DNA from: Planctomycetia bacterium | GTDB lineage: Bacteria > Planctomycetota > Planctomycetia > Gemmatales > Gemmataceae | Length of the DNA stretch: 54,507 bases | Assembly: GCA_005808665.1 (NCBI GenBank) | Contig: SYLG01000062.1 | Location: forward strand, 1-54,507 | Direction of reading: 5' to 3' | Part shown: piece after piece, positions 1 to 54,507 of the stretch | How the letters are laid out: each line of letters opens with the position of its first letter | How positions within the stretch are numbered: the first letter of the stretch is position 1 | Position numbers and translations under genes: made by a program | The notes under the pieces: generated by a model | Database searches by the model: none | What the model was told of the DNA's origin: nothing | Seen by the model: only the letters and a program-made list of their open reading frames with translations

Positions 1-232
1 AGTGGCAAAGAGACCAATTGGGAATGGGGAACTCCCATCGAATGATGGGGGCAATCAGGGTAGCCTCTCCCCCTGGGGCGGGTTGCCCTCAAATTTCATG
101 TTTTTGTTTTTAGCCTGGCATTGGCCAACGCTGCCAGGAGCGTTGTTGACACAGCCCGATTCGTTCCTTGCCGATTGGCGTTGCATCGGATTGGGTATTT
201 CAAGGAAACTTGGGGGCAAGGGAGTCCTCCAA

Positions 233-2467
233 ATGAACCGCTGTAAACGCCTCATGGCAAGTCTTGTTGTCTCTGTTTTTTCGGGCATCGCATCGGGCCA
301 GGAAGCCATCGAAGACAAACCAAAAGTCCTCGCCCCAAGCCTCCCAACCGCTTCGGGCAAGGATGCCCTCGACGGCTATATCCGCGGGCTTCAGGCATCG
401 AAACGAAGCGGAATCATCGAATCCCTCAAACAATTGGAAATGGCCCTGGCCGCCGACCCTGGAAGCCTCGCCGTCAAGCAGGCCCTGGTGCCTATCTACC
501 TGACTCTGGAAAGGCGGGACGATGCCCGCAAACTGGGCCTTGAGGTTTTGGCCAAAAAACCGGCGGAATTTGAGCTTGCCCTTATTACAGGTCGTATTTG
601 TCGCCAAATGAAACTCCCTGAGGAAGCCGTCAAGGTCCTTGAAACGGCCCGGAAACAAAGTTCCCTTCGCGAACTTCCTGCCCTTCGTGTTCAAATCCTG
701 ATTGAATTGGCTGCTGCCTGTGAAGCGACCCAGGATTGGGCCAAGGCCCGATTGGCCCTGGTCGAGGTCACCACCCTATTGGATGAGCCAGGCAGTCTCA
801 CCGATGGACCGTACACCCCCGAACAGATCGTTTTGCAAAGTGCCGAGGTTCACGAAAGACTGGGCAAGTTGGCCATGAAGTTGAATCTGCCCGGCCCGGC
901 CATGGACGATTTCCTCAAATCGGGAAAACTCGACCCGGGGCGAATGACTCGCCTTGCCTTGCATTTGGCCGAAATCATGGAAAATAGGGGCAAACCCCAG
1001 GAGGCCCTGGTTCGGGTGGGAGAGTTCCTTGCCGATAATCCTCCAGGTATTGAGGGCTATGAACTCAAGGTAAGGCTCCTGGAAACCCTTGGAAGAGGCG
1101 CAGAGGTCCTACCCTTCCTGGAGGGAGCGGTTGCGGAAAACCGTTTCAACAGCCCCCTGGCCCTTTTGTATGCCCGAAAGTTGGTCGCTGCCAAGGATAC
1201 CAATCTGGCGGAAGAAATCCTTGTCAAAGAGTTGACTAGAAACCAGGGCCCCGTGGCGGCCAGGGAACTTTTGAAACTATTGGGTTCCCAGGAGGAACAG
1301 GGGTACGGAAAACTGCTTGACCTTTTGGAGCAGGGCTTTCTGGGAGCAAACTTGTCCCGGGATACCACCACCCTGGACCCTGCCCTCAAACCTGCAGATC
1401 CCACACTTACCCGTGCCTTGACCTCTGCCCTTCAGGGGGATGCCAAAGCAATCCGTGAGGTCAATGGCCTTGCTTTGGAACGGTTGGGAACCGCCTCGGC
1501 ACCTTCCTTTGCGGTCCGTTTTTACCTGATCATGCAAGCCGCCAAACGAATCGACTACCCGGTGGTCGAGGCCCTTTGTGAATCGCTTTGTGTCAAAGGG
1601 CCGTTGCCTGAGGCGACGGGAGCCCAAGTGGTTGGCCTTTGGATCATTGCTTTGTCTGGCCAATGCAAGCATGAAAAAGCGGTGGAAGTTGCCAGGAAAA
1701 TAATCCCTGCGATCCAACCGGGGTTGCGCCCCAAAGTCCGATTGGTGGCGGCAAGGTCGATGGTCCGGATCGGGGAGGGTACGGAAGCCCTTGGCGAGGT
1801 GAAAAAGGCCATTGCGGAAGCAGGGGTGGGGGAACAATTTATTTGCCAGGTTGGCCAACTTGAGGTGCTTTTCGAGGCCGACCGGATGGAACAGGTGGTA
1901 AGCGAAGGCAAAACCCTACTGGAGACTTTGACGCTTCCGGGCGATCGTAAAATGGTCAAAAAGCATATGGCGGAGGCCCTGATTCAATTGGGTAAAACCA
2001 ATGAGGTCAAAGCCCTTTATCAGGAGTTGTTGCGGGAAGACCCCAACGATCCCTCCGTTGCCAACTCGATGGGGTATTTTTTGGTCGATTTGGGAACGGA
2101 TCTATCGGAAGGGGAAAGGTTGATCCGGAAAGCCCTGGAACTTGACCGGACCGCCCGCGGCGAAGACTCTCCCGAGAACGCATCCTATGTGGACAGCCTG
2201 GGATGGGCTCATTTTCGTCAAGGGCGAATCGGGGAGGCTGGAAAAGCTCTCCGTCGGGCGGTCGAACTGCCTGGTGGGGAGTATTCCCCGGAAATCTGGC
2301 ATCACCTTGGCGATGTGGAAAGTGCCCTTGGTCGGGGGGATGAGGCCCGGAGGTGCTGGCAAAAGGCTCTCAAACTATACGATAAGGGAGTAAAGCCCGA
2401 GCGGAAATCCCGCCCGGAGGAAGTGATGCGCAAACTGACGCAGGCCGCCGGAGATTCCGACTCCTGA
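233..2467 (+). CDS. Exported TPR-repeat protein
   Basis: The predicted protein has 744 residues and is largely helical. Tetratricopeptide-like repeats run along most of its length; the clearest are at the C-terminus (motifs such as SLGWAHFRQGRIGEAGKAL and LGDVESALGRGDEARRCW). The frame is open to the window edge, but the start is placed at the ATG at 233 because it follows a GGGAG box and begins a signal-peptide-like segment (MNRCKRLMASLVVSVFSG...ASG). The upstream part of the frame has no coding character. TPR proteins are protein-interaction scaffolds; the partner here is unknown. It lies 51 nt upstream of the yebC-like gene and may be co-transcribed. The family call is firm, the function is not. 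Confidence 0.85.
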   Translation: MNRCKRLMASLVVSVFSGIASGQEAIEDKPKVLAPSLPTASGKDALDGYIRGLQASKRSGIIESLKQLEMALAADPGSLAVKQALVPIYLTLERRDDARKLGLEVLAKKPAEFELALITGRICRQMKLPEEAVKVLETARKQSSLRELPALRVQILIELAAACEATQDWAKARLALVEVTTLLDEPGSLTDGPYTPEQIVLQSAEVHERLGKLAMKLNLPGPAMDDFLKSGKLDPGRMTRLALHLAEIMENRGKPQEALVRVGEFLADNPPGIEGYELKVRLLETLGRGAEVLPFLEGAVAENRFNSPLALLYARKLVAAKDTNLAEEILVKELTRNQGPVAARELLKLLGSQEEQGYGKLLDLLEQGFLGANLSRDTTTLDPALKPADPTLTRALTSALQGDAKAIREVNGLALERLGTASAPSFAVRFYLIMQAAKRIDYPVVEALCESLCVKGPLPEATGAQVVGLWIIALSGQCKHEKAVEVARKIIPAIQPGLRPKVRLVAARSMVRIGEGTEALGEVKKAIAEAGVGEQFICQVGQLEVLFEADRMEQVVSEGKTLLETLTLPGDRKMVKKHMAEALIQLGKTNEVKALYQELLREDPNDPSVANSMGYFLVDLGTDLSEGERLIRKALELDRTARGEDSPENASYVDSLGWAHFRQGRIGEAGKALRRAVELPGGEYSPEIWHHLGDVESALGRGDEARRCWQKALKLYDKGVKPERKSRPEEVMRKLTQAAGDSDS

Positions 2468-2518
2468 TTGCCCGCCTTCACTTTCCTGACCCAACAGGCC
2501 ACAAACCAAGGAGCAACC

Positions 2519-3271
2519 ATGGCGGGGCATTCTCACTGGTCGAACATTCAACACAAAAAGGGGATAGCCGACTCCAAACGAGGAAAAATATGGAGCAAAC
2601 TTTCCAGGCACATCATGATCGCCGCCAGGAACGGTGGGGGCGATGTTGCGATGAATCTTAGGCTCCGCTATGCCATTGATGCCGCCCGAGCCATCTCCAT
2701 GCCCAAGGAAAACATCGAACGAGCCATCAAAAAAGGTTGCGGCGAGTTGGACGGGGTCCACTATGAAGAGATCTGCTACGAGGGATTTGCCCAAGGGGGA
2801 TCGGCTATCCTGGTGGAAGTGCTTACCGACAACAGAAACCGTTCCAACGGCGAGATCCGGAAGATATTTGAAAAGGGAGGGGGCCATGTCGGTGCGGTCG
2901 GTTGTGCCGCCCACCTTCTGGACAGAAAGGGGGTGATCGTGGTCCTGGCGGCATTAGCCGAGGAGGATGCCATGATGACCCTGGCGTTGGAGGCCGGGGC
3001 GGATGACATGAATAGGGTGGAGGATCATTACGAGATTATCACTGACCCCGCCCTGTTTCACCAGGTACTCGATGCGCTCAACAAGGCAAAACTCTCCCCG
3101 GTCAAAGCGGAAGTGATGCGCATTCCCCGTGAGCCGGTCGAGTTATCTGTCGAGAACGGAATCAAGGTCGCCAAACTCATCGAGACCCTTGAAGACCACG
3201 ATGATGTGCAACATGTATACAGCACGGCGCACATTCCCGCAGAGTCCATGGCCGAATTGGAAAAAGGTTGA
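2519..3271 (+). CDS. YebC/PmpR family transcriptional regulator
   Basis: This 250-residue protein starts MAGHSHWSNIQHKKG, the hallmark N-terminus of the YebC/PmpR/TACO1 family, and matches the family's usual length of about 240-250. The conserved YEGFAQGG and LTDNRNR segments are present. The ATG at 2519 is chosen over an upstream in-frame codon because it has an AAGGAG ribosome-binding site at 2508-2513 and gives the canonical N-terminus. Family members bind DNA as regulators, and some promote translation of polyproline stretches. Which role applies here cannot be read from the sequence. The next gene starts within about 10 nt of its stop, so the two are probably co-transcribed. Confidence 0.93.
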   Translation: MAGHSHWSNIQHKKGIADSKRGKIWSKLSRHIMIAARNGGGDVAMNLRLRYAIDAARAISMPKENIERAIKKGCGELDGVHYEEICYEGFAQGGSAILVEVLTDNRNRSNGEIRKIFEKGGGHVGAVGCAAHLLDRKGVIVVLAALAEEDAMMTLALEAGADDMNRVEDHYEIITDPALFHQVLDALNKAKLSPVKAEVMRIPREPVELSVENGIKVAKLIETLEDHDDVQHVYSTAHIPAESMAELEKG

Positions 3272-3279
3272 ATCGCCTC

Positions 3280-4062
3280 ATGATGCCAAGAAACTACCTC
3301 TTTCCAAGAGTTGTCGAGCTTAATCACCAGGTGGGTCGGCGCATAGGAGTCAATGTATACCTTGTCGATGGGGGAACCCAATGGGTCCTTGTCGACATTG
3401 GCTTTGAGGAAACGGTCCCTGAAATCGTGGATTTGATCCGGTCGATGGATTACAGCCTGAACACTTGCCGGGGAATCATCGCCACTCATGCCGATGCCGA
3501 TCATGTTCAAGGTCTGGCCAAGGCCAAGGAGATGCTCAAAACCAGGATCCTGGCCCACAAAGCGTCGGTCGAGCCATTGGAAACAGGTGATGAGATCACC
3601 ACCTATGCGACCATCAAGGCGCAAGGCATCCAGATGACCATGCGGCCGGTAAAGATCGACGAACTCATTGCCGAGGGAGACGAGATCCGGGTTGGGGATT
3701 TGGTGCTAAAGGCCTGGCACACTCCGGGCCATACACCTGGTCAACTCGCTTTCAGGATGGCAAATCTCCTGTTTGTGGGGGACAACATTTACAAAGACTC
3801 CTGTGTCGGGGTCATTGATGCCCACCATGGCTCGGACATTAGTGCGTTTGTAAAATCGCTGGAACGCATTTTGGCGGATGATGCCGAGTTTTTGTTGCCA
3901 AGCCACGGGCCCGTTTTTCGCCGGGACAACCGGATCCTTCGCAAGGCGATAGAGCGACTCAAAGGGTATCTCAAGCTTGCCGATTTTGGTACCTGTGCCA
4001 CGGAATGGAACCTTGCCGAGGAATGGGATCTTGCCATCAGGAAAGGCAAGCCACCCGCTTGA
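3280..4062 (+). CDS. Metallo-beta-lactamase-fold hydrolase
   Basis: The protein has the metallo-beta-lactamase fold signature in order: an N-terminal beta strand region (NVYLVDGGTQWVLVDIG), the metal-binding THADADHVQG motif, the WHTPGHTPGQ motif, an aspartate in FVGDNIYKD and a late histidine in LLPSHGPVF. The first motif is HxDxDH rather than HxHxDH, a variant known in some subfamilies. At about 260 residues it is a single-domain glyoxalase-II-like hydrolase; the substrate is unknown. Two adjacent ATG codons (3280, 3283) are possible starts; an AAAAAGG stretch at 3261-3267 lies upstream and overlaps the end of the yebC-like gene. It is followed at 106 nt by the rhodanese gene. Confidence 0.87.
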   Translation: MMPRNYLFPRVVELNHQVGRRIGVNVYLVDGGTQWVLVDIGFEETVPEIVDLIRSMDYSLNTCRGIIATHADADHVQGLAKAKEMLKTRILAHKASVEPLETGDEITTYATIKAQGIQMTMRPVKIDELIAEGDEIRVGDLVLKAWHTPGHTPGQLAFRMANLLFVGDNIYKDSCVGVIDAHHGSDISAFVKSLERILADDAEFLLPSHGPVFRRDNRILRKAIERLKGYLKLADFGTCATEWNLAEEWDLAIRKGKPPA

Positions 4063-4167
4063 CAAGGGTTCCTCCTGGTGGATAGGTTGGTAGATAGGTT
4101 GCTTCGCTTGAACGGACAAATCGCCATTCCTCCCGAGACCGGGATGCCTTTTGAAAGGAAACCTCTC

Positions 4168-4551
4168 GTGTACCGAAAAGACATGTTGCGTTTTGGCGGC
4201 CTTTTGAGCCTTGTGGGCATGGTAATGGCCGCTGACTATGCCAGGAAAACGCCCTCTCAAATTGCCGCCGAAGTGAAAAAGGGAAAGGCGGTCCTCCTGG
4301 ATGTACGCGAATTACCGGAATGGGAAATGGGGCATATTGCCCTGGCGAAGTCTTTGCCCCTAAGCACCATCCAGGAGTCCTTGGGCAAGCTGCCCAAAAA
4401 CGAACTTTTTCCCGAAGGCAAAATAGTCTACCTGCATTGCAAAGCAGGTGTCCGTTGTCTGAAAGCGGCAACCTTGTTGGAAAAGCAGGGGATCAAAGCC
4501 GATGCGGTGAAAGCTCCCTTTGAAGACCTCAAAAAGGCGTTTGGCGAATAA
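4168..4551 (+). CDS. Exported rhodanese-like sulfurtransferase
   Basis: A single rhodanese domain of about 105 residues follows a short hydrophobic export signal (MLRFGGLLSLVGMVMA). The active-site loop contains the catalytic cysteine in LHCKAGVRCL, and the LDVRELPEWEMGHI segment is the usual N-terminal rhodanese motif. I place the start at the GTG at 4168 because it has a well-spaced AAAGGA at 4154-4159. The ATG at 4183 would also yield an intact signal peptide, and an ATG at 4144 is a third option. It probably handles sulfane sulfur or another thiol substrate outside the cytoplasm. Its end is 14 nt from the end of a convergent gene, and an imperfect GGACTC/GAGTCC inverted repeat spans the junction. 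Confidence 0.85.
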   Translation: MYRKDMLRFGGLLSLVGMVMAADYARKTPSQIAAEVKKGKAVLLDVRELPEWEMGHIALAKSLPLSTIQESLGKLPKNELFPEGKIVYLHCKAGVRCLKAATLLEKQGIKADAVKAPFEDLKKAFGE

Positions 4552-4565
4552 AAACCACTGCGGAC

Positions 4566-5585
4566 TCAATTGGTGGATTGGAGTCCTGAAATTTTCACGA
4601 TCTCTCCCTTGATCTGGAATATTTTCGGAGAGTTTCTGCTTCGGTAAAGGACTTCAAGGGACATTCCGTGTTCTCCGGTCAGAAGCAGGGCATATTCGGG
4701 CCTTTGCATCACGCCAAAATAAAAGAGGATCGAGGGGATAATAAACATCGGAAATAGGGCAACCAAAACAATGTAGTCGAGAAGCGAAACTTCACCCCGC
4801 AATTCCGCCTTGATGCCTATATAGTCTTCTGCGGAAATGGGTTTCGAGGGAAATTTGACAAAACCAATCCGCATCGTTTTGGTGAAATAGGCTCTTCCAT
4901 TGGGTTTGCGTTCCACATCCAGTTCTCCCCATGTTCCCAAAATAAAGGCCATAATCGACCAAAGAAACACGACGAGAATCAGGGAACTTGCAGAGAGGTG
5001 CATGGTTCCCAAAACAAAGGGAAGGACAAGGGGACCGAGCATAAAAATCCAAATGCCTTTTCGTAACCTTGGGGTAAAATGCGGGCCATAATGAAGGTGA
5101 ACGGGCTTGGCCGTTTTCCGCAATTTCTTGCCGGTGCGCAAATCAAATCCACACCGGGTGCAGACCAGGGTGCCTGAAACGAGTGAACCTGTGCATTCAG
5201 GGCACAAAAAATCCATTCCACCCGGCATGGCATAGGCCTTGCCATCGTCCTCCTGGGAGGTTTCCATATTCGGAATGATCGGAGCAAAGGGGGGAGGGGC
5301 GGTTTCCCCGTTGATGGTCGGAGGAGGTTTTACCTTGCGGTTGGAAGTCGCCCTGGATTTCTTTTTTTTTCCGGAATCCATCCCATTTTCAAAGGGATTG
5401 TCTGCGGGAATGACAGGATTTTCGGAAGGCTCTTGGGAAGGCTTTTCCAGGACAGAAGCTTCAAACCCGGGGAGGTTCCGAAGGTCCACAAGGGACCCAC
5501 AATCCCCACATCGAACCTTTGGCTTGCCGGGGGAAAGGCTTGGATCAAGGGCGTTGCCACAACCTGTACACAAAAACGAAACCAT
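4566..5585 (-). CDS. Zinc-ribbon membrane protein
   Basis: This 339-residue protein has two cysteine clusters. The first is at the N-terminus (CTGCG and CGDCG, residues 6-29), the second near residue 135 (CPEC and CTRCGFDLRTGKK). Both look like zinc ribbons. They are separated by a Pro/Lys-rich linker and followed by at least three hydrophobic helices (around IWIFMLGPLVLPFVLG, LILVVFLWSIMAFILG and DYIVLVALFPMFIIPS). Such proteins are common in planctomycetes and have no assigned function. The ATG at 5585 is chosen over a TTG 15 nt upstream because it begins directly before the first zinc ribbon. The gene follows the large membrane-protein gene by 24 nt and is probably in the same operon. Confidence 0.8.
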   Translation of the reverse strand: MVSFLCTGCGNALDPSLSPGKPKVRCGDCGSLVDLRNLPGFEASVLEKPSQEPSENPVIPADNPFENGMDSGKKKKSRATSNRKVKPPPTINGETAPPPFAPIIPNMETSQEDDGKAYAMPGGMDFLCPECTGSLVSGTLVCTRCGFDLRTGKKLRKTAKPVHLHYGPHFTPRLRKGIWIFMLGPLVLPFVLGTMHLSASSLILVVFLWSIMAFILGTWGELDVERKPNGRAYFTKTMRIGFVKFPSKPISAEDYIGIKAELRGEVSLLDYIVLVALFPMFIIPSILFYFGVMQRPEYALLLTGEHGMSLEVLYRSRNSPKIFQIKGEIVKISGLQSTN

Positions 5586-5609
5586 TAGGGAAGGCCTCAA
5601 AGAATTGGA

Positions 5610-8600
5610 CTAGGACGCCCTGGGGATTTCGTGGGCGATGGGGAGAAAAACAAGCCTTGGGCGAACCAAAGGAAGCAGGTTCAAGGCAACACCCCCTGCA
5701 AAAAGTGGTTCGCAACTTGGGGTTTTCGCCTCGGCTTCAAACCAACTGACAAAATCCTTCCATCCCATTTGGACCGATCCAAAAATCATGGTGGCTGCGG
5801 GCAGTGGCCTTGGAATGCGGGAATCGCGCCTTATGGACATGATCCTTTCGCCTGACCAGTCGGTGCGCAACCGGGCAGGGGAGTCGGATGCCTCTTCAGG
5901 AAACAGGGTGATGGCCCGATCCACCACCGAGGCCCGAATGAACCCTTTGGGCAACCCGGCTCCCAGATGTTCGTTGGAAACCCCAATGCCCATTTGGGTG
6001 AAAAACCAGGCAAGAGAGGCAGTAAGGGACCTGTTTGCCTCGGGGGGAAGAAGGGCTAACCAGGCGGGATTACCGACCCGGGCAAAAAGTCGGCTCCCCA
6101 TGAACTCCATGTCGATTGCAAGGGGTTCGTTATCGGGATTTTTCCCCGGATGGAACCAATCGAGGAGGATGACGATCCGATTTGTTGCCAATAAAGGGGT
6201 TCGGACAGAAAAACCCGTAGGAGGAATTCCGAAAGGGTCTTCCAAGGATGAATCCTTTGGCAAGGCCACCTCGGTCATGAGATTTTGCCATCCAACACAC
6301 CGACCAAGGATATCACAAAACTGCCGCCTGGTCAGTCTGGCCAAGTCTTCGCATATCTCGCCGATTTCTCTCAGGCAAGCCCGCTCCAGACGAAAGTCCA
6401 TCCGGGTGGTGCGCAAATCGCAGGCCTTTCGCAACCTCCTGTAAACGGCGGGAATGGTGCCGGCATGGAAACCCGGTTCAAGGAGCTCACGCAGGGTTTC
6501 GCCTTGAGGCCCCACCATTGCCGGGGGCATCCTTTTTGGCCTGTTGGCCTCATAGAGCCTCCAGTTTTCACGAAACTCCCAAAAGAAAAACCCAAAGGCC
6601 CCCGGGATGATGAAGTCAATCACCCAAACCAGGGCTTCCACGAGAAAAAAGTTAAGCGTGCCGTCCAAACCCAGGTGCAATGGCGGACCAATGACCGGGT
6701 AAAAAATCTTCATGGCAACAAAGCAAACGGGCAGTTTGACCGGGTTAAGGAAGGGTTCGATGACCACCATGAAGGAAAACCGGAGGGTATATCCCAGGGG
6801 AAACCAAAGCGACTGGAGCAACGCCTGCATGGCGATCCAGAGTCCTTCATCTTTTTGCCGGACGGAAATCCATTCTTCGACAAGGAGAATCAGGCCATCA
6901 ATTCCGGTCAGCATTTTTTTGAGGAAGCCCTGCCAAAGCAATATGGCCCCGCCAAGAAGGCCATTACCCAAATGGGAGAAGGCCTTTTTAAGGGAGCGTA
7001 TGATGAGGGCCCCTGCCATAAGGCCCGGTCTCATATTGAGCAGGACATTGAAAATGACAAACCAAAGGATCCAACCGGCCAGTTCCTCAAACCAAAGTGG
7101 TTGAAAATACCGCATTCCCATGATGGCGAGGACCGGTTTCACGCCATAGCTCAGGACCCAACTCAAAGGCTCAAGCACCAAGCTTTGGACCATTTCGGAG
7201 GAGGAGACCTTCCTGGGCAGATCCCAAAAAGTCCAAGTCAGAAAATCGAGGGTGCGGCCCAGGATGTGGCCGGTCATGAGCCTTACCCGGGGCCGGGCAA
7301 CAAACACCAGGACCACCGTTCCGACGGCCGCGGAAATGACCCAAAGTTCGGCCATATCCCGGTCGGGGGTAATGGGGCCGAGGTTATGGTGTTCAAGCGT
7401 TTTGAACAAGTGATAGATGAAAGCGACCACCACAAAGGCGGTAAGGTAGGGAAATAGGACAAAAAGGGAAATAAATCGTCCGATCCCCGTTCCAAAGGAA
7501 GCCGCCGTGGCCCTTTCAAGCATGGCCCCATAGAGTTCGCTGGGTTGGTAAACGCCTTCCAAAAGGGTTGCCAGGCGACGATCCAGGCGAAGCAGTTCAT
7601 CCCCGCGAACCCACTGGGCAAAGTTTGCCAGGTCGGGCATCTTCACGGGACTAACGGCAAGGGAATCGCGCAAGTTCTGGAAGGTTAGGAACCCCTGTTC
7701 CAAAATGCGATCAATGAGCGTTTCGACAATCTGTCCCAAGGCAAGTTGGCCCAGTTGACTGGGAGGGGCAAATCCGGCATCCTTGAGGGCTTCATAAAGG
7801 ACTGGTCCAATCTGGACACGGACTTCCGTTTCATTGACCAGGCGGGCCTTCCGCAGAAGTCCTTCCACGCTTTGCCGGGCGGAGTTTTCTATGCGGGTAA
7901 AGGTCAGGTGTTGTTGGGCCAGGCGCAAAAACCGGGTGGCCCGGATCACATCCACCAGAATCCTCGGCCGCCTGAGGCGGCTCGTTCCCCCGGAAAGGAT
8001 CCAGCCCATGAGGTCCAGCGTCTGGGGGGGACTGATCACATCCTCGTAAATGTTTTCCAGTTCCCGCAGGAGTTTTTCTTCCCGGTTTTTATACCCTTGG
8101 TCGGCCTTCTCCAAAAGCGGATCGAGGACAGCCGTCGCTTCCCCGATTTGATTTTCCTCCAGGCCCAGACGCTGGTGGATCCCCTGAACCATTTGCCTCA
8201 GGTGGGAACATGCCATGATTCTGGCCGGGTTACTTTTATGGGCAGGGGCAACACGGGAAGCCCGAACCCGCAGGATGGCGGCATCCACCAGGTTGCCCTT
8301 TTCGAGGGATTGATCCGCCAACCGTTGCAGCCGGATGAAGTATTGATTGGCTTCGGACTGAAGGTCATCCTCATCCGAGGCGGCCTCCAACCATGGAGCA
8401 AGCCTTGAACGGTTGAGGAGATCCCTGACGGGCAGATCATCCCCAAGTGCCGCATAGATTTCGTCTTGTTTGGCGGGGGAAAGTGTGGGAAACCAATAGC
8501 CTGTGGCCTGGGGACTAAAACAGCGTAGCCCCAAAAACACCAAGGCAAACTCATGCAGGATCATGGGGTAAGCAGAATCGGGAAGAACGCATTTCTCCCG

Positions 8601-9137
8601 GGAAAGAACCCGGGATACCTCGTCGAATTCGATGGTGCCCTCTGGAACAAGCACCCCGAGCCTGACAAGGGGGCGAGCCATTTTCCTATCTGATTTGTCC
8701 GAAGTTTTACCAAACTCCAAAAGGGCCCGATCCACCATGGCCAAAAAAAGTCGTTTCCAAACCTCAACCAGCACGGTTCGCTGCCGCCGCCTGATTTCGT
8801 GTTCATCACTATCGAAGGTATTCAGGGCATGGGAAGAGCCAAGGCTCCCCGGCCCAAAGGGATCGCTTTTGCGCAACAGCCCAAGGTCTTCCTCGCCTGG
8901 CCGTTCCAATACGAGGACATTGTGCGGGAGGTTTCTGTCCGAAGAGATCAATAACTCTGTGGAATCGACACGATTCACAAGGATTTGGCGGTCCATAACC
9001 ACAAAGTCCCGCCGGGGGACCTGGCCGACAAGGGGCGGTTGTTTCCATTGGATGAGGAGAAGGCGGTCAAGGACTGTTCGGGTAACCAGAACCGCACCGG
9101 GATCGGCTGTCTCGAGGATTTCGTCGAGTTTGTGCAT
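5610..9137 (-). CDS. Very large multi-pass membrane protein, unknown
   Basis: The predicted protein has about 1175 residues and I do not recognise the family. The first ~580 residues are soluble and mostly helical, without a clear motif. A central block of about 350 residues holds several hydrophobic helices (for example FISLFVLFPYLTAFVVVAFIY, WVISAAVGTVVLVFVA, WILWFVIFNVLLNM, WVIDFIIPGAFGFFFW). The last ~280 residues are soluble again. There is no signal peptide. The start is the ATG at 9137, preceded by AAGGGTG about 9 nt upstream. It is downstream of two small membrane-protein genes with gaps of 15-30 nt, so it is probably the main product of a membrane operon. A planctomycete-restricted protein is likely, but this cannot be tested here. 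Confidence 0.75.
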   Translation of the reverse strand: MHKLDEILETADPGAVLVTRTVLDRLLLIQWKQPPLVGQVPRRDFVVMDRQILVNRVDSTELLISSDRNLPHNVLVLERPGEEDLGLLRKSDPFGPGSLGSSHALNTFDSDEHEIRRRQRTVLVEVWKRLFLAMVDRALLEFGKTSDKSDRKMARPLVRLGVLVPEGTIEFDEVSRVLSREKCVLPDSAYPMILHEFALVFLGLRCFSPQATGYWFPTLSPAKQDEIYAALGDDLPVRDLLNRSRLAPWLEAASDEDDLQSEANQYFIRLQRLADQSLEKGNLVDAAILRVRASRVAPAHKSNPARIMACSHLRQMVQGIHQRLGLEENQIGEATAVLDPLLEKADQGYKNREEKLLRELENIYEDVISPPQTLDLMGWILSGGTSRLRRPRILVDVIRATRFLRLAQQHLTFTRIENSARQSVEGLLRKARLVNETEVRVQIGPVLYEALKDAGFAPPSQLGQLALGQIVETLIDRILEQGFLTFQNLRDSLAVSPVKMPDLANFAQWVRGDELLRLDRRLATLLEGVYQPSELYGAMLERATAASFGTGIGRFISLFVLFPYLTAFVVVAFIYHLFKTLEHHNLGPITPDRDMAELWVISAAVGTVVLVFVARPRVRLMTGHILGRTLDFLTWTFWDLPRKVSSSEMVQSLVLEPLSWVLSYGVKPVLAIMGMRYFQPLWFEELAGWILWFVIFNVLLNMRPGLMAGALIIRSLKKAFSHLGNGLLGGAILLWQGFLKKMLTGIDGLILLVEEWISVRQKDEGLWIAMQALLQSLWFPLGYTLRFSFMVVIEPFLNPVKLPVCFVAMKIFYPVIGPPLHLGLDGTLNFFLVEALVWVIDFIIPGAFGFFFWEFRENWRLYEANRPKRMPPAMVGPQGETLRELLEPGFHAGTIPAVYRRLRKACDLRTTRMDFRLERACLREIGEICEDLARLTRRQFCDILGRCVGWQNLMTEVALPKDSSLEDPFGIPPTGFSVRTPLLATNRIVILLDWFHPGKNPDNEPLAIDMEFMGSRLFARVGNPAWLALLPPEANRSLTASLAWFFTQMGIGVSNEHLGAGLPKGFIRASVVDRAITLFPEEASDSPARLRTDWSGERIMSIRRDSRIPRPLPAATMIFGSVQMGWKDFVSWFEAEAKTPSCEPLFAGGVALNLLPLVRPRLVFLPIAHEIPRAS

Positions 9138-9167
9138 GGTGGCACCCTTGGCGAATCGGTCCAAGTC

Positions 9168-9452
9168 TTAGCGTTCGTCCCCACCGCCCTTGCGCGATGG
9201 TACACAAACGACGGCGACCACCGCGGCTCCGAGGAGTAGGGCGATCACAATCCGTAAGGTTTTGGGAGTTTCGGTGGTCGTCGTTTCCGGAGCCAGTTCG
9301 GATTTGGAGCCCGCCGCCTTGGCATCGGCTGGCTGGGCGACATGCATGACCCCACCCTGACCCAAAAGGGTGGGCTCGGGGAAACAAAACAGGGTCAACA
9401 GGAACCCCAATGGGGCCAGCTTTCGCACCACAAAACGGATGGACTTGCTCAT
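9168..9452 (-). CDS. Small membrane protein with two hydrophobic segments
   Basis: The 94-residue product starts MSKSIRFVVRKLAP and has a hydrophobic segment near residues 13-25 (LGFLLTLFCF), a Thr/Glu/Ala-rich linker, and a second one near residues 70-85 (IVIALLLGAAVVAVVCV) before a short basic tail. It may be a cleaved and anchored small envelope protein. The ATG at 9452 is used; a TTG 6 nt further upstream is the alternative. It sits between two other membrane-protein genes with gaps of 15 and 30 nt, which is the main support that it is real. No family recognised. Confidence 0.6.
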   Translation of the reverse strand: MSKSIRFVVRKLAPLGFLLTLFCFPEPTLLGQGGVMHVAQPADAKAAGSKSELAPETTTTETPKTLRIVIALLLGAAVVAVVCVPSRKGGGDER

Positions 9453-9467
9453 ATCCAATAATTTTAG

Positions 9468-10157
9468 CTACTGATGACCCCATCGTCCGAAGGGATTTCC
9501 CCAACGGGAACCGGAATTGGGGGGAATGTACCGGCCTTGGCCCACACCTTGCAAGGGTTGGCCCAAGTCATTGTAAGGCTTTTGACCACTCCCGGACCAA
9601 CGATGGATCCAGTATTGAGCCCCTGCACCCAAAAGTGTGGCGGCACCGACCAAAACAGGCAAAAGGTTATGATTGTCCGAAATCCATTGGAGGGAGTCGA
9701 CCTTTTTTCCCAAATCCAGCAGGCCCAAAAGACCAAATCCCAAGAGCCAAGCCCCCAGGAAACTACTGGCAAGGGCCATCCAAATGCGTTCCAAAAGCAG
9801 GGCAATGAGGCCACCCACCACAAAAAGTACAAACAATTCGGCAGGGCCAGGGGCGACCAAACCCGTAATCAGGGCAAGGGTTACACCCCCCGACAAAAAG
9901 GCAAAAAGCCGAAAGAGGGAAAGCGATAGAATTCCCCCGGCCAAACCCACCATAATGGCCCCTACCACCGGGTGGACCCCCCAGACTGGTCCCTGGCTAA
10001 GGCCAAGAAACCCTGCCGAAACCGTGGAGACCAGGACGATCCAGAATTTGTAAAGTTGAAATCCGAAAAGTAGTAACAGGGCAGAAATACCCACAACGAT
10101 CCAGAGGGCCCCCGGTGACAGCTGGCGCACTTCCTCCATGATGTCTGACGGAAACAT
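9468..10157 (-). CDS. Multi-pass membrane protein
   Basis: The 229-residue protein is almost entirely hydrophobic, with about six to seven transmembrane segments (for example ALWIVVGISALLLLFGF, FWIVLVSTVSAGFLG, VVGAIMVGLAGGILSL, ELFVLFVVGGLIALLL, LGAWLLGFGLLGLLDL) and a polar Gly/Pro/Gln-rich C-terminal tail of about 50 residues. The pattern resembles DUF4203/TMEM198-like proteins, but that is a guess. The ATG at 10157 gives a short amphipathic N-terminus (MFPSDIMEEVRQLSPG). It is the first gene of a compact minus-strand run with the 94-aa membrane protein and the 1175-aa protein. Confidence 0.72.
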   Translation of the reverse strand: MFPSDIMEEVRQLSPGALWIVVGISALLLLFGFQLYKFWIVLVSTVSAGFLGLSQGPVWGVHPVVGAIMVGLAGGILSLSLFRLFAFLSGGVTLALITGLVAPGPAELFVLFVVGGLIALLLERIWMALASSFLGAWLLGFGLLGLLDLGKKVDSLQWISDNHNLLPVLVGAATLLGAGAQYWIHRWSGSGQKPYNDLGQPLQGVGQGRYIPPNSGSRWGNPFGRWGHQ

Positions 10158-10277
10158 CGACGCTACCCCAAAGAAAGGGATCCCAAGATCCCAACGAACC
10201 TGGCCACCCCCCAAGAGGCTAGACCATCGCAAGGGGAGGAGTCAAGCATTTTGTTTCCACCAAGGGTTGCCATTCGT

Positions 10278-10598
10278 TCAAATAGCAATGGGTTCAAATC
10301 CTGCAAAGGGATGTTGGCACTCGGCCAACCCATTCAGGGGTAGATACTTGCATACGCCCTCAAACTCCAACCACAGGGCCTGGACCTTTTCATTGGCATG
10401 GGCCTTTGCGATGGCCTCGGCGGATTGCCATTCAAAAACCTCCACAATGGTTCCATCGGAAGCACGCATAACATAGGCAGGACGATCCGTTACCAGGTTT
10501 TCCCCACGCAAAACGGAGTGGTGCCTTGTTACCAAGGCCAACAGTTGTTCCTCCCTACCCGGTTTTGGGCCGTAAGCCACAATTACAAATTGTCCCAT
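10278..10598 (-). CDS. Small ABM-like (dimeric alpha/beta barrel) protein
   Basis: The 106-residue protein starts MGQFVIVAYGPKPGREEQLLALV and contains TDRPAYVMRASDGTIVEVFEW followed by an alpha-helical segment. This fits the antibiotic biosynthesis monooxygenase/dimeric alpha-beta barrel fold, a broad family of small oxygenases and heme- or quinone-interacting enzymes. The start at 10598 is supported by GGGAGAAACC just upstream; the longer open frame upstream has no coding character. It stands alone between two minus-strand clusters. The fold is moderately sure, the function is unknown. Confidence 0.75.
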   Translation of the reverse strand: MGQFVIVAYGPKPGREEQLLALVTRHHSVLRGENLVTDRPAYVMRASDGTIVEVFEWQSAEAIAKAHANEKVQALWLEFEGVCKYLPLNGLAECQHPFAGFEPIAI

Positions 10599-10945
10599 GG
10601 TTTCTCCCTTTCTCAAGTGCCTAAAGCCAAACCGTCCTGGTGTGAAAAGTGAGCAACCACAACCTGCTGGCCAATACGAAACAGCCACCATCAGTAGAGG
10701 GAAATGGCTATTGTCGAATACGCAAATAAAGGACAGCCTTCGCCCATGGCTCTTGGGTGGCCGCCATGAAACGGGGTAATGGAAAGGGCCTAACCACCCG
10801 GGCTTTTGATGGCCACCTCCAGGCACCTTGGAGGCAAGGGTGCAGCGTACCCGGCAAATTTCGTTTGAATCGTTACCTTGGCCATGCGAGCTTTATCCGG
10901 TATGGAAACCTCGACCGAGGCCCCGTAAGGATCACTGTAACTTTT
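10599..10945. other. Intergenic stretch, nothing recognised
   Basis: These 347 bases separate two minus-strand genes. Short frames are present on both strands, but none has a convincing ribosome-binding site or protein-like composition. I see no hairpin with a T-tract, no tRNA and no repeat shared with the rest of the window. Confidence 0.5.
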
Positions 10946-11323
10946 TCAGCAATCGTCTTTGAAATGCAGCTCCTGCGGCAAACCCAAGGGCAGATCTTTT
11001 TCATCTTTCCATAGGATTGCGACGGTTCCCGAGGCCTTTTCCGAGCCCTCGGTAAAGCGAACCATCTGATCCGGGGGCAACCCTTCCCCCTTGACCCAAA
11101 ATTTGAGACCAATGGCTACCTTTGACCCGGGTTCCCAGTTTCCCACTGGCCAAACCAAGGGAACCAGATCGTCCTCCGGACGGGGAAGCAGGCCGACTGC
11201 AACCCCCTCCCGAGGAGCAAACTCCATGAACACCGAAGCGCCCACCACCAATACCACCAACACCAAACCCAAAACCCGGTTTGGGGAGGGTTGTGTGGTG
11301 GACACAGCCGGAGGGGTTTCCAT
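10946..11323 (-). CDS. Small membrane-anchored protein downstream of DUF1559 gene
   Basis: The 125-residue product has a short Thr/Pro-rich N-terminus, one hydrophobic helix (residues about 17-34, VLGLVLVVLVVGASVFM) and a compact beta-rich domain of about 85 residues (KVAIGLKFWVKGEGLPP, GTVAILWKDEKDLPLG). I do not recognise the family. It starts 14 nt after the stop of the DUF1559 gene, so the two form a transcription unit. Small partner proteins next to DUF1559 genes are common in planctomycetes, which makes a role in the same pseudopilin-like apparatus plausible but unproven. Confidence 0.65.
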   Translation of the reverse strand: METPPAVSTTQPSPNRVLGLVLVVLVVGASVFMEFAPREGVAVGLLPRPEDDLVPLVWPVGNWEPGSKVAIGLKFWVKGEGLPPDQMVRFTEGSEKASGTVAILWKDEKDLPLGLPQELHFKDDC

Positions 11324-11337
11324 GGTGCGGTTATCCG

Positions 11338-12324
11338 TTAGGGGGCCTGCGGATCATCCGAAAGGTCCCCTTCGTTGGGACTTGCGATATAGTACCAGTT
11401 TTTGTCGGAGATTCCCGAGGTCAGACTGACCACGCTGCCATCACCCAAAAGGATGTTGATGGCGTTGGAGTTGTATCCCTGTTCGAGGTACGGGTGGCAG
11501 TTAGTGACGGGTGGACCAAATTGGGGCTTTTTGTGGCACCGAAATTCCCAAGGCTTGGTTCCGGTCCAATCCGTTGGGGCGGGAGCGGATTTGTTCACAA
11601 AAATCGACCGGGCCCAATAAGGCGAATTGTATTGCGAATCCGTCACGGTTGTTGGCGCCGCCAATTGGGCCGGTTGACGAGCCCATTGGTGGGTCATGGC
11701 GTTTGGAACCTGCCATCCATAGCCCCAAAGCAGTGCCCCCGATGCAGGAGTGCCCGTGGGGCGTTGACACACGGCATAGTGTTCACTCACCATCATCGTC
11801 TTGGAAAGTCCATCGGTCATGCTCCCGGTAAGGGACATGCCCATGTCACCAAAGACGAGCCAATTGGCCGCATAGCTGGTTAGGCCCCAGGTCGTTCCCG
11901 TGGTCGCCCAAGCGGGAACAGGAGTGCTCCCGAAGGTATTGTAACTGGCACCGGTAAGTTCAAAGGTTCCTGCTCCAAGGGTAATATCAGAAGGTGCCTG
12001 GAGCGATTTGACTACCGCACCTTTGGCAAGGTCAGGGCCTTGTTTGAAAAGCGAATCCTGCTCCAGGTGGGGCAACAGGCTATACCAGATGGATCCCGCC
12101 GATTGGGAGGCATACTTCCCAAACATGGGGGGGGCTTTGCCAAAAGTGTCGTTGGCACCGTGAATGGCCAAACCGATCTGTTTGAGGTTGTTCTTGCTTT
12201 GGAGGCCATAGGCGGCTTGCCGGACCTTTTGTACTGCCGGCAAAAGCAGGCCGATCAAAACGGCTATGATCGCAATCACCACTAAAAGCTCGATCAGCGT
12301 AAAACCTTTACTCGCTCTTTTCAT
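11338..12324 (-). CDS. DUF1559 prepilin-like protein 1
   Basis: The 328-residue protein begins [16 protein letters not shown], a type IV prepilin N-terminal methylation signal with cleavage expected after the glycine before FTLIELL, then a hydrophobic stretch to about residue 30. The C-terminus carries the family's DG box ([15 protein letters not shown]). DUF1559 proteins occur in large numbers in planctomycetes and are assumed to be exported through a type II/IV pilus-like machinery. The ATG at 12324 follows GGGAG at 12333-12337. An extended -10 promoter lies just upstream, and a small membrane-protein gene follows by 14 nt. Confidence 0.92.
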
Positions 12325-12351
12325 GAATAAACTCCCAAATCTCTGAATAAT

Positions 12352-12360
12352 ATTATAGCA
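12352..12360 (-). promoter_or_regulatory. Extended -10 promoter for DUF1559 gene 1
   Basis: On the minus strand the sequence TGCTATAAT forms a perfect -10 hexamer with an upstream TG extension. It lies 28 nt before the ATG at 12324, leaving a leader of about 20 nt that contains the GGGAG ribosome-binding site. No good -35 hexamer is visible, as is usual for extended -10 promoters. Confidence 0.5.
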
Positions 12361-12613
12361 AATCAAACTCGGGACGGGGTACAGGGGACAAGTTGTTGGA
12401 TATTTGGTGCGGCGGCGGATGGCAACCAGGCGAAAGGCCAAGGTGGTTTCCGATGGGATTCGAATCGGGCACGCCGTTTCTTAGCGCGAAAACAATCAGG
12501 AAAAACCGGGGATGTCTTTGCCGGGAACCAGTAGCCAGGCGGTGAACTGTTTCATTGACCCGGCCCTTTCCCAAAGGGTCCGCCCATGCAAGCGGACCGG
12601 TCCCCATGAAAAT

Positions 12614-14131
12614 CTAGCGAAACCTGTTGGCAACGCAAGCCAGAACCTCAAGTTTCGCCCTTGCAACCTCCAAAGAGGATACGGGGTTGTCCGCAAAAGT
12701 GGCAAAACCGCAATCGGGATGAAGGGCGACCACCCGGTCGGCTCCGAAGAGGTCAAAAGCCTCTTCAACCCTTTTCATGATAGCCGATTCGGATTCGATT
12801 TCCATTGTTTTGGGGTTAACCAACCCCAGGCCCAGTTTCGTCTGCTTGGGCAAATCCCGGAGAACTTTCATTTCGCCCGCCCTTGGAGTCGAAAATTCCA
12901 GGAGCAGCATTCCGACTGGAACTTTGGAAAACAGCTCCACCAAGGGTTCATAATCGCCGGATAAAGCTACGGATTCATCGCGGGACCAGTTTCCGCGACA
13001 AACATGAATCGCCAATCGTTCCCTTGGAAATCCAGCAAGGGTTTGAACCAGAATCGACCGGGCAAACTCCAGTTCCTCCTCCTTGGGAAGCCTTCCCGAA
13101 AGGGCCCCGCACATGAAACTTCGGCGTTTTTTCGGTTGGGCAAGGACCACTTCCGTGAGGACGGGTTCATCAATCTGGACCAAGGTAGCCCCGTGGGCCA
13201 GCAAATCCTCTATTTCAGCCCTTAATAGGCGGATTACATCCGCCGCCAGGGCTTCCCGCTCCTTGTATACCTTTTCCGAAAGGCATTCAAGGAAAAGGGT
13301 CCGGGTAAGCAAATAGGGGCCGGGTAAGGCAACCTTTATGGGCCTGTCGGTCACGGTACGCAAAAAGGCCAATTCCTGTAATGCCAAAGGCCGATTCCTC
13401 ACCAAGGGACCCAAAAGGGCCGGGTGATGCACCTTTTCCGCAGGCACATCAAGCTGGGATAGTTCCGCCTTGAACTTGTCCGGATCGTCCACATAGGGCA
13501 GGAGATCGCTTACCGGAATAAGCCGACAACAGGAAAGCCTTCCCCCCACAAAACCCGAGTAAGTATCGCGGCGTTGTTCCCCGTCACTTAAAACATCCAC
13601 TCCCGCACGGTCCTGGGAAGATACCACCAGGCGCACCGCATCATCCGCGGCATTCTCAAATTCTTCTTCGGTGATCCGTCCTTCGAGTTTTTCATGAAGC
13701 ATGCGCAAAAGCCAGGCGGGCCTAGGCATGGAACCGATGCCAAATACCGCCAATTTGGGCAATTCGGGAACCCACTGATCCCGGCGAGGGAGAGGCACAA
13801 ACCTGTCCCCGACCGGGTTGACTACCCCGGGCAGTTTTTGGCGTTTGGGAGCGACCTTTCCTTCAAGGAACACCTGCCGTTCGGCAAGGGTTCCCTTTAC
13901 AACGAGGAAATGGTGGACCGTTTCCAAAGAGGTTACCTCGGTACGATACTCCAAAAGGTCATTTCCCGTGAGCCGACTCCACGAAGGAAGGTCCTCCGCA
14001 ACCGATTTTTCCGTGCTTCTAAGGTGAAGCAGCTGCCCCCGTTCCAAAGGTCCAAGCTGCTGCCGGATGAGGATGAGCAGACCATTGCCACAGTCAAGGT
14101 CACCCCCGTCAAAGGATGCGTCGGGAATCAT
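12614..14131 (-). CDS. TusA-like / MetE-like fusion protein
   Basis: The 505-residue protein combines two domains. Residues about 1-75 resemble the TusA/SirA sulfur-carrier fold (GGDLDCGNGLLILIR, then RGQLLHLRSTE and LTGNDLLE), with the usual Cys-Pro replaced by Cys-Gly. Residues about 120-505 resemble the C-terminal catalytic barrel of cobalamin-independent methionine synthase and related methyltransferases (FGIGSMPRP near the start, VLSDGEQRRDTYSGF, VQIDEPVL). Likely zinc ligands are the His and Cys in IHVCRGNW, the Glu in LLEFST and the Cys in HPDCGFA. The full MetE N-terminal domain is absent, so a stand-alone MetE-like enzyme using a different methyl or thiol donor is likely. The ATG at 14131 is used; an upstream TTG at 14176 is possible. 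Confidence 0.82.
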   Translation of the reverse strand: MIPDASFDGGDLDCGNGLLILIRQQLGPLERGQLLHLRSTEKSVAEDLPSWSRLTGNDLLEYRTEVTSLETVHHFLVVKGTLAERQVFLEGKVAPKRQKLPGVVNPVGDRFVPLPRRDQWVPELPKLAVFGIGSMPRPAWLLRMLHEKLEGRITEEEFENAADDAVRLVVSSQDRAGVDVLSDGEQRRDTYSGFVGGRLSCCRLIPVSDLLPYVDDPDKFKAELSQLDVPAEKVHHPALLGPLVRNRPLALQELAFLRTVTDRPIKVALPGPYLLTRTLFLECLSEKVYKEREALAADVIRLLRAEIEDLLAHGATLVQIDEPVLTEVVLAQPKKRRSFMCGALSGRLPKEEELEFARSILVQTLAGFPRERLAIHVCRGNWSRDESVALSGDYEPLVELFSKVPVGMLLLEFSTPRAGEMKVLRDLPKQTKLGLGLVNPKTMEIESESAIMKRVEEAFDLFGADRVVALHPDCGFATFADNPVSSLEVARAKLEVLACVANRFR

Positions 14132-14379
14132 GGAAAGTGACCTGTCGCCCTCCGAAAAAACGCCGGAGTTTTCCAACTATTCTAGTCGTCCCGGAAAAAC
14201 CCTTCAAGTACCTTGAATTGGAGTCGATTTATGGTTTTTGATGTGGAAATATTTCTAGGTATTCTGGGGAACCATTTCGGAAAGCTGGCAAAAAATGGCG
14301 GCAAAATGCCCGTAGGCGAATCCCTATTGGTTGGTTTTCCGCTTGTCATTGAGTTCTGGCCAGACCCTCTTTTTTCAGG

Positions 14380-14922
14380 TTAACCCAAGTTACGCAGTTG
14401 GAGTGATTTTTTACGATTTTTTGGCCTTTTTTGGGACCCTGATTGTAGTTTTTCCCGGGAATTTGTAGTATGTCGAGTTCAAAACGGCCCGTAGTCCCGA
14501 CCAAGTTACTTGATATTGTCCGCTACTTGTGCGAATGTAACAAAGGAGTTTGGAACTATTCGCAGGTACTCTTGAGGACATTGGTACTCCCGATCTTTGC
14601 AGGCTGATTTGATTTTTACCGGGAAAACCCTGGGTTTTATGGGTCAATTTGCGTAACCTGGGTTATTGAATTTCCCTCTAGGGAGGGGTGGCAGGCGAAG
14701 CCTGACGGGGTCGTGCCTTAAAGAACACAACATTTGGAAGGAGGGGTGGTCCACTTTACGAACCACCCCGCCCTGACGGGCACCCCTCCAAGGAGGGGAA
14801 TAAGGAGGGGAATAATGGCTAATTCCCAGGGCGGATTTGTAGTCCCGTCGTTTGCAGCCTGATTTAACTTTTTCCCGGGATAAACACGGTTTTCATGGTC
14901 CCAACTGCGTAACTTGGGTTAA
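14380..14922. mobile_element. TIR element copy 1 (composite, TTAA duplications)
   Basis: The element spans 14384-14918. It starts CCCAAGTTACGCAG and ends in the inverted form CTGCGTAACTTGGG, with TTAA directly repeated at 14380-14383 and 14919-14922. An internal copy of the right end (GCGTAACCTGGGTTA at about 14651-14665) shows that a ~281-bp unit is followed by a hairpin-rich repeat (GGAGGGGTGGCAGGCG... ...CACCCCTCC, about 14680-14800) and a second right end. There is no open reading frame of note, so this is a non-autonomous, MITE-like element. The 4-bp YTAR duplications fit mobilisation by an IS5-type transposase. It is the inverted counterpart of the copy at 19.4 kb. Confidence 0.8.
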
Positions 14923-15457
14923 AGTCGGATTTTCAGGGTTCTATGGCATGATCAAATCAGGAGGGCATGACCACCTTCCCAATCCCATTTCGGTTTGGGA
15001 TGGTTTTTCAGGGACGACTAACAACGGGCATGGTATTGCGTTTGTTTTTATTGGATAAACTGAGGCGCAAAATATCCTCGAATGCCGCCCTTTGAGGCTT
15101 ACTTTTCGGGTTCCTAACGGTCGTGGCCGTTTATATTCCAATCCGGTTGGGAAGCCCCTTGGTGGCTTGGCTTTGGTATGCCCCGATTGGCACCACCGCA
15201 ACCGTGGGCATTACCCTTGGCTTGAATTCCCTGTTTGCAAAGGGCCTGTTTGCAAAGGGGTCAGGTTCAATATTCTGAACGATTCAAATTACTTCAACCG
15301 CAAGGTGGTAGAAAAGAAGGCCCCCTTCGCCTGGGAATCGTGCCAAAAATAAATGGCCTATGATTTAGGTCATGAATGGTCCTTGCCCAAAACGAGGAAG
15401 ACTAAAAAAGGGTAAATTTGGGTTTGGCGAACAATCTAATGGGACCCCTTTTTATTC
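14923..15457. other. Intergenic stretch downstream of element copy 1
   Basis: These 535 bases hold no gene I can support. The longest plus-strand frame (about 15092-15352, 86 codons) has no recognisable domain and no good ribosome-binding site. A 17-base motif at 15004-15020 (TTTTTCAGGGACGACTA) recurs in three other intergenic regions of the window. The octamer TTTGCAAAGGGG is doubled near 15235-15260. The stretch may be decayed mobile DNA. Confidence 0.45.
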
Positions 15458-16354
15458 TCAGGGAACCTCAACAAGTTCCCCTCCGGCTCGGGAGGCAAGG
15501 CTTTGCATGATTGGGGCGGCGGAATAATTCAGAAATTTGGCCGAGCCGTCCGCAAAAAGAAAATGAGCCCCATCGGAATGCACACTCCAGAAATGAAATG
15601 CACTGCATTGATTGGATAGTTTACCGCGTTCAAATTGAAATGGGCCGGATGGACAGGACTCGCAAAAAGAAGCCTTTGGACCATGGAGTTCATTGACCCC
15701 AAGCAAGTAATCCATTGATCCAAATCCATCTTGGCCTTCGCCGGAATACCACCAACCAAACCACATATCCGCACTTGGAGGCCGCTCCCCCACCATTAGG
15801 GTATTTGAGGAACCATCGCCAATATCGACCATTCGGATTTGAGAATCATAAAACAAAACGCCATCATTTGTTTTGTGGTTCCTGCCGGAAACCCCATGAT
15901 AGCTTGTAAGGGCAACCGAGACGCCGCGGTTTCTTGGTTTTTGCACACTATTCACTCGGGAATCCCCCGGACAGCCATACAGTTTTAGGGGAGTGCTTAT
16001 CCCTAAATGGGGAAGTTGGTAGGGAACCGCTGGGCGCGCATCGTACGCCTCCAAAGTCCTTTTCCAAAGGGCTTCCTGTTCAATAAAAGGCAGAAGTCTC
16101 CCCATCCAACTTATACCCCTCAAAGGCACACCCTCCTCCAAAGGGGTCCGGCCCATGGGAAACCGACCAAATTGGCCATGATGGACTTGCAGGGCCAGAC
16201 CCATTTGTTTCATATTGTTCAAACAGCCAAGGCGATCCGCGGCTCCACGGATTTTCTGAACCGCCGAAAGAATGAGGCCGAAAAGTACCCCGACAATGGC
16301 AATGACCACCAATAGTTCGATAAGAGTGAATCCGGTTCGAATCCTTTTGTTCAC
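15458..16354 (-). CDS. DUF1559 prepilin-like protein 2
   Basis: The 298-residue protein starts with GTG as [17 protein letters not shown], a type IV prepilin signal, followed by a hydrophobic helix. It has the conserved NNMKQMGLALQ segment, VDIGDGSSNTLMVGERPP, and the C-terminal DG box (FLFADGSAKFLNYSA). The GTG at 16354 is chosen because GGGAG lies at 16363-16367 and the prepilin N-terminus is then of normal length. It is the last gene of a four-gene minus-strand operon. It is paralogous to the protein at 52.4 kb, and both sit directly downstream of related membrane-anchored exported proteins. Confidence 0.92.
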   Translation of the reverse strand: MNKRIRTGFTLIELLVVIAIVGVLFGLILSAVQKIRGAADRLGCLNNMKQMGLALQVHHGQFGRFPMGRTPLEEGVPLRGISWMGRLLPFIEQEALWKRTLEAYDARPAVPYQLPHLGISTPLKLYGCPGDSRVNSVQKPRNRGVSVALTSYHGVSGRNHKTNDGVLFYDSQIRMVDIGDGSSNTLMVGERPPSADMWFGWWYSGEGQDGFGSMDYLLGVNELHGPKASFCESCPSGPFQFERGKLSNQCSAFHFWSVHSDGAHFLFADGSAKFLNYSAAPIMQSLASRAGGELVEVP

Positions 16355-16426
16355 AAAAAAACACTCCCATTGAACCAACAACAGGATCCGCAAGGGGCAT
16401 CCCTGCAGGGGATACCCCAAACAGGA

Positions 16427-17458
16427 TTACCCGGACCCCCGCCTTTTCATAAACACAAATATCCCGCCAAAAAATAAAGCCGAAACAATTCCCCAAGCAT
16501 AAAGAGGAACACTCCACCCGCCCGGTTCCGAAGGTTCGGCATAACCAAAGTCGGATAATTGAAATTCATTCAAAGGAATATCATCGTAAGAATATTTAAT
16601 ATTTGTTTTAGATAACGCATTTTGATCTACGCCTTCTTGTTTTGTTATCTTCCAAATTGTTTCTAATTCAATATTGACAGGCAAGTCATTATCGAATGAT
16701 ATTTTTTTGATAGCAGTGAAAAAGTGCTTGACATTATCGATGTTACAAGTCTGTTTCATTCTTACAGGAATAAAACCGTTTGTTTTGTCCAGTTCCAATT
16801 CGGTCTGAATCGTTCCATTAACCTTATCGGCTGGTGCCTTGTGGGAAAGGGTGAAAAACTGTCGGCTATCGGTTTCGGTGACCTTCAGGATAACACAATC
16901 GGGGTGGGTCTCTTTATCGGTAATTGAAAAATAGGTTTGAAACAACCCCGGAATAGTTCCATAACCGCTTGTTTTCTGCTGGGAGGGCCTACGATAAGAG
17001 ACGGAAAAACCGACATCCTTTGTGTCCAGATCGGAGGCGGAAGAATGCGCCAATCCGGTGATAAACCAGGGCTTTCCTATTTTTTTCGCGATTTCAAAAC
17101 AATACTTGTCGTTAATGATGATTCCATAGCTACTTGGGGCGTTGGTTGAATTTTTCCCAATTCTTTCACTTGTATAGAAATAACAATCTAATTCTTTATT
17201 TGTTTTTATTGTATTTAAAATACTCCAAACAGGTTCATCACCACTCTCTATTAAATTAAAATATTCTTTTTTTTCTTGCCTTTTTAAAAACTTGGCAGAT
17301 GCGAATTTTTCCTGTTTTTGTTTCACCGCCGCGATGGCCACATCCCATTTTTGCCGGTTAATTTTTTCATCCGACCCTTGCAAGGGCACCATTTGCAAGG
17401 ACACCAAAAGTAAAATGCCAACCATGCCAATCCCTCCCAACCGGCAAACCCTGGCCAT
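16427..17458 (-). CDS. Exported protein with C-terminal membrane anchor
   Basis: The 343-residue protein has an N-terminal signal segment (GGIGMVGILLLVSLQMVPLQG), a polar, beta-rich body of about 270 residues, and a C-terminal block of acidic FGYAEPSEPGG, a hydrophobic helix (YAWGIVSALFFGGIFVF) and a basic tail (MKRRGSG). That tripartite C-terminus looks like a membrane anchor or sorting signal. The gene is AT-rich compared with its neighbours. The ATG at 17458 lies 5 nt after the previous stop; an ATG at 17500 overlapping the previous gene is an alternative. A paralogue lies at 51.4 kb, also followed by a DUF1559 gene. Function unknown. Confidence 0.75.
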   Translation of the reverse strand: MARVCRLGGIGMVGILLLVSLQMVPLQGSDEKINRQKWDVAIAAVKQKQEKFASAKFLKRQEKKEYFNLIESGDEPVWSILNTIKTNKELDCYFYTSERIGKNSTNAPSSYGIIINDKYCFEIAKKIGKPWFITGLAHSSASDLDTKDVGFSVSYRRPSQQKTSGYGTIPGLFQTYFSITDKETHPDCVILKVTETDSRQFFTLSHKAPADKVNGTIQTELELDKTNGFIPVRMKQTCNIDNVKHFFTAIKKISFDNDLPVNIELETIWKITKQEGVDQNALSKTNIKYSYDDIPLNEFQLSDFGYAEPSEPGGWSVPLYAWGIVSALFFGGIFVFMKRRGSG

Positions 17459-17462
17459 TCCC

Positions 17463-17759
17463 CTAGTTGCACTTACAAGCGCAAACGATAATGATCTCAT
17501 CATCCCTGTTGATTGACTTCGTTCCCTTGATGCAGGCAAAAACTAAATCCGGGTCCGGAGCGGTGTCCACACACCGACCCGTGCAACTACAAAAATTGGG
17601 ATGATCCGGTCCGACATTGTTATTCTGCTGCGGGTAGCACTCGTTGAGGATCACATCTGCCATTACATGGATCGCCCCAAAAACGGGATGCGTCGCAAAC
17701 ACAAAAAACAGGCTTGCGAAAAAGAGCCCGCCGAAAGCATGGCATACGAATTTCGCCAT
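17463..17759 (-). CDS. Small exported cysteine-rich peptide
   Basis: The 98-residue product has a signal peptide (MAKFVCHAFGGLFFASLFFVFATHPVFG) and a mature part of about 65 residues with eight cysteines, clustered as NECYP, FCSCTGRC, FACIKG and VCACKC at the very end. This spacing suggests a disulfide-bonded or metal-binding exported peptide. The ATG at 17759 has a GAGGAG site, and its upstream gene ends 2 nt before it, so translational coupling is likely. It lies directly after a MauE-DUF1573 gene, whose relatives act in cysteine maturation of partner proteins. No family recognised. Confidence 0.75.
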   Translation of the reverse strand: MAKFVCHAFGGLFFASLFFVFATHPVFGAIHVMADVILNECYPQQNNNVGPDHPNFCSCTGRCVDTAPDPDLVFACIKGTKSINRDDEIIIVCACKCN

Positions 17760-17760
17760 T

Positions 17761-18609
17761 TCAAAACTCCTCATTAAGGGTTGTGATTGAACCAAAAAAA
17801 TACCCAACGATCGGGCTAAAGCCAGGGGATTCACAATAGAGGGTATACTGCTGCAGGAACGCTCCAGGGGATCCTTTGAACTTCGTATGTATTTCTATCT
17901 CTTTTTGATCTCCAGGGTTTAATTCAATAGGAAAATCCTCCATCGGAAAAACACAGCCGCAGGATGCGCTAACCCCGATTACCCTGGCGATTTTTAACGA
18001 ATTATTCGATATTTTTACCCGAAAGGTATTCCCCTCATTCAGGCTTCCCCCGCCAATTGCCGTGTATTGGGGATGAATGGAAATGGGCCTACCCCGTAAG
18101 GTCAAAATTGTAGATTCGAAGCCCCTTTGAAGGTAGATCATTTGTCCAATAACAAAGGTAACAAACAATAAAAATCCAATTACTACAGGTTTTTTTGTGA
18201 TTTCGATAACTTGTGTTGTTTTTGAAGTATTTTGGTTTGCAAACATTTTGACTTTAACCATCAAAAACAATGTTGCGGAAAAATCAAAAATCATGGTTGC
18301 CCATGGACTGACCTTTATTCTGCCAAAGCAGCCACAGGAACTTTCGCCATTAAAGGCAAAAAACAAACTGACAAAGCCAAAAACCAGGAACAGGGCAGTG
18401 GATGCCCTTTCTACAAAAAACAATTGGTATCGGATTACAAGCAAAAAACCAAACACCAACTCGATTGCCGCTATAAAATATTTTAAATTTGGATTACTGT
18501 AAAATAGGTAAATGTCGGATGGGGCACTGTCAGAAATTTTTGACAACGCAGAAAACAGCAAGACCAAACCCACAAATTGGGAACCAAGCCGAGCAATTCG
18601 ATAGGTCAT
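17761..18609 (-). CDS. MauE-like membrane domain fused to DUF1573
   Basis: The 282-residue protein has four predicted membrane helices in the first ~125 residues, with the MauE/DoxX-like signature SSCGCFGRIKVSPW, then another helix (VVIGFLLFVTFVIGQMIYL). A C-terminal DUF1573 domain follows, with SASCGCVFPMEDFP and a FRVKISNNS beta-sandwich motif. MauE-type proteins assist disulfide formation or maturation of methylamine dehydrogenase; the fusion to DUF1573 is widespread in planctomycetes and Bacteroidetes. The ATG at 18609 has GGAGGTG 7 nt upstream and a near-consensus promoter at 18632-18660. It heads the operon and probably acts on the Cys-rich peptide encoded next. Confidence 0.85.
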   Translation of the reverse strand: MTYRIARLGSQFVGLVLLFSALSKISDSAPSDIYLFYSNPNLKYFIAAIELVFGFLLVIRYQLFFVERASTALFLVFGFVSLFFAFNGESSCGCFGRIKVSPWATMIFDFSATLFLMVKVKMFANQNTSKTTQVIEITKKPVVIGFLLFVTFVIGQMIYLQRGFESTILTLRGRPISIHPQYTAIGGGSLNEGNTFRVKISNNSLKIARVIGVSASCGCVFPMEDFPIELNPGDQKEIEIHTKFKGSPGAFLQQYTLYCESPGFSPIVGYFFGSITTLNEEF

Positions 18610-18631
18610 CGCCCACCTCCTACCAATCTGC

Positions 18632-18660
18632 ATGATAACTCCATCTTTGGCAATTGTCCA
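18632..18660 (-). promoter_or_regulatory. Sigma70-type promoter of the MauE-DUF1573 operon
   Basis: On the minus strand TGGACA (18660-18655) and TATCAT (18637-18632) are separated by 17 nt. Each hexamer differs from consensus at one position. Transcription would begin about 15-20 nt before the ATG at 18609, leaving just enough leader for the GGAGGTG ribosome-binding site. Confidence 0.55.
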
Positions 18661-18870
18661 GCACCCATTGGCTATATTTTTTGGATTTTTCTTGTATTTG
18701 CAGATGAATATCGAACAGGGGCCAATGTCAGCTTATGGGCACCTGGTGCTTGGTTTTGTCTAGCCCGGATTATTCATGGATTTTGGATTAATTTGGTCCT
18801 TAAATGTATCTAATATATTGTATCTAATATGTCGATATAAAACAACTTAAGTAAAACAACGAGGCCTGTT

Positions 18871-20487
18871 ATGATCCAGCAGCGTGTAACTGGAAAAAGC
18901 CAAACGGAATGGAATCCGATTTCTTTTGGTTTTCATCCCCGGAAGGATGTTGTTGTCGAGGTAAGCGATAAGCAGTTGTCCAGCGATGGCGGGTTGATTG
19001 CCATCTGGGAGTTTGATAACCAGATCGGTTTCACCAATCGGTTTTCCAAAAGGCTTTGTGATAAGCGTCGAGGGAAGTCCAGGCACACCCTTCATGAGAT
19101 GCTTGTGAGCCGGATTTACGGCTTTTTGGGTGGATACACCGATCAGAACGACCACCAACAATTGCGGTTTGACCCGGTTTTCAAGATCGTGGCAGGGAGG
19201 GATCCCAAGGATGCCCCTTTGGCAAGTCAATCGAGTTTATCCCGGTTTGAAAACCAGGTGACAATCGATGACCTGAAGGCGATTATTGCGGAAATTACCA
19301 GGGAATGGGCGGAAAGTTTCCAGGAGCAGCCATCCCGGGTCACATTGGATATTGATGCAGTCGATGACCCGGTCCATGGCCAGCAACCGCTCAGCATGTT
19401 TCATGGGTTCTAGCCCAAGTTACGCAGTTAGGACCATGAAAGCCCGGTTTTTCCCGGGAATAAGTTAAATCAGCCTTAAAAAGTCGGGGCTACAAATCCC
19501 CTCCAGGGATGATCCGTTATTCCCCTCCATGGAGGGGTGCCCGTCAGGGCGGGGTGGGTCTTAAAGTGGCCCTCCCTCCCCATTTTGGGTTTCTCAAAGG
19601 CACCACCCCGTCAGGCTTCGCCTGCCACCCCTCCAAAGAGGGGAATTAAACCAGGTTACGCAGTTGGGACCCTGAAAACACAGGATTTCCCGGGAAAAAG
19701 TCAAATCAGCCTGCAAAATTCGGAACTGCTAATCCTCACCAGGGATCCTTCGAACAATAGCAAACTCCCTTGTAAAAATCGCACAAGTACTTGCCAAAAT
19801 CAAGGAGGTTGGTCGGGACTACGGGCCGTTTTGAACTCGACATACTCCAAATTCCCGGGAAAAACCACAATCCTGGTCCCAAAATGGACCAATAAATCGT
19901 AAAAAATCACTCCACCTGCGTAACTTGGGCTAGGAACAATACCCATACCTCCCGCTTTTTATTTCGCATGCGGAAACGAAAATATTCGTGTCGGGCTGGT
20001 TGAGGGCTGGAGTTGTACCCGCCTCTTCGGGAGCGGGAGATGATCTGGCCCATATGCGATTTACGATGATTACGCAATGCGTGGGGATGCGGAAAACCGG
20101 AACAAGGAGATCAAGAACGGACTTGGGATGGATCGGTTGAGTGATTGCCGGTTCATTGCCAACTTTTTCCGGTTGTTGATGTCGCTGTTGTCCCACAATC
20201 TTTTGGTCCGGATGAGGAACCGGATTCAGATTCCGGACCGGGAAACCGAACCGGGTCCAATCCCGCAGGAATCCCTGCCGGGCCCGGACCGTATGCGGTT
20301 TCAAAGGGATAGGCGAAAGCGGGATCCCCTTGGAAGGGCGCATCCCCAAACAAGGAGGGACAAGTTTATCAAGGTAGCCGTGGAAGTGGTATCCTCAAAT
20401 CGGAGGATCGTGATCCGGATGACTGCGAATTGGCCGTACCTGGAATTGTTCCAAAAGATCTCCCGGTCGATATTTTCGTTTGGCTAA
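18871..20487 (+). pseudogene. IS1380-family transposase, interrupted and deleted
   Basis: The N-terminal part (18871-19413, 180 codons) matches IS1380-type DDE transposases, including the first Asp block LDIDAVDDPVHGQQPLSMFHGF. The reading stops at the target duplication of the TIR element at 19414-19929. After the element the same protein resumes (EQYPYLPLFISHAETK... GAGDDLAHM, from 19934). It then shifts frame at about 20055, and the C-terminal part (RRGDAENRNKEIKNGLGMDRLS onward) runs to 20487. About 120-150 residues with the second Asp are missing, so the gene is dead. The element inserted at or near a tyrosine codon of the conserved FHGFYEQY motif. Terminal repeats of the original IS were not identified. 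Confidence 0.85.
19410..19933. mobile_element. TIR element copy 2, inside IS1380 transposase
   Basis: The element occupies 19414-19929 (516 bp), starts CCCAAGTTACGCAG and ends CTGCGTAACTTGGG. It is flanked by a perfect direct repeat CTAG at 19410-19413 and 19930-19933. Its internal order is the reverse of copy 1: a short arm, a hairpin-rich repeat (about 19515-19645, containing GGAGGGGTGCCCGTCAGGG and CAGGCTTCGCCTGCC), an internal end (AGGTTACGCAGTTGGGA, about 19650), then the ~270-bp unit. Because the host gene is recognisable on both sides, this copy proves that the unit moves as a block with 4-bp duplications. Confidence 0.85.
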
Positions 20488-20664
20488 CTTGAATCAATCC
20501 GATATCCCGATTCCTCCCTGAAAAACATTCTGGGGGCAAGGGGGAGTTTTGGACATCGAAGAGGTTTCAACCCAATTTTAATCCATTTAAAGAGCTGATA
20601 TGGGTATAAATTGGCCGTAAAGGGAAACCAGATAGGATTTTGGAGAGGTCATGGATAATCCTTT

Positions 20665-21027
20665 CTAGTAACTGATACTTGGGACACCCTGGTCCATAAA
20701 TTCAACCAGTTTGGCACCACCCACGATCATGGCTCCGGCAATCAGTTCTGTCTCGTTGAGCTTTCGACGCTTGAAACAGGGAGAACAAACATAGATCTTG
20801 CCCCCTTCCCGGGCAAAGGAGGCCATCAGGTCCCGCAAGGAGGCAAATCCCTCTTCATGGATCCCCTCCGCACCCCCCACAACGGCAAGTCGGACCCCTT
20901 CGGTCGAAAGGAACACTACCGTTTCGCGTTCGGAACCGACCGCCGCATTGGCAACCACAAAGGCCACGGTGGCCCGATCGGGTTGTTCCGGACCAACAGT
21001 GAGGCTGATTACAAATCTGCCGGGCAT
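20665..21027 (-). CDS. DsrE-family protein
   Basis: The 120-residue protein has the DsrE/DsrF/YchN fold pattern: FVISLTVGPEQPDRATVAFVVANAA, then ETVVFLSTEGVRLAV and a GGKIYVCSPCFKRR segment with two cysteines in the position where family members carry their sulfur-accepting cysteine. DsrE-like proteins transfer sulfur or form heteromeric sulfur-relay complexes. The ATG at 21027 follows AAGGAG. It lies 43 nt downstream of a TusA-like gene, the usual partner in sulfur relay, which supports the call. Confidence 0.87.
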   Translation of the reverse strand: MPGRFVISLTVGPEQPDRATVAFVVANAAVGSERETVVFLSTEGVRLAVVGGAEGIHEEGFASLRDLMASFAREGGKIYVCSPCFKRRKLNETELIAGAMIVGGAKLVEFMDQGVPSISY

Positions 21028-21070
21028 TATTCACTCCTTGCTTGGTTGAAAAACAAATTGTCAAAACCGA

Positions 21071-21655
21071 TTAGGGATCAGATCGTTTCCTCAGGTCATA
21101 ACAAGGTGGCGAGGCATCAAGCAGGGTATGGCCCACCATCCTGAGCCAGGCAGGAATGTCCTCTGGTGCCCCGGGATCTGTGGCAATTACCCGGACTTGG
21201 GTCCCGGGAGGAAGCTCTTTCAGCTTTTGCCTCAATGCAAGGACAAGGTCGCCACAGCCCAAGTCGCCAAAATCGTAAACCACCAAGGGTGTAACCCTTT
21301 TTTGCCCGTTGGTACCTTCCTCCGGTACCTCCGCTCCAGCTGGGATTACAGCCTCCGCCAATAACCCACCCAGGTGACAGGGAAGTTTACACCGGTTGGA
21401 ATCTGCCTTGGCCCACGCCCGAAGGTAACAGTCCTTTCCCTTTAGCCATCGTGCAAGGTGGTTTTGGGTGGTAACCAGGTCACGCTTAAGCCCCTTGGCA
21501 GCACAGGCTAAACACCTTGGGCAGTCTTTCAACCCAAGAGCAACGGCACAAAGAACAGCATGATCACAAAGGGATTCCGAACAGGCCGGACAAGAGGAAC
21601 CAACCCATCGGGTGAGGGCCTCCAAAAGTTGCCGGGATTCGGTGGATTCCGCCAT
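21071..21655 (-). CDS. Cys-rich protein with C-terminal TusA-like domain
   Basis: The 194-residue protein has an N-terminal half rich in cysteines (CPACSESLC, CPRCLACAAKG, CYLRAW, CKLPCH), suggesting metal or cluster binding. Its C-terminal domain (about residues 115-185) resembles TusA: VYDFGDLGCGDLVLALRQKL, then GTQVRVIATDPGAPEDIPAW. The sulfur-carrying cysteine is kept, but the following proline is glycine, as in the TusA-MetE fusion at 12.6 kb. The ATG at 21655 is used; a TTG at 21688 would overlap the terminator. It is transcribed with the DsrE gene and probably works with it in sulfur transfer. Confidence 0.78.
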   Translation of the reverse strand: MAESTESRQLLEALTRWVGSSCPACSESLCDHAVLCAVALGLKDCPRCLACAAKGLKRDLVTTQNHLARWLKGKDCYLRAWAKADSNRCKLPCHLGGLLAEAVIPAGAEVPEEGTNGQKRVTPLVVYDFGDLGCGDLVLALRQKLKELPPGTQVRVIATDPGAPEDIPAWLRMVGHTLLDASPPCYDLRKRSDP

Positions 21656-21686
21656 ACCCAATGGTTCTTGATACAGGGTGGTTTGC

Positions 21687-21718
21687 AAAAAAAAGCCGCA
21701 CGGGAGAACCGCACGGCT
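21687..21718 (-). terminator. Rho-independent terminator of the ribosomal protein cluster
   Basis: On the minus strand AGCCGTGCGG and CCGTGCGGCT form a 10-bp stem (two G-U pairs) around a TTCTC loop, followed by eight T residues. It sits 28 nt after the rplQ stop, at the end of the whole cluster and before the TusA-like gene. Confidence 0.88.
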
Positions 21719-21745
21719 TGAATGGTTTATGTACCCCGAAGGGAT

Positions 21746-22225
21746 TTAGGCGTTTGCGGGAGCCGTAACCTTGGGAGCGGGAGCCGGTTTGGGAGCAATC
21801 AACTCGGGATTGATGAATTCAATGATGGCAAGCTCGCTGCCATCACCAATCCGGCGCTGGTGGATCTTCAGGATGCGGGTGTAACCGCCTGGGTGGCCGA
21901 CAAATTTGGGAGCCACCTCGTTAAAAAGCTTCTTGTAAACATTTGGCCTGAGCCAGGTTTTGGGGTTTTTCGCCGCTTCGGACTTTGAGTCGATGCCGCG
22001 GGTTGACATGGGCCCCAAAACGGTAACGGCCTCGCGCCTGGCGTGAAGGTCCCCGGCCCTGGCAATGGTAATCAATCGCTCGATGAAAGGCCGCAATTCC
22101 TTGGCCTTGGCCACGGTGGTGGTGATCCGGCCGTGCTCGATCAGGGCACAGGAGAGGTTCCGATTGAGGGCAAGCCGATGGGAAGAGTTCCGATTGAGCT
22201 TGCGGCCCGCCTTTAGGTGACGCAT
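21746..22225 (-). CDS. rplQ: 50S ribosomal protein L17
   Basis: L17 sits near the exit of the peptide tunnel of the large subunit. The N-terminus (MRHLKAGRKLNRNSSHR) and the TTVAKAKELRPFIERLIT block are diagnostic. At 159 residues it is longer than the usual 115-130 because of an Ala/Pro/Lys-rich C-terminal tail (APKPAPAPKVTAP). It is the last gene of the alpha operon, 48 nt after rpoA, and is followed by the terminator. Confidence 0.96.
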   Translation of the reverse strand: MRHLKAGRKLNRNSSHRLALNRNLSCALIEHGRITTTVAKAKELRPFIERLITIARAGDLHARREAVTVLGPMSTRGIDSKSEAAKNPKTWLRPNVYKKLFNEVAPKFVGHPGGYTRILKIHQRRIGDGSELAIIEFINPELIAPKPAPAPKVTAPANA

Positions 22226-22273
22226 GATTTAATTCCTTGTCTATCCGTTAAGTCTTTAATGTTCCAGATTTGC

Positions 22274-23269
22274 CTACCGGTTGGAGGCGGGAAGCCTCAT
22301 ACCCAGATGCATTCCACGCTCGGAAAGCTTGGCTTTGACTTCCTTGAGGGTGTTGTCACCAAAGTTGCGAACCTCAAGAAGTTCGTCCTCACTCCGGCTG
22401 ACGAGGTCCCTCACCATGGTGATTCCCTCGGATTCGAGGCAGTTCGTGGCCCGAACGGACAACTCAAGTTCCGCCAAACTCAACGCCAGGTTGCGTTCAA
22501 GGTCGGGATCGTCACTGATGTTGATATCCACATCGGCACGATCATCGTAGCCAATTTCAGGCCCAAGATCCGCATATTGGACAAACGGGTTAAGGTGCTT
22601 GCGAAGGATCTTGGCGGCTTCCACAAGGGCGAATTGCGGGGCAATTGTCCCGTTGGTCCAGATCTCAAGGGCCAGCTTGTCGTAGTTGGTTTTTTGACCG
22701 ACCCTCGTATCTTCGATCTCGTACTTGACCTTCACCACCGGAGAGAAACTCGAGTCAACCGGGATGACACCGATCTCGCGGTCACCAATCACATTCTCTT
22801 CGGCAGTGTGGTAACCCCGGCCGTTTTCCACCTTCATCTCGACAACGAAAGGAACATCATCCGTAAGGGTGGCAATCACATGATCCGGGTTGATGATGCT
22901 CACGGTGGCATCAGCAATGATGTCGGACGCCTTGACAACGCCCCGCTCATGTCGCTCGATGCGAATGGTTTTGCCGTATTCCGAAGTGCTTTTCACCACC
23001 AGGCTTTTGATGTTCAGGATGATGTCGGTGACATCTTCCACCACACCGGGAATGGAGGTGACTTCGTGTTGGACCCCTTGAATCTTGACCTGGGTAACCG
23101 CACTTCCCTCAAGGCTTGAGAGGAGCACACGGCGCAGGCTGTTGCCCACGGACACGCCAAATCCCCGTTCGAAAGGCTCGACCGAAAACCTGCCATAGGT
23201 GTCGGAAAGGGTCGAACGGTCTGCGGAAAGACGATTGGGAAGTTCAAGGCCACGCCAGCGAATACGCAT
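22274..23269 (-). CDS. rpoA: RNA polymerase alpha subunit
   Basis: The 331-residue protein has the usual two-domain plan. An N-terminal assembly domain (residues about 1-235; [19 protein letters not shown]) is joined to a C-terminal domain (about 250-320; [16 protein letters not shown] and [15 protein letters not shown]) that contacts UP elements and activators. Length and order match bacterial alpha. It lies between rpsD and rplQ, as in the standard alpha operon. The ATG at 23269 gives [11 protein letters not shown]. Confidence 0.97.
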
Positions 23270-23317
23270 TTGAAAAAATCTCCGATTGAAAGGGATACCT
23301 GTTGGGTTACTGCTGGA

Positions 23318-23962
23318 TTACCGGGAGCAAAGCTCGATGATGAGTTGCTCGCGGAGATCCTCAAGGTTGGGGTCTACATCGGACCTTCCTGGGTTTCGGG
23401 GCATGACGCCTGTGGGCGGTTCGCTTTCGTTGTTGGTGCGCTCAAGGAATGCGGGAACGGGACGACGGTCATTTTCAGCCAGGCCGTTGCGAATTGCCTT
23501 GAGCGAGGTTTCGTGATTGCGGACCGTAACAACATCCCCCGCCCGAAGGATCAGGCTTGGAATGGTGCAGCGTTGGGCACGCATGAAAATGTGGCCGTGG
23601 GCAATGAGTTGCCTGGCATTGGAGCGGCTGGAAGCCCAACCAAGGCGGTAAACCACATTGTCGAGTCTGCGTTCCATAAGCGACAAAAGAGCTTCACCGG
23701 TGCTTTCCTTGGCACGGGAGGCAATATCGAAATAGCGGTCGAATTGCCTTTGCATGACGCCATAGAAGCGGCGAAGCTTCTGCTTTTCACGGAGGCGGGT
23801 TCCGTATTCGGAAAGTTTACCACGGCGTTGACCGTGCATACCCGGAGCGTAATTGCGCTTCTTCAGGGAACATTTGTCGCTTTCGCAGCGGGTTCCCTTG
23901 AGGAACAGCTTGCGGCCTTCGCGGCGGCAAAGTTTGCAAACAGAGTCGGTGAATCTTGCCAT
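23318..23962 (-). CDS. rpsD: 30S ribosomal protein S4 (zinc-binding form)
   Basis: S4 nucleates 30S assembly on 16S rRNA and often autoregulates the alpha operon. The 214-residue protein has the zinc-binding N-terminus with cysteines at 9, 12, 26 and 31 (CKLC ... CESDKC), the LDNVVYRLGWASSRSNARQ S4 RNA-binding domain, and a normal C-terminus. It is placed between rpsK and rpoA with gaps of about 50 nt. Confidence 0.97.
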   Translation of the reverse strand: MARFTDSVCKLCRREGRKLFLKGTRCESDKCSLKKRNYAPGMHGQRRGKLSEYGTRLREKQKLRRFYGVMQRQFDRYFDIASRAKESTGEALLSLMERRLDNVVYRLGWASSRSNARQLIAHGHIFMRAQRCTIPSLILRAGDVVTVRNHETSLKAIRNGLAENDRRPVPAFLERTNNESEPPTGVMPRNPGRSDVDPNLEDLREQLIIELCSR

Positions 23963-24012
23963 GGTTCGATTCTAAGCTTCCAAATAATGAGGTGGTGGAT
24001 CCTGAACAGGTA

Positions 24013-24393
24013 TTAGACGCGGCGACGCTTGGGTGGACGGCAACCGTTGTGCGGAAGCGGGGTCACATCCTCAATCGACCGAACGGTAAGGCCAGACGCC
24101 TGGAGGGCAGTCACTGCGGATTCGCGGCCCGAGCCGGGCCCCTGCACCATGACATCGATCTCCCGGACGCCGAACTTGCTGGCCTTTTCGGCAGCGACCT
24201 CGGCGGCGCGCTGGGCAGCAAACGGGGTGCTTTTCCGGCTTCCCTTGAAGCCTACACCGCCGCCCGAAGCAAAACAAAGGGTATCCCCCTGTTTGTCGGT
24301 AATGGTAACAATTGTATTGTTGAAAGTCGCCTTGATGTGCGCCACGCCGGCACTGACATTGCGGCGAACTTTCTTCTTGCCCTTCTTCGACAC
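24013..24393 (-). CDS. rpsK: 30S ribosomal protein S11
   Basis: S11 lines the platform of the small subunit near the mRNA exit. The 126-residue sequence shows [16 protein letters not shown], the [10 protein letters not shown] motif and the basic C-terminus PPKRRRV. The start is GTG at 24393, preceded by AAGGGGGC; there is no suitable ATG. Confidence 0.96.
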
Positions 24394-24474
24394 CGTTTAA
24401 GCCCCCTTCTTGAACCGCAATTTTGCGGTCCTGCCTTTGTATACCGGACCGGGGAAAAACCCCGAAACCCGCTC

Positions 24475-24855
24475 TTATTTGTCCTTGACGCCTTTTTTCC
24501 CGGCTACCGTCTTGCGCGGCCCCTTGCGGGTCCGGGCGTTGGTTTTGGTCCGCTGTCCACGAACAGGCAAACCCCGGCGATGCCGGGATCCGCGATACGA
24601 ACTGATCTCGCGCAAACGGGCAATGTTCTGCTGGATCTGGCGGCGAAGCGGTCCCTCGACCGTGAATTCACGGTCAAGAATCCCGGCGATGCGGCTGATT
24701 TCATCATCGGAGAGGTCCCGGGCCCGTCTCTGGGGATCCACCTTGGCCTCTTCGCAAAGCCTTAGGGAGGTCGTTGGACCAATCCCATAAATGTAACGCA
24801 GGGAAATGTGGGTGGGTTTATCGTTTGGAAGGTCCACACCCAGAATACGAGGCAT
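24475..24855 (-). CDS. rpsM: 30S ribosomal protein S13
   Basis: S13 sits in the head of the 30S subunit and contacts tRNA and the large subunit. The 126-residue protein has [23 protein letters not shown] and the C-terminal [18 protein letters not shown]. The ATG at 24855 has AAGGAG 8 nt upstream, preferred over a TTG two codons earlier. It is the first gene of the alpha part of the cluster, after rpmJ. Confidence 0.96.
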
Positions 24856-24893
24856 CTTCAAAGCTCCTTTTCGGCTCGGCTAAAGACAGGCGA

Positions 24894-25007
24894 TTAACCC
24901 TGACGCTGCTTGTGCCTTGGGTTATCGCAAATAATCAAAAGTTTGCCGTGCCGTTTTACCAGCTTGCACTTCTCACAAATTCGTTTCACGCTCGAACGGA
25001 CTTTCAT
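24894..25007 (-). CDS. rpmJ: 50S ribosomal protein L36 (zinc-binding form)
   Basis: The 37-residue frame reads [19 protein letters not shown] and continues to a C-terminal KQRQG. It has the CxxC...C...H zinc site ([13 protein letters not shown]). The size and sequence are those of L36. A GAGAGGTG ribosome-binding site precedes the ATG. It lies between map and rpsM, its normal place, but without infA in front of it. Confidence 0.95.
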
Positions 25008-25081
25008 ATTTCACCTCTCCCACCCTTTCCCATGCCTATTTGCCTGGAAAGGTTCGGGAACTTATCAGGATACCCCAAAAT

Positions 25082-25957
25082 TCATGTTCCAGCAAGGGTT
25101 TTTCCGCAAGGACCCGGAATCCAGGTCTCTTCACGGGCTGTTAACACATAGACTCCCTGCTCCATGAGGGCCACCGTATGCTCTACATGAACACTCGGAA
25201 GTCCATCCCGCGTCACCACTGTCCAGTGGTCCCGCAAGGTTTCGCAGTAAAATCCCCCCATGTTAACCATTGGCTCCACCGCCAACACAACCCCTGGCTC
25301 TAGCCGGAAGTCTGTTCTCTTCATGGAGTTATCCCAATAGTTAGGCACCTGGGGAGCCTCATGCATCGTTCGGCCGATCCCATGACCCACATACTGGGTT
25401 ACCATGGTGAACCCAGCCCGCTTGGCTTTCGCCTGCATCGCCTGGGCCACTTCCGACCAACAACTGGCTTGGACCATTTCTTCCATTGCCAGCTGCAAAA
25501 TTTCTTCGCCTTCCCGGATTAACCTCGCCTTTTCAGACGAAACCTCCCCCACGGGAAGACTCACTGCGGCATCCGCACACCAGCCATCCACGGAACAGGC
25601 GGTGTCAATCTTGACCACCTCTCCCTCGGCAAGGGCCCGGTTGCCGGGAATCCCGTGAACCACCTGTTCGTTCACGGAGATGCAAGTCACGGCCGGAAAC
25701 GGAACCCGACCGGGATATCCCTTGAACAGGCTGGTTGCTTTTTCCTGAAGGTATAGGTTTTCCACTGCCCTGTCTATTTCCATCGTCCTGATTCCGGGAC
25801 GAACCATTTCGCGGCAGAGATCCAAGGCCCGGGCAACGATTTTGCCCGCCACCCGCATCATCTCCACATCCCGGACTGTCTTCAGCTGCTTGACCCGGTT
25901 TGCATTTCCCATCGTCCTAGCCAAGGTTGCTCCGTCTTTCTGGCCCCTGTGAATCAT
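25082..25957 (-). CDS. map: Type I methionine aminopeptidase
   Basis: The enzyme removes N-terminal methionine from nascent proteins. The metal ligands are recognisable: two Asp in KIDTACSVDGWCADAAVS, His in YVGHGIGRTMHEAP, Glu in VLAVEPMVN and Glu in VEHTVALME. The ATG at 25957 overlaps the adk stop as ATGA, suggesting translational coupling, and gives 291 residues. An ATG at 25912 would give a more usual N-terminus (MGNANRVKQLKTVRDVE) and has AGGACG directly upstream, so the start is open. It lies in the spc part of the operon, after secY and adk. Confidence 0.95.
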   Translation of the reverse strand: MIHRGQKDGATLARTMGNANRVKQLKTVRDVEMMRVAGKIVARALDLCREMVRPGIRTMEIDRAVENLYLQEKATSLFKGYPGRVPFPAVTCISVNEQVVHGIPGNRALAEGEVVKIDTACSVDGWCADAAVSLPVGEVSSEKARLIREGEEILQLAMEEMVQASCWSEVAQAMQAKAKRAGFTMVTQYVGHGIGRTMHEAPQVPNYWDNSMKRTDFRLEPGVVLAVEPMVNMGGFYCETLRDHWTVVTRDGLPSVHVEHTVALMEQGVYVLTAREETWIPGPCGKTLAGT

Positions 25958-26613
25958 GTGCCAATCGCTTCTCGTGCTTTTTCAATGCACCCAAAAACGC
26001 CCTTTACTTCCCCGTTTCCCTCGATCCGGACAAAGTTCCGTTGATCGCGGTAATAAGGGATCATCCTTTCCGTGTCCTTGTGATAGACCACCAGCCGGGC
26101 CTTGACGGTCTCGGCGGAATCGTCTGCCCTTTGCACCAGGGCAATCCCGCAATCATTGCAAACCCCAGCCACAATGGGGGGGTTGTTATGAGCGTGATAG
26201 GTCGCTTTGCAGCCCAACTTGGGGCAGCTCCAGCGCCTGCATACCCGCTTGACGATGTCGCCATCAGGCACATCAATCAGAATCGCAAGGTCAAGCTTCA
26301 TGCCGACCTGGGCAAGTATCCCGTCGAAAGCCTGGGCCTGGGCCAAGGTCCTTGGGTAACCATCCATAACGAAAGACTTGGGGCGATCGCTCCGGGCGAA
26401 TCGTTCCGCAATCAGATCGTTAACCAATTCATCCGGAACCAGGTTTCCCTTGTCCACAAATGGTTGCGCCCTCAGTCCAACGGGCGTTTGCCATCGCATT
26501 GCCTCACGCAACAGGTCACCTGTGCCTATATGCTCCCATCCATGCTTCTTGCATAGGAGCTTGGCCTGTGTTCCCTTCCCGCAACCGGGCGGTCCCAACA
26601 GCAGGATTCGCAT
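25954..26613 (-). CDS. adk: Adenylate kinase (zinc-LID form)
   Basis: The enzyme interconverts ATP, ADP and AMP. The 219-residue protein begins MRILLLGPPGCGKGTQAK, the P-loop, and has VMDGYPRTLAQAQAF and an AMP-binding HIGTGDLLREA segment. The LID carries cysteines in SCPKLGCKATYH and GVCNDCG, indicating structural zinc. The ATG at 26613 is the only start that puts the P-loop at the N-terminus. The gene follows secY by about 80 nt and overlaps map by 4 nt. Confidence 0.96.
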   Translation of the reverse strand: MRILLLGPPGCGKGTQAKLLCKKHGWEHIGTGDLLREAMRWQTPVGLRAQPFVDKGNLVPDELVNDLIAERFARSDRPKSFVMDGYPRTLAQAQAFDGILAQVGMKLDLAILIDVPDGDIVKRVCRRWSCPKLGCKATYHAHNNPPIVAGVCNDCGIALVQRADDSAETVKARLVVYHKDTERMIPYYRDQRNFVRIEGNGEVKGVFGCIEKAREAIGT

Positions 26614-26695
26614 TGCCTCATGTTCCCGAAAAACCGCCTGTGGGGAGAGCACCGCCCAGTCTTGTTGCCAAGGCCCAAGCAATCTGAAAAAGGGA

Positions 26696-28057
26696 CTAGT
26701 CTTCCGTCAACCCGGGATAGTTTCGCATGACCAGGTGGCTATTCACTTTTTGGACCAAATCCAGGGCCACGCTAACCACGATGAGCAGACTGGTACCCCC
26801 GTAAAACTGCGCCACTTCCTGGGAAACTTCCATCGTGGAGGTGACCATGGTTGGGATCACGGCAATGATCGCCAAAAAGGCAGCACCCACATAGGTCAGG
26901 CGTAGCATTACTTTTTCCAGGTAATCCGCAGTGCGCTTGCCCGGCCGGTATCCTGGGATAAAACTTCCATGATCACGAAGGTTGTTTGCAACATCCTTGG
27001 GATTAAAGATGATCGCCGTCCAGAAATAGCAAAAAACATAAATCAGCACGACAAATGTAATCGTGTAGACCCAGCCTTGCCTTTCAAAAACATTGGCAAT
27101 CGTCCGTAAAAAATCCGATCCCGTGGCATTGGCCATCGCGGAAAACACAAAATAGGGAAGAATCAACAGACTGCTGGCAAAGATAACAGGCATCACACCG
27201 GCCTGATTGACCTTGAGCGGCAAATACTGTTTGGTTCCACCATAGACCCTGCGACCGCGAACATGGCGGGCCGACTGGGTGGGAATGCGTCTTTGGGCCT
27301 TGGTCATCGCCACAACCGCCATGATGACGATGATGAAAAGCCCCATCAGGACGATGAGTTTTTCAAAGGACATATCAGCGCCACCGCTCCCACCAAGGGT
27401 CAGAACCGATTCCTTGAGTTTCCAAACCCCACCGGTTTGCTCAAAAAGGAGGGAGACCGTGGCGGCGGGAAGGCGGGCGACAATACCTGCCATGATGATG
27501 ATGCTAATGCCGTTGCCAATGCCGTATTCGTCGATCTGCTCCCCCATCCACATGAGAAAGAGGGTTCCTATAACCATGGTCAGGACCATGGAAAAGTACC
27601 AGAAGAAACCGGAATATCCAGCCAGGCCAAGCCCCTGGCCCTGAACCGGGTCGGTCATGAAGTTGACATACATGATCGCCTGGAACAGGCAGATGGGAAC
27701 GGTGGCAAGCCGGGTGTAATTGTTTAGTATCTTCCGGCCAGCCTCGCCTTCTTTTTGAAGGCGTTCAATGGCGGGAACCATTGCTCCCAGCAGCTGAAAG
27801 ATAATGCTCGCCGAAATGTAGGGCATGATACCCAAACCAAATACGGTTGCATTGCTCAGGTTTCCGCCCGAGAACATCGAGACATAGCTAAAAATACTGT
27901 TGAGGCCGCCACCACCAAGATTTTTGCTGAGGAGGTCCTGATCAATGAAGGGAAGGGGAATACTGTATCCGACCCGGTAAATCGCCAGGAACATCAGGGT
28001 GATGCCGATTTTCCAGCGCAATTCCGGGATGCGAAAGATGTTAATCAGGTTGGACAT
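26696..28057 (-). CDS. secY: Protein translocase subunit SecY
   Basis: SecY is the channel of the Sec translocon. The 453-residue protein has about ten membrane helices and the conserved cytosolic loops RIPTQSARHVRGRRVYGG and FIPGYRPGKRTADYLEKV. The ATG at 28057 follows AGGAAG; the upstream open frame is not SecY-like. Its place between rplO and adk is the standard one. A gap of 149 nt separates it from rplO, long enough for a leader or internal promoter. Confidence 0.97.
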   Translation of the reverse strand: MSNLINIFRIPELRWKIGITLMFLAIYRVGYSIPLPFIDQDLLSKNLGGGGLNSIFSYVSMFSGGNLSNATVFGLGIMPYISASIIFQLLGAMVPAIERLQKEGEAGRKILNNYTRLATVPICLFQAIMYVNFMTDPVQGQGLGLAGYSGFFWYFSMVLTMVIGTLFLMWMGEQIDEYGIGNGISIIIMAGIVARLPAATVSLLFEQTGGVWKLKESVLTLGGSGGADMSFEKLIVLMGLFIIVIMAVVAMTKAQRRIPTQSARHVRGRRVYGGTKQYLPLKVNQAGVMPVIFASSLLILPYFVFSAMANATGSDFLRTIANVFERQGWVYTITFVVLIYVFCYFWTAIIFNPKDVANNLRDHGSFIPGYRPGKRTADYLEKVMLRLTYVGAAFLAIIAVIPTMVTSTMEVSQEVAQFYGGTSLLIVVSVALDLVQKVNSHLVMRNYPGLTED

Positions 28058-28206
28058 ACTCGCTTCCTGGCTGGCTTGAAACCGGACCCTTTTTGCGAAA
28101 ATCGAAACCCCAAATTCACAGGAACTAACCGGACCTTCAATCCGGCAAGTCAAAAAACCAAGTGACCCCGGGAACCGCAATCGGTAACCCGGGGCGCCGG
28201 TTAGGC

Positions 28207-28722
28207 CTATTTACCCTTGGATTTTTTGGGTGGCTTGACTTTCATCTTGTTGCGAACAGGTTTGGGGGCAGGGGGAATGATTTCCACTGTACCACCTGCG
28301 GCAATGATCTTTTCGGTGGCGGATTTGGTTACATGATGGACACGAACGGAAATCTTTTTGGTGATTTCCCCTTCGCCCAAAATCCGAATACCATCCGCCG
28401 GGCCACGGGCCAATCCCACCGCCTTCAGGGTTGCCTGGTCAACCAAAGCACCCTCCGCAAAACAGGTATCGATGTCGCCAATGTTTACAACATGAAAGGC
28501 TTTGTCCCAAGATCCGTGGGAAAACCCTCTTTTGGGGATTCTCCGGAACAGGGGCATTTGTCCACCTTCAAAGAAGAACCGGGGAAACCTTGCACCGGCG
28601 GAAGCGTATTGGCCTTTGGAACCACGCCCTGCCGTTTTGCCATGGCCCGAACCGATACCCCGACCAACTCGCTTGAGCTTTTGGTGGGTGACAATACCCT
28701 GATTGATATCGCTGATATTCAT
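28207..28722 (-). CDS. rplO: 50S ribosomal protein L15
   Basis: The 171-residue protein has the glycine-rich N-terminal segment RGIGSGHGKTAGRGSKG and FEGGQMPLFRRIPKRGF, both diagnostic for L15, and a Pro/Lys-rich C-terminal tail. Its ATG overlaps the last base of the rpsE stop. In most bacteria rpmD (L30) lies between rpsE and rplO; there is no room for it here. Confidence 0.96.
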   Translation of the reverse strand: MNISDINQGIVTHQKLKRVGRGIGSGHGKTAGRGSKGQYASAGARFPRFFFEGGQMPLFRRIPKRGFSHGSWDKAFHVVNIGDIDTCFAEGALVDQATLKAVGLARGPADGIRILGEGEITKKISVRVHHVTKSATEKIIAAGGTVEIIPPAPKPVRNKMKVKPPKKSKGK

Positions 28723-29234
28723 TAGAGGGTTACTCCACGCAAACGGGCCACATCTTCGCGGGTCCGCAGTTCCTGAAGCCCGGCAAGCGTTGCCCGAACC
28801 AGATTCATGGAATTGGTGCTTCCATGGGTTTTGGTCAAAATGTTCCGAACGCCGGCAAGTTCAAGAACCGCACGCACACTGGGACCAGCTTTTACGCCAG
28901 TACCGGGGCCAGCGGGAACCATGATGACCTTGCTTGCTCCAAACTTGCCAACAACCCGGTGGGGAATGGTATCGCCCTTAAGGCTGACGCGAATGCTGCG
29001 ACGAAGCCCATTCTCGGCATCTTTGGTGGCTTTTTCCACGGCGGGAGGAACTTCGTTGGCCTTGGAATAACCCAGGGAAACCTTCCCCTTTTTGTCTCCA
29101 ACCACCACGAGGGCATTGAAGGTAAAGCGGCGTCCACCTTTTACCGTCGCCGAGCAACGGCGAATTTTGATAACACGATCCTCTGTTCCGGAATCGGAAT
29201 TATCCCTACGCTCCCGGTCACGCTCACGCGCCAT
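28722..29234 (-). CDS. rpsE: 30S ribosomal protein S5
   Basis: S5 contributes to decoding accuracy at the mRNA entry site. The 170-residue protein has a charged N-terminal extension (MARERDRERRDN), then the RNA-binding KGGRRFTFNALVVVGD block and the C-terminal domain with GPGTGVKAGPSVRAVLELAG. Gap to rplR is 74 nt. Confidence 0.96.
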   Translation of the reverse strand: MARERDRERRDNSDSGTEDRVIKIRRCSATVKGGRRFTFNALVVVGDKKGKVSLGYSKANEVPPAVEKATKDAENGLRRSIRVSLKGDTIPHRVVGKFGASKVIMVPAGPGTGVKAGPSVRAVLELAGVRNILTKTHGSTNSMNLVRATLAGLQELRTREDVARLRGVTL

Positions 29235-29308
29235 AACCTAATCTCCCAAAAAGATGCCATTGTCCCCGGTCTTGCCAAAACAGGCTTGGACCGGGTTTGT
29301 GTCTTGAA

Positions 29309-29671
29309 CTAGAACTTGAGGCCGCCCGCCCGTGCCGCATCCGCCAATGCCTTGATCCGGCCATGGTACCGATAGTGGCCACGGTCAAAGCAAACCAGAG
29401 CGATGCCTTTTTCCGTTGCCACTTTGGCAAGCGCAGTTCCGACCACCTGGGCCGCCTGGACATTGCCTCCGTATACCGAACCATCCGCTCCCGCCCTTGA
29501 ACTCGCGGACGCCAGGGTTTCGCCGGCATCATCGTTGATCAATTGGGCATAAATGTGCTTGGAGCTGCGAAAAACGCTCAACCGGGGTCGATCCGCCGTC
29601 CCGCGAATGATCCGGCGAACATGGTTCCGCCTGCGAACCTGCTTTTTTTGCGTATGCTTGTGGGTATTCAT
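29309..29671 (-). CDS. rplR: 50S ribosomal protein L18
   Basis: L18 binds 5S rRNA. The 120-residue protein shows [28 protein letters not shown] and the C-terminal [23 protein letters not shown]. The ATG at 29671, 15 codons inside the open frame, gives the normal L18 length and has GGGAG and AAGGA upstream. Confidence 0.96.
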
Positions 29672-29757
29672 CTTCCTTAGTCTCCCGCCGGCCACAGTCC
29701 TCACTGTACCAGCCACAATGTACTCTTCGTCCAGGCCCGGTTCACCCAGACCCTTTA

Positions 29758-30351
29758 TTATCCTGCCTTGGACTTGCCTTCCTTGCGCCGAACGACTTCG
29801 TTGTCGTAACGGATACCCTTGCCCTGATAGGGTTCGCTTGGCTGGGCCGCGCGGACATCTGCCGCATACTGGCCAACCATTTGCTTGTCCGCTCCGCGAA
29901 CCACCACCGCTGTTACCTTGTCGACATCCTTTTTACCTTCCATGCGGTAGTCGATTTGGGTTACTTCCACGGTCACACCTGTCGGCGCAACAACCTCTAT
30001 GGCGTTGGCGAATCCCAATTTCAGGATCACCTTTTGTTTGTTCTTTTTGTCGATCTCGGCTTTGTAACCGAGGCCGATCACCACCAATTTCCGCTCGTAA
30101 CCCTTGGTGACTCCTTCGACCATATTGGCCAAAAGGGTTCGGGTCAAACCGTGAACCGAACGGCTCAAACGGTCTTCCTGGGGCCTTTCCACAACAATGT
30201 TGCGGGTGGCACTGTCATAGCTAACCTTCACCTTCGCATGGGGTGAAAGGCTCAGTTCGCCTTTGGGACCCTTCACACTAACCTTGCTATCACCCAGGGT
30301 TACATTCACACCTTGGGGAACCGCAACAGGTTGTTTTCCAATTCGAGACAC
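29758..30351 (-). CDS. rplF: 50S ribosomal protein L6
   Basis: L6 lies near the sarcin-ricin loop. The 197-residue protein starts with GTG as [15 protein letters not shown], preceded by a strong GGAGGA with 8-nt spacing, and ends in the conserved [20 protein letters not shown]. The longer upstream frame lacks coding character. The start choice rests on both the ribosome-binding site and the family N-terminus. Confidence 0.96.
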
Positions 30352-30442
30352 TTTATCGTCCTCCTGCCCACTATCTGAATGCGAAAAATTGTTGCCTTCC
30401 CGCCTGTTCAAAAGGTTGGGGAAAGATTTATCGCATGGCTGA

Positions 30443-30889
30443 TCAATAAACGGTACAGAGCAGTTCCCCGCCCACTTTCCGCGTTCGTGCCTGACGATCA
30501 CTCAGGACCCCGCAACTTGTTGTCAGAATGCCAATTCCCAATCCACCCAGAACCGGTTTAAGTTCGGTACTGCGCACATAGTGCCTTTGGCCGGGTTTGC
30601 TTATGCGGCGGATATTGCGAATGACCTTTTCACCTTCAGGGCCATATTTCAGATGCAATCGCAAAATCACACCCGCCTTGGAAAGGTCGGTCTCGGCGAC
30701 AAGGTGGCTGACACCATGTTCGTCCAATTGGGTCATGCCAACCTGGAAGTCGACAATGAATCCCTCCTCACGGAGGACTCTGGCCACTTCTGCCTTGAGG
30801 GTGGTTGCGGGCATATCGACGGTTGGCCGTTCGATCCGGTTCGCATTGCGGATGCGGGTAAGCATATCCGCCAAAGGGTCTGTCATCAT
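30443..30889 (-). CDS. rpsH: 30S ribosomal protein S8
   Basis: S8 is a primary 16S rRNA-binding protein and in E. coli represses the spc operon. Here MTDPLADMLTRIRNAN and the C-terminal GIGILTTSCGVLSDRQAR are typical. There are two adjacent ATGs; the first is annotated. At 148 residues it is about 15 longer than the enterobacterial protein. Confidence 0.96.
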   Translation of the reverse strand: MMTDPLADMLTRIRNANRIERPTVDMPATTLKAEVARVLREEGFIVDFQVGMTQLDEHGVSHLVAETDLSKAGVILRLHLKYGPEGEKVIRNIRRISKPGQRHYVRSTELKPVLGGLGIGILTTSCGVLSDRQARTRKVGGELLCTVY

Positions 30890-30913
30890 GGTGTGTTCAC
30901 TCCGTGCTGGGGG

Positions 30914-31150
30914 TTACCAGCTCGCCTTCATAAGTCCGGGGATGATTCCCTCATGGGCCATGTTCCTGAAGCAAATACGACAAATGCCGAATTTGCGGTA
31001 TACCGCACGGGGACGACCACACAGGCGGCATCGAAGCCTGAGGCGGATCCTCTCGCGAGGTTCCATTTTTACCTTGTCCGGCTCCCTTCGCCATGCGTCA
31101 AGCTTGGCAATCTGAATTTGGAAGCGGCTCACCTTACCTGATGTTGCCAT
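30914..31150 (-). CDS. rpsN: 30S ribosomal protein S14 (zinc-binding form)
   Basis: The 78-residue protein has two CxxC pairs ([22 protein letters not shown]) and ends [13 protein letters not shown], marking the short zinc-binding S14 type. It is somewhat longer than the 61-residue form because of an N-terminal extension. The leader contains AAAGGGACGACTA, which serves as ribosome-binding site and shares a segment with a dispersed intergenic motif. Confidence 0.95.
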
Positions 31151-31190
31151 AGTCTAGTCGTCCCTTTGGAAACTTGTTATCTGTCCCAGT

Positions 31191-31733
31191 TTAGTTTTCG
31201 CGGAAGGGCATTCCAAACGCCCGAAGCAGTTCCCTGGCTTCCCCATCGTTTCGCGACGAGGTGACAAAGGTAATATCCATACCCTGGGTGAAGTTCATCT
31301 TGTCGGGATCCACCTCGGGAAACACGCTTTGTTCTGAAAGTCCCATGGAATAGTTGCCGTTGCCATCAAAGCTCTTGGGGCTGATACCCCGAAAGTCACG
31401 GATACGGGGAAGGGCAACACTTATCAGCCGGTCCATGAACTCGTACATGAGCTTGCCGCGAAGGGTGACCCTTGCGCCAATTTCATTGTTTTCGCGCAGG
31501 CGAAAACCGCTCACGGCGACCTTGGCCTTGCGGATTTGGGCCCGTTGACCGGCAATCATACCGAGCTGGTCAGCGGCTTCCTTCATCCGGTTTTTGTCCG
31601 TCAAAGCCTTGCCAACACCCATGTTGATTACGATCTTTTGCAACTTTGGGATACTGTTGACATTGACCCGGCCCAATTTTTCCTTGAGGCCGTTGACAAT
31701 CTCCGCTTTGTACCGTTCCAATAACCGCGCCAT
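31191..31733 (-). CDS. rplE: 50S ribosomal protein L5
   Basis: L5 binds 5S rRNA and contacts P-site tRNA. The 180-residue protein matches the family length and shows KIVINMGVGKALTD, GARVTLRGKLMYEFMDRL and the C-terminal GMDITFVTSSRNDGEARELLRAF (in part). It lies between rplX and rpsN as usual. Confidence 0.97.
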   Translation of the reverse strand: MARLLERYKAEIVNGLKEKLGRVNVNSIPKLQKIVINMGVGKALTDKNRMKEAADQLGMIAGQRAQIRKAKVAVSGFRLRENNEIGARVTLRGKLMYEFMDRLISVALPRIRDFRGISPKSFDGNGNYSMGLSEQSVFPEVDPDKMNFTQGMDITFVTSSRNDGEARELLRAFGMPFREN

Positions 31734-31779
31734 GTCCCACCTCTATTATTCTTTGAATCCTGGCCCTTTAAGGATCCCT

Positions 31780-32133
31780 TTATCCCTGGATCCTTACCGC
31801 TTTGGGTCGGGCAATTAACCTTAATTGACCTGAACATTTCTTGCAGGCAAGAAACTTGGATCCGTCCTGCTCAACCTTTACCGCTGTACGAACACCCCGT
31901 CGGCAGCTGGGACAGAAAAGCAATACATTACTCTGCTGGATAGGCATCTCCTTGGAGAGACGACCGCCCTGCATGTTGCGCTTGCTGGGCCGTACATGCT
32001 TGTACACCCGGTTAACGCCCTCAACCACCACTTTGTCCTTGGAGGGAAGCGTCCGAAGCACCCGGCGGGACTTGTTCAAGTCAGCATCGTTGCCGGTTAT
32101 CACCGCAACCAGATCGTTTTTTCGAATCTTCAT
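31780..32133 (-). CDS. rplX: 50S ribosomal protein L24
   Basis: L24 is an early assembly protein near the tunnel exit. The KOW motif (KIRKNDLVAVITGND) is at the N-terminus. A C-terminal zinc-ribbon-like segment (LFCPSCRRG ... ACKKCSG) is present, as in the longer L24 type. Length is 117 residues. Confidence 0.96.
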   Translation of the reverse strand: MKIRKNDLVAVITGNDADLNKSRRVLRTLPSKDKVVVEGVNRVYKHVRPSKRNMQGGRLSKEMPIQQSNVLLFCPSCRRGVRTAVKVEQDGSKFLACKKCSGQLRLIARPKAVRIQG

Positions 32134-32214
32134 CAGAAATCACTCCCGAAGGCCCCGTCCATCGTCCGGCAGGACCACTGTATTTTACTTGCCTTTCCCT
32201 TGGAAAAGCAGAGC

Positions 32215-32583
32215 TTATATCACTTCCTCGGCGAGGTTGGTGATTTTGGCAAATTTCTTGTCCCGGAGTTCCCTGGCGACCGCACCAAAAATGCGGGTTC
32301 CCCGGGGATTATCCTCTTTGTCAATGATGACCAGCGCATTACGGTCGAAGCGGATATAGGTCCCATCATCACGACGGGTGGCTTTCCTGGTTCGGACAAC
32401 CACGGCCCGGATTACATCACCGGGCTTGACTTCCCCGCCGGGATTGGCTTTTTTCACGCTGGCAATGATGACATCGCCCACGCCGGCATAGCGGCGCTGG
32501 TTGCCACCAAGCACTTTGATACACATACATTCTTTGCCGCCGGTGTTATCGGCCACATCAAGATAAGTGTACATCTGGATCAT
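32215..32583 (-). CDS. rplN: 50S ribosomal protein L14
   Basis: The 122-residue protein has the standard L14 length and sequence: [23 protein letters not shown] and the C-terminal [18 protein letters not shown]14 forms an inter-subunit bridge and is the binding site of RsfS. A 126-nt gap separates it from rpsQ, which may mark the S10/spc boundary. Confidence 0.97.
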
Positions 32584-32709
32584 TGAGGCACCCTTTGAAC
32601 TTCCAACTTTTTGGTTCGATCCACGATCCCCAAGGACCCGCAGGAGCCGAACACTGTTACTCTTTTACCAGAGGCCAAATTTCCTGAAGGAAAAGGCCCA
32701 TCCTTTGAA

Positions 32710-33000
32710 TCAGGCTTGTGTTCCGTCCGCCTTTTTTACAATCCGGACCAATTCCCATCGTTTCCTTTTGGAAAGGGGCCTGGATTCAACAATGTCCACC
32801 GTATCTCCGCGATGGCAAGTATTGTTCTCATCATGGATAATACAAATCGTCCGGCGATGAAGGATCTTGCCATAACGGGGATGCCTGACCATGCGACCGA
32901 TTTCGACCCGGCGGGTCTTGTTCATCTTGTCACTGGTTACCACCCCGGTAACTACCCGCCTTGTTCCCACATTCACGGGTTGACTGGCTTGCTCAGACAT
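32710..33000 (-). CDS. rpsQ: 30S ribosomal protein S17
   Basis: The 96-residue protein has TGVVTSDKMNKTRRVEI, HPRYGKILHR and DIVESRPLSKRKRWELV, all typical of S17. Its ATG lies 3 nt after the rpmC stop. Confidence 0.96.
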   Translation of the reverse strand: MSEQASQPVNVGTRRVVTGVVTSDKMNKTRRVEIGRMVRHPRYGKILHRRTICIIHDENNTCHRGDTVDIVESRPLSKRKRWELVRIVKKADGTQA

Positions 33001-33003
33001 TCT

Positions 33004-33423
33004 TTACTTCCCCTTGCTCTTTTCAGAGGCGGTTTTAACTGGTTTGGCTACGGCTTTAGGTTTGGCACTTTTCCCTTTGCCCTTGGCCTTGCCTTTGGGG
33101 GCTTCCTTGGCCCTCTTGATACCTTCTTCGTGAAGGCGTTTCAAATCCTTGCGGCGGGCCACGGCGGCAAGGAACGCTTTTTTGCGATCCTGGGCAGCAA
33201 CCGTTTCTGCCTTTTCCGCTTCTGCACGAACACTTTTCAGTGCTTCCTCGCGAAGAATGGTTTTGACCCGGGCGATGTCCTTGCGGGCTTCGCGGATCTG
33301 TCCAACGGACTGAAGTCGTTCGGTGGCCGCTTGAATGCGAAGCTGAACTACCTGTTTGGACAGATCGGAAAGGGCCAGCGCCTTTTGGTCGCTGTTCATT
33401 GTCCTTATTTCCGAAGCCTTCAT
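33004..33423 (-). CDS. rpmC: 50S ribosomal protein L29 with long basic tail
   Basis: The first ~65 residues form the normal helical hairpin of L29 (MKASEIRTMNSDQKALALSDL, LQSVGQIREARKDIARVKTIL). A further ~75 residues follow: a charged helix and then a Lys/Ala/Gly/Pro-rich tail (KGKAKGKGKSAKPKAVAKP). Normal bacterial L29 has 60-70 residues, so the protein is doubled in length. The position between rplP and rpsQ is standard. L29 lies at the tunnel exit where targeting factors dock, so the tail could reach the nascent-chain side; this is inference. Confidence 0.9.
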   Translation of the reverse strand: MKASEIRTMNSDQKALALSDLSKQVVQLRIQAATERLQSVGQIREARKDIARVKTILREEALKSVRAEAEKAETVAAQDRKKAFLAAVARRKDLKRLHEEGIKRAKEAPKGKAKGKGKSAKPKAVAKPVKTASEKSKGK

Positions 33424-33463
33424 TACCTGCCTGCCTTTCCCGATGGACGAGAATTCAAAAGCC

Positions 33464-33886
33464 TTACCCTACCGCTGGTAACCGGGTAACAAACCGGCAC
33501 CGAAACGGCATCTTGTACGCAACCTTGGCAAGTGCATCCTTGGCTGCTGCCTCGGACACCCCACCCAATTCATAAAGGAGCATACCTGGTTTCACCACGG
33601 CCGCCCAAAATTCCGGTTCGCCTTTCCCCTTGCCCATACGGGTTTCCAGGGGGATTGAGGTAACGGATTTATGCGGAAAAATCCGGATAAACAGCTTCCC
33701 CTCGCCACGGGTGGCGTGACTTGCCGTAATACGGCCAGCCTCGATCACTTCCGCGGAAAGCCAACCACCATCCAGCGATTGAAGGCCATACTCTCCGTAG
33801 GCAACCGTGTTGCCCCGGGAAGCATTACCTTTTATTTTGCCGCGCTGGCTTTTTCGAAACTTTACTCGTTTGGGCATTAGTGCCAT
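33464..33886 (-). CDS. rplP: 50S ribosomal protein L16
   Basis: L16 organises the A-site region of the large subunit. The 140-residue protein has [37 protein letters not shown] (in part) and [11 protein letters not shown]. The ATG at 33886 has GAGGAG with 7-nt spacing, so the start is secure. It lies 62 nt inside the 3' end of rpsC, in another frame. Confidence 0.96.
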
Positions 33887-34526
33887 TTTTGGACTCCTCA
33901 GCCAAGAAATCGCCGTTATTGATCCATACCTTGATGCCGATGTGACCTTGTGGAGTCATCGCTTCGGAAAACCCGTAATCAATCATGGCCCTAAGCGTAG
34001 TCAGGGGAATGGACCCCTTCATACCGCTTTCACAACGAGCCATTTCTGCCCCACCCAACCGGCCGGACATTTGAATACGAATGCCTTTTACACCCGCATC
34101 CATAGACTGTTCCAGTCCCTTTTTGAGGGTTCGGCGGAAGCTGCCCCGCTTTTCGATTTCCTCGGCAATCGCCTGGGAAACAAGCTGGGCATCCGCCAGG
34201 GGATTGGATACTTCAAAAGTCTTTACCTCGATGAGCCGATGGAACAAGTCCTCCAGCTCCTTGGTAAGGGTGTCCACTTCCGCACCCTTTTTGCCAATGA
34301 TCAGGCCAACCTTGCCCGCAAAAATGCGAACGACCACTTTTTCACGGGTGCGGTCAATGATTACCTTGCTGATGCCCGCATTTTTGAACTTGGCAAGAAT
34401 ATGCTTCCGGATCTTCTGATCCTCAACGAGGAGTTCCGGAAAATCGCGCTTGCTTGCACACCAGTTGCTTTTCCAGTCGAGCATGATGCCCGTCCGAAAA
34501 CCGGTTGGCCTAACTTTTTGACCCAT
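33825..34526 (-). CDS. rpsC: 30S ribosomal protein S3
   Basis: S3 forms part of the mRNA entry tunnel. The 233-residue protein shows MGQKVRPTGFRTGIM, the KH domain with GLIIGKKGAEVDTLTKEL, and QMSGRLGGAEMARCE. Its last ~20 residues, a polar tail ([22 protein letters not shown] in part), are encoded in DNA that overlaps the start of rplP by 62 nt. Confidence 0.96.
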   Translation of the reverse strand: MGQKVRPTGFRTGIMLDWKSNWCASKRDFPELLVEDQKIRKHILAKFKNAGISKVIIDRTREKVVVRIFAGKVGLIIGKKGAEVDTLTKELEDLFHRLIEVKTFEVSNPLADAQLVSQAIAEEIEKRGSFRRTLKKGLEQSMDAGVKGIRIQMSGRLGGAEMARCESGMKGSIPLTTLRAMIDYGFSEAMTPQGHIGIKVWINNGDFLAEESKNGTNAQTSKVSKKPARQNKR

Positions 34527-34559
34527 TATCTACTGCCTCCGATGGATTGCGGCGCGGAA

Positions 34560-34946
34560 TTATTCCTGGTTGCCTTCGGTTTCTTTTGTTTCAACATCAT
34601 CCCGATCGTCCCCATAGCCAAGGCCCACAACGATATGGGACATGTATTTCAGGATGGGATAGGACATACCTCGGGCCCGGCATTGCGACCTTTTGAGGAT
34701 CGGGCCCCCATCGATCCGGGATTCGGTTACGCGCAGGTCACCAAGATCCTCGGCTTCGAGATCGCGGGCGTTGTCCACCGCACTTTTGACCACTTTGCGC
34801 AAAAGCCTCGCTCCCCGGTTGGGGGAATAGCGCAACAATTCGAGGGCCTCATCCACATATTTGCCACGGATCAAATCCGCCCACAGCCGGATTTTCCGGG
34901 GAGCCATCCGCACAAACCTGTGTTTTGCGTTGTATAAAGCAACCAT
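34560..34946 (-). CDS. rplV: 50S ribosomal protein L22
   Basis: L22 lines the peptide exit tunnel. The 128-residue protein has KHRFVRMAPRKIRLWADLIRG (in part), LLRKVVKSAVDNA and the SRIDGGPILKRSQCRARG loop region. The ATG at 34946 is used, with GGGAGGAAG upstream; a TTG three codons earlier is less likely. Confidence 0.95.
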   Translation of the reverse strand: MVALYNAKHRFVRMAPRKIRLWADLIRGKYVDEALELLRYSPNRGARLLRKVVKSAVDNARDLEAEDLGDLRVTESRIDGGPILKRSQCRARGMSYPILKYMSHIVVGLGYGDDRDDVETKETEGNQE

Positions 34947-35008
34947 GTTTCTCAACTTCCTCCCAAGCCCGGTTTCCAGGTTTCAGCAACCTGGAAACGA
35001 CCAAGGCA

Positions 35009-35290
35009 TTATTTCGCCGGGGCGGCCTTGGACCTACCCGAATGTCCCTTGAATGTTCGTGTTGGGGCAAACTCTCCCAACTTGTGGCCTACCATCTCTT
35101 CCGAGATGTATACCTTGGCAAACTTGTTGCCGGTGTGGACCAGAAAATTGATCCCCACAAAATCAGGAATGATGGTGCAATCACGCGACCAAGTTTTAAT
35201 CGGTTCCCGATTCCCTGACTTGCGGCTTTTCTCTATTTTTTGATAGAGGCGCTCATCTACATACGGGCCTTTTTTCTGTGAACGGCTCAT
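35009..35290 (-). CDS. rpsS: 30S ribosomal protein S19
   Basis: The 93-residue protein has [30 protein letters not shown] and [16 protein letters not shown], matching S19 throughout. It lies 18 nt after rplB. S19 works with S13 in the head of the small subunit. Confidence 0.97.
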
Positions 35291-35308
35291 CTATGCCTCT
35301 CTGAAATG

Positions 35309-36160
35309 TTAAACATTGCCTCGCGCGCCTGCTCGGCGACGGCGAACAATGGACTTGTTGGATGCCTTGCCATTTTTCCTTGTCTTGCCACCCTTGGCCA
35401 ACACACCTGTTGGTGAGCAGGGGTGACGGCCACCGCCGGTTCGACCTTCACCACCACCCATGGGATGGTCGGTCGGGTTCATCGAGGTACCGCGGTTGTG
35501 AGGCTTTCGGCCCTTCCAACGGTTACGACCTGCCTTGCCAAGATTTACATTCATGTGGTCGGCATTACCAATCATGCCGATCGTGGCCCGGCAATCGCTG
35601 TTCAAGCGGCGCATTTCACCCGAGGGCAAGGTGACCTGGGCCCAGTCTCCTTCACGGGCGGTGAGGGTTGCCCCCGTACCGGCACTGCGGGACATTTGGC
35701 CACCACGGCCGGGTTGAAGTTCCACATTGTGGATCGACATACCCAATGGAATTTTGCGAAGGGGCAGGCAATAGCCTAGCTTGGGTTCAGCGTCCGGACC
35801 GCTTCCAATCACATCCCCTGCCTTCAATCCTTCCGGGGCAAGGATGTAGGCTTTCTGATTATCGGGATACTGAATCAGGGCAATACGCGAGGAGCGGTTG
35901 GGATCGTATTCAATGGCAATTACAGTAGCAAGAACACCGTCCCGGCGACGGCGGAAGTCAATAACGCGGTAACGGACTTTGTTGCCACCACCACGAAACC
36001 GCCGGGTAATGACCCCCTGGTTGTTCCGGCCACCCGACTTGGGCTTGGGTTTCAAAAGGGATTTTTCGGGTTTCCTGCTCTTGTCCGTGATTTCGGAAAA
36101 ATCGCTAACCGAAGCACCACGGCGTCCTGGCGTTGTCGGTTTGTAGTGTCTAATACCCAT
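35309..36160 (-). CDS. rplB: 50S ribosomal protein L2
   Basis: L2 is needed for subunit association and peptidyl transfer. The 283-residue protein shows [19 protein letters not shown] (in part), the [18 protein letters not shown] block and the C-terminal [16 protein letters not shown] with its conserved histidine. The ATG at 36160 begins [18 protein letters not shown], a family N-terminus. Confidence 0.97.
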
Positions 36161-36257
36161 AGATTCCCTTTCCTCATCCTGGACGACCCGGCCATTCGCT
36201 TGGGATCGTATCTATTTTTTGTTTTGCCCAATCCGGTTCTGTTAACCCTTACCTTAA

Positions 36258-36608
36258 TTAGAAAAGGTCAAGCGGGTTGCTATCGGGATGGAGCGTAACA
36301 TAGGCTTTTTTCCAATGCGGCAGGCGACCCAAGCCGTTTTTGAAACGGCGTACTTTGCCCGCACGATTCATGGTGCGCACCTTTTCTACCTTGACCGAGA
36401 AAAGGAACTCGGCGGCCGCTTTAATGTCTTGTTTGTTGGCCCAAGTGCTGACTTCAAAGGCATAGGTCCGAGCTTGGCTTAGTTCCGTCGACTTCTCTGT
36501 GACCAAGGGTCGCAAAATGACCTGGTGAGGTTCAAGGACAGGGCCCTGGGGACGAACCGCATTGCTCAGGTGGCCGTAATAGCCGAATTTTTGATCTTTT
36601 TGGGTCAT
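36258..36608 (-). CDS. rplW: 50S ribosomal protein L23
   Basis: L23 is the docking site for trigger factor and SRP at the tunnel exit. The 116-residue protein contains ILRPLVTEKSTELSQA and KVEKVRTMNRAGKVRRF. It has an N-terminal extension of about 28 residues before the conserved part. Its ATG overlaps the rplD stop as ATGA, suggesting coupling. Confidence 0.95.
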   Translation of the reverse strand: MTQKDQKFGYYGHLSNAVRPQGPVLEPHQVILRPLVTEKSTELSQARTYAFEVSTWANKQDIKAAAEFLFSVKVEKVRTMNRAGKVRRFKNGLGRLPHWKKAYVTLHPDSNPLDLF

Positions 36609-37339
36609 GATTGGACTTCTTTCCTGGCAACAGCCTGTTCATTGCGGGCTTTGGCAGTGATAACATTGAGGGCGGATCGGGTTAAGACCAGGCGTTTTTG
36701 GCGAAGGATTTGGTAAACATTCATTTCGTCGGCAGGAGCAACCCGAACGGTGGGCAGGTTTCTTGCCGAGAGGTAAATGTTTTTGTGGTTGGTTTTGGCT
36801 TCCTCGGTTTCGCCTTTGGCAACCCCGATGAGACAACTAACCCCTTTGAGGTTGGGGTCAAATCCTTCGGTTTCGGCGGATTCTTTGGCCCCAAGAAGTT
36901 TCAGGGAGGTCAAAACGCCCCGGACTTCACTGGTTTTGGGGGCTTGGAGGACAAGGTCTTCGATGATAATGGCCTGATTGTCCTGGAATTTGGAAAGGAT
37001 GGCCATTCGAATGGCAGCCCGTTGGGCTTTTCGGGGCATATAGTAGGAGTAGTCACGGGGCTTGGGGCCCTTTGCTGTACCACCACCCCGGCGTTTGTTG
37101 GTGCGCTTGTTACCCACCCGGGCGTTGCCCGTGCCTTTTTGCTTGAACAGCTTTTTGGTACTACCAGCAACTTCACCCCGGCGAAGGGTCGAATGGGTAC
37201 CGGTCCGTTGGTTGGCAAGGTACTGGATAACGGCATCGTGAAGAAGTTGGCGGTTAACCCGTCCCCCAAAATCAGAGGGATCAACCTCGACTTGGCCGGC
37301 TTCTTGACCTTGCCGGTTATAAACCTTCAAACTCAACAT
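36605..37339 (-). CDS. rplD: 50S ribosomal protein L4
   Basis: L4 reaches into the exit tunnel and in E. coli is the autogenous repressor of the S10 operon. The 244-residue protein has MLSLKVYNRQGQEAG, the basic loop GTGNARVGNKRTNKRRGGG and LVLTRSALNVITAKA. The ATG at 37339 is used, since the longer frame upstream is not L4-like. The gene normally in front of it, rplC, is missing: a 238-nt structured leader separates rplD from rpsJ. Confidence 0.96.
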   Translation of the reverse strand: MLSLKVYNRQGQEAGQVEVDPSDFGGRVNRQLLHDAVIQYLANQRTGTHSTLRRGEVAGSTKKLFKQKGTGNARVGNKRTNKRRGGGTAKGPKPRDYSYYMPRKAQRAAIRMAILSKFQDNQAIIIEDLVLQAPKTSEVRGVLTSLKLLGAKESAETEGFDPNLKGVSCLIGVAKGETEEAKTNHKNIYLSARNLPTVRVAPADEMNVYQILRQKRLVLTRSALNVITAKARNEQAVARKEVQS

Positions 37340-37409
37340 ATCCCAACCCCAATAATGCGGACCAAACCAGCGGAATTGCCAGCTTAAGCCATGTTTTTTC
37401 TGTGTTCCC

Positions 37410-37542
37410 CGGTGCTTTGGTGCACCGAAGTCCCTCACCCAATGCCACACAGGTCAAAAGAGCCGGAGGCATATGCCGGGCAAAGGACCAGCACAGGAAA
37501 CGGGTTCGACCCGTCAATAGCAGCAAAGCCCGGCATGGCCGG
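37410..37542 (-). promoter_or_regulatory. Hairpin-rich leader of rplD
   Basis: Between the rpsJ terminator and rplD there are three perfect inverted repeats: CCGGC/GCCGG at 37530-37542 (3-nt loop), ACGGGT...ACCCGT at 37500-37514 (tight loop), and CGGTGC/GCACCG at 37410-37427 (6-nt loop). No clear promoter was found. A structured leader directly ahead of rplD would fit L4-type autoregulation of the rest of the operon, but this is inference. Confidence 0.4.
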
Positions 37543-37548
37543 ACTTGG

Positions 37549-37569
37549 AAAAAGGCGCAAAAAGCGCCT
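37549..37569 (-). terminator. Terminator or attenuator after rpsJ
   Basis: On the minus strand GGCGC TTTTT GCGCC is followed by five T residues, starting 10 nt after the rpsJ stop. The stem is short (5-6 bp) but GC-rich, so it may act as a partial terminator. It separates rpsJ from the rest of the operon. Confidence 0.6.
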
Positions 37570-37577
37570 CAAACTCG

Positions 37578-37919
37578 TTAGATCCCTGCTGCAAGGACCC
37601 TGATTTTGATATCCACTCCAGGAGGAAGGCTCAAGCCCTTGTTCAAGGCTTCTACCGTCTTTCCGGTTGGGCGGAGAATGTCGATCACACGCTTGTGCGT
37701 ACGGATCTCAAACTGCTCGCGTGATTTTCGGTCAATAAACGGACTTCTCAGGACCGTATAGCGTTCAACCCTTGTTGGAAGCGGAATCGGACCGTGGACA
37801 AGGGCCTCGGTTTGCTCTGCGGTTTGCACGATTTCCTTGGCCGTTCGGTCAAGTATTTCGTGGTCGTAGGATTCCATTCGGATTCGGATACGCATTTTTT
37901 CGTTGCCAGCGCCCGCCAC
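37578..37919 (-). CDS. rpsJ: 30S ribosomal protein S10
   Basis: S10 is a component of the 30S head and, as NusE, of transcription antitermination complexes. The 113-residue protein has [15 protein letters not shown], the [18 protein letters not shown] motif and [15 protein letters not shown]. The GTG at 37919 is chosen because it follows GAGGAG; an internal ATG at 37895 has no ribosome-binding site. It is the first gene of the cluster, with its own promoter about 50 nt upstream and its own terminator downstream. Confidence 0.96.
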
Positions 37920-37967
37920 TTCCTACTCCTCAAATGCACTTGCTGATCGCCTGTTCGGGAAGTTACC

Positions 37968-37997
37968 ATCCTATCCCGGACCAAACTGGCCTGTCAA
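37968..37997 (-). promoter_or_regulatory. Sigma70-type promoter of rpsJ
   Basis: On the minus strand a perfect TTGACA (37997-37992) is followed after 18 nt by TAGGAT (37973-37968; four of six consensus bases). The leader to the GTG at 37919 would be about 40 nt. The rest of the 436-nt gap up to the CotH-like gene (37998-38355) contains no other feature I recognise. Confidence 0.6.
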
Positions 37998-38355
37998 GAG
38001 ATTACGGCACCCGGCACCGGTTGTTTCATCGGCCATTTGGCCCTGTAAACCCCGATCATTTCCTTAGCATACGACACATTATTGGTTTTGTCCCTAACCC
38101 GGATACAATTTTCCCAAAACCCCGCCCAACGGCCCTGCCATTTCACCCTTTTCAACCCGTTTCCGACCCAAATCGTCACCTCACCTCCCATTCCCATGGT
38201 CCGTTTCGATTTTTGTTCCCTTTTCCTGATTATTTCCCAAGACAACCTTGCGAGGTGGGTTTGGCCTTGCAGCTGTAATTTTCTCCGTTTCTTCCTACCA
38301 TGGCCAAAACGCTCTATCGTAATGCAAGCCCCTATTGTCCCCCGGAACTACCTCT

Positions 38356-39891
38356 ATGACTTTCATTGGGCTGGTTTTATTAAGTTGGCTCCCCGGCCAG
38401 GCCAATCCCCATGATCCCTTCTTTGTGGGGCCGATTCCCGAATTGAAGTTTGTTATCGCTCCCGGGGAGGAGGCTTCTTTGCGAAGGGAGCCCCGCAAAT
38501 ATGTCCGGGCCCAATTCATCGAAAATGCAGGCAAGCCGGTGGAGGTCGGTTTAAAAATCAAGGGAGCGGCCGGAAGCACCCGTCCCTATGACGACAAACC
38601 CGCATTAACCATTAACATGGACAGGTATCATCGGGAGCAGGCTTTCCACGGGATGGACAAGTTTCACCTGAACAACTCGGTCCAGGATGAAACCTACCTG
38701 CATGAAAAGATTGGCTATGCCCTTTCCACCGCCGCAAAGATTCCTGCTTCCCGGGTAACGCATGCCCGGGTCCGGATCAACAATCGCGACCTGGGGCTTT
38801 TTGTCCTTAAAGAAGGGTTTGACACCACCTTTTTGAAGAACTTTTACCCCGACAACAAGGGGAATCTCTACGATGGGGGGTTTCTCCAGGACATTGACGC
38901 CAACCTTCAATTGGATAGCGGGCCCGGCCCGGAAGATCGGCGGGACCTGAAGGCCCTTGTGGCGGCCTGCCGGGAAGAGGACCTGATAAAACGGAGAATT
39001 GCACTCGATAAAGCACTTAATATAGATGAAATGATCTCCTTTATCGCCATGGAACTGATGTCAGGCCACTGGGATGGATATGCCCGCAATCGCAACAACT
39101 ACCGGGTCTATTTTGATCCCAAATCCCAAAAGGCGATTTTCTTGCCTCACGGGATGGACCAGCTGTTTGCCGATTTCTCGGCCATGGAGCCGCCGGGGGC
39201 GATCGTGGCCGCAGCGGTTATGAACGATCCCCAATTGCGCAGATTGTACCGTCGCCGCGTTGAGGCTCTCCTGCCTTTGTTTGAGCCCAAGGCCATGGAA
39301 CAGGTGATCGACCCGGTCCTTAAAAGACTAAAGCCCGTGGTGGATTCCTTGGGCAAGGACTTTGCCAATCGACACACCCAAGCCGTCAATGGGCTTAAGG
39401 AACAGATCAAGGGACGCTATTTGGCCCTGGTGGAGTCCGTTAAACGGCGGGATCCCGGGCCTATTGTTTTCGGCCCGGAGGGTTTTGAACCGATAAGGGA
39501 TTGGCTACCCCAACCCGAGCAGGGTCAGCCCAAATATGTTGAAACGGATCAGGGGGGCCGAAAGGTCCTTTCGATGACCGCACCGGCCAACGCCCCCGCA
39601 ATAGGCGGTTGGCGGACCAGGGCCACCCTGGCCAAGGGGAATTACCGGTTGGAAGTGAGGATGAAAACCACGGGAATGGTGGCGCAAATGGACCTCAAGG
39701 GGAGTGGGGCGGATTTGAGGATTTCGGGGGAAAAGGGTCGCCCCGGGCTTTCCGGAAATACCGATTGGACAGTGCGTACGCTTGATTTCGAGGTCAAGGA
39801 ACCCGCCAAGGATGTCATCCTTGTTTGCGAAATGCGCTGCAAGGGTGGTGCACTTTTTATGGATCCGGAGGCCAGGATTGTGCGCAAATAA
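38356..39891 (+). CDS. Secreted CotH-like protein
   Basis: The protein of about 511 residues has a signal peptide (MTFIGLVLLSWLPGQANP) and a CotH kinase-like domain: FHLNNSVQDETYLHEKIGY, RINNRDLGLFVLKEGFD and the core NRNNYRVYFDPKSQKAIFLPHGMDQLF (in part), matching the N-Y and Asp-containing motifs of the family. Known CotH proteins are atypical secreted kinases of spore coats and invasins; planctomycete members are uncharacterised. The last ~130 residues look like a separate beta-sandwich domain. The ATG at 38356 starts the signal peptide; a TTG at 38335 is the alternative. It is divergent from rpsJ. Confidence 0.83.
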   Translation: MTFIGLVLLSWLPGQANPHDPFFVGPIPELKFVIAPGEEASLRREPRKYVRAQFIENAGKPVEVGLKIKGAAGSTRPYDDKPALTINMDRYHREQAFHGMDKFHLNNSVQDETYLHEKIGYALSTAAKIPASRVTHARVRINNRDLGLFVLKEGFDTTFLKNFYPDNKGNLYDGGFLQDIDANLQLDSGPGPEDRRDLKALVAACREEDLIKRRIALDKALNIDEMISFIAMELMSGHWDGYARNRNNYRVYFDPKSQKAIFLPHGMDQLFADFSAMEPPGAIVAAAVMNDPQLRRLYRRRVEALLPLFEPKAMEQVIDPVLKRLKPVVDSLGKDFANRHTQAVNGLKEQIKGRYLALVESVKRRDPGPIVFGPEGFEPIRDWLPQPEQGQPKYVETDQGGRKVLSMTAPANAPAIGGWRTRATLAKGNYRLEVRMKTTGMVAQMDLKGSGADLRISGEKGRPGLSGNTDWTVRTLDFEVKEPAKDVILVCEMRCKGGALFMDPEARIVRK

Positions 39892-41008
39892 CATTTGGCC
39901 CAAAAGCGCAAAGCGGACAAACCATTTACATATTTTACTACAAATGATACCGTTAATCTACCATCAAAAGGATGGGATTTATGTTTTTTCGGGGATGACT
40001 AAATAAATGTAGTACGGATAAATTAGATTAAATAAATGGCCTATAAGTTCGATATATCAAGAATTCCTTCCCCATCGGATTGGGGCCAACCTGACAAAAG
40101 GATGGTCCAGCCAAACCCCATGGACCAGCGAAAAACCAAGCAGGCAGGGTTTCCCATCCGTTCGTTTTGCCGCCTCTGTTTGCCCACTTTCCGTAAGGGT
40201 CCATCGTGATTCCTTGCCTGATTTGCCACACCATTACCCCCTTTTCGACCTCATTTTTAAGATATTTGCAGGGTTTTTCAGGGACGACTACATTAACAAG
40301 AATCGCCCCTGTGCCGGAACCAACACCCTTGGCAACGGATCGAACCGCCTGCCATCAACAGTCCTCCATTATTTCATCCTGGTCATAAATGTCTGAGTGA
40401 AGCGGGACAGTTTTTTGGATTACTTTTCTAACGCAAGATCGGTGGGCCCATAAATGCTGGATTTCATCCGAATCAAACAATGGCTTGAGCGATTAACTGA
40501 CTGAGGATCGAAAGTTACAAGCCACGCCACAAATGCAACAGGCGGCGGTCTCGATGTTACTTCCATCCATAATTTTTCCCCAATCGTTCTATTGATTTTT
40601 GCGAGAGTCGTTCTGTGTCAACAACTTTGAAACCATTTTTTCCAAAGTACAAGGTTTTTTATCGGTTCCCTAACCTGTTGATGGGATATGGGGGGTTTCA
40701 GAGGGGGTGGTCGCAAGAATCGGCCCTCAGGTCGGTTCCCACCGTGGCTCAATCCTTCGGTCAGGTTTGGGTGTCTTAGGGCCCAAATATCCATTATTCA
40801 AAAAATGAGGATCCAGATTCCAAATTCGGGTCGTAAAGGTATATTTGTTTCGGTAACATTCTTGGTTGAGGCAACACGAGTGAGGAAAGATAATTGTCGC
40901 TAATCACTTGGTTAACGGATTGAAAGAATCCACAGGGGGGAATTTCATAGCTTAGTTGACCCCGTTTTTTGTCCAGCATTTTGGGTCCACCTTTCCCGGA
41001 TTCTTATT
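39892..41008. other. Gene-poor 1.1-kb stretch
   Basis: No reading frame here has a convincing start, length or protein-like composition; the longest are 60-75 codons. Two copies of the dispersed motif TTTTTC[A/G]GGGA[C/T]GACTA occur at 39985-40001 and 40274-40290. The composition is irregular and AT-rich in places. The stretch looks like decayed mobile or toxin-locus debris, but I cannot assign any part of it. Confidence 0.45.
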
Positions 41009-41458
41009 TCATATCGATCCCCGCAATTCACCTCTTCCGTTAAATTCAATAACTCTTGGCTTGAACACAATTCCTCCATCACTTTTCCGCTCAACACCGA
41101 AGAGCAATCGATTTCCGGGAGCCTTCCAAACAAGTTCATCAAGGTGCTTAATCAAGAATTCCAGGCTACCTACCAAGCACGGTTGTTCGGAATTGAAGTA
41201 CAACAAACCCAACAAACTGCGGTCTCCCGGGACCTCATCGATCCATGTTAAAGTCTCGTCGTCGTTTGCCTCGGCCCAATGAAGGAATTTGAATGGAATC
41301 GAATTCCAATCTACAATCCAGGTCGTCATTTTTGTATTCAATGGAAAGTTAGATCTCAGATACTCCTCCGCTTCGGCTGACACCATGGCTGGGAGTTTCC
41401 TAATGTTACCGTCGGCCATCAATTGCCGAACAAGCTCGTCATCGACATAGTCGTTCAT
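41009..41458 (-). CDS. Putative immunity protein of the orphan toxin cassette
   Basis: The 149-residue acidic protein (MNDYVDDELVRQLMADGNIRK at its start) has no signal peptide and no domain I recognise. Its position is the main evidence: the ATG lies 7 nt after the final stop of the toxin tip, with GAGCACC in between. That is the usual spacing of immunity genes behind polymorphic toxins. The reading frame is intact although the toxin tip has an in-frame TGA. The cytoplasmic character fits an immunity protein. The ATG at 41458 is preferred over an upstream codon that would overlap the toxin. Confidence 0.65.
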   Translation of the reverse strand: MNDYVDDELVRQLMADGNIRKLPAMVSAEAEEYLRSNFPLNTKMTTWIVDWNSIPFKFLHWAEANDDETLTWIDEVPGDRSLLGLLYFNSEQPCLVGSLEFLIKHLDELVWKAPGNRLLFGVERKSDGGIVFKPRVIEFNGRGELRGSI

Positions 41459-41465
41459 GGTGCTC

Positions 41466-43625
41466 CTAATTCCCGAATCCATGCCTAAGCAATTCGATGT
41501 GATCGTCCCATTTTCCGCCATCAATCCTAATTGCTCCGTACAGCCAATCTTTACGCTTCGCCCCGCCAGTCTTGTCCCACCAATTCACATGGTACCCCTT
41601 ACTTGGGTCCCAGTCCATTCGCCAACCCCGGAGGCCATCTTTAGACTGTCTTCCGACGATTCAGCCCATTTGTGGGCCAAAGTCAGAAATGAACGGGATC
41701 TTATCGTCTCCCAAGCCAGCAAGCTCTGCAGCTCGCCGACGGGCCGTCAGCGAATCTCCAACATCATCGAGGTGTTCAAAAGCCTTCTTCAGCCCGCGAC
41801 TTGCCGCACTGTTTTGTGTGCGATTTTCAGCAAATTTCTTTAAACTCCTTTGACCTGCCCCAACCGGATCGATAGTGTGTTTAATCACACCATTTGCGTC
41901 AGTTATAATATCACCTAATTCTGCCAATCTTTCTATTTGTTTTGTATCTGCTAAACCGGACTCTTCAATATTCAGTAATCTTTTTCCTAACCGACTACTT
42001 ACGGAAAAAATGCCAAAACCAGGAATCATTGCGGCAAAACTCAATCCTGCTTCGACATATTTTCCTTGGACTAGATAAATTGCTGCATTTAATCCGTCAG
42101 CTATTTCACCAACAATTGGCGCCATCCCGGCAATATCCAAGCCCGTTTGAATGTATTCCAAATTTAAAGTACCTAAAATCTCATCCCGTTGTTTTTCATC
42201 CGGGCTTCGATAATTTCGAAGGAAAAAATCATTTTGATTTTTGGCATCTGCCATTCTTATATTAATATTTCTAATTCTTATTTTTTCCTTTTCCTCATTT
42301 GTTATTTGCCTGATAATAATCTCGGAACTAAACGCCTCTAAATCTATTATTTGTGCTGGTTTTTTGAAATTAATTGGGGGCAAATTCCAAGGATCAAGGG
42401 GTGAAGTATTTCCACCGGATTGCAAAGTGTTATTTGTTCCTCCCGTTCCTGTCTGTACGTAACTCCCATACGACCCGGAAATTCCGGTTTGTGCCGCTGT
42501 TCCATACAGCATCGTCGTGTTGAACCCGGTTTGGGTCATCCCTGAAAAAGGCTGTCCCATGGTCCCCGAAACCGTGGTGTGGTTGGTGGTGCTGTTGCCT
42601 GATTCCAGCTTGCTACCGTACCACGATCCCGAATTTCCTCCCCGGCTTTCGGTGGTCTGAGTCGAACCCACCGTATGCGAACTCGTCGTGGAACCTAAAG
42701 CAAAACCCGAGCCCGTATTGTTGGTGCCTGTGTTTTTGGTCTGGTAGACATCAATTCCATCATAATAGACCGAACCGTTTTGCACCCGGCCCGACAGAGT
42801 GGCTCGGGAGTTCTTTGTTTCGCTTCCCAGATTGTCATAGGTGGCACCACTGGTTCCATCCACCGCCCGCCAGGTTCCTGTTTCCTGCTTGCCAGATTGC
42901 GATTGGCTGGTGTGATTGAGTGCAAACCCAAAGTCCAAAGGCGACCCCAATTGGGTCAGGTGGTAACCGTATCCACCCGCAGAGGTTAGGATCGATTGAT
43001 CCTGACCCAGTTGAATCACACGGGAGGTTGAGGTTCCATCGCCATTATCGGTAACGATCGGTTCGGAATTTTTCGGGAGGTTGACCGTTTGGTTGAAAAC
43101 CCAAGTATCATGCCCTTCATGGTCAACCGTAAAGTTGTGACCGGTTTCGGTCCAGGCATCGTTTGACCAGAGGGATTGAATCGACTCGGAATCCTGGATC
43201 CGGTAGCGGTTCCGATCTTCCAGGTGGAACTCCCCGGTTTGGCCTGTCTCGGCCACATCCAGTTTCCCATCGGCAATGAGTTGTGATTGGTCGGCATAGT
43301 TGATGGAATTTCCGGTAGAGGCGGTGGTGGTTACCAGATCTCCGGCGATCGTACTCATGATCTGGTCGGTAACCCTAATTTGGCCACCATCGTTGGCACC
43401 ATATTGGGCATGATCCTTGCCAAGGTTGGATACAAATGCCCGATTATCCAACGAGTTGCTTGTGATCTGGGCCGATTGACCCAATACCGCAGTTCCGGTG
43501 GGAACATCCGAGGCCCAGGCAAATTGGGTTTGGAACACCGTACCTGCTTGGATCAGGGATTGGATCTGATCGTTGAAGGTGATCGAATCAGTTTGGGAAT
43601 TGGCGGGGGAGGTTCCCAGGGTGAC
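41466..43625 (-). pseudogene. Orphan polymorphic toxin cassette with in-frame TGA
   Basis: The frame is open from 43625 (just after a TAG) and has no N-terminal signal or ATG. The first ~410 codons repeat the distal stalk of the large toxin at 44326-48792 (shared blocks such as LGQSAQITSNSLDNRAFVSN and GNSGSWYGSKLESGNST). It then diverges into its own tip: a coiled segment, a hydrophobic pretoxin-like segment (DIAGMAPIVGEIADGLNAAI and AGLSFAAMIPGFG), and a C-terminal domain. A TGA at 41663-41661 stops translation after SDFGPQMG. The same frame stays open for 64 more codons to a TAG at 41468-41466, encoding RGWRMDWDPSKGYHVNWWDK and WLYGAIRIDGG. A CGA-to-TGA change is the simplest explanation. 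Confidence 0.75.
42400..43625 (-). repeat. Stalk repeat shared with the full-length toxin (cassette copy)
   Basis: This 1.2-kb stretch is a diverged direct repeat of about 45440-46660. Long identical runs occur, for example around the GSTTSSHTVGSTQTT and VTDNGDGTSTSRVIQLGQDQS coding segments. The similarity begins at the 5' edge of the cassette and ends where the toxin tips diverge, which defines a recombination module. Confidence 0.8.
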
Positions 43626-43628
43626 CTA

Positions 43629-44062
43629 CTTTCCTTTTCCCAGCCCGTCCCTTTTGAGATCGGTGTTGCCATTCTGTTGGGCAACTAAATCAAGTTGATC
43701 ACCCGTTCACGCAATCGTGCATTCTATTCATTGAGTGTCTTGATCTCGGCTTCCTGGCTGAGGGCTATTGTCTCCACATCTCGCAAGTGGCGCGAAGAAC
43801 AGCAAAATAATCTCTGGCCCACTTGGGAATGGATTCAAAGTCCTTTTTAGGTATGTTGGGAAGATCCGGTGGTTTCCTACCGGTTGGTATTGCCTATTCC
43901 CACAAGCCAAGTCAACGAAATTCCCGGAATCAACCGTGAACGGGCACCATCGTCATTTCCGCAAAAAATGAAGACCTTTCCCCCTCAAGCTGTTCCAGAC
44001 TAAAAAACTTACCGCACGATGAACCGGATCGGTCTTTAGATCTTAGCCAATTTGAGAGGCGT
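43629..44062. other. Spacer with possible IS66-like remnant
   Basis: This spacer between the MafI-like gene and the cassette has no intact gene. On the minus strand around 43700-43780 a broken frame reads ETIALSQEAEIKTLNE, stop, NARLRERV. That resembles the N-terminal coiled coil of IS66-type transposases with a CAG-to-TAG change. The match is short and could be chance. Confidence 0.3.
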
Positions 44063-44317
44063 TCAGAATTCCGGTCGGAGTCTTTCCCAATACTTTGGGG
44101 CAATGCCTATGGCAAGGCCAATTTGGCGAATTTGGGAGAATCCGGCCTCGCTAACTTGGATGTCAAATTCGAATATTTGGGTACATAGGTTTTCGTATGC
44201 AATTCCTGGCTCGCGGGAAGAGTTTAGATCTTTCATTTCTTGCAATTGGTCGGACGGAATTAGTTGATCAAAAGAATTAATCAAATCTGACAATTCTTCT
44301 TCCACTTTTATATCCAT
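44063..44317 (-). CDS. MafI-like immunity protein
   Basis: The 84-residue acidic protein (MDIKVEEELSDLINSFDQL) contains EPGIAYENLCTQIFEFD and IGLAIGIAPKYWERL, the pattern of the MafI immunity family found behind MafB and other EndoU-type toxins. The start lies 8 nt after the toxin stop, so expression is probably coupled. It should bind and inhibit the EndoU-like tip in the cytoplasm of the producer. The family assignment rests on the motif and the position. Confidence 0.75.
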   Translation of the reverse strand: MDIKVEEELSDLINSFDQLIPSDQLQEMKDLNSSREPGIAYENLCTQIFEFDIQVSEAGFSQIRQIGLAIGIAPKYWERLRPEF

Positions 44318-44325
44318 GATCTGTC

Positions 44326-47300
44326 CTATTGTATTGGGTGAGCTGTAATAATTCCTTCACCATATGGCTCAATGACAACTTTTATTTTGATTCCCCGTCT
44401 TTCGCCAATAACATAAAATCGAACTGGGTCTCCACTTTTTGTATATAACGACCCCGGCTTGCCGGTTTGCTGAATCCATTCCAAGGAAGGGTTAGTTGCA
44501 ATATCTGATATTTCATGCATCACATTTTCACGACTCCAGCCTGCCCGGAATACGGTTTTTCCGGTTTTACCGGGAAAGAAATGACCTCCTCCAGTTACAT
44601 CACCATCTAGAATGTGCCTTGTCCGCTGGGGGCTGGCAAGATTTACCATTTTGGGAATATTGTCAGGATTTAATGGAGACTTACCCCAATCGCTGAGCGC
44701 CTGGATAAATGGATCAACGCCATTTGAGCTAATCTTACCCGCTTTAGAAACCGCAGAACTTCTTGAAAGAAAACCGCTAAAAGCTTTTGAATTTAAAGAT
44801 TTTAGCGCGTATATTTTAGCAATTTTTTCTGCGGGCAATACAGATAAAACCAATTCACCTCCAATTTGACCTGAAGCAGTTGTCCAGCTATTTATATCTC
44901 TGTCCGGCGCAATATAATTTTGTATATTTTCACGCCATAATTCGGTATTAAAATAAGAAGATGTGTCAAAATCGTCTCGTGATGAAAATGGTAGTCTTAA
45001 AACTATTATTGCAAAATTAGTTAATTCAAAAGGTGCTGTGGCAATTGACGAGGTTCCCCCGGCAAAAAAATTTCTCGCGGCATCACCCCCCCCAGTGTTG
45101 TAATGTATGCCATTAACAAAGCTTTGATTAAGGCTTAACAATGGCAATCTTCCATTGCCATCTCTTCCATGACAATAAATGCATGGATAATATTTTTGAT
45201 TTCCAATTTTATAAAAATATAAATTTGATTCTTTAATCTTGTTTTGTTGGGTATTGTTAATCGGACTTGCTTGGTCGGATTCTAATTCTGGATCCTCATG
45301 AAAAAACGAAATGGGCGTTAAAAATCCAGGCTCAACGCCCGATTGGTTTGGAGGAAATCCTCCCGCAGTGGGATAATTGGGCAACCTGGCTATTGGTGGC
45401 AATACAACCGGACCTGGTGATACCGTTCCACCTGTTTGCAAGGGGTTATAGCTTCCCCCCGTCCCGGTCTGCCCATAACTCCCATACATCCCAGTAATTC
45501 CGGTCTGGGCCGCGGTTCCGTACAGCGTCGTCATGTTAAACCCGGTTTGGGTCAAGCCTGAAAAAGGCTGGCCCATCGTTCCGGAAACCGTGGTGTAATT
45601 GGTGGTGCTGTTGCCTGATTCCAGCTTGCTTCCGTACCACGATCCCGAATTTCCTCCCCGGGTTTCGGTGGTCTGAGTCGAACCCACCGTATGCGAACTC
45701 GTCGTGGAACCTAAAGCAAAACCCGAGCCCGTATTGTTGGTGCTGGTGTTCTTGGTCTGGTAGACATCAATCCCATCGTAATTGACCGAACCGTTTTGGA
45801 CCCGGCCGGACAGGTTGGCCCGGGAGTTCTTTGTTTCGCCTTCAAGATTGTCATAAGTCGCGCCGCTGGATCCATCCGCTGCCCGCCAAGATCCGGTGTC
45901 ATTCTTGCCGGATTGCGATTGGCTGATGTGACCCAGCGAAAACACAAAATCGGTAGGCGATCCCGCTTGGGTCAAGTGGTAATCGTATCCACCCGCTGAG
46001 GTTACCGTCGATTGATCCTGACCCAGTTGAATCACACGGGAGGTTGAGGTTCCATCGCCATTATCGGTAACGATCGGTTCGGAATATTTCGGAAGGTTTA
46101 CCGTTTGATTGTAAACCCAAGTATCATGCCCTTCATGGTCAACCGTAAAGTTGTGACCGGTTTCGGTCCAGGCAGCATTGGACCAGAGGGATTGGATCGA
46201 CTCGGTATCCTCGACCCGGTAGCGGGTCCGCTCTTCCAGATGGTAGTCCCCGGTTTGGCCTGTCCCGGCCGCATCCAGTTTCCCATCGGCGATCCATTGC
46301 GATTGCCCGGCATAATGGATGGAAGTTCCGGTAGAGGCGGTGGTGGTTACCAGATCTCCGGCGATCGTACTCATGATCTGGTCGATAATCCGAATTTGCC
46401 CCCCATCATTCGCATCGTACTGGGCGTAATCCTTGCCATGGTTGGATACAAAGGCCCGATTGTCCAGGGAGTTGCTTGTGATCTGTGCCGATTGACCCAA
46501 AAGGACTGTGCCTGTGGGAACATCGGAGGCCCAATCCAATTGGGTTTGGAACACCGTACCCGCCTGGATCAGGGCTTGGCTCTGATCGTTGAAAGTGATC
46601 GAATCACAAGGGGGATTGGTGGGAGTTGCCCCCAAGGCGGGATCAAATCCCTCGGATACCGTCCCGGTTACTGAATCCAGATAGATGGTGCCAATAAGGG
46701 CACTGGTGATGCTGCTGGCTACGCCTGACACCAAGGATAAGTCGAATGTTCCGGTAGCTTTCCCTTCGGCATCGAAGGCCAGGTTGCTGTTGGAGGTGAA
46801 TACCTCCTGACCTCCCCCCACCTGATATTCGGTCAGGGTCGGTTGATTAACCCCGGAGAGTTGGCTCCATGACCAGAAATGGGGAATGGTGGTCGCCGAT
46901 TGGTCGTGGCTTTGGCTGATTCCGGATATTTGCTTGCCTGTGGCATCCAACCCACCTTGTTGGCTTGAGGTTCCGCTGGAATCGGTTTGGGATTGGGAGA
47001 AGTTGGAATTTCGGAGAGCTACGGGGATGGTTCCGTTTTCGTTGTAGCCCAGGGTGCCAAAGTCGGTGGAAACCAAGTGGGATTGGTAAGCAAGATTGTC
47101 GTTGACCGTCTGGGTTTTATTGATCAGGTCATAGATCCCGGAGACTGTCCCCTGAGCCCGGTCCGATCCGGAGGCGTTCGAATAACCGGAAAGGGTCAAA
47201 TAACTTGCTGGTGTGCCGGTTGTTGTCGTGGAGGCTTCCGTTGCGGCGGTGATGGAGCGGAGATGGTATTGGTCATTGATGCTGGATTGGATGGCACCCT

Positions 47301-48792
47301 GCGATGCGGCATAGGAATAAGCAAGCGTGTTGGAGACGATTTTTGAATCGATAACCGGGCCTACGATCAGGGGGAGGTCATAGCCCAGGGTTTGGGTAAG
47401 GGTCGAATCTTTCCAAATGGGTTGGGTCAGAGATTGCTGGAGGGTGGTCTGCTCAAAATATTGGGTATCGTTATCGGTAAGGAAAATCTCCTCGGAGAGG
47501 TTGAGAGTATCGGTGGTCGTGGTATCGTGGCGGATGTCGTTATAAGTCAGGGTTCCAATGGGGGAAGTGGGGGTGGCCAGGGTGAAATTCCCCAAGGTGG
47601 AGCCCGAGTAGGTTCCAGAGGTTTGGGAATCGGCCAGCCAAGTGATGGTTGCATATCCGGAAAAAGGCTGAACCGGTGTATTGAGGAGAGGATCGGCTGG
47701 TTGGGGAGGGATTGCCGCAGTTACTGTGTTTTGATCAAAATACCGGAAGGAATCGGCCCCCGCATAGGAGGAGGCGATGGATACGGTGGACCCGGTGGCA
47801 GTGGTTGTTTCGATGAATGTTTCCTGGGAGGTTCCGGCATCCCGGGATTGAAGATAGAGATGGGTGTTGGCGACTGGCTCAAGGACCGCCGGAAGAGTGT
47901 TGTCTTGGCTGAGGAGGATGGTGGGAATATTGGCGGTTTGATCGGAAAGGGTGAATTGGGACTGCCATGCTGTGGAGGCAGAATCGGTACCAACCTTTGA
48001 ACCATCGGCGAGAATTTGGGTTGCCGAGCTATAGGAAAGGGAGGATTGATCGATGGACGAAAGCCCAAATGAAGTGTTATCGAAATAGGTCCAGGAACCG
48101 TTCGTTAGAAAGGCAGCGGAATCGGACCAGGAGAGTTGATTCCAGGTGGTTTGGGCATCCAAAAGGCCCGAGGCGGAGTAACCTGGTGCGCCATCGCTTC
48201 CATCGAGTCCGAAATAGTGGAGGCCTTTGGTATCTTCGGGAACAGTTTGGGAAAACGGAATCACGGAAGAAACGATTTGGCTTATTAACGATCCGTTTTG
48301 GTGGACGGATTGGGAAACGGTCAGGGTGCCGGATTCGGTGACCGAGGTGGAGCCGAATTGGACGGCGGATCCAATTTGGACATCCAGGAATACCTGGTCG
48401 CTTGGGCTTTGCGCGTTTAGCGTGTAGTGCCGTTGGTAATTCCCTGAAAGGACGGAGGTGGACAGGGTGGGGGTCAACGTTTCGGCGGGAAGAGTGGTCG
48501 GAAAATGGAACTGGGAAAAATCGGAAGGAACGGCACCCAAGCCAGAGGAGGGAGGAGTAGGAGCCACCAGGGGAACGAGGACCGAGTTGGAAGAAAGTGT
48601 CGCAACCGATGCCGATGGGTGCACCCAGTTATCCCCGTTCCATTGAGGAAGAAGTTGCGAGAATCCTTGGCCATCCGGGACAAGCCGGTTTTCCAAGGAT
48701 TCCAAGGCAAGAGGTGAACGGTTTAGGATTGGGGAAATCGGACAATAAAACCGACGCAACCAACGGAGGAAGAAAACCACTCGGGAGGTCAT
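44326..48792 (-). CDS. Giant secreted polymorphic toxin with EndoU-like tip
   Basis: The 1488-residue protein starts with a basic, hydrophobic N-terminus and the motif LESLENRLVP (residues 30-39), typical of planctomycete surface proteins. Residues about 40-1120 are a Ser/Thr/Gly/Gln-rich beta-type stalk with degenerate repeats. About residues 1120-1390 form a linker with a CIYCHGRDGNG motif. The C-terminal ~100 residues resemble bacterial EndoU nucleases: RHILDGDVTGGGHFFPGK with two candidate catalytic histidines, RAGWSRENVMHEISDIA, and GIKIKVVIEPYGEGIITAHP. It is followed by the MafI-like gene at 8 nt. The tip is more AT-rich than the stalk, consistent with exchange. Likely role: contact-dependent or secreted RNase in competition between bacteria. 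Confidence 0.8.
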   Translation of the reverse strand: MTSRVVFFLRWLRRFYCPISPILNRSPLALESLENRLVPDGQGFSQLLPQWNGDNWVHPSASVATLSSNSVLVPLVAPTPPSSGLGAVPSDFSQFHFPTTLPAETLTPTLSTSVLSGNYQRHYTLNAQSPSDQVFLDVQIGSAVQFGSTSVTESGTLTVSQSVHQNGSLISQIVSSVIPFSQTVPEDTKGLHYFGLDGSDGAPGYSASGLLDAQTTWNQLSWSDSAAFLTNGSWTYFDNTSFGLSSIDQSSLSYSSATQILADGSKVGTDSASTAWQSQFTLSDQTANIPTILLSQDNTLPAVLEPVANTHLYLQSRDAGTSQETFIETTTATGSTVSIASSYAGADSFRYFDQNTVTAAIPPQPADPLLNTPVQPFSGYATITWLADSQTSGTYSGSTLGNFTLATPTSPIGTLTYNDIRHDTTTTDTLNLSEEIFLTDNDTQYFEQTTLQQSLTQPIWKDSTLTQTLGYDLPLIVGPVIDSKIVSNTLAYSYAASQGAIQSSINDQYHLRSITAATEASTTTTGTPASYLTLSGYSNASGSDRAQGTVSGIYDLINKTQTVNDNLAYQSHLVSTDFGTLGYNENGTIPVALRNSNFSQSQTDSSGTSSQQGGLDATGKQISGISQSHDQSATTIPHFWSWSQLSGVNQPTLTEYQVGGGQEVFTSNSNLAFDAEGKATGTFDLSLVSGVASSITSALIGTIYLDSVTGTVSEGFDPALGATPTNPPCDSITFNDQSQALIQAGTVFQTQLDWASDVPTGTVLLGQSAQITSNSLDNRAFVSNHGKDYAQYDANDGGQIRIIDQIMSTIAGDLVTTTASTGTSIHYAGQSQWIADGKLDAAGTGQTGDYHLEERTRYRVEDTESIQSLWSNAAWTETGHNFTVDHEGHDTWVYNQTVNLPKYSEPIVTDNGDGTSTSRVIQLGQDQSTVTSAGGYDYHLTQAGSPTDFVFSLGHISQSQSGKNDTGSWRAADGSSGATYDNLEGETKNSRANLSGRVQNGSVNYDGIDVYQTKNTSTNNTGSGFALGSTTSSHTVGSTQTTETRGGNSGSWYGSKLESGNSTTNYTTVSGTMGQPFSGLTQTGFNMTTLYGTAAQTGITGMYGSYGQTGTGGSYNPLQTGGTVSPGPVVLPPIARLPNYPTAGGFPPNQSGVEPGFLTPISFFHEDPELESDQASPINNTQQNKIKESNLYFYKIGNQKYYPCIYCHGRDGNGRLPLLSLNQSFVNGIHYNTGGGDAARNFFAGGTSSIATAPFELTNFAIIVLRLPFSSRDDFDTSSYFNTELWRENIQNYIAPDRDINSWTTASGQIGGELVLSVLPAEKIAKIYALKSLNSKAFSGFLSRSSAVSKAGKISSNGVDPFIQALSDWGKSPLNPDNIPKMVNLASPQRTRHILDGDVTGGGHFFPGKTGKTVFRAGWSRENVMHEISDIATNPSLEWIQQTGKPGSLYTKSGDPVRFYVIGERRGIKIKVVIEPYGEGIITAHPIQ
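45440..46660 (-). repeat. Stalk repeat shared with the orphan cassette (full-length copy)
   Basis: This is the counterpart of the repeat at about 42400-43625. It encodes roughly residues 715-1115 of the large toxin. Divergence begins at the GSYNPLQTGG segment, immediately before the variable tip. Confidence 0.8.
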
Positions 48793-48914
48793 GGTTAGAT
48801 TCCAATGGTGCTTATTTGGAATGCTAAGGTCAGGCTAAAGGGAAGGAAAGGTGCAGGCAAGCTCCTTTGGCAAAAAAGAGGGTATTTCCTTGAATTCCAA
48901 AGGGCTGGAGGTAC

Positions 48915-49641
48915 TTAACCCAAGTTACGCAGTTGGAGTGAATTTCAACGTTTTTTTGGCCACTTCTGGAACCCGGCTTGTGGTTTTTCCCGGAAATTGG
49001 GAGTATGGCGAGTCCAAAACGGTCCGTAGTCCCGACCAAGGTAATTGATATTTCCCGCTCCTTGTGCGATTGTAACAATGGGGTTTGCAATTGTTCCGAG
49101 ATCCTCTGAACGGATTTAAACCCTTTGGCTTGGTTTGAGGGGTTGAATTTCGGTGGGGAACAAGAAGCCCCTGTTTCCATCTCCCGCCAACATTGGGTTC
49201 GTGGTCCAATGCCCAATGAATCGGGCTTTCAGCCCTCAAATATTGGGGGGATCCGAAACCTGGGCCGTTGGCCCAGGCTGGTATGGATCGGGCCTTTGGC
49301 CCGCAGAACCAAAACGGCAAATGTAGGATTTGACCGGATCGTATTTGTCAGGCCACAGACACGGATTGGCATGCCACCATCTGTTCTCACTGGCGGATGT
49401 TTTCAACGCCAACGGCGTGGCACCCTACCTGGCTGGGGCAACGCCCCAGGTACCCATTCCCAAATGCACAAAGGGCTGAAAGCCCGAGCTATCCCATTCC
49501 TCAGCCTCTCGCCAATCAGGAGCAAACGCCTTGAATCAGAACCTGTAAAGAAGATTTGTAGTCCCGTCGTTTTCAGGCGGATTTGAAGATTCCCCGGGGA
49601 AAACCGGGTTTTCATGGTCCGAACCGCGTAACTTGGGTTAA
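48915..49641. mobile_element. TIR element copy 3 (TTAA duplications)
   Basis: The element spans 48919-49637 (719 bp), starting CCCAAGTTACGCAG and ending in a slightly changed right end (CGCGTAACTTGGG), with TTAA at 48915-48918 and 49638-49641. The left ~190 bp and right ~90 bp match copy 1 in the same orientation. The middle holds a different nested insert, the hairpin-rich repeat at about 49160-49500. There is no transposase gene. It lies between the toxin gene's upstream region and the 3' end of the next gene. Confidence 0.8.
49160..49500. repeat. Nested hairpin-rich repeat inside copy 3
   Basis: The segment has a series of short inverted repeats: GGGCTTTCAGCCC, CCTGGGCCGTTGGCCCAGG, CGGGCCTTTGGCCCG, CGCCAACGGCG, CTGGGGCAACGCCCCAG and GGGCTGAAAGCCC. 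Tandem hairpins with GNNNNC-type loops suggest a dispersed repeat folding as DNA or RNA. It differs from the repeat nested in copies 1 and 2. Confidence 0.6.
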
Positions 49642-50588
49642 CCCCTTTGGCAAATGTGCCCGCAAAGGTTGCATTTCTGTTGGGTGTCGGAAGGCTTCCA
49701 AAGGCCAAGAACCCCTCCGCAAGAGCGGCACATAAATGGATCCCCAAATTCCCTTTTTGGATCCCGAACCGTTCGGACGGTCACTCGCTCCATGTGAGGT
49801 TCTTGCCAAATCTCACATGGTTTGCCATCGGGTCCGACAAATGGGAAAATTTGCCCAAGATTCAATCGGGCATTAGCGTCGATTACATCGCCTGGAGGCA
49901 ATCCCAGTTCTTCCAGTTGATCCCTAATCGAAAACTTTTCCTCCCTGGATTGAAGGTGAATCGTTCCGTCGGGCCTTCTTTTCATCCGCATGTAAACTTT
50001 TTCCTTTTCCGTCATGATGGCTGCATAGCCACCAAACTTATCCCATTGGTTTGCGACAGACTGGGCCAGGATGGGTAATTCGTGTTCAAAAACCACACCG
50101 GAAAAAGTACTTTCCAAAGTCTCCATGATCACTCTCAGTTTGGCCATGTTACTGGCGGCTGGATCCCTCTTTATGGGTTGACCCTCCACCCCGCAATGCT
50201 TCTCCCCCGGATTGACCCACCAACGGATCCCTTGCCCGTCAAGGTTGGTTCCCTCCGCACTTTGCCCCCGATTGAATTGTTCGATCATTTCAGGTATATC
50301 TTCCGGTGCCATGTGCCAATCCCTTTGCAATATCTCCGGCCAATTGGATTTTTCTGAAACCATCTTGAAGGCGAAAGCACCCAGGGGGGTTCGGGTCAGG
50401 GGGAGAAAACAGAGGACATTTTTGATAATGAGGGCGGCATGGCCATCATAGGTCATCCACTGCCTTACCAGGGAGGTAACCAACCCTTCGGTATGGACTT
50501 CCTGAAATTCCGGGTCTTTTTCAAAACTTCGAACCAGGGTCTCGGCCAAGTTTCGGAGTTCCTGGGCTTTCCGGGGATTGGCGGGCAT
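49638..50588 (-). CDS. Unknown protein with C-terminal zinc ribbon
   Basis: The protein of about 316 residues starts MPANPRKAQELRNLAETLVRSF in the chosen form; in-frame ATGs at 50672 and 50699 would add up to 37 residues of poor composition. I recognise no enzyme family. The C-terminus has two CxxC pairs (FMCRSCGG and KCNLCGH), a zinc-ribbon pattern. The stop TAA at 49640-49638 falls inside the TTAA target duplication of the TIR element, so the insertion touched or defines the 3' end. The last residues (HICQRG) follow the second CxxC pair closely, so little can be missing. There is no obvious operon partner. Confidence 0.65.
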   Translation of the reverse strand: MPANPRKAQELRNLAETLVRSFEKDPEFQEVHTEGLVTSLVRQWMTYDGHAALIIKNVLCFLPLTRTPLGAFAFKMVSEKSNWPEILQRDWHMAPEDIPEMIEQFNRGQSAEGTNLDGQGIRWWVNPGEKHCGVEGQPIKRDPAASNMAKLRVIMETLESTFSGVVFEHELPILAQSVANQWDKFGGYAAIMTEKEKVYMRMKRRPDGTIHLQSREEKFSIRDQLEELGLPPGDVIDANARLNLGQIFPFVGPDGKPCEIWQEPHMERVTVRTVRDPKREFGDPFMCRSCGGVLGLWKPSDTQQKCNLCGHICQRG

Positions 50589-51415
50589 TTTGAAAGGTAC
50601 TCTGAAAGAAGACAGCTTGGGACATTCCACACCATTCTCTTTGGATTTAGAGGGAATTCCAACATTCGCCATTCCCGTCTTTAAAATGGACCAGACCATT
50701 TAGGCAAAAAGGATACATCCCGCAGAATCCTCCATTTGGGAATGGGGTTGGGAAAAACCGAAAATAACTCGTTTTTCAATGGTTTCAGGAAATGATTTGA
50801 GGCCAGAGAACCTTTGGTTTTTTTGGGTGTTTGTTCCGTTTGGGAAAATTCGGTGGAAGGTACTTATTCCTTGGAAACAGGTTTTTGTTGGGGTGTAAAG
50901 AACAGTGAACTGTCCGGGTGAATTACCCAATGGTTTTTCATTACCACCAAACCGAAACGAGTAAGGGGTTCAACGAACGGCATTTCTCGGGATGGACAAA
51001 AAAACCAATCGGCATAAAGGTTTTGCATTCCATCAGGGCAAACATCGAACCCTTCCGGAAAAAGTATTTGCATCTCGATATTTTCGGATATAGTCGTGAC
51101 CTATTGAGCATGCTAGCTACAATATGGTATATCCTTTACCCTTGTGAAATCCTAGAACTGGTATGCCTCTCCAAGGTTTGGGAGGGCGGGTATAGGAAGA
51201 TTTTATCCGGGATGATCTCCCAACCATAATGCTTGCGGGGGAAGCTTGGGGACGAGAATGAGTTTGGCCCCGGTCGAGGATAAGGAGGCTATTTGGCCCG
51301 GTTTATGCCCCCTGGCAACGAATCCGGTTGGGAATGACGGAATTGTCAGATGGGGTCTCTTTGGTAGGGTGTCTGGAACCTATTGGAATGGCATGACCGT
51401 TTATTGTGATTGCAA
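50589..51415. other. Gene-poor 0.8-kb stretch
   Basis: Several short frames exist on both strands (for example 50864-51073 on the minus strand, 69 codons), but none has a recognisable domain or a good ribosome-binding site. There is no element end, tRNA or strong hairpin. The promoter of the downstream exported-protein gene should lie near its right edge; a weak TTGTCA/TAGGGT pair occurs about 70 nt before the start. Confidence 0.4.
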
Positions 51416-52342
51416 ATGAGTACCCGGCCCTTTCTTATCATGAGTGTTTTGTTCGTTGGCTTGTCCCGGTTGGAGGCAGGGGATCCTTCGGTTCCGGATC
51501 GCATCAAGGGTTTCATGATTCAGGCGGAAACGGAACAAGCCCGTTGGATAAACGGCCGGGAGTATGTTTTTGAGTCGGCCGCAGAGTTTATGGACGGGAC
51601 GAAAAAAAGATATACATACAATGTCAAAAAATATGATGATTTGAATTGGACAATTACCAACAATAATATGATATTTGGATCCAATGACAGATATCTATTT
51701 GCGGTTGAAAAAAACAAGGACAATACATGGAGAAAATTGTCGGTATTAAGTACTAATGGAGAGGATGGCGGGGAAATTTTGGGAAGGAGGGAATTTGATG
51801 CGTTATTTCCCCTTACTGCATTGGAAGGAATCTCCATCGGCTTGATAGGCAAGGAAACAGATTACAAAAACGAAAAATTTATCAAAGGCGATATTAACGA
51901 ATTGGCATTTGAATCAAAACAAAAAGCCAGGAGAAGTGATGCGTTAATGCCTGCGATTTCAAAAATTGTTTTCCGGGAAACTCCCACCAAAAACTTTAGC
52001 TATATTGAACGATTGTACAAAGGAGACCTTGGTGACAACCTCCTCACCTCCACCAGAAATTACACATTGTCAGGTAGTGGGGAAATGGAAATAATCCATG
52101 TGGATACTGTCATGCGGCGGGTCCAAAGCGCGGAAGTCCTGCAAAGGGAAACCCACACATACACAAAGTTCCAAAAAACCAAAAGAGGAGAGGATAACTT
52201 CCTGACCTTTTATGGGTTGCCTGAGCCTTCCGACCATTTTTATCCAGGAAAACCCTGGTGGTCTTCATTCTGGTTTCTGGGAGGATCCGCTTCCCTGGTG
52301 TTGGGAGGAATGGGATTTTGGTTTTTCCGGTCCCGGAGGTAA
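51416..52342 (+). CDS. Exported protein with C-terminal membrane anchor (paralogue)
   Basis: The 308-residue protein has a signal peptide (STRPFLIMSVLFVGLSRLEAG), a polar body of about 240 residues and a C-terminal block YGLPEPSDHFYPG, hydrophobic helix (FWFLGGSASLVLGGMGFWFF) and basic end (RSRR). It is a diverged paralogue of the protein at 16.4 kb; shared features include NDRYLFAVEK versus NDKYCFEIAK and the EPS...PG motif before the anchor. The ATG at 51416 is used; a TTG at 51410 is possible. A DUF1559 gene follows by 10 nt. The central part is AT-rich. Function unknown. Confidence 0.78.
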   Translation: MSTRPFLIMSVLFVGLSRLEAGDPSVPDRIKGFMIQAETEQARWINGREYVFESAAEFMDGTKKRYTYNVKKYDDLNWTITNNNMIFGSNDRYLFAVEKNKDNTWRKLSVLSTNGEDGGEILGRREFDALFPLTALEGISIGLIGKETDYKNEKFIKGDINELAFESKQKARRSDALMPAISKIVFRETPTKNFSYIERLYKGDLGDNLLTSTRNYTLSGSGEMEIIHVDTVMRRVQSAEVLQRETHTYTKFQKTKRGEDNFLTFYGLPEPSDHFYPGKPWWSSFWFLGGSASLVLGGMGFWFFRSRR

Positions 52343-52352
52343 CGGGGTTATC

Positions 52353-53258
52353 ATGCAAAAACAGGGCAGCACAAGTATCCGGTTTGCCTTTACCCTGATC
52401 GAATTGTTATTGGTTTTGGGAATGCTTGGGGTTTTGAGCGGCCTTACTTTGGGTGCGGTACAAAAGGCAAGACAAGCGGTGTTACGGGTGACCTGCCAAA
52501 ACCGGCTCAAGCAGGTGGGGCTGGGGATGCACGCTTACCATACTTCCCACCAAAGGTTTCCCGCCGGGTTCCTGGGCGAATCGGGTCGATTGGGAATACC
52601 CTATACCAGTTGGCGGGCGAACCTCCTTCCGTTTGTAGGCGAACAGACCCTTCACAATCAAATCCTTGCCAAGCCGATGGAAGTGCCCCGGGGCATGGCC
52701 GATTATTTTGCCCTGACAACCATCATCGTTCCCTATTTGTGCCCTGCGGATCCCAAGTCAGGCGTTGTAGGTCCCAATCGTGTGCACGGAATTGAGACGG
52801 CCTTTGCCAATCATATGGGGGTTTCAGGCACCAACCAAAAAACAGAGGACGGCCTTTTGTTTTTGGATTCACAGGTTCGAAGTTCCGATATTGGGGATGG
52901 CTCGTCCCAAACTTTGATGGTGGGGGAAAGGCCACCCAGTGTGGATGGTGGCTTTGGCAATTGGTTCACCACCATGGCGTTTTTTTCTGGTGCCCATGAT
53001 GCGGTGAGCGGAGTGATGGAATTCAATCCTGGGACCGGAATAGGATTAGGCAGTATTTGTCCAAAGAATGTACCCTATCCCTACCAGGAACCCAAATCTC
53101 CTCTAGAGCCTTGTAATTATCTTTTCTATTGGAGCTATCACCCCTCCGGGGCGAATTGGCTTTTTGCGGATGGATCGGTTAGGTTCATCCCTTATTCGGC
53201 TTCCCCCATGATGGCAGGATTAAGTACCCGAAATGGGGGGGAACTCCCGAACGAATAG
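52353..53258 (+). CDS. DUF1559 prepilin-like protein 3
   Basis: The 301-residue protein starts MQKQGSTSIRFAFTLIELLLV, a prepilin-like signal in which alanine rather than glycine precedes the FTLIELL core. The family segments NRLKQVGLGMHAYH and SDIGDGSSQTLMVGERPP are present, with the C-terminal DG box WLFADGSVRFIPYSA. GGAGG lies 13 nt upstream of the ATG and overlaps the end of the previous gene. It is the closest relative in the window of the DUF1559 protein at 15.5 kb. Confidence 0.92.
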   Translation: MQKQGSTSIRFAFTLIELLLVLGMLGVLSGLTLGAVQKARQAVLRVTCQNRLKQVGLGMHAYHTSHQRFPAGFLGESGRLGIPYTSWRANLLPFVGEQTLHNQILAKPMEVPRGMADYFALTTIIVPYLCPADPKSGVVGPNRVHGIETAFANHMGVSGTNQKTEDGLLFLDSQVRSSDIGDGSSQTLMVGERPPSVDGGFGNWFTTMAFFSGAHDAVSGVMEFNPGTGIGLGSICPKNVPYPYQEPKSPLEPCNYLFYWSYHPSGANWLFADGSVRFIPYSASPMMAGLSTRNGGELPNE

Positions 53259-53689
53259 TTTCGGGCCCTTGCGCAGGTTTCTGATTATCGTGTTGATCCA
53301 GAATGGGTTGGCAAATCCCACCCGTGGTTAGGGTCCGGAAATAGCTTGGTAAGCAAATGTAATCGGTGGCGGTTTTTTGAGAATTGTGTTGATACAAGAT
53401 GACACCCCAAGTGAAGCTGCAGTCAGGCAATAGCACCCTATACGATTTTTTTTGCTTTTGGGCTTGCATCGTCATCCAGGGTTTGGCTATGGGCATTTTC
53501 AGGCGTCAGGGACGGCGCACCCGGGGTTATCCTTCCTCGGGCCATCTAGGGAAGGTTCATTATCTTTTGGGTACTTCGGTTTCGCGGGAAACTCGGAGCC
53601 ATCTCGTGGGGGGATGGATGATAAGAGGCAGGAATCGCAACTAGGGTCAGTTGTCTCCTGTTTGTTGTTGGCCTGAAAGATTTCCTTCG

Positions 53690-53718
53690 ACCGGGGGTAC
53701 ACCACCCCCGGTTTTTTT
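53690..53718 (+). terminator. Rho-independent terminator
   Basis: CCGGGGGT (53691-53698) and ACCCCCGG (53704-53711) form an 8-bp GC-rich stem with a 5-nt loop, followed by seven T residues. It lies 430 nt after the DUF1559 stop, so a short untranslated or non-coding transcript may end here. Confidence 0.8.
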
Positions 53719-53763
53719 ATGCCTTGAAAAAGAATCCCCCGGTTGGAAACCCCAATAACGATC

Positions 53764-53791
53764 TTGACATCTGGGCAAGATGGGCAATAAT
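53764..53791 (+). promoter_or_regulatory. Sigma70-type promoter of the multicopper oxidase
   Basis: A perfect TTGACA (53764-53769) is followed after 16 nt by AATAAT (53786-53791, five of six consensus bases). It lies about 70 nt before the ATG at 53860 and just after the terminator. Confidence 0.55.
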
Positions 53792-53859
53792 AACAAAATG
53801 CGATAATTCCAACGGATTCCTTGGGAATTGTCCGGTTATCCCCCGATTGGATCCTTGTC

Positions 53860-54507
53860 ATGAAACGCACTTGGAAACCCCTGCTTGAGTCCCTGGAAAC
53901 CCGGACAACCCCTACCGTCCTTACCGAGCCGGTGATGATTTCCAGCGTGGACGGAGTCCTTGACATCGTTCTTCGGGCCCATGAATCGAGCCAATTCATT
54001 GAGGTTTTGCAAACCGGTCGACCCGACCTGCCTGGGTTGCCAACCTTGGTCGATGGGTTCATGACCTATTCCTGGACCATTCGGATGGGTTCCGCAAACA
54101 ACGGTGCCACTACTGGGGACACCTATCCCTCACCCACGCTCAAGGTCCAACGGGGGGATACGATCCGCATCCTTCTGGAAAACGACTTGCAGGGAATGAC
54201 CCTAAACGGAAGCACGACCACCGAAAGCGACACCAACCTCCATTTTCACGGGTTGACCGTTTCTCCCCAGGGCAACTCGGACAATGTGCTTTTGAGCCTG
54301 CCCCCGGGAATGTCCAACCAATACGAAGTGCGCATACCCATGGATCACAACGAGGGTGTATTTTGGTATCACCCCCACCGGCACGAATTTGTGGCCGAGC
54401 AGGTTTATCGGGGATTGGCCGGGATGTTGGTGATTGGTGCGGCAAACGGCAATGTATATACGGTTGACACGGCATCGCCCGTGCAGGTCGGGGACCTTCC
54501 GGTTCAT
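53860..54507 (+). CDS. Multicopper oxidase, N-terminal part (cut by window end)
   Basis: The open frame of 216 codons runs off the window. The N-terminus MKRTWKPLLESLETRTTPTV carries the planctomycete LESLE-x-R motif instead of a Tat signal. A cupredoxin domain follows with copper-site motifs NLHFHGLTVSP and GVFWYHPHRHEFVAEQVYRG (His-x-His pairs typical of type 2/3 copper ligands), then LAGMLVIG. Full-length enzymes have 450-600 residues and a second copper motif set near the C-terminus, not visible here. Likely an exported laccase, bilirubin-oxidase or CotA/CueO-like enzyme. It has its own promoter and follows a strong terminator. Confidence 0.85.
   Translation, partial: MKRTWKPLLESLETRTTPTVLTEPVMISSVDGVLDIVLRAHESSQFIEVLQTGRPDLPGLPTLVDGFMTYSWTIRMGSANNGATTGDTYPSPTLKVQRGDTIRILLENDLQGMTLNGSTTTESDTNLHFHGLTVSPQGNSDNVLLSLPPGMSNQYEVRIPMDHNEGVFWYHPHRHEFVAEQVYRGLAGMLVIGAANGNVYTVDTASPVQVGDLPVH

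Follow-up and report, generated by a model that had tools for sequence, protein, structure and literature searches.

The analysed window, a stretch of 54,507 nucleotides from a Planctomycetia bacterium, encodes on its minus strand a TusA-MetE fusion protein of 505 amino acids (12614..14131, stop codon included). The reading frame starts with an ATG at 14131, is open throughout all 505 codons and ends with a stop codon at 12614-12616, while the plus strand over the same interval is broken by stops. The protein consists of a TusA2-type domain (residues 1-81, 13889..14131, minus), a linker of about 40 residues with low model confidence (13766..13888, minus), and a core MetE-like barrel without the folate domain that forms the N-terminal part of MetE (residues 123-505, 12617..13765, minus). 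Across 52 fusion rows, the linker between the domain matches measures 36-92 residues (middle value 52). The model of the full-length fusion has a mean pLDDT of only 60. The first-pass annotation had read a TusA-like domain and a MetE-like barrel in one chain, and the minus-strand frame, the Pfam match of the barrel and the structural matches of both halves bear this out. Judged from its recurrence, the fusion is not a chance reading frame: the barrel is encoded in 50 of 392 genomes of the phylum (matches at 290 bits or more) and in 34 of 102 genomes of the order (matches above 330 bits); most of those in the order are full-length fusions with 51-60% identity, so that the distribution in planctomycetes, which the annotation had proposed to check, proved to be recurrent. 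Literature searches found no published description of a TusA-barrel fusion or of its gene cluster.

The TusA2 domain was modelled with a pLDDT of 80 in the order strand-helix-strand-helix-strand-strand. Its best six structural matches were all TusA/YeeD/SirA-like chains (Z 9.4-12.1), with values of Z 12.1, rmsd 2.0 and 75 aligned residues for 3lvj and Z 9.4 for 1dcj. Cys14 (codon 14090-14092, minus) is kept in 52/52 distinct TusA2 rows and lies in the motif DLDCGNG; the CPxP motif is absent. Because CG stands in place of the usual CPxP, the domain falls under both the Pfam TusA cut-off (15.6 vs 28.6 bits) and the NCBIfam TusA cut-off (16.4 vs 78 bits) by sequence. A predicted structure unlike TusA had been named as the outcome that would speak against the first reading, and the 3lvj-type matches show the contrary; the sulfur-carrier-type assignment stands as regards fold and invariant cysteine, whereas the domain is of an atypical CG type rather than the canonical CPxP type.

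The barrel matches Pfam Meth_synt_2 (E 2.4e-24, 86.7 bits against a cut-off of 21), and the best structural match of the full model is T. maritima MetE 1xdj (Z 26.6, rmsd 3.0, 297 residues aligned within 120-505). In the alignment of relatives, the zinc-type ligands His376 (13004..13006), Cys378 (12998..13000), Glu412 (12896..12898), and Cys474 (12710..12712; all minus) are each present in 63/63 distinct barrels, which leaves the His/Cys/Glu/Cys site of the earlier reading intact. The homocysteine-binding residues S134 (62/63), E185 (63/63), and D321 (63/63) are conserved as well, and both residue sets follow the list for MetE in PMC7857596. The folate-binding N-terminal half of MetE is missing: Meth_synt_1 overlapped the barrel weakly, over 49 residues (16.8 vs 27 bits), and the full-length MetE model TIGR01371 scored the fusion at 64 vs 930 bits. 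Like the core methionine synthases, the chain has one Meth_synt_2 barrel in which the zinc and homocysteine residues are kept. Its scores are below the cut-offs of PRK00957 (83 vs 258 bits), PRK09121 (96 vs 392 bits), and PRK06052 (19.5 vs 387 bits; no match over the cut-off in 12 genomes). We take these to be the models of MesA, MesD, and MesC, respectively, the last label being uncertain given the control genomes in the 12-genome search, and the separation from the Mes families refers to these three scores.

Two further carrier genes lie upstream on the minus strand of the window. The DsrE-like protein (20665..21027; Pfam DsrE 1e-13) has the motif CSPCFK, and TusA1 (21071..21688; Pfam TusA 6.2e-10) joins a cysteine-rich N-terminal region to a CG-type TusA domain. 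This N-terminal region, which is found in 41 loci, has paired CxxC motifs, matches no Pfam family and may bind a metal. The gene at 21746-22225 reads as L17. Between the DsrE and fusion genes lies an insert of 6.5 kb (14132..20664, no strand assigned) that the three nearest relatives lack; the domain matches are 6542 bases apart in the window vs 58-80 bases in loci L032, L033, and L075, which indicates that the insert is recent. L033 (83% identical) is presumably from Singulisphaera. Two open reading frames of the insert were read as type IV pilin-like (15458-16420) and transposase-like (18871-19413).

We scanned 45 regions with per-domain profiles (the window, four named contigs and 40 regions picked from genomes with hits); having been picked for hits, they give cluster counts and not genome frequencies. 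The gene order is TusA1 - DsrE - TusA2 - MetE-like barrel. DsrE, TusA2, and the barrel are consecutive on one strand in 43 of the 45 regions, and TusA1 is also upstream in 41. The exceptions are L032, which begins at a contig end, L072 with the fusion only, L076 without TusA or DsrE, and L081 with TusA1 on the opposite strand. The carrier cysteines of TusA1 (49/49), which often has the cysteine-rich N-terminal region, and of DsrE (both residues 52/52) are as invariant as that of TusA2. TusA2 forms one chain with the barrel in 28 regions, none of which has OsmC; of the remaining 17 regions, 16 have a TusA2-OsmC fusion and a separate barrel protein. As fused barrels (34 fusions plus one partial row) form one well-supported group in a tree of 63 barrels and free barrels the other, TusA2 appears to have two alternative partners, OsmC or the barrel. 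The idea of an isolated fusion was rejected, given the conserved cluster and its two architectures. A same-strand transglutaminase-like gene occurs in 14 of the 45 regions (adjoining or within the cluster in L042, L044, L045, L046, L048, L051, L052, L054, L055, L079-L082, and L084) and a porin-like gene, a frequent companion of the former, in nine, which suggests an extracellular substrate; L038 has a transglutaminase-like gene on the opposite strand, with a start that reads as lipoprotein-like. A TusA-DsrE pair is also present on the Nocardioides sp. JS614 plasmid pNOCA01 (L116, 7337-8366), where the 16 kb retrieved have no annotated barrel, and such pairs may serve other end points elsewhere.

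Searching plasmids for the barrel (380 records) recovered three near-complete Paracoccus sequences, which carry the fusion at 51% identity over its whole length, and the other 12 rows among the plasmid matches listed were at or below 31%. The DsrE of the Paracoccus plasmids shows 66-67% identity. Plasmid pFER4 of P. ferrooxidans carries TusA, DsrE, two unknown genes, the fusion, selA, and trxB, and on the Paracoccus plasmids the fusion lies 77 bases before selA. Genes for a cysteine desulfurase, a transglutaminase, selB, a UGSC-motif protein with TGA, and tRNA-Sec lie near the pFER4 module, and on a P. versutus plasmid selA, selB, and trxB recur with 98-99% identity, together with the same tRNA-Sec. 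By gene content, the module on these plasmids sits within a selenocysteine-decoding island, and the plasmid copies indicate that it can move between phyla. On one Paracoccus plasmid (L113, 9484-10053, minus) the annotation splits a UGSC-family gene into two hypothetical genes, its in-frame TGA having been read as a stop.

Cys341 of the motif FMCGAL (13109..13111, minus) distinguishes the cluster barrels. It lies in a loop on the active-site face of the barrel, following the strand that carries D321-E322-P323, in a part of the model that is weak (residues 332-346 below pLDDT 50). The cysteine is present in 63/63 family barrels (TGA counted as Cys in two), as well as in two Paracoccus plasmid barrels and two further cluster barrels. 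None of ten non-cluster MetE-like paralogs of the same phylum has a cysteine at this position, although each of them can be aligned at the zinc and homocysteine sites; no TusA, DsrE, or OsmC was found in their fetched flanks.

Two genomes from a single order (G047 and G180, loci L051 and L080) have TGA as the Cys341 codon, and the frame is kept downstream. Since TGA here replaces an otherwise invariant cysteine, selenocysteine is the likely residue at position 341 of these barrels, which are sister rows in the barrel tree, so the two replacements may be one event. tRNA-Sec scored 73 bits in G047 and at best a borderline 47.5 bits in G180 (cut-off 47). Among 20 tested genomes, all with the system, 19 had strong tRNA-Sec matches (67 bits or more). 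A search for a SECIS hairpin 3' of the TGA in both loci gave folds no better than shuffles (z 0.11 and 0.15). Third-position identity over the next 14 codons after the TGA was 0.64 vs 0.41 overall, in the top 6% of windows. A TGA in L021 (G193) was dismissed as a selenocysteine case, as it lies before the barrel. Separately, one of the ten non-cluster MetE-like paralogs (L126, G158:C185, frame 5455-8130, minus) has an in-frame TGA at the zinc-ligand position Cys378 (FGFHLURGNQ); it comes from a single genome and could be a sequencing error. Two reviews of prokaryotic selenoproteomes, from 2022 and 2026, do not use the terms methionine synthase or MetE in their main text, and the Cys341 barrels would add a candidate selenoprotein family.

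The window's own genome encodes a MetH of 1242 aa (G000:C97), so the fusion was rejected as sole methionine synthase of this organism. Of 49 other genomes of the phylum that carry the system, 35 also have MetH, as do, from a comparison of two profile searches, 28 of 34 order genomes with the barrel; methionine synthesis is thus not the system's only reason to exist. A loss of homocysteine formation was also considered and set aside, with PF01053 in 101 of 102 order genomes and the family too broad to tell. The anammox-type family f47 is different: the MetH activation domain was found in 0/5 genomes tested and the MetH homocysteine domain PF02574 in 0/6, and the cluster barrel is the single Meth_synt_2 match in 6/6 (partial in G328). 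Domain absence in MAGs may reflect gaps, and the safest cases are G217 (one contig) and G122 (three contigs). One f47 genome encodes an octaheme protein that matches both the HAO-like chain 4n4j (613 bits), presumably of Kuenenia type, and hydrazine dehydrogenase 6hif (413 bits). With these two matches in one genome and CdhD, of the corrinoid iron-sulfur protein family, in 6/6, f47 is very likely an anammox family. According to PMC8027424, K. stuttgartiensis makes methionine although no pathway for it is annotated, and labelling points to a novel route.

We regard it as evenly balanced whether the cluster encodes a carrier-coupled methionine-synthase-type barrel, free of the folate domain and driven by sulfur carriers. 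Transfer between carrier and barrel, its direction and its product are what we infer. The zinc site would bind homocysteine or methionine; TusA2, on a flexible linker here and in an OsmC fusion elsewhere, would carry a sulfur species on Cys14 to the mouth of the barrel, where the sulfur would be exchanged with Cys341 or, in two genomes, with the likely selenocysteine at that position; loading or unloading of TusA2 would fall to DsrE and TusA1; and the net product would most likely be methionine. In the version that we favour, itself a doubtful one, TusA2 would bear a methyl disulfide (CH3-S-S-Cys, for example from methanethiol), zinc-bound homocysteine would take the methyl group and the leftover persulfide would pass to DsrE and TusA1. 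Such a transfer, helped by the persulfide as a good leaving group, could do without both folate and cobalamin. Among the genes of the cluster we recognised none for a methyl donor. A CoFeSP-type donor was rejected for the system at large, as CdhD is over the cut-off in 6 of 40 system genomes, all f47; for f47 CoFeSP is a fair alternative, and the barrel could take its methyl group from this protein, as proposed for MesB. The first-pass annotation had linked protein-bound sulfur to thiol methylation and hinted at methionine or thiol synthesis from it. The link has gained from the conserved cluster, the restriction of Cys341 to cluster barrels and the role of the barrel as sole MetE/MetH-type match in f47; with a full MetH in its own genome, the fusion would not be the only route to methionine there, and synthesis from bound sulfur is a possible function.

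The same barrel might instead be a plain core (Mes-like) methionine synthase with an ordinary methyl donor, in which TusA, DsrE, and OsmC protect or switch Cys341 by redox or supply homocysteine sulfur upstream. Intact zinc and homocysteine residues fit such an enzyme, as does its retention as sole MetE-type match in anammox-type genomes, which have CdhD, and the clusters do contain OsmC by Pfam match, a family of thiol-peroxidase type. We nevertheless hold this account to be doubtful: in one clade (34 fusion rows and one partial) the carrier is fused directly to the barrel and Cys341 is limited to cluster barrels, which together point to a carrier that touches the active site and not to a regulatory role. 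A reaction in reverse, with methionine or another donor methylating carrier-bound sulfur to methanethiol or methyl disulfide, would serve sulfide or persulfide detoxification or methyl-sulfur cycling. A second methionine synthase would be superfluous in most hosts, which already own MetH, OsmC and DsrE suit persulfide handling, and the porin-like and transglutaminase-like genes often found upstream hint at an outside substrate; it is unlikely all the same, as the anammox-type genomes without another MetE/MetH-type match would need the forward direction.

Selenium handling, with carriers that move selenide or methylated selenium and a barrel that methylates or demethylates selenols, draws on the Paracoccus plasmids, where selA follows the fusion and trxB, selB, tRNA-Sec, and the UGSC-motif selenoprotein gene are close by, and on the strong tRNA-Sec matches of nearly all tested system-bearing genomes. 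YedF, in which a SirA-like (TusA-type) domain is combined with a DsrE-like one, has likewise been linked to selenium (PMC5322559). We find this role very improbable, because a search of the fetched loci found no homolog of selB, UGSC, or trxB of the Paracoccus island, and the three selA matches are in loci fetched for tRNA-Sec rather than in cluster flanks.

Taken furthest, the carrier-driven reading would make the barrel a fifth folate-free methionine synthase family, supplied with sulfur or methyl-sulfur by TusA/DsrE carriers through a Cys/Sec at the barrel mouth. It would then be the methionine synthase that anammox bacteria seem to lack, and a selenoenzyme in some planctomycetes, a combination that we put forward tentatively. 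If right, it would link protein-bound sulfur relays (TusA, DsrE) with methionine synthases, fields so far separate, with a redox cysteine, naturally replaced by likely selenocysteine, as the contact point; it would name a testable candidate for unexplained anammox methionine synthesis and suggest methyl transfer using neither folate nor cobalamin.

Among known systems, cobalamin-independent methionine synthase (MetE) shares the catalytic barrel fold, as the match to 1xdj indicates, and has its N-terminal folate-binding half where the fusion has a TusA arm. MesA, MesB, MesC, and MesD (PMC7857596; core-MetE, PMC7005905) are described as lone MetE catalytic barrels without the folate domain and with the zinc and homocysteine residues of MetE, which the fusion barrel likewise has; the latter differs by Cys341, by its gene ties to TusA, DsrE, and OsmC, and by scores far under the NCBIfam cut-offs tested, and neither TusA nor sulfur carrier nor planctomyc occurs as a term in the main text of PMC7857596. 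TusA/YeeD/SirA-like carriers resemble TusA2 in fold (Z up to 12.1) and conserved cysteine, whereas TusA2 has CG for CPxP, a fused barrel and a low NCBIfam score. TusA-DsrE relays such as the DsrE-sHdr system described for Hyphomicrobium (PMC12423496) share the TusA and DsrE carrier chain; on inspection of the neighbourhoods no Hdr-like genes stood out, and the end point of the chain differs, being a MetE-like barrel in the present cluster.
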